DNA of 37,855 bases from the NCBI GenBank assembly GCA_963169585.1, contig CAUJDU010000014.1:1-37855 (forward strand), read 5' to 3'. Positions 1 through 37,855 of this stretch are shown in pieces; position 1 is the stretch's first letter, and each line of letters starts with the position of its first letter. Origin of the DNA: Actinomycetota bacterium (GTDB lineage Bacteria > Actinomycetota > Acidimicrobiia > IMCC26256 > JAGPDB01). The notes under the pieces were generated by a model, which ran no database searches, was not told the origin of the DNA, and saw only the letters and a list, made by a program, of their open reading frames with translations. Position numbers and translations under genes: made by a program.

Positions 1-1
1 T

Positions 2-325
2 GATCGAGATTTTTATATCAGTGCCGTTGGAGATGTAGTAAAGCGAACGTTACGTGAAAGTGACTGCGCATTCCGAGTTGATGAAAATATTTTTGCTGCT
101 GTCATGGACGATACTACAGAATCTGGTGCAGTTTGGGCCGCAGAAAGGGTACGTGGTGTTTTGCACACTGGCGCTCTTGCAGGACGAGTCACAGTCAGTG
201 CAGGAGTTGCTTGTTACCCTTCTCACTGTCTTGAATCGACAGAGTTAATTGACAGCGCAACTAAAGCTCTTAAAATAGCCAAGGCTCGTGGTGTAGACCA
301 AGTCGAAATAGCCGCTGAACAGTAA
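2..325 (+). CDS. GGDEF-domain protein, C-terminal part (5' truncated by window edge), degenerate active site
   Basis: The frame is open from base 2 to the TAA at 323-325, so only the last 107 residues are present. The order of elements fits the second half of a GGDEF domain: a 'GDVVKRTLRESD' helix, a strand at the signature position, then 'VTVSAGVACYP' and the final helix 'ATKALKIAKARGVDQVEIA', which matches the family ending ('ALY.AK..G.N.V'). Where active diguanylate cyclases carry R-x-GGDEF, this protein has 'FRVDENIFAAVM'. The glycines and the acidic pair are lost, so cyclase activity is unlikely. It may act as a GTP or c-di-GMP sensor or as a scaffold for a missing N-terminal domain. Family assignment is good; function is inference. 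Confidence 0.75.
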   Translation, partial: DRDFYISAVGDVVKRTLRESDCAFRVDENIFAAVMDDTTESGAVWAAERVRGVLHTGALAGRVTVSAGVACYPSHCLESTELIDSATKALKIAKARGVDQVEIAAEQ

Positions 326-335
326 TTGCTCTGTG

Positions 336-362
336 GTTTCTGGGGGTTCAACCCCCAGAAAC
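336..362. terminator. Hairpin between convergent genes (likely bidirectional terminator)
   Basis: A perfect 11-bp inverted repeat, GTTTCTGGGGG / CCCCCAGAAAC, has a 5-nt loop (TTCAA). It lies 10 nt after the GGDEF stop and 11 nt before the stop of the convergent fadD-type gene. There is no strong T-run on either side, so intrinsic termination is plausible but not certain. Confidence 0.55.
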
Positions 363-373
363 TCCAGAAATTG

Positions 374-2275
374 TTAGAACATAGAGGCAATTTCATCTTT
401 ATATTTTTCGACAATTACCCGTCGTTTCAATTTCATTGTCGGTGTTAAAACATCTGAATCAGGCAACCATTCATGATCAAGTATCACAAACTTTCGGATA
501 CTTTCTGCCGAACTCACCGTTTCGTTTGCACTATCAATAGCTTTTTCTATTTCGCTAACGAATTCTGGATTATCGCGCAACGCAGCCAACGTAGATTCTT
601 CTGGAGATTTCTCTGCCATCATCGCCCAGAACGCTGCAGCCTCAGACTCAAGCGAAATTAAAACACCCAAATATTTTTGACCATCTCCAACTACACATGC
701 ATTAGAGATATATGGACATGCTTTCAACTGAGCTTCCAAGTTTGCTGGCGAAACATTTTTCCCTCCAGCTGTAATGATAAGTTCTTTTTTCCGATCAACA
801 ATTTTGAGCTGGCCATCCTCAAATACACCAATATCTCCTGTGTGAAACCAGCCATCTTCATCTATGGCTTCTTTGGTGCGTTCTTCATCACCGTAATATC
901 CACCGAAAATATTCCCACCTTGAACCAAGACCTCGCCGTCATCGCCAAGAGCAATTCTTTCACCAGGTATTGGGGCACCAACAAAACCAATTCGCATTTC
1001 ATTTGGCGACCAAGTCAGCGGGCCACAAGTTTCTGACAAACCATATATTTCTGAAACTGGAATTCCTAAACCAATAAAGAACTCTAAAATTTCACGAGGA
1101 AGCGGAGCTGCACCACTGACAGCTACTTCACATTGATTCAATCCCAACATTTCACGCCAAGGCAAAAGATACTTTTCATCAATCGGTGCAAATTCATCTA
1201 GTTCAGCCTTGGGGATCTCTTCGCCATCCGCACGTCGTCTCGCCAGTTCGTTTCCTTTGGCCAACGCCGAATCAAAGTTTGCTCGTTTATCATCATCAAT
1301 AAAAGCATTGATTGTTCCATATGCTTTTTCCCAAATTCTAGGTACAGCAAACAAAGCATTAGGTTGTGTGGGAGCCAAATATTGTGATACTAAAGTTGCA
1401 TCTGGACAACAGGTCAGCGACCAACCATACCTCATCCCAATATAATGGCTCACCATTCTCTCAGCGATGTGCGCCATAGGTAAATAACTAACAGCACGCC
1501 AACCATCAGGATTTTTCCCAATTCGACGTATAAGACTCTCGGTTGTAAAAGCTATATTACTTTGAGTTAAAGCAACTCCCTTGGGTGGGCCAGTCGTACC
1601 AGAAGTATAAATAATCGTTATGTAATCTTCTAAAGAAGTTTCGTTACGTGCAACTTGTTCATCTATGGGGTTTGCTTGCTCTACTAAATCTTTTAGATAG
1701 TGGAGCGAAATAGAACTTAAGTCAGCTTTAATTTTGTCGCTGAGAGTTGAAGGGTCTTCCACCATGATTACATGTTTTAAGGATGGGACATCTTTTGCAA
1801 TCTCCGCAATTCTTTCAACAAAAGCAGTGTGTTCTGCAACTATTACGCTAGCTCCAGAATGATCAATTAAATATTTAATTTGCTCTCCAGAAGAAGAATG
1901 GTAAATAGATACTGGTGTTGCACCATGCATCATCACACCAACATCACAAATATGAAATGCAGGACAATTCCTTAATAACAGCATTACGCGATCATTGGAT
2001 TTAACACCCAAGCCGTCTAGCGCTCCAGCAAACTTTCTTGCTGCAACACTATATTGTTCCCACGAGTATGTTCTCCATAGCGTTCCCATCTCATCGGTTT
2101 GTATTTCATAGTCACCAACTTTGTCGCTGTCTTCATCTCCTTCAGACGTTTTTGCTCGCAAAGCCAGTCTTTGTGGGTTTCGCTTTGCTGTCTCAAAGAA
2201 AAAGTCAACCATGGTTGTTTGGTCTAAGCTGTCAAGAATAGATTGCGTTGATACCTCTGGTTCAAATATTTGCAT
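374..2275 (-). CDS. fadD: Long-chain fatty-acid--CoA ligase (AMP-forming), FadD15-like
   Basis: This 633-residue adenylate-forming enzyme would activate long-chain fatty acids to acyl-CoA via an acyl-AMP. The P-loop motif 'YTSGTTGPPKG' is at about residues 223-233. Further on come 'YGLSETCGP' (A5 region), 'GWFHTGDIG' and 'VDRKKELIITAGGKNVSP' (A7/A8), and near the C-terminus 'PTMKLKRR', which carries the adenylation lysine. Length and motif order match the bacterial/actinobacterial long-chain ACS group (FadD15/FAA1 type, about 600-640 aa) rather than the shorter fatty-acyl-AMP ligases. It stands alone: the upstream gene on the same strand ends 56 nt away and the downstream neighbour is convergent. 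The start ATG at 2273-2275 has no strong Shine-Dalgarno. Exact substrate chain length cannot be read. Confidence 0.92.
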   Translation of the reverse strand: MQIFEPEVSTQSILDSLDQTTMVDFFFETAKRNPQRLALRAKTSEGDEDSDKVGDYEIQTDEMGTLWRTYSWEQYSVAARKFAGALDGLGVKSNDRVMLLLRNCPAFHICDVGVMMHGATPVSIYHSSSGEQIKYLIDHSGASVIVAEHTAFVERIAEIAKDVPSLKHVIMVEDPSTLSDKIKADLSSISLHYLKDLVEQANPIDEQVARNETSLEDYITIIYTSGTTGPPKGVALTQSNIAFTTESLIRRIGKNPDGWRAVSYLPMAHIAERMVSHYIGMRYGWSLTCCPDATLVSQYLAPTQPNALFAVPRIWEKAYGTINAFIDDDKRANFDSALAKGNELARRRADGEEIPKAELDEFAPIDEKYLLPWREMLGLNQCEVAVSGAAPLPREILEFFIGLGIPVSEIYGLSETCGPLTWSPNEMRIGFVGAPIPGERIALGDDGEVLVQGGNIFGGYYGDEERTKEAIDEDGWFHTGDIGVFEDGQLKIVDRKKELIITAGGKNVSPANLEAQLKACPYISNACVVGDGQKYLGVLISLESEAAAFWAMMAEKSPEESTLAALRDNPEFVSEIEKAIDSANETVSSAESIRKFVILDHEWLPDSDVLTPTMKLKRRVIVEKYKDEIASMF

Positions 2276-2331
2276 ATTGATATCTTCGCACCAATAACAT
2301 GTTACCTTGAGGAAATTAAGATTAAGCAGGA

Positions 2332-3156
2332 CTATCTATCTAATGGACCTGTTGCTATTTGTGAACTAGGTCCAGGCTCTATGCCAAATTTATACAAAGA
2401 TTTTGTGCCGTCTGCACTAGTTAATGCGTTAATTTCAATCTTGCGAAATTCTGTGCCGATTGAATAACTCAACGATTCTCCAGTTACTTTTCCAACTTGA
2501 TCTGGATGCGATAAATCGTATGCCCTTCTATCTGCTGCCGGAAAATTCCCACAAGCAACTAACAATTCATTAGCAGATAATCCAGCAAGTTTTGGATCAC
2601 CCATCTGTGATCGTACCCATTGGTCAACATATTCTTTAAAAGTTTGAGCAAGCCGTGCATCTCTGGGATCGTTAAGATCAAATGGAAGTGCTACACCTCC
2701 ACCTTCTAATTTTCTAGATTCAACTATCCCAACTATTCCTTCAAATCCATCCAAGCCACTATCAATTACGGCTCCAATTTTTTTGTAATTTTCAGAGAGT
2801 TTGGCAATCCTCTCATAAGATGAATCAAATCTATCTAACTCTGTTTGTGCCATTTCAGCTGCCCGAATTAATGTGATCGCCTGTTCAGTTAAAATATTTT
2901 CTCCATTAGGGCCAAGTGCATCTATGATAAATGACAAACTTGACCGTTGTTCTACGAGACTTTGAGTTAGGGCTGACATAGAGTCAATTGCTCTACCTCG
3001 AAAATTTAGCGCAATTCTTGTTTGTTCAGTACTAACTCGATTTGGATCAACTCCAGCAGTACTAAGTTCAACCTTTAATACATCAACTGGTCTAGCCGCA
3101 GGCAGCGCTAAATTTCCTCTTATTTTCGCTGTGCGTTCCTCTGTAAATGTGCTCAC
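2332..3156 (-). CDS. Hypothetical protein, 274 aa, soluble and largely helical
   Basis: I do not recognise this protein. It has no signal peptide or membrane segment. Residues about 45-135 look helical and rich in Ser, Glu and Arg. A middle section has 'PFDLNDPRDARLAQTF', and the C-terminal third has 'YSIGTEFRKIEINAL' and 'KFGIEPGPS', suggesting short strands. It is the last of three same-strand genes after a diguanylate cyclase (4107-5210) and a membrane-anchored unknown (3287-4087). The 130-nt gap from the latter leaves room for its own promoter. An ATG at 3154-3156 gives the longest reading. That it is a real gene is supported by an 825-nt open frame with normal residue composition and no competing frame. 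Function unknown. Confidence 0.6.
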   Translation of the reverse strand: MSTFTEERTAKIRGNLALPAARPVDVLKVELSTAGVDPNRVSTEQTRIALNFRGRAIDSMSALTQSLVEQRSSLSFIIDALGPNGENILTEQAITLIRAAEMAQTELDRFDSSYERIAKLSENYKKIGAVIDSGLDGFEGIVGIVESRKLEGGGVALPFDLNDPRDARLAQTFKEYVDQWVRSQMGDPKLAGLSANELLVACGNFPAADRRAYDLSHPDQVGKVTGESLSYSIGTEFRKIEINALTSADGTKSLYKFGIEPGPSSQIATGPLDR

Positions 3157-3286
3157 TCATCACATCCTTTTGCACCCTTTTCATTATTACGAATGCAGAT
3201 ATATTCAATATAAATATCGTCTAAAATTAAGGGTGCCTGAACAGCAATTTTGTCCTTAAATCTAAGGGCTTGTAAGGATATTTTGG

Positions 3287-4087
3287 CTATCTACCGCCGA
3301 TACCGTTGTCTGGTGTATCAATTTTAGTGATTTTTTCACCGCCTAATGTGGCATGTGCAGTGGCTAAATCACCAGGTAGCTCATGCAATTGTCTAAGGAT
3401 CTCGTTAAAATCACCTCTTTCATGAAGCTCTTTAATATCGTCTGAGGCTAATCCTGAATTCACAAAATCACCAAGTCGTTCTTTTAGCTGTTGCTGCGAT
3501 ACATCATCGAATTCTAAAAATCTGCCTTCACCTAAATCATGAGCTTCAATCATTTGCGATACAACTATGAGAGCATCTAAACCACGTTGAGTATTCTCAT
3601 AGCTTTCTCTCTGTTGTCCAAACAATGGCCTATCATCATCTTGCAATGCAGACCTGTGTAATTGCTCTTCTCCAGATTCTGAAAACAGATAACCAAGCCC
3701 GCTTAGATACATGTTTACACGAGCCTCTTCAATACCGAAAAGATCATCTGGATTTTTAGCAATTTCATGTAATTCATTTACGCCTTGAGGAGTTTCAATT
3801 TGTGGTGTATGAGAAATATAATTTCCTGCTACGCCAGTTGCTAATAGCGAAGCTGTAGCAGCAAGTGTAATCTTTGTTTTTCTTGACGAATCTCGTAACG
3901 TATCAATTGGATGTAATGCAGAGTCAATGGCACCAAATAATTTATCGTAAAATTTATCGCCTATTTTGCGTGCCCTTTCAGAGAGATCCACACGTTTACC
4001 ACGCTTTGTAGAATCTGCAACCCAACCAGTTTGCTTAGATCTATATTCATTTAGTTCTGTAATGCTTCCATTTACTTCTTTCATCAT
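3287..4087 (-). CDS. Hypothetical protein with one membrane segment, 266 aa
   Basis: Not recognised. A charged N-terminal region of about 70 residues rich in Lys and Arg ('KRGKRVDLSERARK') precedes a single hydrophobic segment at about 72-90 (TLAATASLLATGVAGNYI). A mostly acidic, helical C-terminal domain of about 170 residues follows. This is a bitopic topology; the positive-inside rule suggests the C-terminal domain is outside the membrane, but that is inference. It begins 19 nt after the diguanylate cyclase stop, so the two are very likely cotranscribed. Two consecutive ATGs (4085-4087 and 4082-4084) could start it. It may be an envelope partner of the cyclase, judged only from position. 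Confidence 0.6.
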   Translation of the reverse strand: MMKEVNGSITELNEYRSKQTGWVADSTKRGKRVDLSERARKIGDKFYDKLFGAIDSALHPIDTLRDSSRKTKITLAATASLLATGVAGNYISHTPQIETPQGVNELHEIAKNPDDLFGIEEARVNMYLSGLGYLFSESGEEQLHRSALQDDDRPLFGQQRESYENTQRGLDALIVVSQMIEAHDLGEGRFLEFDDVSQQQLKERLGDFVNSGLASDDIKELHERGDFNEILRQLHELPGDLATAHATLGGEKITKIDTPDNGIGGR

Positions 4088-4106
4088 TCTTCCTTTAATG
4101 TTGCAA

Positions 4107-5210
4107 TTATCTACTAAAATCTTGGTTCAGCTGGAGATCACCATTATTTAATCCTGGGAATACCCATCGTAGTGCTCTCTCGTTTAAGTTCGATAAAAAT
4201 ACCTTAAATTCATCCATCTGATATAGCGCTCCTAATCCTATATCAGGATCTATGGAATAACCGCCTCGTACATTTTCATCGTATCGGAATCCTAATACTT
4301 TGTCTACAAATTCCTTAGTTTTATCGTCCATACTCTCATAGTTAGCAAGAAAATCATCTAAACCTGATTTTCTTACATAAGCTTCTGAATCTGCTTCTTT
4401 TAATGCATGAAGCATTTGCGATTTACTTATGTTCTCAAAATAGCCATATCCTTCAGAAATACCAAAATCTACATCAACTTTTTTGCCGTTACCTAATTTA
4501 ACTGGGACAGTTTTAGAGGCAGCTGAATCTATTTCTTCTCTAATAACTTTGCGTACATAAATTTCGAATGGGATTTGGCGACGTTCTGCACCTCGCGGCA
4601 AATATGAATTATCTTCGTTGAGTGTTATTCCTTCTATACGTCTATCTTCATCATGTCGTTTATCTAAAATTACAAGAACGAATTCGTCACCACCAAGTCG
4701 ATAAACCGTTGTATCTGCTGATACTAGATTCACTTGCTCTAAGCGCTGTACAACAGCTTTTAAGACTTCATCTCCTGCAGTATGACCATAGGTATCGTTT
4801 ACTTGCTTGAAGCGATCTAAATCAATAGCTACTAAACAACCTTTACCTGTGTATCCTTTTCTCTCCACCATAGTGTCGATGTTCTCGATAAATAAGTTAA
4901 ACGCTCTACGGTTATTTGCACCGGTAAGTTCATCCGTATTTGCGGCAAGCTCTTGAATATTCAACATTGCAGATAACTGATCTGATCTTTTATATGAGTT
5001 TTCTAGTTGAAGGCTTGCATTTTCTAGTTCTATGGTTAATTGTTCAATATGGTTTGAATCTGCTCTAACACGATCAATTAGTGTGCGGATTTGGCGTTTC
5101 CTGCCCGTAGGGTCAGTCAAAAATTCACGAAAATCTCTTCCCAACTTAAACACCGTGCCCGGAATCCCTTCGGTATAAAACGTGCTCTTAACATCCATTC
5201 CATTAGACAT
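4107..5210 (-). CDS. Diguanylate cyclase (GGDEF domain) with N-terminal coiled coil
   Basis: This 367-residue protein would make cyclic di-GMP from two GTP. Residues about 48-90 are a heptad-like coiled coil suited to dimerisation, with no sensor domain recognised. The GGDEF domain starts at 'DELTGANNRRAF' (93-104), has the metal-binding 'DLDRFKQVND' (130-139), and an intact 'RLGGDEF' (171-177). The inhibitory RxxD site expected just upstream is absent (S-A-D-T), so product inhibition through that site is unlikely. A charged insertion of roughly 50 residues (about 183-235) separates the signature from the last strand, and the usual 'AK..G.N' end is altered to 'EAYVRKSG'. No membrane segment is present. 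Two unknown genes follow on the same strand. The start is the ATG at 5208-5210. Confidence 0.88.
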   Translation of the reverse strand: MSNGMDVKSTFYTEGIPGTVFKLGRDFREFLTDPTGRKRQIRTLIDRVRADSNHIEQLTIELENASLQLENSYKRSDQLSAMLNIQELAANTDELTGANNRRAFNLFIENIDTMVERKGYTGKGCLVAIDLDRFKQVNDTYGHTAGDEVLKAVVQRLEQVNLVSADTTVYRLGGDEFVLVILDKRHDEDRRIEGITLNEDNSYLPRGAERRQIPFEIYVRKVIREEIDSAASKTVPVKLGNGKKVDVDFGISEGYGYFENISKSQMLHALKEADSEAYVRKSGLDDFLANYESMDDKTKEFVDKVLGFRYDENVRGGYSIDPDIGLGALYQMDEFKVFLSNLNERALRWVFPGLNNGDLQLNQDFSR

Positions 5211-5275
5211 AAATATAATTATAGTACAAAACGGACTATTCGGCCAAATAATTCATCAAGTTTTCCACAAAGATT

Positions 5276-5527
5276 TCAGACTCTTGATCTCACTCTAAGA
5301 TTTTGTTGCCAGGAAGCCATTTTCCCAGCTAGATTGATGTTTTTCACCTGATCATCCATAGTGTTTTTAGTGGAAAACACCCAAAGGTTAAAGAAATCCA
5401 CATCATTTTCCCCAGTTTTATCCACAAGCGTATGCAAAAGTGCCCTATAAGCACCACTAATAGCAACCATTTCTTGTTCGGTGGGGTCGCCCCTTAGAAA
5501 TACAAGAGGATGAACTTGATCTTCCAT
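5276..5527 (-). CDS. Acyl-CoA carboxylase epsilon-like small subunit (AccE family)
   Basis: An 83-residue protein whose N-terminus, 'PLVFLRGDPTEQEMVAISGAY', fits the actinobacterial epsilon motif (V-x-RG-x-P-T-x-x-E-x-A). In Streptomyces and mycobacteria such small subunits bind the beta carboxyltransferase and stabilise or stimulate the biotin-dependent holoenzyme. Its ATG (5525-5527) overlaps the stop of the carboxyltransferase gene by one base (TAATG), so translation is coupled. The C-terminal 40 residues are not conserved in a way I recognise. No biotin carboxylase/BCCP (alpha) gene lies in the window, so the alpha subunit must be elsewhere. Several DnaA-box-like 9-mers lie in and near this frame (see findings). 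Confidence 0.72.
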   Translation of the reverse strand: MEDQVHPLVFLRGDPTEQEMVAISGAYRALLHTLVDKTGENDVDFFNLWVFSTKNTMDDQVKNINLAGKMASWQQNLRVRSRV

Positions 5528-7128
5528 TACAGAGGTAACACCTCATGTTTACGAAATAGTACTTCTCTGCGTTTACCTTCTAGCATTTCTAAAGAAGAAA
5601 TTACATGTGAACGGACCTCACTTGGAGCAATCACATCATCAATTAATCCACGTTCTGCTGCCAAAAAAGGATTAGCAAACTTATCATTATAATCATGAAC
5701 AAGTTCTTTAAAACGTTGTTCGTACTCAGGAGAATTCTTTTCAAACTTTTCAAGTTCCCTCTTGGAAAGAAGTTCTATCGCGCTCTCTGCATGCATGACT
5801 GCAATCTCCGCAGTAGGTAGCGCAAAACTAACATCAGCACCTAAAGACTTAGAACCCATAACAACAAATGCCCCACCGTATGCTCTACGAGTAACAATCT
5901 GAACCATTGGAACAGTACTTTCTGAAAATGCATAAAGCAATTTTGCACCGTGTCGTATAATTCCACTGCGCTCTTGGTCAACTCCAGGAAGAAAACCAGC
6001 GACATCAACAATCGTTAAAATCGGTATATTAAACGAATCACATGTACGAACAAATCTTGCAGCCTTTTCACAAGCATCAATATCTAAAGCCCCGGAATAA
6101 ACGCTTGGCTGATTAGCAACAACACCTACAGTCTTTCCATCAATCTTAGAAAAACCACACACAATATTCGGTGCAAAAAATTCACTAATCTCAAAAAACT
6201 GACCTTTATCACAAATTACATCGATGACTCCACGCACATCATAAATCCCGGAATCATGATTCGACATAACTTCTAAAAGCTTTTTTCCATCCTCGATATC
6301 TTGACGAATCTGCTTCGGAGTATCAGCTTTATTTATCTCTACACGTTCGTCCGTAAATCCCCCAATACCGCCGTTATTTGAAGGCAAAAACTTAAGCAAA
6401 TCTTTTAATCTATCGAATAATTCATCTTCATCCACAGCCACAATGTGAGCAACACCTGATTTATGAGAATGTGTTGTTGCACCACCAAGATCTTCTTGAG
6501 TCACCTGTTCACCTGTTACTGCTTGAACGACATCTGGACCTGTAATAAACATGTGTGAAGTTCCTTGCACCATCAGAACAAAGTCAGTCAATGCGGGAGA
6601 ATAAACAGCTCCACCTGCGCAAGGCCCAGCAATAACACTTATCTGCGGTATCACTCCAGAGTATTTAACGTTACGGGCAAAAATATCTCCATAACCAGCT
6701 AAAGCTGCAACGCCTTCTTGAATTCGTGCCCCACCACCATCATTGATACCAATCATTGGTGCACCAACACTGGCAGCTAGATCCATTACCTTTACAATTT
6801 TTTCTGCAACTCTTTGACCAAGTGAACCTCCAAGAACTGCAAAATCTTGTGAATAAAGAAATATTTTTCTTCCATCAACATAACCCCAACCAGTCACAAC
6901 CCCATCAGTCAGAGGACGAGTATTTTCAATACCAAAACCTGTTGCCCTATGCCTAGCTAATTGATCAAGCTCAACAAAAGTACCTGGATCAACTAATTTA
7001 TCTATACGCTCTCGTGCTGTATATTTTCCGCGTTGATGTTGCCTCTCATATGCAACATCACTACCAGCGTGTAAAGCTGATTCGCGAACCTGTTCTAGCT
7101 TGGTCAATAAATCGTCTGTATTCATCAT
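5527..7128 (-). CDS. pccB: Acyl-CoA carboxylase beta subunit (carboxyltransferase)
   Basis: A 533-residue carboxyltransferase that moves CO2 from carboxybiotin to an acyl-CoA, giving malonyl- or methylmalonyl-CoA. The N-terminal crotonase-fold half has 'GINDGGGARIQEG' and the first oxyanion hole 'GPCAGGAVYSPALTDF' (about 168-183). The C-terminal half has 'VDVAGFLPG' and the second oxyanion hole 'RRAYGGAFVVMGSK'. Using S. coelicolor numbering, which coincides here, residue 422 is Val. Propionyl-specific PccB has Asp and acetyl-accepting AccB has Ile at this position, so acetyl-CoA or mixed use is plausible. The usual 'MGAxGAV' is changed to 'MHAESAI'. Tandem ATGs (7126-7128, 7123-7125) start it. 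It is divergent from the DUF4129 gene, with about 20 nt between them. Confidence 0.93.
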   Translation of the reverse strand: MMNTDDLLTKLEQVRESALHAGSDVAYERQHQRGKYTARERIDKLVDPGTFVELDQLARHRATGFGIENTRPLTDGVVTGWGYVDGRKIFLYSQDFAVLGGSLGQRVAEKIVKVMDLAASVGAPMIGINDGGGARIQEGVAALAGYGDIFARNVKYSGVIPQISVIAGPCAGGAVYSPALTDFVLMVQGTSHMFITGPDVVQAVTGEQVTQEDLGGATTHSHKSGVAHIVAVDEDELFDRLKDLLKFLPSNNGGIGGFTDERVEINKADTPKQIRQDIEDGKKLLEVMSNHDSGIYDVRGVIDVICDKGQFFEISEFFAPNIVCGFSKIDGKTVGVVANQPSVYSGALDIDACEKAARFVRTCDSFNIPILTIVDVAGFLPGVDQERSGIIRHGAKLLYAFSESTVPMVQIVTRRAYGGAFVVMGSKSLGADVSFALPTAEIAVMHAESAIELLSKRELEKFEKNSPEYEQRFKELVHDYNDKFANPFLAAERGLIDDVIAPSEVRSHVISSLEMLEGKRREVLFRKHEVLPL

Positions 7129-7149
7129 CTATAAGTGTAGGCTTATGTG
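7129..7149. promoter_or_regulatory. Compact divergent promoter region between pccB and the DUF4129 gene
   Basis: Only about 20 nt separate two divergent starts. On the plus strand TATAAG (7130-7135) is a good -10, placing transcription start near 7142, 5-8 nt from the possible starts at 7147/7150. On the minus strand TACACT (7139-7134) would place transcription start at the pccB ATG itself. Both transcripts would therefore be leaderless or nearly so, a frequent arrangement in actinobacteria. This is read from motif spacing only. Confidence 0.45.
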
Positions 7150-7962
7150 ATGTTGTCCTCGCCAATAAGACTGCGCTTTGTGCTCGCAGGAGTTATCCTC
7201 TTTTTGGCATTCTCTTTATCAATTACACCTATTTATGCCAGCGAAAACTCTGATACTGCTAGAGATCAAGCAAAACAGATCCTTCAAGATAAAAAATATG
7301 GTCAAGAAAGTAATGGCCCATTAAGCGATCAAGCCCAAAGGCTGACACGTTGGTTAGGTGAAGGCGATAAGAAGGGCGAAATTAAGAAACGCTCTGACCG
7401 TGAAATACGAGAACAATCTAATCCTAGAGAACAACCAGAATTAACACCACCTTCGTTCGATGGATTATCAACGATAGGGACAGTCCTACTTTGGGTGTTA
7501 ATAGGGGTAGTACTTGGTGCTATCACCTTTCTTATCTATAAATATTTCCCAAATAGAAGGAAAAAGACTCCAAAGAAGAAATCTGATCCAGACGATATAC
7601 CAGTAGATCTGGATTGGGAAGATGAAGAAAATGTTCTTGAAAATGTTACCGATGCTCAAATCCTTGAAGACCTAAGCGACAAGGCCGAACGAGAAGGAAA
7701 CCTAGGCCTAGCATTACGCTATAGATTTCGTGCTGGACTACTTCGTCTAAACGATATGGATGTTATTACGTTCCATCCAAGCATCACTAACGCGCAATGG
7801 CAAACAATAATCAATAATAATTCATTCAATATCGTTACTAGAGATTTCAACGATGTTACATATGGACAACTCAGCTGTGATGCTGGTCACATATCACGAG
7901 CGAGATCAAACTGGTCAACTCTTGTTGCAAAAGATCAATCAAATAAAAGGGAATCTCAATGA
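7150..7962 (+). CDS. DUF4129 domain membrane protein
   Basis: About 270 residues. The N-terminus is a signal peptide or anchor (RFVLAGVILFLAFSLSITPIYA). A polar external linker follows, then a second hydrophobic segment at about 115-137 (LLWVLIGVVLGAITFLIYKYF) and a cytosolic C-terminal domain. That domain, 'LALRYRFRAGLLRLNDMD...TNAQW...FNDVTYGQL', fits DUF4129, which is found with transglutaminase-like and MoxR/DUF58 genes. It is the first gene of a plus-strand operon: its TGA overlaps the next ATG (ATGA). I prefer the ATG at 7150, with TAGG eight bases upstream; a GTG at 7147 is an alternative one codon earlier. Probable role: a membrane component of the MoxR-associated complex; its biochemical function is not established. 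Confidence 0.72.
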   Translation: MLSSPIRLRFVLAGVILFLAFSLSITPIYASENSDTARDQAKQILQDKKYGQESNGPLSDQAQRLTRWLGEGDKKGEIKKRSDREIREQSNPREQPELTPPSFDGLSTIGTVLLWVLIGVVLGAITFLIYKYFPNRRKKTPKKKSDPDDIPVDLDWEDEENVLENVTDAQILEDLSDKAEREGNLGLALRYRFRAGLLRLNDMDVITFHPSITNAQWQTIINNNSFNIVTRDFNDVTYGQLSCDAGHISRARSNWSTLVAKDQSNKRESQ

Positions 7963-8819
7963 TTAGCTTACAATCCCTTCGCCCAATACAGATTGTCGAC
8001 GTTTCATTTCAACTAATGCGAAGAAATTTTGTGTTATCACTCTTTATCGCAATTGCGATTTCGCTACCTATTCAAGTAATCGCATGGATCTTTAATGTAT
8101 CTATTTCAGAAAATGATTATGGTTCCAATTTACAAGGAAGGACTATCCTGGTTGTAAGCATCATTCAACTTCTCGCAATAGCATTTTCGCTTTCTGCTGT
8201 CTCGAACGTTTTGAGTTCTCGTGTTGGAAGAGTTTATGCAACAAATATTTTCAATAATACTTTTGTTTTAAACAGTTCTACCTCAAAATTTTCGATTGGG
8301 GCATTCCATGTTGTAATCCATCTACTTTTTGCAGGTTCTCTATTTGTTTTAAGATTAGTTTTAGGACAATTCCTTATTGATTCACAGGCAAATTTAATTA
8401 CATGGCTAGCATTATTTATACTTCTTGTTCCTTGGATTCTTGTAACACTCCGTCTGGGATTTGCAGTCCCGATAGCTACATACGAAGGCGGTAGTTTTTC
8501 TGAGATCTTGAAACGCACAAGCCAACTAAATAAAGTTCATTATTGGAAACTTTTTGGTGTTTATTGGATCTGCATTTTCATGATCGCAGTCCTTACATTT
8601 CCTGCACTAACAGCAGTCAGTATCATAATTTCAAATAATTTAATAAAATCTGACATAGGTCAGACAACACTAACCCACATAATTATTTTGCTAGTTGTAT
8701 CTACAATCTCTCTAGTTTATAGTTTCATACTTTCAGTTACTTACTTTAACGCTCGAATAGAACACGAAGGTTTTGATATCTCGGTTTCAATTAGTGAACT
8801 GGAAAACTCAAATGCGTGA
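7959..8819 (+). CDS. Polytopic membrane protein, GPDPase-membrane-domain-like
   Basis: A 286-residue protein with about six hydrophobic helices starting around residues 24-47 and ending at 250-272. A short N-terminal segment, 'RPIQIVDVSFQLMRRNF', resembles the start of the glycerophosphodiester phosphodiesterase membrane domain family, in which it precedes the first helix. No catalytic phosphodiesterase domain is attached, so it is not an enzyme on its own. The gene overlaps the DUF4129 stop by 4 nt (ATGA) and its own stop is overlapped by the DUF4350 gene. It therefore sits in the second position of the MoxR locus, as Rv3689-type proteins do in mycobacteria. Role likely structural or transport-related; the family call is moderate. 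Confidence 0.6.
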   Translation: MISLQSLRPIQIVDVSFQLMRRNFVLSLFIAIAISLPIQVIAWIFNVSISENDYGSNLQGRTILVVSIIQLLAIAFSLSAVSNVLSSRVGRVYATNIFNNTFVLNSSTSKFSIGAFHVVIHLLFAGSLFVLRLVLGQFLIDSQANLITWLALFILLVPWILVTLRLGFAVPIATYEGGSFSEILKRTSQLNKVHYWKLFGVYWICIFMIAVLTFPALTAVSIIISNNLIKSDIGQTTLTHIIILLVVSTISLVYSFILSVTYFNARIEHEGFDISVSISELENSNA

Positions 8820-9798
8820 GATGGAAAACTACTCAACAATGTCGAGAGACAAAGCTTTTCGCAAACGAGCTTATGTAACAATTTTCTTGATTACCTTTGG
8901 AATTATCGCATTATATGGTTTAGTGTTCTCAGCTGAAAACTTTTTTGGAGGAACCTCTCCTGGTGGAGTTTCAGGTTCTAGTTATGCAACAATCGAGACT
9001 GGAACACGTGCTTGGAGCGAGTTACTTGAAGTAAATGGATATGGTGTCACACGCGACCGTGGCAGAGTAACGCTACCTAGCATCTCTCCAAACCGACAAA
9101 CCTACAAAAATGGTCAAGGAGACCTTAGACTAAATAGAACCACTGATACTCTCGTAGTGCTGGATGGCGCTCTCCCATTTGATGAAGCCAATGAAGTCCG
9201 AGAATTTATAAACAAAGGTGGACGTCTAATAACTGATAATCCATACGTGCTTGAGGACATGTTGGGCTCGCGATTACAAGTCGACTATAGGGGTTCAAAA
9301 AAGCTTTTTCCCTCCGATGAAAGCGTATCTGGATTAGAAGATATTTCAAAAATTACTGCAAGCCAATATGGTTCTCTCAAAATGAGAGCAAATAGAGATC
9401 AAAGAATATTGCTTGAATCAAAAGGCTATGTGGCTGGAGCTGCAATATTTAGATTAGGCCAAGGTGATGTCATAGCGATCCCAAATTCTCCTATTGTTTC
9501 GAACGAACTAATCACACAAGAAGATAATGCATTATTTTCACTCCGTATCGCTGGCAATACTCAATCTAGTGTGACATTTATTGAAGGAGTTCATGGATAT
9601 AACGAAGCTAATGGATTTGCAGGAATGCCCCTCAACTGGAGAATAGCCATAGTAGGATTATTCGTTGCCTTTGTAATATTTGCAACTTCCAAAGGGCGAA
9701 GATTTGGGGTTGGCGAACAAACCGATAGAAACTTAGGGCCAAGAAGAATTTATTTTGCACACGCATTAGCACAAGCATTAAAAAGAACAAAAAGATAA
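8812..9798 (+). CDS. DUF4350 domain membrane protein
   Basis: About 328 residues. A membrane helix near residues 20-40 leads to an external domain with the DUF4350 pattern: 'GTRAWSELLEVNGYGVTRDRG', 'TLVVLDGALPFDEANEVREFINKGGRLITDNP'-type strands (glutamine-amidotransferase-like fold), and a second helix near the C-terminus (WRIAIVGLFVAFVIFATS) with a short basic tail. The longest open frame begins at a TTG (8773) inside the previous gene. I prefer ATG 8812, with GGAAAA about 6 nt upstream and an 8-nt overlap with the previous stop; ATG 8821 is also possible. DUF4350 proteins regularly precede moxR in actinobacteria. Enzymatic activity is not known. Confidence 0.75.
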   Translation: MREMENYSTMSRDKAFRKRAYVTIFLITFGIIALYGLVFSAENFFGGTSPGGVSGSSYATIETGTRAWSELLEVNGYGVTRDRGRVTLPSISPNRQTYKNGQGDLRLNRTTDTLVVLDGALPFDEANEVREFINKGGRLITDNPYVLEDMLGSRLQVDYRGSKKLFPSDESVSGLEDISKITASQYGSLKMRANRDQRILLESKGYVAGAAIFRLGQGDVIAIPNSPIVSNELITQEDNALFSLRIAGNTQSSVTFIEGVHGYNEANGFAGMPLNWRIAIVGLFVAFVIFATSKGRRFGVGEQTDRNLGPRRIYFAHALAQALKRTKR

Positions 9799-9800
9799 TC

Positions 9801-9830
9801 AACCCCTACACGTATACGCGCAGTAGGGTT
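9801..9830 (+). other. Imperfect inverted repeat upstream of moxR
   Basis: AACCCCTAC and GTAGGGTT can pair with one bulge around a GC-rich loop (ACGTATACGCGCA). It lies between the DUF4350 stop and the moxR ribosome-binding site (AGGAAAAGGA, 9839-9848). It may be an mRNA-processing or attenuation hairpin separating expression of the two halves of the operon; there is no T-run to make it a standard terminator. Confidence 0.4.
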
Positions 9831-9856
9831 ATATAAACCAGGAAAAGGATAGGCAG

Positions 9857-10801
9857 ATGAAAGAAACCAGAGATCGAATTATCAATGAAGTCAACAAAGT
9901 TGTTGTAGGTCAAAATAATGTTGTTGATGCCTGCTTAATCGCGTTAGCCGTTGGAGGTCATGTGCTTTTAGAAGGTGCGCCAGGAACCGCTAAAACACTT
10001 ATTGCTCAAGCAATAGCTAGAACTTTAGGGTTGGAATTTACTCGTTCACAATTTACACCAGACATGTTACCTAGCGACGTGACAGGTACTACGACTCTTA
10101 ATCCCAGTGCTTCAGGGAATTACGATCTTGCATTTCGGCCAGGTCCAATTTTTACAAACATATTTCTTGCAGATGAAATAAATAGGACACCACCAAAAAC
10201 CCAAGCAGCGCTACTTGAAGCTATGCAAGAACAACAGGTAAGTACTGACGGTGTTTCACATCCACTTCCTAGTCCGTTCTTAGTAATTGCAACCCAAAAT
10301 CCAATCGAATATGAAGGCACCTACCCGCTACCAGAAGCCCAGCTTGACCGCTTTACTCTTAAAATTGATGTTGGCTACCCTGATGAAGAAGCTGAAAAAA
10401 CTATGTTACGCCTTTCACATTCTGGAGTTAAACCAACTACATTAAACGATGTTCAATCTGTCGCAAGCGTACATGATATCCAAAACATCCGTAGTTCAGT
10501 TGACAACGTTGTTGTATCCGAAGAAGTAATTAGTTATATTACAAATATTGTCCGTTCAACTAGAAGCCTTCCTGCACTTCAACTTGGAGCATCACCTAGG
10601 GCTGCTATAAATCTCCTTGCTGCATCAAAAGCTGTAGCAAAACTTTTTGAGCGAGACTACGTAACTCCTGATGATGTCGCATTTATTGCCCCACCAGTTC
10701 TACGTCATAGACTAATTTTATCTCCTGAGGCAGAACTCGAAAGGGTATCAACAGATTCAATAATTTCTCAAGCATTACAAAACGTTGCTGTACCGAGATA
10801 A
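9857..10801 (+). CDS. moxR: MoxR-family AAA+ ATPase
   Basis: A 314-residue AAA+ chaperone-like ATPase. Walker A 'GAPGTAKT' is at residues 40-47, Walker B 'IFLADEIN' at 102-109, the sensor-1 region 'VIATQNP' at about 144-150, and 'YPLPEAQLDRF' follows as in all MoxR proteins. The C-terminal lid contains 'LGASPRAAINLL'. MoxR ATPases work with vWA/DUF58 partners in maturation or remodelling of other proteins, often envelope-linked. The partner is the next gene, 16 nt downstream. The start ATG has a strong purine-rich Shine-Dalgarno. By context this is the MoxR2 (Rv3692) type. Confidence 0.93.
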   Translation: MKETRDRIINEVNKVVVGQNNVVDACLIALAVGGHVLLEGAPGTAKTLIAQAIARTLGLEFTRSQFTPDMLPSDVTGTTTLNPSASGNYDLAFRPGPIFTNIFLADEINRTPPKTQAALLEAMQEQQVSTDGVSHPLPSPFLVIATQNPIEYEGTYPLPEAQLDRFTLKIDVGYPDEEAEKTMLRLSHSGVKPTTLNDVQSVASVHDIQNIRSSVDNVVVSEEVISYITNIVRSTRSLPALQLGASPRAAINLLAASKAVAKLFERDYVTPDDVAFIAPPVLRHRLILSPEAELERVSTDSIISQALQNVAVPR

Positions 10802-10817
10802 ATAGCAAGGTATTGAA

Positions 10818-12242
10818 ATGGGATTAAGCGCACCGGCCCTGTTGATCGTGGCAGGCCTTGTAGTTTTGGCGTTAGCTTGCTCGGTGTTTCCTGTCGCACC
10901 GACTCCTCGAGCTGCTCTTGCATTCCTTATAGCTTCAATACTTTGTTTTTTTATTCCTTTATACATTGGCATTGCAATAGCACTAGGAACCACCTCACTT
11001 GTCATCGTTGATGCTTTGCTGTCTGCTCAGAATATTCGTGTTAAAAGAACTATGCCAGTCCAATTAGCCAGAGGGGTTCCAGCACCCTTTCGTATTGCAA
11101 CTGAAAATGCTATAACAACCAAGTCTAAGTCTCGAAGCTTTTTACCCACCAAAATTCGCCAGCCAAGATGTGCGGATATTCACCTAACAGTAAAAGAAGC
11201 GCTAGATGATCTTCGAGGTGAAGTTACAGCCCACCGAAGAGGACTACATAGTCTTCCTCCATATGCGACACGCACCACAGGGCCTTTAGGACTTGCAGTC
11301 TGGCACAGGCCATATAATCAAGCACATGAAATAAAAGTTTTCCCAGATCTTCCTGCGGCCAATCGACTTGCACATGCAATACAACAAGGAAGATTTGCAA
11401 CAGCTGGACTAAAACGAAAAGGACCTCTTGGTTTAGGAACGAATTTCGAATCTGTCCGGGACTATTATCCAGATGATGACATGAGAAATGTTAACTGGAG
11501 TGCTACAGCTAGGACTGGCAAACCCATGACAAACCAATATCGTGTCGAACAAGATCGCGATGTAATTGTTGTACTAGATACCGGACGGTTAATGACAGCT
11601 CCACTACCTCTATACAGCAGCAAGATCAAAGAATTCAATAAACACGAGTATCATGAGCGCGAAGACGAAGAAACCATCACAACCCCTAGCGTAACGCGAC
11701 TCGATATTGCACTCGATGCGCTCTGCGGACTTGTAAGCGTTGCCGATGTTATGGGAGATCGTTCAGGAGTTATCGCTTTTAACTCATACGTCAAGAAACA
11801 TCTAAAACCAAGGAGAGCTGGAGCGAATGCTGTTATTAAGACAGTTTTTGATTTAGAACCCGTTCCAGTTGATAGCGACTTTGAAGCAGCCTTTGCCCGT
11901 GTAGGAAAAGCAAAACGTTCATTCCTGCTTATACTTACAGACTTTATGGACCCTCAATCTAATGATCCACTTATAAGAACGTTAAGAACTGTAGTTAAAA
12001 AACATCGAGTAGTTGTAGCCAGTATTTTGGATCCGGATATCTCCAACATTCTAGAAATACAAAATCCAAACCATGAGGAATCTTTGCTTCAATGGTCTGC
12101 TACTGAGATGTTGACTATTGCACGACTTTCTGCTGAAAAAATAAAACAAGCTGGAGCTGAGGTCGTTTATTGTTCTCATGAAGATTTAATGCTTGAATGC
12201 GTGAAAAGTTATATACATGCGAAACAAAGAGCATCTTTCTAA
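10818..12242 (+). CDS. DUF58 / vWA-like protein, MoxR partner
   Basis: A 474-residue protein. Two hydrophobic helices (about 7-25 and 31-67) anchor it. A beta-rich segment precedes the DUF58 core motif 'ESVRDYYPDDDMRNVNW' at about 211-227, followed by a vWA-like domain from about 246. The metal-ion site usually written DxSxS is 'VVLDTGRLM' here, so the MIDAS is altered (Ser positions are Gly/Leu) and metal-dependent adhesion may be lost; I recall related mycobacterial proteins also having a DxGR form. It sits directly behind moxR, fitting the standard ATPase/vWA pairing. Its stop lies 4 nt from the convergent SpoIIM-like stop. Confidence 0.88.
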   Translation: MGLSAPALLIVAGLVVLALACSVFPVAPTPRAALAFLIASILCFFIPLYIGIAIALGTTSLVIVDALLSAQNIRVKRTMPVQLARGVPAPFRIATENAITTKSKSRSFLPTKIRQPRCADIHLTVKEALDDLRGEVTAHRRGLHSLPPYATRTTGPLGLAVWHRPYNQAHEIKVFPDLPAANRLAHAIQQGRFATAGLKRKGPLGLGTNFESVRDYYPDDDMRNVNWSATARTGKPMTNQYRVEQDRDVIVVLDTGRLMTAPLPLYSSKIKEFNKHEYHEREDEETITTPSVTRLDIALDALCGLVSVADVMGDRSGVIAFNSYVKKHLKPRRAGANAVIKTVFDLEPVPVDSDFEAAFARVGKAKRSFLLILTDFMDPQSNDPLIRTLRTVVKKHRVVVASILDPDISNILEIQNPNHEESLLQWSATEMLTIARLSAEKIKQAGAEVVYCSHEDLMLECVKSYIHAKQRASF

Positions 12243-12246
12243 AAAA

Positions 12247-13242
12247 TTAGATCAAAATATTGTTTATAAGTTCTTGTTCTTGTGATTTGATTCTTGCTTC
12301 TCGTATTCCCCCTTGAATGACTAAACCCCAAAAGAATACGAACAATGAAATACCGATTGCTAAACCGGCAGGTGTAGAAACTCCAGAAGTTGAAACCATT
12401 CCTTCGACAATTCCACAGAAAAATAATGTTACAGCTACCACCAATGCACTAGCGAGTGCTTGACGACCTTCATCACGAAGGGATCTCGCTCTTGTTTTAA
12501 AACCTGGATTTATTATTGCCCAAGCTATTCTTAGGCCTGCAGCACCCGCAACGATAATACATGAGATTTCCAAAAACCCGTGTGGAAATACAAAACCCCA
12601 AAGCACATCTCCATTACCTGCTTCGATTGTTAATCCAAACGTAGATCCTAAAGTTACACCGTTATAAATCAAAACAACAACTGTTAGAACTCCGGCTGTA
12701 ATCCCTCCAATGAAAGCAAAAAATGAGATTTGAATGTTGTTAGTTAAAATACTCGCAGATGCCAGTGCTTTTTCACCAGGGCTTAACTCGAAATCTGCAC
12801 TGGGCCGTTCAACAACATTTTCTACACCGGCTGGTGCAATACCAATAGCATTTGCGGGATCAACATTTGCATAGATAGATGCTGCAATCCACGGAACCAT
12901 TAACAACAGAAAACTTGCTAGTAATAATTTTGGTCTTTGCGCAATAGAGGCCCAAGCACCTGTCGTTAAAAAATAGATAATTTTATTTTTGTCGACAGAG
13001 CGATGTTCATACATCATTGATGAACATTTGGTGACCATAGATTCAAGATTGTAATGAACAGAATCTCCAGCATATTCCCTACGAGCAAATGCTAAATCTG
13101 CACAGACTGAACGATATAAATTTGCGAAACGAACAATACTTATTGGATCAAGCTTGTTGAGCTTACCTTTAGACATTGCCATAAGCGCAGCAAGCTCACT
13201 CCAGTCAGGAGAACGTTTTTCGTGGAATACATCAATATTCAT
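12247..13242 (-). CDS. SpoIIM/DUF95 family integral membrane protein
   Basis: A 331-residue protein with a soluble N-terminal helical region (1-100) and five hydrophobic segments (about 107-125, 170-197, 213-242, 262-284, 292-313). The signature 'FPHGFLEISCIIVAGAAG' at about 219-236 is the conserved motif of the stage II sporulation M/DUF95 family. In non-sporulating actinobacteria these proteins accompany MoxR, DUF58 and RDD genes; they are not evidence of sporulation. As in M. tuberculosis (Rv3694c), the gene lies on the strand opposite to its neighbours, convergent with DUF58 and divergent from the RDD gene, with only 23 nt to the latter. Confidence 0.87.
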   Translation of the reverse strand: MNIDVFHEKRSPDWSELAALMAMSKGKLNKLDPISIVRFANLYRSVCADLAFARREYAGDSVHYNLESMVTKCSSMMYEHRSVDKNKIIYFLTTGAWASIAQRPKLLLASFLLLMVPWIAASIYANVDPANAIGIAPAGVENVVERPSADFELSPGEKALASASILTNNIQISFFAFIGGITAGVLTVVVLIYNGVTLGSTFGLTIEAGNGDVLWGFVFPHGFLEISCIIVAGAAGLRIAWAIINPGFKTRARSLRDEGRQALASALVVAVTLFFCGIVEGMVSTSGVSTPAGLAIGISLFVFFWGLVIQGGIREARIKSQEQELINNILI

Positions 13243-13265
13243 ATTTCATCGAATAACCTAGTCGC

Positions 13266-14021
13266 ATGTTTGCAACTCTAGAGGTAACTACGCCAGAAGG
13301 TGTTACTTTTAAGCATGATTTAGCTGGAGTAGGTTCTAGATGTCTAGCAACTGCTTTAGATTTAGGCATTCTGGTAGCAACATTAATACTGTCCTATTTA
13401 CTTTTTGGCATAATCTTTGTCGCTATATCGTCAACAGGAATCGATATCGGTGGATTTGTATTAGCATTTTTCACCATTTACCAATTTGCTTTATTTTGGG
13501 GATATCGAGCATTTTTTGAATCTGTCAAAGGTGGGTCTATTGGATATAAGGCAATGGGATTAACAGTTGTAACCCACAGGGGATCTAAACCTTTGTTTTG
13601 GCAATGTGTAGTCCGTGGTCTTCTTTGGCCCGTAGAGGCAATCATTTTTTCCATTGTTGGATTTATTACTATTGTTACAACTAAAAATTCTCAGCGACTT
13701 GCAGATTTGATTACAGGGACAATGGTGGTCCATAGAAACCGGGATGCACGTTTAGGAACCCTAAGAATACAAGACGCAGCTTTAGACCCAGGTGCGGCAT
13801 TTCGATCTTGGGAACTATCCCAAGTTAGCGATGAAGAAGTATTTTTGATTCGTAAATTTCTCGATCGCCGCACACAGTTATCTCAATCAATCCGTCTAGA
13901 TCTAGCAAATAGAATATATCGGCATATTTGGCCAAAAGTTTCAGGAGTACCGACCAGTTGGTACGCTGAGGCTGTTCTAGAAGGTGTAGCAGCTTCAAGA
14001 GCTGTTGCTAACGAGAAGTAA
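13266..14021 (+). CDS. RDD family membrane protein
   Basis: A 251-residue protein with the defining RDD-domain pattern. The first helix region carries R25 and D32 in 'GSRCLATALDLGILV', a second helix follows at about 64-85, then 'GGSIGYKAMGLTVV' and a third helix around 113-135 beginning 'RGLLWPVEAI', and the final 'QRLADLITGTMVV'. A soluble C-terminal extension of about 100 residues ('FLDRRTQLSQSIRLDLANRIY') matches the long-tailed RDD proteins of this locus (Rv3695 type). RDD proteins are small polytopic proteins of mostly unknown function, some linked to ion exchange. There is no clear Shine-Dalgarno; with 23 nt to the divergent SpoIIM start, leaderless transcription is possible. Confidence 0.88.
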   Translation: MFATLEVTTPEGVTFKHDLAGVGSRCLATALDLGILVATLILSYLLFGIIFVAISSTGIDIGGFVLAFFTIYQFALFWGYRAFFESVKGGSIGYKAMGLTVVTHRGSKPLFWQCVVRGLLWPVEAIIFSIVGFITIVTTKNSQRLADLITGTMVVHRNRDARLGTLRIQDAALDPGAAFRSWELSQVSDEEVFLIRKFLDRRTQLSQSIRLDLANRIYRHIWPKVSGVPTSWYAEAVLEGVAASRAVANEK

Positions 14022-14152
14022 ATCAGCCCGATTATTTCGAAAATCATACTTTTTCTTCCTATATGCGAGTAAGATTTCGATATGGTTTCTTTACAGATAC
14101 CATCATTTCATAAATTAAACGAGTGAATGCTCAAGATACAGGAGTCCACAAA

Positions 14153-14500
14153 GTGACTACACCACCGCCACCACCAGGAGATGATTACGCGCCACAAAAC
14201 GAAGTACTTTTCTATCCTCAATCCGATGATGATAAAACTATGGGCGTTATAGCCCATGGTGGAAGTGTGTTAGCAGGATTTTTAGTGCCAATAATTATTA
14301 TGCTGGCAAAAAAAGAATCTCCTTTCCTTCAACAAGAAGCTAAAGAAGTATTAAACTTTTCGATCTTAATGTTAATTTTAGCCATCCCTACTTGTGGGCT
14401 TTCGGCACTAATTGCGATCATTTTCTATATCATGGGAGCAATCAGTGTAAATAATGGCCAACCTTATCGTTACCCATTCAACTGGAGAATAATCAAATAA
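14153..14500 (+). CDS. DUF4870 family small membrane protein (first of two)
   Basis: A 115-residue protein. A Pro-rich N-terminus (TTPPPPPGDD) precedes 'DDKTMGVIAHGGSVLAGFLVPIIIMLA', a polar turn 'KKESPFLQQEAKEVLNFSI', and two more helices, ending 'GQPYRYPFNWRIIK'. This is the DUF4870 layout (HGG...P...EA...FN...YP). The longest reading starts at GTG 14123, but GTG 14153 has AGGAG (14140-14144) with eight bases of spacing, and its N-terminus 'MTTP' matches that of the paralogue downstream. I therefore take 14153 as the start. Function is not established; the family is related to Tic20-like small membrane proteins. Confidence 0.8.
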   Translation: MTTPPPPPGDDYAPQNEVLFYPQSDDDKTMGVIAHGGSVLAGFLVPIIIMLAKKESPFLQQEAKEVLNFSILMLILAIPTCGLSALIAIIFYIMGAISVNNGQPYRYPFNWRIIK

Positions 14501-14530
14501 TTTTGATTATTAAAATATAAAGGAGCAACA

Positions 14531-14917
14531 ATGACAACACCAGATCACGGAGCACCATACGGTCATGAACCAGATGCTGACGAGCAGACTATGGCAATGA
14601 TATGCCATTTCGGAATGGTTTTATTCGGATGGTTACCAGCTTTAATCATTTACTTTGTAAAAGGCGACAACGAATGGGTTAAAGGCGAAGCTAGCAAGGC
14701 ATTCAACTTTGCGATCACAATCCAAATTGCATATATCGCAGTATTTATCCTAGGAATTTTCTTTGCTGTTTTAGACCTTGGAATACTTGGCTGTTTTATA
14801 ACTCTTCTTTATATAGGCCTTTGGATAGCACAAGCTATATTTGCAGTTTTGAATGGAATGAAAATTAATCAAAATGAAACAACAAAATACCCATTTGAGA
14901 TTCCGATCCTAAAATAA
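14531..14917 (+). CDS. DUF4870 family small membrane protein (second of two)
   Basis: A 128-residue protein with an acidic N-terminus ('DHGAPYGHEPDADEQT'), then 'MAMICHFGMVLFGWLPALIIYFV', the turn 'KGDNEWVKGEASKAFNF', two further hydrophobic helices and the terminal 'YPFEIPILK'. It is a diverged tandem paralogue of the preceding gene, 30 nt downstream, with AGGAG seven bases ahead of the ATG (14531). The pair presumably arose by duplication and may form hetero-oligomers. A very strong hairpin follows the stop. Confidence 0.83.
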   Translation: MTTPDHGAPYGHEPDADEQTMAMICHFGMVLFGWLPALIIYFVKGDNEWVKGEASKAFNFAITIQIAYIAVFILGIFFAVLDLGILGCFITLLYIGLWIAQAIFAVLNGMKINQNETTKYPFEIPILK

Positions 14918-14932
14918 CCCCTCTGGTATCAG

Positions 14933-14979
14933 CGATGGGCTTGTTTTGTATGCAATTTGCGCACAAAACAAGCCCATCG
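14933..14979. terminator. Strong bidirectional terminator hairpin
   Basis: CGATGGGCTTGTTTTGT (14933-14949) pairs perfectly over 17 bp with ACAAAACAAGCCCATCG (14963-14979) around a 13-nt loop. It lies between the convergent DUF4870 and DUF2752 stops. The AT-rich stem half supplies U-rich RNA on both strands, though the run after the stem is only moderately T-rich. Confidence 0.82.
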
Positions 14980-14994
14980 TAGTTAATAAACGTT

Positions 14995-15498
14995 TTATAT
15001 TCGATCTTTTGCGAAAAACTCTGGGATAGCTCCGGGGAAGTTTCGTCCAACAACAAAAACTACCGCTAATGCGATTAAAAATATCGTTACTTTCTTAGGA
15101 ATATTAATCTTTGGAAGTTCTTTCCCAGAATACGCCCAAGTCACCCACCAAACATATAGATAAATAAGAACAGGGATTGAAACCACAAGTAGAGCATTAA
15201 ATCTAAATGCTTTAACAAAATCTAAATTAAGCATGCTATGTGTGGCTCTTGTCATTCCACAACCCGGACAATAGAAACCTGTCATTAAATAGAAGGTACA
15301 AGGTGGTGTTACCGTTTTTGTTGAAGGATCATTCAAACCCACAAAAGCACAACCAGTAGCAATAGCTACTCCAGTTAAGACCGGCATACCCCTAATCACT
15401 GTTTTACCAAGTTTTGTGTCCATTGCGCTTGTTTTAACACCTATTTGGGTAGGGTCATCTACAATTTCGGTTTGTCTATCTTCAAGAAAGCTAGTCAT
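14995..15498 (-). CDS. DUF2752 domain membrane protein
   Basis: A 167-residue protein. A polar N-terminus of about 35 residues precedes a hydrophobic segment (37-54), then the DUF2752 signature 'FYCPGCGMTRATHSML' at 75-90 (CPxCGxTRA). Two more helices follow (about 101-120 and 136-155). The paired cysteines suggest metal or redox binding, but the family has no proven function. The first ATG (15498) is used. It begins 6 nt after the recR stop, so it is probably the last gene of a dnaX-recR-DUF2752 operon that ends at the strong hairpin 14933-14979. Confidence 0.85.
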   Translation of the reverse strand: MTSFLEDRQTEIVDDPTQIGVKTSAMDTKLGKTVIRGMPVLTGVAIATGCAFVGLNDPSTKTVTPPCTFYLMTGFYCPGCGMTRATHSMLNLDFVKAFRFNALLVVSIPVLIYLYVWWVTWAYSGKELPKINIPKKVTIFLIALAVVFVVGRNFPGAIPEFFAKDRI

Positions 15499-15504
15499 GC
15501 TTAC

Positions 15505-16143
15505 TTAAGCGTACACCAAACGGCCTTCAAGGGCACGCGCCAATGTTATTTCATCGGCATATTCCAAGTCTCCACCGACTGGTAATCCGCTAGCAAGTTT
15601 CGTTACTTTCACACCAAAAGGCTCTAAAAGTCGCGCAATATACATTCCCGTAGCATCTCCTTCAACCGTAGGATTTGTTGCGACGATCACTTCTACCACT
15701 TGCGATGTCAGATCAAGATCTTGAGTTAGATCTTGGGATTGTGTTACCCGCTTAAGCAACTCTGAGATTCGAAGTTGGTCTGGACCAATTCCATCAATTG
15801 GTGAAATAGTTCCTTGCAGAACATGATACAAACCTTTAAATTCTGAAGTTCGTTCAATTGCTACCATATCTTTTGGTTCTTCAACTACACAGATAATCGA
15901 GCGGTCTCTAGAGTTCGAGGAACAGATTGCGCATTGAGATTCTTGCGCGAGGTTAAAACAAATTTCACAGAAATGGACATTAGATTTAGCAAAATCGATG
16001 GCATCGATAAGTTCTGATACATCTTTTGAACTTGTTTTTAAAATATGGAAAGCAATTCTTTGTGCTGATTTTGGTCCAATACCTGGAAGTCGCCCAAAAG
16101 AATCAATTAAACGTTGCACAGCAGCTTCGTAAGGGGATGACAT
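15505..16143 (-). CDS. recR: Recombination protein RecR
   Basis: A 212-residue protein of the RecFOR pathway, which loads RecA on gapped DNA. The N-terminal helix-hairpin-helix is 'LPGIGPKSAQRIAFHIL' (19-35). A C4 zinc finger follows with C59, C62, C71 and C74 ('CEICFNL...CAICSS'), then a Toprim domain beginning 'ICVVEEPKDMVAIE' (about 84-97) and the conserved 'TNPTVEGDAT'. The length is slightly above the usual 198-200. It follows dnaX by 52 nt on the same strand, the classic dnaX-recR arrangement. Confidence 0.97.
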   Translation of the reverse strand: MSSPYEAAVQRLIDSFGRLPGIGPKSAQRIAFHILKTSSKDVSELIDAIDFAKSNVHFCEICFNLAQESQCAICSSNSRDRSIICVVEEPKDMVAIERTSEFKGLYHVLQGTISPIDGIGPDQLRISELLKRVTQSQDLTQDLDLTSQVVEVIVATNPTVEGDATGMYIARLLEPFGVKVTKLASGLPVGGDLEYADEITLARALEGRLVYA

Positions 16144-16195
16144 CTCTATATCCTAGCCTCTGACACGCCTAAACCTGCTAAATGCCTACAATTGA

Positions 16196-18091
16196 CTATT
16201 CGGGAACAACTTCACCACCAAAAACCGAAACAACAGTATCTACTGGATCAAATTCTTTTGACTCTGCCATTGTTTTCTCGATCGATTCATCATCAGCTTC
16301 ATTCTGAAGCGAATGACTGGAAGCATCAATATCGGGTTCAGGTATGCTTCGCATTGGATTTTTATCTGAAGTTGAGGTGATTTCATCGTTACTGTGCAGC
16401 GAACGATCGGTTGCTTTAGCAACCGCTGAGCCAGGAGTAGCGATGGAATCACCAGGCACAAGTTGGAATCGGAAAGAGGTTTCGTGTATTCCTTCTAAAA
16501 ATCCTCTAACCAACGCTGCGTCTTTTTTAAATCGTGCTTTTACTTCGTCTAACTCTGTAGGGTCTACACCGAAGGTTAATACATCACCTTCTAATTTTAT
16601 CGGTTGAGCTTTTTTAATAGAGGCTTTAGATGCGACACTTAATAGGTCAATAACTTTTGGCCAAGATGCTGACACATCTTTTACCGTCAATTTCTTTGCA
16701 GGAGCTTTACTTTCCGGTGCTTGCTTCTTCAATGCACCCAACGTCGCTTGACTAGTTGGCTTCTCTTCAGCTTGGGATGAACTGTCGGGAGCCGAAAATA
16801 CGCTGCGCGAGCCAGTTCCTGGCACCCGCATTTCATCCCCAGATTTAGATTCAGACGACTGACTTCGCTCAGAATAATATGAAGCATCAGAAACGGCTTC
16901 AGCATTATTTTGAAACGAACGATTGTCCGGTTCAGCGGACACTGACACAGAAGCAGGCCTGGATCCACTTTGAGAACTTTCATTCCCTGAGCTGTCCATT
17001 GTTGAGAGTAAAGCTACTTCTACATTAAGTAGAGGGCTCAAAGTAGCTGTTCCTCTCATATCAGCAACGGCTTTTCCGAGCTTTAAGATAAATTGGCGGA
17101 GAAAGTTAATCCCACATTTATCACCGATATTTTTCAATTCATCTTTATCAGAGACATTACTTAATAAAATTGTGGTAGAGGGATTCAATGAAACCACAAG
17201 ACAATCTCGAGCTATGGAAATTATATTTTCAATAATTGCTCTTGGCTCTTTTCCATTCTGCGCGATTTCATGAAGACACGACATTGCCATTCCGACATCA
17301 CCAGAGCTACAACTAAGTATTAGCTCTAAAATCTTCGGTGAATCATTTGATGCATGTGCAGCTTCGAGTTGATCTAACGAAGTTACTTCTAAAGCTAGAA
17401 CCTGATCTAAATATGAAAGCATGTCACGAACTGATCCTGCACCTTTTCTAGCAACGAAGCTTAAAGCAGCATCATCAAGTTGTTTTTCCTCCCAGCTCAA
17501 AATCTCTTTACCAAGTTCGAACAGTTTTTCTTCCGATACAACTTGGAATTCAAAATGTTGTGTTCGTGATCGAATTGTTGGTAACACTTTTTCAGGGTTA
17601 GTTGTTGCAAGAATAAAAACAACGTGTTCGGGAGGCTCTTCGAGAGTTTTTAGCAATGCGTTAGCAGCCCTGCCTGTCAATTCATGAACCTCATCAATTA
17701 TGTAAACTTTTGTTCCACCAGCGGCTGATGCGTAGCTAACTTTTTCAATTAGCTCGCGCATATCGTCAACACCATTGTTACTAGCAGCGTCAAGTTCAAT
17801 CACATCAAAAGATTTCCCAGCTCTCGACGAAAGACAGCTTTCGCATTGCCCACAAGGTTCAATTTCGCTTGACTCTTTAGGAAATCCGTCTTTGAAAAGT
17901 TCACAATTTAATACCGCTCCCAAAATTCGAGCTGTAGAGGTTTTTCCGGTCCCCCTTGTTCCAGATAACAAATATGCATGAGCCAAACGATTCTCGCTAA
18001 TTGCGTTTTGCAGTGCTTTTGCAACATGGTCTTGACCGATAAGTTCTGAAAACCTTTGGGGTCGATATTTTCTATACAAAGAAGTCGCCAT
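16196..18091 (-). CDS. dnaX: DNA polymerase III subunits gamma/tau
   Basis: A 631-residue clamp-loader subunit. Walker A 'GTRGTGKT' is at 44-51, the zinc site C63/C80/C83/C86 ('EPCGQCESC'), the DExx box 'IIDEVHEL' (131-138), and sensor 1 'ILATTNPEKVLPTIRSR'. Domain III lies at about 230-370. A low-complexity Ser-rich linker (about 370-470) leads to a C-terminal region typical of tau ('SWPKVIDLLS...FGVDPTELDEVKARF'). The acidic C-terminal tail may contact the polymerase. I saw no obvious slippery heptamer for a gamma frameshift. It is divergent from the ABC exporter gene. Confidence 0.96.
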   Translation of the reverse strand: MATSLYRKYRPQRFSELIGQDHVAKALQNAISENRLAHAYLLSGTRGTGKTSTARILGAVLNCELFKDGFPKESSEIEPCGQCESCLSSRAGKSFDVIELDAASNNGVDDMRELIEKVSYASAAGGTKVYIIDEVHELTGRAANALLKTLEEPPEHVVFILATTNPEKVLPTIRSRTQHFEFQVVSEEKLFELGKEILSWEEKQLDDAALSFVARKGAGSVRDMLSYLDQVLALEVTSLDQLEAAHASNDSPKILELILSCSSGDVGMAMSCLHEIAQNGKEPRAIIENIISIARDCLVVSLNPSTTILLSNVSDKDELKNIGDKCGINFLRQFILKLGKAVADMRGTATLSPLLNVEVALLSTMDSSGNESSQSGSRPASVSVSAEPDNRSFQNNAEAVSDASYYSERSQSSESKSGDEMRVPGTGSRSVFSAPDSSSQAEEKPTSQATLGALKKQAPESKAPAKKLTVKDVSASWPKVIDLLSVASKASIKKAQPIKLEGDVLTFGVDPTELDEVKARFKKDAALVRGFLEGIHETSFRFQLVPGDSIATPGSAVAKATDRSLHSNDEITSTSDKNPMRSIPEPDIDASSHSLQNEADDESIEKTMAESKEFDPVDTVVSVFGGEVVPE

Positions 18092-18136
18092 ATCTCTAGG
18101 TTAATCGATACGCTCTATTCGAAAAAATCGCTCCCC

Positions 18137-18162
18137 TTGACGACTATGGGCCATCGTATAAT
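18137..18162 (+). promoter_or_regulatory. Putative promoter of the ABC exporter / globin unit
   Basis: TTGACG (18137-18142) and a perfect TATAAT (18157-18162) lie upstream of the exporter, but the spacer is only 14 nt, short of the usual 16-18. The -10 alone is convincing; start would be near 18169, giving a leader of about 58 nt. Confidence 0.5.
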
Positions 18163-18226
18163 TTATTAAGGCGACAAGTTGGGCAAATGGATATAAAGTG
18201 TTTAGCCGACTTCTGTAGGAATGAAA

Positions 18227-20002
18227 ATGGAAAAGATACAACAAGACAAGAGCCAAAAGGATAAGAGTTTTCACGCCCTTGGGTCTTTGATATGGCGATA
18301 TAAAGTGCGCTATCTATCTGTCGATATTTTACGAGTTATTTCTAGTGCCTCTATCTCCTTTTTACCGCTTTTCGTAGCAAGACTAGCTGTATCGATAAAC
18401 AATCCAGATAGAGCATTCAGATACTTAATAGCTATATTTGCTGTTAACGTATTCCATTGGGCAACTTGGCATATTGCAGATTATATTTTCGTAAGGTCGG
18501 TAGCCCCTACTTTCTATGAATTTAAAAAAATTTCATTCCAAATGTTTTGGTCGAATAATTACTCTGAATTTATTGAGAAACCTTCTGGAAAAGTTGGACA
18601 TTATATAAATCAACTTCGAAGTTACGCTAGAGATATCCACGACTCTTACCATTATGGATTTATTCCGATTGTTAGCGCATTACCTGTTTACATATATTTG
18701 TTTTATACGACAGCTTGGCAAAACTCTGTCATTTATGGTTTGTTTATCATTCTTTCATTAAGCATTCTTGTTGTTATGACTAAGCCGATGCGTAAATATC
18801 AGAGGAGGGTAACAGATGAAGAATCTTCAAATGCAGGACGAGTTTTTGATTCATATGCAAACTTTGTCAACGTATTTTCATTTCGTTCGCAGAGGAAAGA
18901 AATAACCAGAAACAACAATCAAGTTACAACTCTAAACAAGAAGGATATCCAGGCCGGATATCGCATTATGAATTATTGGACTGGGGCAAGCACGCTCATA
19001 AGAATTGGACTATGGGGAATAATCCTGTTTTACAGCTGGAATCTTTACGACAAAGGAACTATTTCATTTGAAGCATTTATAGTTTCTGTTACGGTTTTGC
19101 TCGATTTCACTAATCAATATTGGAATCTTGTTCACCATATAGGCCTGTGGAATCAGAACGCTTCGAGGTTCAGAGAAGCATATAATTATCTATTCCCAAA
19201 TATTAATGTTGTTAAAGATTTCCATGCTTCAAAAAAGATTTTAGGAAATTCATCTCCGCTAAAGCTAGCTAATTCTCTAGAGATAAAAAACTTAGAATTC
19301 TCATATCCTGACGCACCCGACCAAGTAATACTCAAAAACATAAACATTACAGTTGCCAAGAATGAAAAAATTGGAATTGTCGGCAAAAGTGGCTCTGGAA
19401 AATCAACGCTAATAAAGATTCTCCTTGGTTTCTATCCTTTAACTCATGGGGCAGTTCTTGTCGATTCGATACCAGTTGATACAGATGACCTTGCACAGCT
19501 GTACGCCTATGTTCCACAAGATACAACATTGTTTCAAGAAACTATTTTCTACAACATAGCCTACGCTTGTGAACGTGAGGTTTCCAAGAACGAAGTCCAA
19601 AATGCGGCAGAGAAGGCTCATATCAGTGAATTTATCGAAAGTCTACCAAATGGTTATGAAACTTTTGTTGGTGAGCGTGGAGTCAAGTTGTCTCTCGGTC
19701 AACGACAAAGAATTGCTATAGCACGAGCATTCCTTCGCGAATCAGATTTACTTATTTTAGATGAGGCAACTTCATCTTTAGATTCACGTACTGAGAGCTA
19801 TGTCCAACAATCATTCGAAAAGCTATGGGGTGGAAAATCTGTGATTGCCATTGCACATAGACTTTCAACTCTTAACAACGTAGACAGAATCATAGTTATG
19901 GATAAAGGTGAAATCGTAGAACAAGGTACGAAAGAAGAGCTACTTGAACTCAATGGCCATTTTGCTGATCTTTGGAATCATCAACGAAAAGGAATGCTAT
20001 AG
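18227..20002 (+). CDS. ABC exporter half-transporter (fused membrane and ATPase domains)
   Basis: About 591 residues. The N-terminal half has about six membrane helices (the first around 35-55, the last before residue 310) as in type IV ABC exporters. The C-terminal nucleotide-binding domain has 'GKSGSGKST' (Walker A), the Q-loop 'VPQDTTLF', a variant signature 'LSLGQRQRIAIARA' (LSLGQ for LSGGQ), Walker B 'LLILDEATSS' and the H-loop 'AIAHRLST'. It should act as a homodimer or with a partner half; the substrate cannot be read. Two in-frame ATGs are close together; AGGA (18217-18220) is six bases before ATG 18227 but abuts ATG 18221, so I choose 18227. A truncated haemoglobin gene follows 20 nt later. 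Confidence 0.92.
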   Translation: MEKIQQDKSQKDKSFHALGSLIWRYKVRYLSVDILRVISSASISFLPLFVARLAVSINNPDRAFRYLIAIFAVNVFHWATWHIADYIFVRSVAPTFYEFKKISFQMFWSNNYSEFIEKPSGKVGHYINQLRSYARDIHDSYHYGFIPIVSALPVYIYLFYTTAWQNSVIYGLFIILSLSILVVMTKPMRKYQRRVTDEESSNAGRVFDSYANFVNVFSFRSQRKEITRNNNQVTTLNKKDIQAGYRIMNYWTGASTLIRIGLWGIILFYSWNLYDKGTISFEAFIVSVTVLLDFTNQYWNLVHHIGLWNQNASRFREAYNYLFPNINVVKDFHASKKILGNSSPLKLANSLEIKNLEFSYPDAPDQVILKNINITVAKNEKIGIVGKSGSGKSTLIKILLGFYPLTHGAVLVDSIPVDTDDLAQLYAYVPQDTTLFQETIFYNIAYACEREVSKNEVQNAAEKAHISEFIESLPNGYETFVGERGVKLSLGQRQRIAIARAFLRESDLLILDEATSSLDSRTESYVQQSFEKLWGGKSVIAIAHRLSTLNNVDRIIVMDKGEIVEQGTKEELLELNGHFADLWNHQRKGML

Positions 20003-20022
20003 TTACGCCAGAGGTGATTGGA

Positions 20023-20460
20023 ATGAGTGCCGATAAGGACATGAGCTCACGTGGCTGCGATCTAGATAATGAAGAAGAAATTGCCGAATTAATGAAACGC
20101 TTCTATTCCGATATTGCACAAGATGAAATGCTTGGGCCATTTTTTAATGATGTGGCACAAGTAAATTGGGATGAACACGTTGACCATATTGGAAAATTTT
20201 GGTGCAGAATGCTTTTTGGTGCAGGTGATTACAGAGGGAACCCTCTTGAAGCGCACATGAGAATACATATGCTTTCACCGATAAGAAATGAAAATTTTCA
20301 ACATTGGCTTGAATTGTTCCAAGAGAATGTAGATTCAGGTTGGGAAGGTCCTTACGCCCAAGAGATCAAGCGCAAAGCAGTAAAAATAGCTCTCGTTCAC
20401 AGCCGTATGATTACCGGCGAACCGTTAGATGTGCTTTTACACATAACCGATAAGAAGTAG
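20023..20460 (+). CDS. Group III truncated haemoglobin
   Basis: A 145-residue haem globin. 'IAELMKRFYSDIAQDEMLGPFF' matches the A-B helices. 'VDHIGKFWCRMLFG' (E helix region), 'GDYRGNPLEAHMRIHML' (proximal F8 His probably H78) and 'FQHWLELFQENVD' with the conserved G-helix Trp are typical of group III trHbs. These bind O2/NO and have proposed roles in NO or peroxide handling. The open frame extends upstream into the exporter gene, but GAGGTGA (20011-20017) five bases before ATG 20023 decides the start. Tight spacing to the ABC exporter suggests cotranscription. The family call is firm; the ligand role is inference. Confidence 0.88.
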   Translation: MSADKDMSSRGCDLDNEEEIAELMKRFYSDIAQDEMLGPFFNDVAQVNWDEHVDHIGKFWCRMLFGAGDYRGNPLEAHMRIHMLSPIRNENFQHWLELFQENVDSGWEGPYAQEIKRKAVKIALVHSRMITGEPLDVLLHITDKK

Positions 20461-20507
20461 TTGAACTTTTTAGAAATAATAGAGTATTTAGATTAGGCTA
20501 TCTAACT

Positions 20508-20635
20508 GGTCAAGAGTTTGTGGTGGTGGGTCCGTCGCAATGATTTTAGGTGAACCAGGTCAGGTCGGGAACGAAGCAGCCTTCAGCCAAATAATCGTGT
20601 GCCGTCGGGTAGCCGACCACCGCAAACTCTTGACC
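20508..20635 (+). ncRNA. ffs: Signal recognition particle RNA (small bacterial SRP RNA)
   Basis: The conserved apical domain is present: GTGAACCAGGTCAGG with GGGAACGAAGCAGCC (about 20550-20582), the Ffh-binding internal loops. The ends pair over 13 bp (GGTCAAGAGTTTG 20508-20520 with CAAACTCTTGACC 20623-20635), and an inner stem joins GTGGTGG-type sequence with CCGACCACC. The length of about 128 nt is a little above the E. coli 4.5S RNA. It lies 8 nt upstream of a tRNA-Ser, so the two are probably one transcript. An ffs close to dnaX is common in bacteria. End positions are inferred from the stem. Confidence 0.9.
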
Positions 20636-20643
20636 TATTAGTG

Positions 20644-20731
20644 GGTGGAATGCGAGAGCGGCCGAATCGGCACGCTTGGAAAGCGTGTGAAGTGAAAGCT
20701 TCCCAGGGTTCGAATCCCTGTTCCACCGCCA
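20644..20731 (+). tRNA. tRNA-Ser(GGA), CCA encoded
   Basis: The acceptor GGTGGAA pairs with TTCCACC, discriminator G, encoded CCA (20729-20731). The anticodon stem CACGC/GCGTG holds the loop TTGGAAA with anticodon GGA, which reads UCC/UCU. A long variable arm (TGAAGTGAAAGCTTC) and T-loop GGTTCGAATCC are typical of class II tRNA-Ser. Confidence 0.96.
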
Positions 20732-20745
20732 ACAACACACCAAGC

Positions 20746-20791
20746 GTATGGTTGTAAACAGCCATTTCACCGAACTTAATCGGCCCAACGC
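20746..20791 (+). repeat. 46-nt element, copy A
   Basis: The left arm GTATGGTTGTAAAC (14 nt) is followed by a 13-nt variable centre and a right arm AACTTAATCGGCCCAACGC. It shares arms and total length with copies B and C while the centre differs. The two bases before it (GC) extend partial pairing between the ends. It starts 15 nt after tRNA-Ser(GGA). Confidence 0.75.
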
Positions 20792-20804
20792 ACAAACGGA
20801 GTGG

Positions 20805-21125
20805 TTATTTCTTCTTGCGTAAAGGCTTCTTATCGATCAAAACATCTTGTTGCCACTTACTTGGCTTTTTATCTGTCCTATGTATACAGCCAACCCAACA
20901 ACATGGTCGTTTTTGTCCATCAAGCAATTCTTCAACTGTCCGATCAATTCGCCTAGCACGAGTTTTTTCTTGTTTGGCATCTTCTACCCAACAAATAAAT
21001 TCATTTCTTGCTATATCTGAAATTGCTTCCCAAAGACCGGTAATTTTACTCGAAGCCGTTAACGCCTTTATCAAATCCTCTGGTAATTCGTGGACTAATC
21101 CTCCAGAAATCTTTGCTTTACCCAT
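20805..21125 (-). CDS. YdeI/OmdA-family protein (bacteriocin-protection / OmpD-associated domain)
   Basis: A 106-residue protein. 'VHELPEDLIKALTASSKITGLWEAISDIARNEF' and 'CWVEDAKQEKTRARRIDRTVEELLDG' follow the OmdA pattern (LP.DL..AL...W..L....R.E.I.WI..AK..ETR.RRI). This is the single-domain short form, without the N-terminal DUF1801 or DUF1905 part often seen. The C-terminus is Cys- and Lys-rich ('PCCWVGCIHRTDKK'), with a possible metal-binding look. The family has a poorly defined role in peptide or antibiotic tolerance. The gene is bracketed by inverted 46-nt elements A and B and looks like an accessory insertion behind the tRNA. A long antisense open frame on the other strand is a shadow. 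Confidence 0.78.
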   Translation of the reverse strand: MGKAKISGGLVHELPEDLIKALTASSKITGLWEAISDIARNEFICWVEDAKQEKTRARRIDRTVEELLDGQKRPCCWVGCIHRTDKKPSKWQQDVLIDKKPLRKKK

Positions 21126-21144
21126 GAAAACAGTTTAACAAGCC

Positions 21145-21190
21145 GCGTTGGGCCGATTAAGCTTGGCTTTTCGAAGGTTTACGACCAAAC
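21145..21190 (-). repeat. 46-nt element, copy B (inverted)
   Basis: Read on the minus strand: GTTTGGTCGTAAAC, a 12-nt centre (CTTCGAAAAGCC), then AAGCTTAATCGGCCCAACGC. With the two preceding bases, GCGTTTGGTCG can pair with the terminal CGGCCCAACGC at 10 of 11 positions (one G-U), so this copy makes the best hairpin. It lies 20 nt upstream of the ydeI-like start and faces copy C across 40 nt. Confidence 0.78.
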
Positions 21191-21230
21191 GCTTTCCTGG
21201 ATTCTCGCAACTAGACCGAAGATAACAGGT

Positions 21231-21276
21231 GTATGGTCGTAAACCCACAGATTTTCAAGCATAATCGGCCCAACGC
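21231..21276 (+). repeat. 46-nt element, copy C
   Basis: The left arm GTATGGTCGTAAAC, a 12-nt centre (CCACAGATTTTC) and a right arm AAGCATAATCGGCCCAACGC give the same total length as A and B. Its last base is the first base of a 19-bp tandem repeat. Confidence 0.78.
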
Positions 21277-21330
21277 GAGTTGAGGGGGCTACCACGAGTT
21301 GAGGGGGTGACCACGAGTTGGGGTACGGGT
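21276..21330 (+). repeat. 19-bp tandem repeat, about 2.9 units
   Basis: Units begin at 21276, 21295 and 21314 with exact 19-nt spacing: CGAGTTGAGGGGGCTACCA, CGAGTTGAGGGGGTGACCA, then a diverged CGAGTTGGGGTACGGGT. It is G-rich, unlike the AT-rich surroundings, and joins directly to the end of 46-nt element C. Confidence 0.8.
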
Positions 21331-21426
21331 AGCAATTACAGCTATCAAGAAAGTTAGGCTGCCCTTTGTATGCGTCGTTGATTTAGGTGTAGATTACAAA
21401 CGCTCAAATTTTAGAAGGATAAATAT

Positions 21427-22398
21427 ATGTCAGATAAGGCAATAGAAATAAAAAGCTTGCGTAAATCCTATGGTGATGGTGAAGTTTTAAAAGGAATAGA
21501 TCTAACCGTAAAGAAAGGTGAAATTCTTGCTTTGCTTGGACCAAACGGAGCTGGTAAAACAACAACGATTCGAGTTCTAGCAACTTTACTTGATTTTGAT
21601 TCAGGCGATGTAAAAGTTAACGGTTACGACGTTACCAGCCAAGCAGGTTCAGTTAGAGCAAGCATTGGACTAACAGGCCAATATGCTGCAGTTGACGAAT
21701 ACCTAACAGGTTTTGAAAATCTAGAACTTATTGGTTTGCTTTACCATCTTTCCAAAGAAAAATCTCGCGAAATTGCTACTCGACTTTTAGAAGAAGTTGA
21801 CTTGGTTGAGTCTTCTAATAAACCAGTTAAAACATATTCAGGTGGAATGAAAAGGCGCCTCGACTTAGCAATGAGCTTAATTGCTAACCCGCCAATTATA
21901 TTCTTAGATGAACCCACAACCGGTCTTGACCCTCGAAGCCGAATGCAAATGTGGGAAACGGTTAAACGTTTGGCCGCAAACGGTACAACAATATTATTAA
22001 CAACACAATATATGGAAGAAGCAGACAATCTGGCCGACAATATAGTCGTTATAGATCATGGTGTTGTTATTGCTCAAGGTACAGCCAAAGATCTTAAATC
22101 TAAAGTTGGTTCTGATCGGTTAGATATTGTCATTGAACACAAACAAGATTTTGCTAAAGCCTTAGAAGTGATAAATGGAGAAGGATTAAAGTCAAATGAA
22201 GAAGATAGAACGATCTCCATAAATGCAAAAACAGGAGTAAAAAATCTTCAGGACGTTTTAAATCAACTACAAGAAGCAAAAATTGAAGTAGAAACTATTT
22301 CACTTCGTCGCCCAACACTTGATGATGTATTTTTAACCCTTACTGGCCGTGAAACCGCTGAAGAAGTTGAAGAAGAATATACGAAAGGCAAAAAGTAA
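21427..22398 (+). CDS. ABC transporter ATP-binding protein, DrrA family
   Basis: A 323-residue ATPase. Walker A 'GPNGAGKT' (38-45), Q-loop 'GLTGQYAAVDEYLTG', signature 'YSGGMKRRLDLAMSL', Walker B 'IIFLDEPTTGLDP' and 'LTTQYMEEADNLAD' are all present. The C-terminal extension (about 225-323), with 'LRRPTLDDVFLTLTG', is the DrrA/CcmA-type tail (DUF4162). It should energise the ABC-2 permease encoded next, with a TAATG overlap. DrrA-type systems export drugs or lipids; the substrate here is unknown. The start ATG has AGAAGGA seven bases upstream. Confidence 0.92.
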   Translation: MSDKAIEIKSLRKSYGDGEVLKGIDLTVKKGEILALLGPNGAGKTTTIRVLATLLDFDSGDVKVNGYDVTSQAGSVRASIGLTGQYAAVDEYLTGFENLELIGLLYHLSKEKSREIATRLLEEVDLVESSNKPVKTYSGGMKRRLDLAMSLIANPPIIFLDEPTTGLDPRSRMQMWETVKRLAANGTTILLTTQYMEEADNLADNIVVIDHGVVIAQGTAKDLKSKVGSDRLDIVIEHKQDFAKALEVINGEGLKSNEEDRTISINAKTGVKNLQDVLNQLQEAKIEVETISLRRPTLDDVFLTLTGRETAEEVEEEYTKGKK

Positions 22399-23213
22399 TG
22401 AATAAAACAATTGTAGATATACCAGTTCAAAACGGATTCAGCCTTTACTGGACAATAGTTGACTCGTGGCGACTAGCAAAACGCTCAATGCTTCACGTTA
22501 TTAGATCCTTAGACCAAGTTATGTCACTTGTCATGTTCCCAGTAATGTTCATGTTACTTAACAGATACGTTTTAGGTGGTGCGATTCAAAGTTCACTTCC
22601 TGAAGGAATCCATTATGTAAATTTTCTGTTTGCCGGGGTGTTAATCCAAACACTAGCGTTCGGTGCAAACTATACAACTATCAATGTTGCAGTAGATCTT
22701 AAAGATGGTATTGTAGATAGATTTCGGTCCCTGCCAATGAGTAATGGTGCTTTTATTCTTGGGCACATTATCGCCGATCTTTTCCGAAATCTTATTTCTG
22801 CAATAATTATTGTGATTGTTGGCTTTATCATTGGATTCCGCCCCGAAGCATCAATAGTTGACTGGCTTTGGACTATTGCATTAGCAATCACTTTTACACT
22901 TGCAATTTCATGGCTTAGTGCAATTTTGGGGCTAATGGTTAAATCATTAGAGGCTGCCCAGTGGCTAGGCTTCGTAATTATTTTCCCACTTACATTTATC
23001 TCAAGTGCATTTGTCCCAACAGACACTATGCCTTCAGGCCTTCAAGTGTTTGCAGAAAATCAACCACTTACATTAGTAATGGACAAAACTAGAGAATGGC
23101 TAGTTGGAATGCCTTCTGGAAGTGCTACATGGGTGCCATTCGCTTGGTGTATTGCAATAATCGTAATTTCTATTCCAATCACAGCAGCTCTATTCCGAAA
23201 AAAATCACAATAA
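22398..23213 (+). CDS. ABC-2 type permease, DrrB family
   Basis: A 271-residue membrane protein with six hydrophobic segments, the first around 50-67 (VMFPVMFMLLNRYVLGG) and the last near 250-266. The family sequence 'GIVDRFRSLPMSNGAFILGHI' (coupling region) and 'FISSAFVPTDTMP' are typical of DrrB/ABC-2 permeases. The ATG overlaps the ATPase stop by one base (TAATG), showing translational coupling and fixing the start. Confidence 0.92.
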   Translation: MNKTIVDIPVQNGFSLYWTIVDSWRLAKRSMLHVIRSLDQVMSLVMFPVMFMLLNRYVLGGAIQSSLPEGIHYVNFLFAGVLIQTLAFGANYTTINVAVDLKDGIVDRFRSLPMSNGAFILGHIIADLFRNLISAIIIVIVGFIIGFRPEASIVDWLWTIALAITFTLAISWLSAILGLMVKSLEAAQWLGFVIIFPLTFISSAFVPTDTMPSGLQVFAENQPLTLVMDKTREWLVGMPSGSATWVPFAWCIAIIVISIPITAALFRKKSQ

Positions 23214-23243
23214 TCTTTTGCGAGAAGTAGCGATCTACCTATC

Positions 23244-23951
23244 ATGCCAATCCTAAAAGCCCAAAGCATAAGTAATGAACTAAGCCTTCTTGGTAGTGCC
23301 AAACGATCCGAAGCATCCTCATGGTTTTTTAAAACTGGTCCAGGTCAATATGGATATGGTGATGTGTTCTATGGGGTAAGCGTTCCCGAACAGCGAAAAA
23401 TCTCTAAAAGATACAAAGATTTGGATTTAGTGGAGATTAGAAAATTACTTAAATCTAAAATACATGAATGTCGTTTAACGGCTTTGTTTATACTCATTTT
23501 ACAATATGAAAATGGTAATGAAACTCAAAAAAATACGATCTATGACTTTTACCTTAAGAACCTAGATCGAGTAAATAATTGGGATTTAGTTGATTCATCT
23601 GCCCATAAAATTCTTGGGCCACATTTACGGAATCGAGATAGATCTATTTTGCATGAACTAGCAGAATCTAAATCACTTTGGAAAAGACGTGTTGCACTAA
23701 TCTCAACTTTTGCATTTTTAAAGGATCACGATTTTAAAGATGCAATAAACTTATGTGAAATATACTTAGATGACGATGAAGATTTAATCCATAAAGCGAC
23801 TGGTTGGACATTGCGAGAAATTGGAAAAGTTTCAGAGCCAACATTAACCCAATTCTTGAATAAACATCACAAAGCCATGCCTAGAACAGCCTTACGGTAT
23901 TCAATAGAACGACTTGACACTAGCCAGCGTAAAAAATATATGAAAAAGTAA
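23244..23951 (+). CDS. DNA alkylation repair glycosylase, AlkD-like
   Basis: A 235-residue protein built of HEAT-like (ALK) repeats. 'YGYGDVFYGVSVPEQRKI' is the N-terminal family motif. 'NNWDLVDSSAHKILG' carries W113 and D117, and 'ATGWTLREIGK' carries W188, corresponding to Trp109, Asp113 and Trp187 of Bacillus cereus AlkD, which line its DNA-facing cleft. AlkD removes positively charged N3- and N7-alkylpurines without flipping the base. It begins 30 nt after drrB and may share its transcript. Confidence 0.92.
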   Translation: MPILKAQSISNELSLLGSAKRSEASSWFFKTGPGQYGYGDVFYGVSVPEQRKISKRYKDLDLVEIRKLLKSKIHECRLTALFILILQYENGNETQKNTIYDFYLKNLDRVNNWDLVDSSAHKILGPHLRNRDRSILHELAESKSLWKRRVALISTFAFLKDHDFKDAINLCEIYLDDDEDLIHKATGWTLREIGKVSEPTLTQFLNKHHKAMPRTALRYSIERLDTSQRKKYMKK

Positions 23952-23988
23952 TAGTCGTTCTATGTAAAGTTCGAACTATTATGAGCTA

Positions 23989-24474
23989 GTGGATCTATTT
24001 TTGAATGATGCTAGTGCTTTAGAAAAGAATATGCTGCTGGCCTTAAAGTGTGCGCAAGATTCTCTACCAAGAGATGTCCCAATAGGGGCTGTCATAATCA
24101 ATCCTGAAACACGAGAATTGATTAGTTCAAGTGGCAACATGCGTGAACAAAAAAATGATCCAACTAATCATGCTGAAATAAATGCTATCCGACAAGCCTC
24201 CCAAGAAATTGGTGACTGGCGGCTAAATGATCTTGTTATGTTTACAACTCTCGAACCTTGCATAATGTGTGCAGGGGCACTCATTCAATCACGAATTGGT
24301 GCTGTAGTTTATGGGGCAAGCGACCCTCAATATGGAGCAGCAGGTAGTATCTATAATTTTTTTGCTGACCCTCGGCTTATGCATAACCCAAAAATAATTG
24401 GTAACGTTCTCGAAAATGAATGTAGACAGTTACTCAACAATTTTTTTAAAGAAAGACGAAGCCAAATCTCCTAG
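23989..24474 (+). CDS. tadA: tRNA adenosine(34) deaminase
   Basis: A 161-residue zinc deaminase that makes inosine at the wobble base of tRNA-Arg(ACG). The sites are 'TNHAEINAI' (H61, catalytic E63) and 'LEPCIMCAGALIQSRI' (C91, C94). The TadA-specific 'VVYGASDPQYGAAGS' and 'CRQLLNNFFKERR' ending distinguish it from other cytidine/guanine deaminases. I use GTG 23989; TTG 24001 is an alternative, whereas ATG 24031 would cut into the first conserved helix. Its stop shares the palindrome CTAG with the convergent glycosyltransferase stop. Confidence 0.92.
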   Translation: MDLFLNDASALEKNMLLALKCAQDSLPRDVPIGAVIINPETRELISSSGNMREQKNDPTNHAEINAIRQASQEIGDWRLNDLVMFTTLEPCIMCAGALIQSRIGAVVYGASDPQYGAAGSIYNFFADPRLMHNPKIIGNVLENECRQLLNNFFKERRSQIS

Positions 24475-25238
24475 CGAATATCCACTAAGTCTGGTTTAAC
24501 TTTGCGTCCCCAATACCATAATATTGTTTTTATATATCCATATTCATTTACACGCCTTGTTGACCCATACACAATGACATCACGTGCAAAGTGTGCTTGA
24601 TGTTTCTCAATGGTTTTACATACTTTAGCGTGTAAAACATTGTCTTCGTCAGTGTCGCGAATACTTGAACGAGGGAAACCTTCCACGAGTATATATAAAT
24701 TGCTTTCGATAGCCATATTTAATCCGGGTACTAAAAACATCGGATAGTTATTTCCTTTTTCTCGATACACAAAGCGCATTATTTTCTCAGAGAATCGATA
24801 AAAAGAAGGAATAAAAATAGAATCCCATCTAGAAAAAAATGGCTCATCACTTCTAGGTTTAATCCGCCCACCAATAATTAAAGCACCTTGTTCAAAATGA
24901 TGTTTTAAGGCACTAATCCATTCTGGTGTGGGAATTGAATCCGCATCGGTCCTCGCAATATGAGTTGCCCCATGCTCGATTGCATAACGAAAACCCGTAT
25001 CTACCGCAGCTCCTGTTCCTTGCTGAGTTTCTTCAATAACCTTAATTGACATATCTGGATTATTCTTTGAAAACTCATCAATAATCTCTCTTGAACCATC
25101 TGTTGAATTGTTATCGACGAGAATAATTGAAAAGTTTTTATCGGTTTGTCTGCATAAACCATTCAACGTATCCTTAATGAGTTCTTCCTCGTTAAAAAAC
25201 GCTACAACTACCCACAAATCTAATTGCATATGAGCCAT
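24471..25238 (-). CDS. Glycosyltransferase family 2
   Basis: A 255-residue GT-A fold enzyme. 'VVAFFNEEELIKDTLNGL' and 'SIILVDNNSTDGSREII' form the nucleotide-sugar binding part, 'HIARTDADSIPTPEW' holds the DxD metal motif (D-A-D), and 'EGFPRSSIRDTDED' is near the acceptor-site acidic residues. There is no membrane helix; it is probably peripheral to the membrane. Donor and acceptor cannot be read. It is a single gene convergent with tadA (4-nt overlap), and its upstream side faces tRNA-Ser(CGA). An ATG nine bases inside the longest frame is an alternative start. Confidence 0.88.
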   Translation of the reverse strand: MAHMQLDLWVVVAFFNEEELIKDTLNGLCRQTDKNFSIILVDNNSTDGSREIIDEFSKNNPDMSIKVIEETQQGTGAAVDTGFRYAIEHGATHIARTDADSIPTPEWISALKHHFEQGALIIGGRIKPRSDEPFFSRWDSIFIPSFYRFSEKIMRFVYREKGNNYPMFLVPGLNMAIESNLYILVEGFPRSSIRDTDEDNVLHAKVCKTIEKHQAHFARDVIVYGSTRRVNEYGYIKTILWYWGRKVKPDLVDIR

Positions 25239-25266
25239 CGAATGTACTACAAACCTTCCACGTATA

Positions 25267-25297
25267 TTGGTATATAGACAATTGAACTAACTAAAAT
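25267..25297 (+). promoter_or_regulatory. Putative promoter of tRNA-Ser(CGA)
   Basis: TTGGTA (25267-25272) and TAAAAT (25292-25297) with a 19-nt spacer lie just before the tRNA, giving a start around 25304. The spacer is long, so this is tentative. Confidence 0.4.
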
Positions 25298-25307
25298 GGG
25301 GAGATCT

Positions 25308-25395
25308 GGAGGGGTGCGAGAGCGGCCGAATCGGATAGTCTCGAAAACTATTGTGGGGCAACCCACCCAGGGTTCAAATCCCTGTCCCTCCGCCA
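25308..25395 (+). tRNA. tRNA-Ser(CGA), CCA encoded
   Basis: The acceptor GGAGGGG pairs with TCCCTCC (one G-U), discriminator G, encoded CCA (25393-25395). The anticodon stem ATAGT/ACTAT holds loop CTCGAAA, anticodon CGA, reading UCG. The long variable arm TGTGGGGCAACCCAC and T-loop GGTTCAAATCC are class II features. Its last 17 bases begin the 44-nt tandem repeat described separately. Confidence 0.95.
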
Positions 25396-25510
25396 ACGAT
25401 AAACCCATAGGGTATTACAAACTCCCTGTCGCTGTGCCACCAATAACCCCTTAGGGTATTACAAACTCCCTGTCGCTGCGCCAATGATAAACATGTGTAT
25501 CATTACAAGC
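25379..25510 (+). repeat. Three 44-nt tandem units, the first containing the tRNA-Ser 3' end
   Basis: Units start at 25379, 25423 and 25467, exactly 44 nt apart. Each has a 17-nt tRNA-tail-like part (TCCCTGTCCCTCCGCCA in the tRNA, TCCCTGTCGCTGTGCCA and TCCCTGTCGCTGCGCCA in the copies) and a 27-nt part with a small hairpin (for example ACCCCTTAGGGT). Units 1 and 2 match at 37 of 44 positions; unit 3 differs mainly in the hairpin, which is replaced by another self-complementary sequence (ATGATA...TGTATCAT). Confidence 0.9.
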
Positions 25511-25545
25511 GCTATTTAGATCGTTCAGGCAATCGTTTAGAAATA

Positions 25546-25878
25546 CTACTTTTGCCCTTCCGAGCGTTTTATCTCATGGCGAGCAACGGCACTGCGGAAA
25601 ATATTCGAAACAAAACCAGCCAAAATTCCAACACCACATAAAAGGTAAAAAATCGTAAAGAGCTTTCCTGCATCAGACGTAGGAACAAAATCACCATAGC
25701 CAACTGTCAGCAAACTCACCGTAGAAAAATACAATGCATCAATCCAGCGCATATCTTCAACAAAATGGTAGACCGTAGTACCTAGCGCAAGATAAAAAAC
25801 TGTTAAAATCAATATTGGGCGAAATCTTCGTATTATAAGTTCGGCTTCCCCAGGATTAAAAAAACGGTTCTTTGACAT
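25546..25878 (-). CDS. Two-helix potassium channel protein (Ion_trans_2)
   Basis: A 110-residue protein. The first membrane helix (about 20-40) is followed by a pore helix and the selectivity filter 'TVGYGD' (58-63) in 'STVSLLTVGYGDFVP', then a second helix (73-92) and a short basic tail. This is a minimal KcsA-like pore that should form a tetramer in the inner membrane. There is no cytosolic RCK or cyclic-nucleotide domain, so gating is unknown; it might be a partner for a separate RCK protein. It is complete and stands alone. Confidence 0.9.
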   Translation of the reverse strand: MSKNRFFNPGEAELIIRRFRPILILTVFYLALGTTVYHFVEDMRWIDALYFSTVSLLTVGYGDFVPTSDAGKLFTIFYLLCGVGILAGFVSNIFRSAVARHEIKRSEGQK

Positions 25879-25942
25879 ACCTTAATTCTACAGACAGAAT
25901 CTACAAATATTGTTCACTCAACAGATTTCTGGACGAACTCAG

Positions 25943-26497
25943 CTAGTGTCGATCAATTCCTAGAGGTGCCTGTACTAGGCCATAAGTTTTCAAGGAATCA
26001 ATAACTCTGGCTTGGCTTGGGATGCTACTATCAATTTTGTTTCTAACCTCATTAGCTCTTTCACGAGTCAATATTCCAAGCCTCGTGAGCGGTGCGACCA
26101 GAAGAGCTTGCTCATCTTGGGTAATTTTACTTGTGCCAAGTTCCAAAAAATCATCAACATCAAAACGCGAACTAATCTTTTCAATATGCGCTTGTGCAAT
26201 TACACCAACACGCTTTAGCTCTTCTGTCGTAATCAAACCCATAAATGACATTGGACTAATTCTTCCCACGATAATACCGATATCAACTGGGCTCACCAAC
26301 TTTCTTGCGAGAGCAAGCTTAGATAGAAGATAATTACCTTCAATAGTGTTGGGGTCGGTTTCATTTAGCAGTTTCCTCAAATGAAAATCATTAACACTTG
26401 CAGGAGCGATAACTGCACCTAAATATATTTGCCCTTGAAGATCATCAAGATCGACTGCTATTTCCCCCCATGAGGATTGGATGTTCATAGCACCCAT
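25943..26497 (-). CDS. Hypothetical protein, 184 aa, downstream of hipA
   Basis: Not recognised. It appears soluble and mostly helical, with two loosely similar segments, 'LLSKLALARKLVSPVDIGIIVGRI' (about 58-81) and 'LLVAPLTRLGILTRERANEVRNKI' (about 131-154). These may be an internal duplication of a helix-turn-helix-like or degenerate scaffold unit. It lies 72 nt downstream of hipA on the same strand and could be cotranscribed. It does not show the Xre-type HTH of HipB. ATG 26497 or ATG 26488 could start it. Confidence 0.6.
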   Translation of the reverse strand: MGAMNIQSSWGEIAVDLDDLQGQIYLGAVIAPASVNDFHLRKLLNETDPNTIEGNYLLSKLALARKLVSPVDIGIIVGRISPMSFMGLITTEELKRVGVIAQAHIEKISSRFDVDDFLELGTSKITQDEQALLVAPLTRLGILTRERANEVRNKIDSSIPSQARVIDSLKTYGLVQAPLGIDRH

Positions 26498-26569
26498 CTA
26501 CCCTGCTTCCGTTTTGTGCAATTTAATATCATATGCGAATATTTTAGAATGGTCAAGACCTTCACAACT

Positions 26570-27916
26570 CTATCGATCACCAAAGGAAACACCCTGGCTA
26601 TCTACTATATTCACGGCTTTAACCCCAAGCTCGTCTAATAGCTTAACTCTAGAGTTAAGCATCTTAACTAACTGAGATTTATTATGGATATCAAAACCAA
26701 TCCTGTCCACATCTAAGACCGCTTCTTTTATAGCCCCTGAAACTTCTGATGTGATTTGCGCAACCCTTTCAGGACTAATACCAAGACGTTCAGCAAATGC
26801 TAAGAACTTTTTAGTCGAAATATTTTCTACATTACCTTCAACCGAAAGTGCCATCCTTTTGTCGTTATACACATAGGTGCTGAGAATATCGTAATGTGGT
26901 GCAATCTCAATTTCATCAGTGTCAGGATTTTTCCAGATACTTAAATTCTTTGCATGCAAATCTCCATTTCCAATACTGAACGAGTATATATAAGCTCTGA
27001 AAAGTTCTTCTGCACAACGTCTAGGATCATCAACTGCATCCATTACAGCACGACAAAGTCGCTCATAAGAACCAGAGTATTTTTCATCTGGTGAACGCCC
27101 CAACAGCTGACACCCATCCTCAACATATATCCGTTTCATTTCCCCATCAACATTTCGGCGGTCGAACCTTTCGACTAGTAAACAACTTTCACCAGTTGGA
27201 TCACTTATCAACATTTGTTGTGAAGTTCTCAAACCAGCTCGTTGGGCAAAACCCATAAAAAATGATTCATTTTCAACTATCTTTTTATAACTTGCTTCAT
27301 TGAGCTTAAAGATAACCAATGGTAAAATTTTTGCCTGAAAAGAATGGCCAGACTGCGATTTCTTGACCATTTCAACGATACGTGAAACTTTGCTTTGAAA
27401 GCCCGGTACCGATTGATCGTCAAAACCTGGAGAATTCACGTCAGATGCCATATCTAACATTTCAGCAAAAGTTAAGCTACCTAAAGCATTGGACTCCACA
27501 TCAACTTGAGAAATTAAATCTATATGGTTTCTTCTAGGGATAATCCTCGTATTACCAATAACTTCTGCACCCATAACACGAAAGAGCTCAAACTCATCAG
27601 ATACGGAAATCCCGAGTGAACTTGCAAGTGCATCACGACGCTTACCTTCAGGAAGTTGATTCGAAAAAAATGGGGGTAGCTCATCTAACTTCCCGGAATA
27701 TGTTGCATCAAGATCCTTCATCGAATGAGAAATCCATAAGCCCTTAGTCTTTGCAGTTTGATTATAAGTAAATGTAATTTCTGTTGCGCTCTTTACAAGT
27801 GCGCCAACTTGAACACCATCTAAAAATACAGCAAGAACATTGTTGTTCCCAATACGTTGTTGCGCACGAACAGCAGGATGATTAAACGAGCCGTAAAGCC
27901 CACCATCTAAAGACAT
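26570..27916 (-). CDS. hipA: HipA-family serine/threonine kinase toxin (no HipB neighbour)
   Basis: A 448-residue protein. The N-terminal HipA domain has 'LPPFFSNQLPEGKRRDAL' (80-97). 'QSVPGFQSKVS' (168-178) corresponds to the SVAGAQEK loop of E. coli HipA, with S169 at the autophosphorylated serine. K204 is the probable ATP lysine, 'LLVERFDRR' and 'EDGCQLLG' are conserved, the catalytic loop is 'GNGDLHAKNLSIW' (D319, N324), and 'APHYDILSTY' has the metal Asp D343. All kinase residues are intact. E. coli HipA phosphorylates GltX and causes persistence. No HTH antitoxin is found upstream (the next gene is DUF4190) or downstream. A palindrome overlaps its promoter. Confidence 0.9.
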   Translation of the reverse strand: MSLDGGLYGSFNHPAVRAQQRIGNNNVLAVFLDGVQVGALVKSATEITFTYNQTAKTKGLWISHSMKDLDATYSGKLDELPPFFSNQLPEGKRRDALASSLGISVSDEFELFRVMGAEVIGNTRIIPRRNHIDLISQVDVESNALGSLTFAEMLDMASDVNSPGFDDQSVPGFQSKVSRIVEMVKKSQSGHSFQAKILPLVIFKLNEASYKKIVENESFFMGFAQRAGLRTSQQMLISDPTGESCLLVERFDRRNVDGEMKRIYVEDGCQLLGRSPDEKYSGSYERLCRAVMDAVDDPRRCAEELFRAYIYSFSIGNGDLHAKNLSIWKNPDTDEIEIAPHYDILSTYVYNDKRMALSVEGNVENISTKKFLAFAERLGISPERVAQITSEVSGAIKEAVLDVDRIGFDIHNKSQLVKMLNSRVKLLDELGVKAVNIVDSQGVSFGDR

Positions 27917-27920
27917 GCAT

Positions 27921-27937
27921 ATATAGTCGGCCTATAT
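27921..27937. promoter_or_regulatory. Palindromic operator candidate at the hipA start
   Basis: ATATAG-TCGGC-CTATAT is a perfect 6+5+6 inverted repeat ending 5 nt before the hipA ATG (27914-27916). It overlaps the TATATA-like -10, so a bound dimer would block transcription. A second inverted repeat, CTAGG-CCAGA-CCTAG, is at 27961-27975. The binding protein is unknown. Confidence 0.4.
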
Positions 27938-28051
27938 TTATCTTCGATTTACAGGCAAAACTAGGCCAGACCTAGTGGTTAAGGTCATTGTTACTTGCAT
28001 ATTTGCTAGTAGCTATACCTTTGGGTTCAATAGGGCTATAGGCTCCTTGCC

Positions 28052-28477
28052 CTATGGGCTAGAGAGTGCAATTCCACCAAGGAAAATAATCCAAAAGATA
28101 AAATACAAAAATCCAAGGGCTAAGAAAACAGTGCCAATTATCCCGCAAATCATTCCAGCGGTTGCCATACCTTCACCGCCAAGCGTACCATTTGACTCTT
28201 TAATTGCCTTTCGCGATTTCGAGCCCATAACCCAACCAACAGGAGCAACCAATCCGCATGCTGCAAGCCCAATGATTCCAAAAACCATTGCCATAACTGC
28301 ATTCTTTTCATTTGGTTTTTCAGGGGCATATCCCTGATTTGGATAGTATTGACCTGCATTTGGAGCTGGTGGAATTGGCGGTATTGGCGGAATTGGGACA
28401 CCGGCAGGATTACCCATCTGCCCAGGCTCGCTATTAGGCGACAAAGGATTTGGATCTTGGCTTTGATTGTCCGTCAT
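28052..28477 (-). CDS. DUF4190 domain membrane protein with proline-rich N-terminus
   Basis: A 141-residue protein. A polar N-terminus with an Ile-Pro-Pro repeat (PIPPIPPIPPAP) precedes 'NAVMAMVFGIIGLAACGLVAPVGWVMGSKSRKAIKES', a loop with 'GEGMATAGMICGIIGTVF' and a last hydrophobic segment. That is the DUF4190 pattern (two helices separated by G-x-x-K). The open frame extends four codons to a GTG, but GTGAGGA lies six bases before ATG 28477, which I take as the start. The hairpin ATAGGGC/GCCCTAT (28030-28055) overlaps the stop and may terminate transcription. Function unknown. Confidence 0.83.
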   Translation of the reverse strand: MTDNQSQDPNPLSPNSEPGQMGNPAGVPIPPIPPIPPAPNAGQYYPNQGYAPEKPNEKNAVMAMVFGIIGLAACGLVAPVGWVMGSKSRKAIKESNGTLGGEGMATAGMICGIIGTVFLALGFLYFIFWIIFLGGIALSSP

Positions 28478-28830
28478 AATTTTCCTCACTATTAAAGTCG
28501 TTGTGATTGTTAATCAATCTTGAAACAGACTACAACATGTTGAAGGTCTGACCCTGCAATAGAAATACATCACACATTTGTTTAATTATTTATTTCCCTT
28601 TTGAAGATGCACCCGTAATCTGTCCTCTCTAATACACAAGTTTATCCACAGCTTTATCCACTATTTTAGTTAGTTTCGCTATCGGTTAAACCCCAAAATG
28701 TGCATTTTGCACTTTTGTTCTTGCGCAACCATTAAATTAATGCAAGAATAGACAATAAGTCAGGGATGACTTCATGGAACATGAGGTTCTAAAAAAGTGG
28801 CCAAAAGCGGGCCTAATCAAGGGCCCGTTT
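28478..28830. other. 353-nt intergenic region with two DnaA-box-like sites and inverted repeats
   Basis: No convincing gene lies here. The contents are: TTATCCACA (28642-28650), identical to the consensus DnaA box, and TTATCCACT (28654-28662) 12 nt on in the same orientation; a near-palindrome AAAATG-TG-CATTTT (28695-28708) overlapping the hairpin GTGCA-TTT-TGCAC; a stem TTCTTGC/GCAAGAA (28718-28748) around the palindrome CATTAAATTAATG; and a terminator at the right end. The promoter for the DUF4190 gene must lie at the left end. Confidence 0.6.
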
Positions 28831-28832
28831 TT
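28808..28832. terminator. Intrinsic terminator hairpin
   Basis: CGGGCC (28808-28813) and GGCCCG (28822-28827) form a GC-rich stem with an 8-nt loop, followed by TTTTT on the plus strand and C-TTTT on the minus strand. It sits directly after the stop of the minus-strand gene at 28831, which it probably terminates; the plus-strand polarity is also good. Confidence 0.75.
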
Positions 28833-29193
28833 ATAGGTATTTTGAAACATCGTGGAAGAACTTTGATCTCGGAATGAATTCCACCGTAGGATGAACTTTT
28901 GCCAATCCCTCTATGGCATCATGATTAGCAAACGACAAAAATCGAGTTCCCCTTAATCTATACTTCAAAGCTGTATCTTCAATCTGAGATATTACCGATT
29001 TAAGCTCATTGTCCGTATAGAGATTCTTATCAAAAATAAGCTTGAATCTTCTATCCCCAGTACCAGCTGACATCATAGAAATAATCTTTAAGTGATTAGG
29101 ACTAGTTACAATGTCACCTTTTGCGAGCCGTGCTGCTTCACGTATCTTGGAAAGATCCATCAAATTTTTCGAAACAACAACAATAATCTCCAT
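28831..29193 (-). CDS. Hypothetical protein, 120 aa, alternating strand-helix pattern
   Basis: Not recognised. The sequence 'MEIIVVVSKNLMDLSKIREAARLAKGDIVTSP' begins with a strand then a helix, and the remainder alternates similarly ('LKIISMMSAG', 'RRFKLIFDK', 'GTRFLSFANHDAIEGLAKV', 'TVEFIPRSKFF'). This hints at a small Rossmann or receiver-like fold. The conserved Asp of true receivers is not apparent. It follows the SCO1664-type kinase by 9 nt on the same strand, so it is likely the fourth gene of that operon. A terminator follows its stop immediately. Confidence 0.65.
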   Translation of the reverse strand: MEIIVVVSKNLMDLSKIREAARLAKGDIVTSPNHLKIISMMSAGTGDRRFKLIFDKNLYTDNELKSVISQIEDTALKYRLRGTRFLSFANHDAIEGLAKVHPTVEFIPRSKFFHDVSKYL

Positions 29194-29202
29194 AGTTGTA
29201 TC

Positions 29203-30039
29203 CTATACCAATGGCCAAGGAAACGCTCGAGGATTTCCGTCGAGGGCTCTATGGTACGGATTGATTAACAGTTTTTCGATACGTAAGGCCGTGGCTTGAA
29301 GCTCACCAAAGGATAAAAATTTGCTTAATACATCTTCTATACGAGGTGCCACACGATCAATATCAGCAAGTAAATGTGTTGATATCGGTTTTTCTCCGTA
29401 TTCCCATATTACTGTACGCAATTTGTCTTGCTCATGGAACGTGAGGCCATGATCTATTCCATAAATCGGTGCTTGTGTAGATAACGACACATCATCATTT
29501 CTATTTGGATAAAAATCAAATGACTCCATTTTTTCTACCAACAAATGACTCGCTTTTCGATCTGCATTATTCGCTATGTAGTCAAATAACACAAACCTTT
29601 CTATAACAGATCTATCATCTAACGCAAGATTGAAATAATGTTCTCTTGGGTCGTGAGGGATAAAGAGCTGCACTGAACACTGAAGGTCTTGGACGTCTCT
29701 CAAAACAGTCGGTGGGACTAAATCCCACCCCAATAGTTGAGAAAGCTCAAAAGCAGCAACTTCACGTTTAGTTAAAGTGCCCCATTCAAAATCTATCAAT
29801 GGATTTTCATAACTCGATGGTTTAATTACAACACTGAATTTAGTATCGTTACCTCTAGCGACTTCTCCGAGCAAAGCTCCGTTGCTTGAATTCGAAAGTT
29901 GACCAATTACTTTAATTTCTTCTTGCGCAATTGCTTCAAAAACTTGTGAAAATTCTAGAGTGTCACATCGCAACGTAAGCTGTTGGTCAGATGCAACCTC
30001 ACTATTTGTTGGATGAATCGTATAAGTTCTGAAAGACAT
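29203..30039 (-). CDS. SCO1664-family protein (PI3/4-kinase-like fold)
   Basis: A 278-residue protein of an actinobacterial family. The sequence 'FSVVIKPSSYENPLIDFEWGTLTKREVAAFELSQ' supplies a nucleotide-binding Lys and Glu. 'FDYIANNADRKASHLL' is the catalytic-loop-like segment (NNADRK) and 'YGIDHGLTFH' the metal-binding DHG. This architecture resembles phosphatidylinositol-kinase/HipA-like folds. Biochemical substrate is not established. The gene is 14 nt from DUF3090 and follows the phosphatase and DUF3090 genes in the order I recall for M. tuberculosis Rv2135c-Rv2134c-Rv2133c. Confidence 0.87.
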   Translation of the reverse strand: MSFRTYTIHPTNSEVASDQQLTLRCDTLEFSQVFEAIAQEEIKVIGQLSNSSNGALLGEVARGNDTKFSVVIKPSSYENPLIDFEWGTLTKREVAAFELSQLLGWDLVPPTVLRDVQDLQCSVQLFIPHDPREHYFNLALDDRSVIERFVLFDYIANNADRKASHLLVEKMESFDFYPNRNDDVSLSTQAPIYGIDHGLTFHEQDKLRTVIWEYGEKPISTHLLADIDRVAPRIEDVLSKFLSFGELQATALRIEKLLINPYHRALDGNPRAFPWPLV

Positions 30040-30053
30040 TTATAACAAGATAC

Positions 30054-30581
30054 TTAATTTAATCGTGGACAAATATGTCCTGTAACGTCCATTGGTCCTT
30101 GACATAATGGGCAAGGCTCACGGCCAGCATTAACCGATTCAACTCCCCTAACTGCCATAGCTCGCAGTTGTGCTCTAGTCATCGTAAAACGTACTACTCG
30201 ATTGTCGTCAATTGACTCCTCGTTATCAAAACCTAGCTCTTCATCAAATGAATTTTCTCGCAACTCTAGTGTTACGAGTTTTGTCTGAGGATCAAAGATG
30301 AGTCCCATAGCAGATGCCCGAAACTCCGGTTTAATAGGACGTACAACACCTGCTTGCTCAAAATCTCTTGGTGTTGCAAGCGTATCTTCCTTAAATTCGA
30401 GATTCAAAGAATCTAAGAACTCAATTGACTGGTTTGCTAAAAGTTCAATCTGTTGCTTTTCAACGAGCACGCCAACGAGTTCATCTTGCATTTTACCTTG
30501 GATCATAAAAATACGCTTCCCTGGTTCTCCTATAGCGCCAACGCTTGCGTATTCGACAGGTATAAAATCAAAATCGTTCAT
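30054..30581 (-). CDS. DUF3090 family protein
   Basis: A 175-residue actinobacterial protein. The N-terminal part, 'YASVGAIGEPGKRIFMIQGKMQDELVGVLVEKQQIELLAN', and the middle 'EFRASAMGLIFDPQTKLVTLEL' are the DUF3090 core. The C-terminus, 'CPLCQGPMDVTGHICPR', has three Cys and a His spaced like a small zinc ribbon. It lies between a histidine phosphatase (2 nt upstream) and the SCO1664-type kinase, and this trio is conserved in Actinobacteria. Its role is unknown; a shared pathway with a phosphate-transfer step is inferred from the neighbours. Confidence 0.9.
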   Translation of the reverse strand: MNDFDFIPVEYASVGAIGEPGKRIFMIQGKMQDELVGVLVEKQQIELLANQSIEFLDSLNLEFKEDTLATPRDFEQAGVVRPIKPEFRASAMGLIFDPQTKLVTLELRENSFDEELGFDNEESIDDNRVVRFTMTRAQLRAMAVRGVESVNAGREPCPLCQGPMDVTGHICPRLN

Positions 30582-30583
30582 AT

Positions 30584-31213
30584 TTATGCCATCCGTTTCG
30601 CTGGTAGCACGTTAACACTTTCTACTGTACCTATTCCATTGATAAAAGCAACCTCTGTCAGTGAAGCGGGTTTACAAGGTATCCTTTGGAATGAGTCCAT
30701 ATGCACCCCCAAATAACTAGCCAATAAAATTATTATTGGATCACGATGTGATGTAACTACAATATTTTTCCCAATATAGTTAGTAGTAATAAAGCGAACA
30801 GCTTCACTCATTCGATCGAATACATCAACAAACGATTCGCCTTGTGGAAATTTAAACTGAGATGGTGTGGCTTGAACATTTTTCCATTGTTCAAGTTCGT
30901 TACATTCTGCCATCTTCATATTCGTCCAGGAGCCCACGTCTGTATCAGATAATCCTTCATTTACATTTATATCCAACCCACGATCATGTGTAATTATTTC
31001 AGCAGTTTCAAGCGCCCTCTCCAATGGGGAAGAAAAAACTGCATCAATTTTTATTGGCTCAAAATACTGGCCCATTAGTTCTGCCTGGTTGCGCCCCTCT
31101 TCGTTAAGGGAAATACCTTTAGTGCGCCCATAAAGTACAGTGCCTGTCTTATCAGTCACGCCATGTCGGACAAAAAATATTCGTGTTAAAGCACCGCTGT
31201 CATCTGGATTCAT
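30584..31213 (-). CDS. Histidine phosphatase family protein (MSMEG_4193 type)
   Basis: A 209-residue phosphoglycerate-mutase-like phosphatase. The catalytic 'FFVRHGVTD' has R16-H17. 'FSSPLERALETAEII' gives the second Arg and the acid region, and 'NIVVTSHRDPI' the second His. The general pattern is a 2H-phosphatase rather than a mutase. It is the first gene of the leftward phosphatase-DUF3090-kinase-unknown group, with 2 nt to the next. The true substrate is unknown. ATG 31213 begins shortly after a region rich in A/T where its promoter must lie, back-to-back with that of purE. Confidence 0.9.
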   Translation of the reverse strand: MNPDDSGALTRIFFVRHGVTDKTGTVLYGRTKGISLNEEGRNQAELMGQYFEPIKIDAVFSSPLERALETAEIITHDRGLDINVNEGLSDTDVGSWTNMKMAECNELEQWKNVQATPSQFKFPQGESFVDVFDRMSEAVRFITTNYIGKNIVVTSHRDPIIILLASYLGVHMDSFQRIPCKPASLTEVAFINGIGTVESVNVLPAKRMA

Positions 31214-31272
31214 ACCAATATCGTACTTAAATTCAACGAATTAGAAAGGAATTAGAAATAATTAAATAACGT

Positions 31273-31301
31273 TTGACTTCGAATTCCTTTATACCTATAA
31301 A
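31273..31301 (+). promoter_or_regulatory. Promoter of purE
   Basis: TTGACT (31273-31278) and TATAAA (31296-31301) are separated by an ideal 17 nt. Transcription would start around 31308, leaving about a 28-nt leader that includes the Shine-Dalgarno GTGAGG before ATG 31336. Confidence 0.72.
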
Positions 31302-31335
31302 TCCAATAGACTGATAGACCAAGAAGTGAGGTCAT

Positions 31336-31827
31336 ATGAGCAACAATAAAAAACCTGTAGTTGGAATAATCATGGGTAGTGATTCTGATCTTGAGACAAT
31401 GAACGCAGCGGCCCAAGTTCTAAGCGAATTCGATATTGACCATGAGATACGCATAATTAGCGCACATCGAACGCCTGATGAGATGGTTTCCTATGCCAGA
31501 ACAGCCCGAGAGCGCGGGATTAAAGTTATTATTGCTGGTGCTGGCGGTGCTGCTCATCTTCCTGGAATGACTGCAGCTTTAACAGATCTTCCTGTTGTTG
31601 GAGTACCAGTTCCGTTAAAAAATCTCGATGGTCTTGATTCACTTTTAAGTATTGTGCAAATGCCAAAAGGAGTTCCAGTTGCAACTGTTGCAGTTGGGAA
31701 CTCTGCCAATGCTGCATATTTAGCTATTCGAATTATTGCTACTGCTGATGACGAGCTTGCTAAAAAAATCAATGCCTTCACGGAACAACAGCGAAACATC
31801 GTTATCGAAAAAGACTCCAACCTCTAG
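31336..31827 (+). CDS. purE: N5-carboxyaminoimidazole ribonucleotide mutase
   Basis: A 163-residue class I PurE that converts N5-CAIR to CAIR in purine synthesis. The motifs are '[10 protein letters not shown]' (13-22), 'SAHRTPDEM' (42-50) with the catalytic His, and '[12 protein letters not shown]' (67-78). It has a good Shine-Dalgarno (GAGG) and its own promoter. No purK is adjacent, so the usual purK partner must be elsewhere. Its stop is 3 nt from the convergent FtsX-type permease stop. Confidence 0.96.
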
Positions 31828-31830
31828 GCA

Positions 31831-34470
31831 TTATTCGACGGTAACCGCTTTTAAGACATCGACCTTTGTTGCTCGCCAGGCCGGCCATGCCCCTGCCAAG
31901 AATCCAATCAAAGCCGATAACAACACAATTGTAAGAATACTAATAGGATCTATCTCAAAACTATTTAAACCTTTATCTTTCAGAGCTACGATCAACAAGT
32001 AACTTGTAGCAATACCGGTTACAACTCCTATTAACGTTCCTATTACAGCAATAATTACAGACTCTAAACGCACAAAAGCTCGTACTTGTCTTTTTGTAGC
32101 ACCCACCGCTCGTATTAGACCAAGTTCTCGTCTTCTCTCAAGAATTGATAACGACATGGTATTGATGATCCCAATTGTTGCAATAATTATTGCTAGTGCC
32201 AACAATCCATAAAATACTAATAGCATCGAATTAATTTGAGAAAGCTGTTGATCTCGTAAAGTTTTTTGGTCAGTGATCTCTATGCCAGTATTTTTCAAGA
32301 CATGTTCCAAACTTGCTTGTGCTTGATGAACTGACACTCCTTCTTTGATAGCTACTAATGCAACAGGTGAAGGCTGAGGTCTTTCTTCAATATTATGAAA
32401 ACTAGTAATATCTATAGCTAAATTACCATCGAAGAATGGTTCGTCGGTAATTGCTTTAACGGAATAGTCCTTAGTTCCAGATGAACCTTGCAATCTTATT
32501 TTATCTCCAATTTTTAAGCCGAGATCTTGTGCATATTTTTTAGCAACACCTACCCCATTTTCACCTAAATTCATATCACCTTGAAACTCTGTTGCAAGGA
32601 CATCGCTGAAGTGTTGGCTTGATATGCCATATACAAATTGATCATTAAGAGTTTTTGAATCGCTAAAAGTAACTTTTATTTTTGACCAAGCAAAACAAGT
32701 TGCACCTTGCACTGAACTATCATTAATAATTTCATTACAGCGTTGTGTTGTTAACTGAGATGAACCATCAAAGCCTCCGACGATTAAGTCAGCTTTAAAA
32801 TTGTTTTCAATATATTTTGTGAATGTTGCACTAACACTTGAAGCAAATACCGTGATAAAAACAACTAATGAAACACCAACCATTAAAGCCAAAGCAGTTC
32901 TACCTGTTCTGCGAGGATTGCGATAGTTATTTCTTTTTGCTATCTGATTAACAATCACATCTCCGGTTAATGGAAAAGCATGTCGACCCCCAAATGGGAA
33001 TAACAGTATTCCTGCAGGCTTCGACCCAATTAGTAAAGTAAATGGTCGCACCAATAAAGGTACCGAAAACAATAGGGTAATGAATAGGGCTCCGATAGCA
33101 ACACCCATTGGAGTAATTTTGTTTTCTTTTGAAAAAGCATTCCAGATAAGAAATATGCTTATCAACGCCAAAATAGCTACAACAATACCCCTGAATCGCC
33201 ACCCCTTATTTTTCTCATAAGCACTTTCACGCAACGCTTCTATTGGTGCAATCCGTGATGCTTTCCATGCCGGGAAAAAGGCTGAGCCAATCGTTGCTAG
33301 CGTGCCAACGGCAAAACCAGCAATAACTGTAGTCGGTGGAATAATTAGAGATCCTGGAGGGAAAACTAAACCAGAAGCGTCCATGACCTTGCGTATACCA
33401 ATTGCTAAACCTATTCCAGATAATATTCCGATACCCGAAGATATAATCCCAACTATGAATGCTTCGATTAATACCGAAATCAAAATTTGACCAGACTTTG
33501 CGCCAATGGCACGCAACAAAGCATATTCTTGTTTTCTCTGGGCAAGAATTATTGCAAAAGAGTTAACGATGATTATTAAAGCAACCAGAAAAGCAATGAT
33601 GGCAAATGCCATCAATCCAATGGTAAAAAAACTAAGGGTTTCCCTTATGGACGCTTGAGTTTCTTTAGTGATCTCTTTACCTGTTAACACTTCGAAGTTT
33701 TTTAGATCATTTTCATTAAAATGTGCAGCAATATTGTCTCGAAGCTCTTCTTGGCTCACCCCTTTACTTGCAGAAATAAGGATGTCTGTATAGGTATCGC
33801 CTCTGTTAGCTATGTCTGTAATTTGATCTTTTGTAAAAATAAATGCAGCAGACCCACCAATACCGTCTGCGCTACCAAAACGAACGAAACCTGCAATCGT
33901 ATATTCACGGACACTTTCGCCTAATACAACTAAAATCCTTGAACCTATTTTATATCCTTTAATTTTAGCTGTTGCTTTGTCTACCAAAACTTTGTTTTCA
34001 CCTAAGTCAAAGTTAACAACATCAGAACTTGTAAGAGACTGATCATTGCTTCCCACTAAAACCCATGGACTTAGTTTGTCGTTTTCAGGAAGGTTAAAGC
34101 CGAAAGTTGGAGGCCCGTTTGAAGAGAATTCTCTTTTCCCATCTTGATTAATAACAATTAAATTCTGAACTGAAACAGAACCTTCAACTGCTCGGACACC
34201 ATCGACTTTTTTTATTTCTGAGACCAAAGACCTAGGTATAGGTTTAGGAGTTTTTGTGAAGCCATCGGAGCTTAACTCTGTTTGACTAGATCTAACGTAT
34301 GCGTCTGTTGTCCTATAGACAGACGAAAACAAATCGTCAAACGATTTCTGTATCGTTGCAGAAAAAACAAGTGTTCCTGACAAGAAAGCTACGCCTAAAA
34401 TTATGGATAGCATCGAGAGAATTAGTCTTGATTTGTGATTCCATATATTTTTTATAGATAGTCGAAACAT
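31831..34470 (-). CDS. ABC transporter permease, FtsX/MacB-like (two FtsX domains)
   Basis: An 879-residue permease. The first helix (about 16-36) precedes a large external domain (about 40-270). Three helices follow (around 275-395), the first FtsX domain ('FAIILAQRKQEYALLRAIGAKSGQI'). Helices at about 425-480 lead to a second external domain and a second FtsX domain near the C-terminus ('SLSILERRRELGLIRAVGATKRQV', ending 'AGAWPAWRATKVDVLKAV'). This is the duplicated layout common in actinobacterial LolC/MacB-type permeases. Its ATPase is encoded 11 nt upstream. Likely exports lipoprotein, lipid or peptide; the substrate is not known. Confidence 0.92.
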   Translation of the reverse strand: MFRLSIKNIWNHKSRLILSMLSIILGVAFLSGTLVFSATIQKSFDDLFSSVYRTTDAYVRSSQTELSSDGFTKTPKPIPRSLVSEIKKVDGVRAVEGSVSVQNLIVINQDGKREFSSNGPPTFGFNLPENDKLSPWVLVGSNDQSLTSSDVVNFDLGENKVLVDKATAKIKGYKIGSRILVVLGESVREYTIAGFVRFGSADGIGGSAAFIFTKDQITDIANRGDTYTDILISASKGVSQEELRDNIAAHFNENDLKNFEVLTGKEITKETQASIRETLSFFTIGLMAFAIIAFLVALIIIVNSFAIILAQRKQEYALLRAIGAKSGQILISVLIEAFIVGIISSGIGILSGIGLAIGIRKVMDASGLVFPPGSLIIPPTTVIAGFAVGTLATIGSAFFPAWKASRIAPIEALRESAYEKNKGWRFRGIVVAILALISIFLIWNAFSKENKITPMGVAIGALFITLLFSVPLLVRPFTLLIGSKPAGILLFPFGGRHAFPLTGDVIVNQIAKRNNYRNPRRTGRTALALMVGVSLVVFITVFASSVSATFTKYIENNFKADLIVGGFDGSSQLTTQRCNEIINDSSVQGATCFAWSKIKVTFSDSKTLNDQFVYGISSQHFSDVLATEFQGDMNLGENGVGVAKKYAQDLGLKIGDKIRLQGSSGTKDYSVKAITDEPFFDGNLAIDITSFHNIEERPQPSPVALVAIKEGVSVHQAQASLEHVLKNTGIEITDQKTLRDQQLSQINSMLLVFYGLLALAIIIATIGIINTMSLSILERRRELGLIRAVGATKRQVRAFVRLESVIIAVIGTLIGVVTGIATSYLLIVALKDKGLNSFEIDPISILTIVLLSALIGFLAGAWPAWRATKVDVLKAVTVE

Positions 34471-34480
34471 AAATACCTAT

Positions 34481-36073
34481 CTACCCCAAACCTTTTAGAT
34501 AATCCAAGATTGCACCCGAACTCGGATCATCCATCTCGTTCACAACTTTCCCATCACTTAAAAATACAACCCTATCTGCATAACTTGCTGCGACGGGATC
34601 ATGCGTAACCATGACTATTGTCTGTTTGTGCTCGTCTACCGCTTCACGCATAAATTTGAGAACTTCTGAACCAGATTTGGAGTCAAGATTACCCGTAGGC
34701 TCATCAGCAAAAATAATTTCTGGCTTGCTTGCCAAAGCCCGTGCTACTGCTACACGTTGCTGTTGACCTCCAGAAAGTTCAGATGGTTTATGTGCAAGTC
34801 GGTTTTGTAAGCCAACAGTTGCAACAACTCGTTCAAACCATCCTTTATCTATTTTTGTTCGGGCTAACCGTAGAGGTAGCTCAATATTTTCTTTTGCATT
34901 CAACATGGGAAGTAAATTAAATGATTGAAAAATAAATCCTAAACGTTCACGTCGAATAAGCGTCATTTTCCTTTCATTCAAACGTGTTATATCTGTTGAG
35001 CCTAGCCAAACCTCTCCAGCACTGACTCTGTCTAATCCAGCAATGCAGTGGAGAAGTGTTGATTTACCCGAACCAGAAGGACCCATTATTGCTGTAAATT
35101 CTCCTTGATAGAAATCAACAGTCACATCATCAAGAGCACTTACTTGGGCTTCTCCACTTCCATAACTTTTTGTCACATGAACAACCTTGGCTGCTACGGT
35201 TTTAGGCAAATTGTCAGCTGGTTGAGCTGTGGCATCAAAAGTTTTAGTCATACCTAATATTATTACTCGAGGGGGGGTATCTGTTGTCTTATGGTGAAAT
35301 TTCCTGAGAAAAATTAACCACAAAACTGCAAGTATAAACAAGCTTGCAGAAAACATTAAATTGAATCTAATTCCAAATAGCTGGGTTGCTTTATCTATAC
35401 GCACTGTTTCTAAAAAAGTTCTAAACAGAGTATATCCTGCTACATATAAAGCAAGACCTTGACCAGTAACCCAAGTTTTAGATCTTCGCTGATAAACAAT
35501 AATCGCTAACGCCAAGCCAATATTCCAAACCATTTCATAAATAAATGTTGGATGGAAAGTAGTTACATTTTCAAAACCAACTGGCCGGAACATCTCATCC
35601 ACCTTAAGAGCCCAAAAAGTATTCAATTCCCTTCCAAATAACTCTTGATTAAAATAATTACCTAACCGACCGATTGCTTGTGCAATTAATAGAGCCGGCG
35701 CGATTGTATCTCCAAGTTCAAGAAAAGAAAATTTCTTGATTCGCGACAACACCCCAACAGCAATGGCACCTCCGATAACAGCACCCCAAATTGAGATTCC
35801 ACCATTTCGTAAATTTATCACTCCTGACATTCCTTGCTCATCCCAGTCATAGCCTGTAAACAAATGATATATCCGAGCACCGACTATCCCACTTATTACA
35901 ACAGGTAGAAAGATATCAAGGATCAAAGTCGAACCGGGATGTATTTTAATCCATCTTTTATGCGAGATAAGCACACCAACAGCAATGGCGATAGCCATAG
36001 TTAAACCATAGATTCGGAATGGTCCAAATGAATCAAAAGGGGGTGCAGGAATGTTGGCAAGATAAATAGGCAT
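34481..36073 (-). CDS. lgt: Prolipoprotein diacylglyceryl transferase fused in frame to a LolD-type ABC ATPase
   Basis: As read, one 530-residue frame. Residues 1-260 are Lgt, a polytopic enzyme that adds diacylglycerol to lipobox cysteines: 'GRLGNYFNQELFG' (135-147), 'HPTFIYE' (174-180) and 'RTFLETVRID' (218-227). Residues 275-530 are an ATPase: 'GPSGSGKST' (331-339), 'FQSFNLLPML', 'LSGGQQQRVAVARAL', 'IFADEPTGNLDS'. The junction (262-275) holds seven C (35277-35271). With six C, Lgt would end in TAA at 35265-35263 (269 aa, normal length), and the ATPase would start at ATG 35251, 11 nt later (256 aa, normal length). So this may be two genes. The ATG (36071-36073) overlaps the kinase stop (TAATG). 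Confidence 0.85.
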   Translation of the reverse strand: MPIYLANIPAPPFDSFGPFRIYGLTMAIAIAVGVLISHKRWIKIHPGSTLILDIFLPVVISGIVGARIYHLFTGYDWDEQGMSGVINLRNGGISIWGAVIGGAIAVGVLSRIKKFSFLELGDTIAPALLIAQAIGRLGNYFNQELFGRELNTFWALKVDEMFRPVGFENVTTFHPTFIYEMVWNIGLALAIIVYQRRSKTWVTGQGLALYVAGYTLFRTFLETVRIDKATQLFGIRFNLMFSASLFILAVLWLIFLRKFHHKTTDTPPRVIILGMTKTFDATAQPADNLPKTVAAKVVHVTKSYGSGEAQVSALDDVTVDFYQGEFTAIMGPSGSGKSTLLHCIAGLDRVSAGEVWLGSTDITRLNERKMTLIRRERLGFIFQSFNLLPMLNAKENIELPLRLARTKIDKGWFERVVATVGLQNRLAHKPSELSGGQQQRVAVARALASKPEIIFADEPTGNLDSKSGSEVLKFMREAVDEHKQTIVMVTHDPVAASYADRVVFLSDGKVVNEMDDPSSGAILDYLKGLG

Positions 36074-37674
36074 TATTTCCTTTTTTCAGTCATTCTTTTC
36101 TTTATCAATTCTCTACGTTTTTGAATATCTTCATAGGTGAGTTTGTCTACGTTGTCTGTAACCCCAAATGTAGATTTTACTATTTCCGCATCAACCTCAG
36201 GTTTTAGTTCACCATTATTCAAGCCAAGTTCATTTACGATTTTACTTCCATGAGTTTTAACAAGATGCAGGTACACATTTTGAATTTCAGCAATGATGTC
36301 AATATCAGGTGCCAAAGTTGCCGTCGCTCCATCCAAAAACATGAGATTTTTTACGAAGAGCATTAGCTCTTTAGGTGCTTTAGCGCCATAATCCAACAGC
36401 TTTTTAGTTAATAGACTCATTTCTTGCGCAAGTTGTTCATTCGACATTTTTGTCGGGTCTTTAACTGGACCGTCTAAATCTAAATCTTTTATAACCATAT
36501 CAATATCTAAATCTTGCGGCAAAGCCCCAAGTTCACAAAGCGCTAACACTTGCTGTCGAGTATTCCCTGTGATTCCCGCAATCAATAGTCGCATAAATGC
36601 TCTACGTTCAGACTCAGTAAAGCGCCCTGTTATACCAAAATCTAATAATGCAGTTTTCCCATCTTCGAGAATAAAAAGATTTCCACCATGTAAATCTCCA
36701 TGAAAAATACCATGAATCAGAGAACCTTCAGCAAATGCAACCAGACCAGCTCTTAACAATTCTTTAGGGTCAATTCCAGCATCTTTTATACCAACTACGT
36801 CATCAAATGCTAATCCGTGCATCTGTTCCATCACTAAAACCCTTTTTGTCACTAGGTCTAATCTTGGCCTTGGAACAACTACATTTCTCTGGTCAGCAGT
36901 AGCCAGCATCTTAGCGATACTGATCATGTTGTCTGCCTCTAAGCGGAAGTCCAACTCTTCGACAATAGTCTCTGTAAAAACTTCAACTAGTGCTGGTGGA
37001 TTCGCCAACGCCGAGACAGGAATTCGTCCAACTAATCTTGGCGCCAACCAAGATAGTGCTTTGATATCTTTTCGTACTAGATCTCCAACCCGAGGCCGTT
37101 GAACTTTAACGACGACATTTTCTCCTGTTACTAACGTTGCACGATGGACTTGTGCTATGGATGCAGCAGCAATTGGTTCACGATCAAACGTTGAAAAGAT
37201 CGATTCTAAGGGCCTTGAATAATCTTCTTCAATTACGTTTTTTATGTCAATATAAGATTCTGGTGGTACTCGATCTCTAAGTAGGGCAAACTCGTCTACT
37301 AATTCTTTTGGGAAAAGACCTCTCCCCGAAGAAATGATTTGCCCAAGTTTTATATAGGTAGATCCAAGTTTTACGAAACGCAAACGTAACCTGCGTGAAA
37401 TACCTTGTCTAGATTTTTCTCTGCCTCTTCGTTTGTCGAAAATATACCAAAGCGTGATCGCACTAAATAATTTTGTTAGACAAACTAATAGTCTCGATAT
37501 AGGTGGAATTTTTTTTGGTTTAAGTAAGTCGTGTGCGTATTCGCGAATAACTTTTCTTCGTTCGGTATTCGCTTTTAAAAATTCCTCGGCCAAATCCTCA
37601 TCGACATTCCATTGGCCAGCCTCTAAAAAGCTTCCCCAATCACTGTCATCACGCATAGTTTTGTTGTTATTCAT
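36073..37674 (-). CDS. ABC1/AarF/UbiB-family atypical kinase
   Basis: A 533-residue protein. The KxGQ motif is 'IKLGQIISSGRGLFPKEL' (108-125). 'PIAAASIAQVHRATL' is the Ala-rich nucleotide loop, 'VVVKVQRP' carries the invariant Lys, 'HGDLHGGNLFIL' is the catalytic loop and 'ALLDFGITG' the metal-binding DFG. UbiB-type kinases support ubiquinone or isoprenoid-lipid homeostasis; in Actinobacteria, which use menaquinone, the exact role is less clear. The C-terminus lacks an evident paired-helix anchor and instead ends in a basic tail (KRRELIKKRMTEKRK). It is the first gene of a leftward operon with lgt, an ATPase and a permease. Confidence 0.92.
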   Translation of the reverse strand: MNNNKTMRDDSDWGSFLEAGQWNVDEDLAEEFLKANTERRKVIREYAHDLLKPKKIPPISRLLVCLTKLFSAITLWYIFDKRRGREKSRQGISRRLRLRFVKLGSTYIKLGQIISSGRGLFPKELVDEFALLRDRVPPESYIDIKNVIEEDYSRPLESIFSTFDREPIAAASIAQVHRATLVTGENVVVKVQRPRVGDLVRKDIKALSWLAPRLVGRIPVSALANPPALVEVFTETIVEELDFRLEADNMISIAKMLATADQRNVVVPRPRLDLVTKRVLVMEQMHGLAFDDVVGIKDAGIDPKELLRAGLVAFAEGSLIHGIFHGDLHGGNLFILEDGKTALLDFGITGRFTESERRAFMRLLIAGITGNTRQQVLALCELGALPQDLDIDMVIKDLDLDGPVKDPTKMSNEQLAQEMSLLTKKLLDYGAKAPKELMLFVKNLMFLDGATATLAPDIDIIAEIQNVYLHLVKTHGSKIVNELGLNNGELKPEVDAEIVKSTFGVTDNVDKLTYEDIQKRRELIKKRMTEKRK

Positions 37675-37746
37675 TTCTTAGCCAACTTTCAACCTTGAGC
37701 TTATTAGCTGGACAAACGCAAAATGATACCCAGGCACCATGCGTTA

Positions 37747-37776
37747 TTGCACCTTTTATGGTGATTCGAGTAGAAT
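37747..37776 (+). promoter_or_regulatory. Promoter for the rightward gene at the window edge
   Basis: TTGCAC (37747-37752) and TAGAAT (37771-37776) with an 18-nt spacer lie upstream of ATG 37805. The start would be near 37783, a leader of about 22 nt. Confidence 0.55.
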
Positions 37777-37804
37777 TTAAGGTTGGGGGTTTATCAAGTT
37801 AACT

Positions 37805-37855
37805 ATGGCAAAAAATGTGAGTAATCCAACAAATAAAGGCAGCAATCAACCTTCT
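37805..37855 (+). CDS. Start of an unidentified protein (3' truncated by window edge)
   Basis: The frame opens with ATG 37805 and remains open for 17 codons to the window end ('MAKNVSNPTNKGSNQPS'). A reasonable promoter precedes it and the adjacent gene is divergent. The polar, Asn- and Ser-rich start is like a disordered N-terminal tail. No family can be named. Confidence 0.4.
   Translation, partial: MAKNVSNPTNKGSNQPS

What the first reader, a model, noticed from the sequence alone, without database searches (positions are those of the whole stretch)
25379..25510. Three 44-nt tandem units seeded by the 3' end of tRNA-Ser(CGA)
The last 17 nt of the tRNA (25379-25395) plus 27 nt downstream recur twice at exact 44-nt spacing. 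The copies keep TCCCTGTC and GCCA but differ at the acceptor-stem positions (CCTCC to GCTGT and GCTGC), so they could not form this tRNA's acceptor. Units 1 and 2 are 37/44 identical. In unit 3 the hairpin part has changed sequence but is still self-complementary, which hints at selection on structure rather than simple decay. Possible explanations: relics of serial site-specific integration at a tRNA attachment site, slippage duplication of a tRNA 3' processing signal, or repeated decoy substrates for tRNA 3' maturation.
Basis: partly seen in the sequence, partly recalled or inferred. Interest (0 to 1): 0.68.

Follow-up and report, generated by a model that had tools for sequence, protein, structure and literature searches.

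The report
Tandem copies of a tRNA tail
Just after a serine tRNA gene, the last piece of that gene has been copied twice in a row, as is known at one E. coli tyrosine tRNA locus; in this bacterial genus the same thing has happened at about one tRNA gene in seven, so some local process keeps making and losing such copies.

Summary
Three 44-nt units start in the 3' end of tRNA-Ser(CGA) and fill most of a 150-nt intergenic gap; units 1 and 2 match at 37 of 44 positions. The array is not unique to this locus. In the window's genome and two same-genus genomes, 15 of 105 tRNA genes have a copy of their own 3' tail within 160 nt downstream, against 1 of 164 control tRNAs from six related genera (Fisher p 4e-6). 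Copies range from perfect 3' two-thirds of a tRNA to 10-nt remnants, and some form arrays of 2 to 4 units. I checked E. coli tyrV/rttR directly: same layout, 19-nt tRNA end repeated at a 178-nt period. Best explanation: repeated local partial duplication of tRNA genes by replication slippage or template switching, followed by decay and copy-number change. Site-specific integration is disfavoured: no integrase in the window, variable duplication edges, and the real tRNA-linked integrases sit at tRNA-Met genes without tail copies. Selection on the hairpins is not shown. One loose end is a spacer motif found only in this array and in the tRNA-Pro(GGG) copy of a sister species. Transcription, processing and function were not testable.

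The parts
25308..25395 (+). tRNA-Ser(CGA), intact, GCCA end encoded; its last 17 nt are the first part of unit 1
   Evidence: ARAGORN; 97% identical to the tRNA in the two same-genus genomes
25379..25422 (+). unit 1: real tRNA 3' tail plus 27-nt spacer with a small hairpin (25403-25413, ACCC-ATA-GGGT)
25423..25466 (+). unit 2: degenerate tail copy (TCCCTGTCGCTGTGCCA) plus spacer with hairpin (25447-25457)
25467..25510 (+). unit 3: degenerate tail copy (TCCCTGTCGCTGCGCCA) plus a diverged spacer with a 7-bp AT-rich stem (25483-25489 with 25498-25504)
   Evidence: the spacer-2 to tail-3 stretch aligns with gaps to the tRNA from the variable arm onward
25396..25545 (.). intergenic gap between the tRNA (+) and a convergent ion-channel gene (-); the array fills 25396-25510 of it
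   Evidence: ORF list; Pfam Ion_trans_2; no terminator-like site on the + strand
25546..25878 (-). convergent neighbour gene, 110-aa ion-channel protein (PF07885)

Best explanation
The array is a local partial duplication of the tRNA-Ser(CGA) gene. A stretch from the variable arm or T-loop to just past the CCA end was copied downstream, by polymerase slippage or template switching at the stem-loops of the tRNA and its trailer. The spacer+tail unit was then duplicated once more after it had begun to diverge: tails 2 and 3 share changes that the tRNA lacks, and spacers 1 and 2 are the most alike. The copies are not tRNAs. They sit in the 3' trailer, probably transcribed with it, and are decaying. 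Shown: the array, its order of similarity, the same pattern at many tRNAs of the genus, and the same layout at E. coli tyrV. Inferred: the slippage or template-switch step, transcription, and absence of a dedicated function.
For: Three units in phase with the tRNA end. The genus has 15 of 105 tRNAs with a tail copy against 1 of 164 controls; tails swapped between tRNAs reach the same threshold in 22 of 17185 trials. Copies range from near-perfect 3' two-thirds of a tRNA with altered loops (Thr-GGT, Phe, Tyr, Val) to short tails, which fits continual birth and decay. Duplication edges vary at both ends. Spacers hold inverted pieces of the neighbouring tRNA more than shuffled spacers do (Fisher combined p 1.6e-7); with other tRNAs of the same genome as control this weakens to p 0.017 for inverted and 0.001 for direct pieces. 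E. coli tyrV has the same design, with its 19-nt tail repeated exactly at +159, +337 and +515.
Against: The rate is far higher than in related genera, and slippage alone does not explain why. For Ser(CGA) itself the test for extra tRNA-derived spacer sequence is only marginal (direct rank p 0.061, inverted 0.33). A spacer motif shared with tRNA-Pro(GGG) of G001 is not expected from independent slippage, unless it reflects a shared T-arm plus chance. Arrays at the same tRNA in two species (Glu-CTC in G001 and G002, Leu-TAG in G000 and G002) could mean long retention.
Confidence: 0.6

Rival explanations
1. Selected trailer RNA: the tail copies and hairpins do something for the cell, for example as alternative 3'-processing sites, RNase decoys or a small RNA like E. 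coli rttR, and are kept by selection.
For: GCCA and the T-stem 3' strand are kept in all three units. Arrays occur at the same tRNA in two species (Glu-CTC, Leu-TAG). The same layout at E. coli tyrV overlaps the annotated small RNA rttR. A spacer motif recurs in tRNA-Pro(GGG) of G001.
Against: Folding is no better than shuffles. Most tRNAs in the genus lack copies. G002 has none at the same tRNA. The gradient of identity towards the 3' end is expected from variable duplication starts and from detecting arrays by their tails.
Confidence: 0.2
2. Relics of serial site-specific integration: each tail copy is an att remnant left when small elements integrated at the tRNA 3' end and were lost.
For: tRNA 3' ends are common integration sites and integration leaves partial tRNA copies (PMC9897764, PMC4383910). 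Copies often begin near the T-loop or anticodon loop, regions known as crossover sites. Two tyrosine integrases in this genome lie just downstream of tRNA-Met genes.
Against: No integrase in the window. Spacers are 25-100 nt, too short for an element. Units inside several arrays are near-identical repeats. Duplication edges vary. The integrase-bearing tRNA-Met loci show no tail array. No viral contig carries the unit junction, and phage hits cover the tRNA only.
Confidence: 0.13
3. A tiny mobile repeat, about 27 nt with the consensus CCCNNNGGGTATYACAAACTYCC, inserts at tRNA tails and duplicates the target tail.
For: The motif is found without mismatch only in this array and in the tRNA-Pro(GGG) tail copy of G001 among 395 genomes of the class. 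Another repeat family (CTCGCGGTCGCTCCTCC...) also often sits just after tRNAs in G000 and G001.
Against: Part of the similarity comes from the common T-arm; the Ser-Pro score does not stand out in the all-against-all list of spacers. Only three occurrences. The other arrays have different spacers.
Confidence: 0.05
4. Assembly artefact of a draft genome.
For: The genome is a draft of 147 contigs, and contigs in this genus often stop at tRNA 3' ends.
Against: The units differ from one another, so a mis-joined single copy cannot give them; the array is only 132 nt; similar arrays lie inside long contigs of G002.
Confidence: 0.02

Closest known systems
E. coli tyrTV tail repeats / rttR (178-bp repeats that hold the last 19 nt of tRNA-Tyr)
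   Same: Tail of the tRNA repeated in tandem directly downstream, in phase, with spacers that contain an inverted piece of the tail; verified on MG1655 sequence.
   Different: Unit 178 nt against 44 nt; exact tails against degenerate ones; E. coli has an annotated small RNA and ORF there; here the pattern recurs at many different tRNAs of one genus.
tRNA fragments left by integrative elements (Islander-type att direct repeats; PMC4383910, PMC9897764)
   Same: A partial 3' copy of a tRNA near the intact gene, often starting near the T-loop or anticodon loop.
   Different: In those cases the fragment flanks an element of kilobases with an integrase; here the spacer is tens of bases, repeated and without an integrase.
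Rare tail duplications at tRNA-Ser in other bacteria (this study: Granulicella, a Verrucomicrobia MAG, Acidimicrobium, a gammaproteobacterial MAG, an actinomycete MAG, a Coriobacteriaceae MAG)
   Same: tRNA-Ser followed by a second copy of its tail after 10-40 nt of spacer (for the Verrucomicrobia MAG only the 3' end of the tRNA lies in the fetched stretch).
   Different: Single copies found by one strict pattern, 6 stretches in the whole genome collection.

Membership tests
tyrT-type tandem tRNA-tail repeats | the tRNA's own 3' end is repeated directly downstream, in phase with the gene | tested here: met
   E. coli reference checked
tyrT-type tandem tRNA-tail repeats | repeat region is transcribed with the tRNA and yields a stable small RNA (as annotated for rttR) | not testable with these tools
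   no RNA data; no Rfam match at the array at gathering thresholds
tyrT-type tandem tRNA-tail repeats | the E. coli repeat itself: 178-nt unit with an exact 19-nt tail | tested here: not met
   unit is 44 nt; tails 2 and 3 match the tRNA's last 18 nt at 14 and 15 positions (sequences). So the same kind of structure, not the same repeat family
site-specific integration (att) remnant | integrase gene or element between the copies or adjacent to the tRNA | tested here: not met
   no PF00589 match on the window's contig; five matches in the genome, all elsewhere
site-specific integration (att) remnant | constant crossover block shared by the sites | tested here: not met
   left and right edges of the copies vary between tRNAs
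intrinsic terminator array | G+C-rich stem followed by a run of T | tested here: not met
   no + strand terminator-like site in 25200-25700

The most novel reading that the evidence does not exclude
This genus has an active, genus-specific process that keeps seeding tandem tail copies behind tRNA genes (15 of 105 against 1 of 164), either through an unknown recombinase or template-switch pathway aimed at tRNA 3' ends or because the copies are useful trailer RNAs, with a spacer motif that has spread between Ser and Pro tRNAs.
Probability: 0.15. Interest if true: 0.75.

Novelty: new variant of a known kind. Interest (0 to 1): 0.45.

Why it matters
One such array has long been known in E. coli and treated as a curiosity. 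A genus in which about one tRNA in seven carries a fresh or decaying tail copy turns it into a countable process: how partial tRNA genes are born next to intact ones, how they decay, and whether their RNA does anything. It also warns that a partial tRNA next to an intact one is not always the mark of an integrated element.

Tried and rejected
Exact scan of viral contigs for the unit junction: nothing. Phage records: tRNA part only. Pattern search for Ser(CGA) tail copies in G001 and G002: no extra copies; in G001 the contig ends inside the tRNA's last bases. Rfam: only the SRP RNA upstream is listed at gathering thresholds. A class-wide search for the spacer motif gave six 2-mismatch hits, none close behind a tRNA 3' end, near the two reversed-pattern control hits, so treated as chance. 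Selection on hairpins tested by shuffles and not supported. Literature searches for repeated tRNA tails in bacteria found no survey in the open library; what I say of the E. coli repeats beyond the sequence itself is from memory. The organism could not be named; an actinobacterial order is likely from gene content and relatives, but that is inference.

Full report
What was checked. The window lies on contig C14 of a 1.57-Mb draft genome (G000, 94.9% complete). tRNA-Ser(CGA) is at 25308-25395. From 25379 three 44-nt units follow each other without gap. Units 1 and 2 share 37 of 44 letters, units 1 and 3 share 32, units 2 and 3 share 30, and the next 44 nt are unrelated (12 of 44). No other adjacent repeat in the window comes near this at these unit lengths, and Markov sequences of the same length reach at most 66%. 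The array fills most of the 150-nt gap between the tRNA and a convergent ion-channel gene that ends at 25546.

History of the array. Tails 2 and 3 share changes that the tRNA lacks (CTCCCTGTCGCTG against ATCCCTGTCCCTC), while spacers 1 and 2 are the most similar spacers. The simplest reading is two steps: one duplication of the tRNA end, divergence, then a second duplication of spacer plus tail. The stretch from spacer 2 to tail 3 also aligns with gaps to the tRNA from the variable arm on (AACCCACCCAGGGTTCAAATCCCTGTC against AACCCCTTAGGGTATTACAAACTCCCTGTC), so the small hairpin may itself be a worn variable arm and T-arm. The specific test for this at Ser is only marginal (rank p 0.061).

Hairpins. 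Unit 3 has a perfect 7-bp AT-rich stem, which 0.8% of shuffles also have, but its energy is ordinary (57 of 200 shuffles as good), and so are those of units 1 and 2 and of the whole trailer. There is no terminator-like site on the + strand. Selection on structure is not shown.

The pattern is genus-wide. I fetched the tRNAs found by Rfam in the genome and in its only two same-genus relatives held and compared each tRNA's last 18 nt with the 160 nt downstream, other tRNAs masked. Fifteen of 105 reach 14 of 18 matches; swapped tails do so in 22 of 17185 trials; 1 of 164 tRNAs from six other genera of the order and class does so (Fisher p 4e-6). The tRNAs are Val-GAC, Leu-TAG and Ser-CGA in G000; Thr-GGT, Thr-TGT, Phe, Tyr, Glu-CTC, Leu-CAA, Pro-GGG and weakly Arg-ACG in G001; Arg-ACG, Glu-CTC, Ala-TGC and Trp in G002. 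Tyr, Leu-TAG and Arg-TCT of G002 are further cases with shorter tails. Several are arrays: Arg-ACG 4.4 units of 73 nt, Glu-CTC 3.3 of 70 nt, Trp 2.3 of 59 nt, Arg-TCT 2.2 of 67 nt.

Anatomy of the copies. Identity to the tRNA is near 100% in the last few bases and falls to about one half or less beyond 20 nt. Some copies include the tRNA 3' two-thirds with altered D- and anticodon loops (Thr-GGT, Phe, Tyr, Val). Spacers contain inverted pieces of the same tRNA, up to 18 nt at Leu-TAG and 14 nt at Arg-ACG. Against shuffled spacers the excess is strong (p 1.6e-7). Against other tRNAs of the same genome, a stricter control, it is modest (direct 0.001, inverted 0.017). Inverted-then-direct pieces are what template switching in stem-loops leaves behind; this step is inference.

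Six tRNAs of G001 lie within 16 nt of a contig end on their 3' side (Ser-CGA, Glu-TTC, Arg-CCT, Leu-TAG, Lys-CTT, Leu-AAG), and the Tyr contig stops inside its array. Assembly breaks at tRNA 3' ends fit repeats there, but the missing sequence was not seen.

Known precedent, checked on sequence. In E. coli K-12 the 19-nt end of tRNA-Tyr (tyrV) recurs exactly at +159, +337 and +515, a period of 178 nt, over the annotated small RNA rttR. A strict pattern scan of the genome collection found six more tail duplications at tRNA-Ser in unrelated bacteria. The phenomenon is therefore known in kind and rare elsewhere; its frequency in this genus is what is unusual.

Rivals. Integration relics are disfavoured: no integrase on this contig, integrases that do sit by tRNAs are at tRNA-Met genes without tail arrays, spacers are tens of bases, and duplication edges vary. 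A functional trailer RNA cannot be excluded. A shared spacer motif in the Ser(CGA) array and in the Pro(GGG) copy of G001, absent without mismatch from all the other genomes in a sample of 395 of the class, is unexplained; its similarity score does not stand out among spacer pairs, so it carries little weight alone.

Verdict. A real, decaying, two-step partial duplication of a tRNA gene, of the E. coli tyrT kind, and one case of a process that is unusually common in this genus.

Noticed in passing
20732-21290: Behind tRNA-Ser(GGA): a YdeI/OmdA-like gene (PF13376, 20805-21125, minus) flanked by attC-like palindromes (GCGTTGGGCCGATTA ... TAATCGGCCCAACGC). The same palindrome follows tRNA-Lys(TTT) (L085), and other palindromes follow tRNA-Met (L086) and tRNA-Tyr (L094). 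No integron integrase was looked for specifically.
   Followed up: partly
L104, L124, L126, L128, L129, L114, L116: A G+C-rich repeat (CTCGCGGTCGCTCCTCCGATCGCTCCCTGTGA, units 65-70 nt with a variable hairpin) often starts about 6-10 nt after tRNA 3' ends and forms tandem arrays; in G000 all four matches are beside tRNAs, in G001 some are elsewhere, in G002 none.
   Followed up: partly
L200 and L203 (G000 C45 and C40): Two related tyrosine integrases just downstream of two tRNA-Met(CAT) genes, likely integrative elements.
   Followed up: partly
21276-21320: A 19-nt tandem repeat (CGAGTTGAGGGGGCGACCA, 2.4 copies) directly after the palindrome behind tRNA-Ser(GGA).
   Followed up: no
L132 (G001, tRNA-Pro GGG): The spacer of its tail copy shares 24 of 30 letters with the spacer of unit 2 of the Ser(CGA) array.
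   Followed up: partly
26570-27916: A 448-aa gene that by eye looks like a HipA-type kinase, with a smaller gene beside it; not tested.
   Followed up: no
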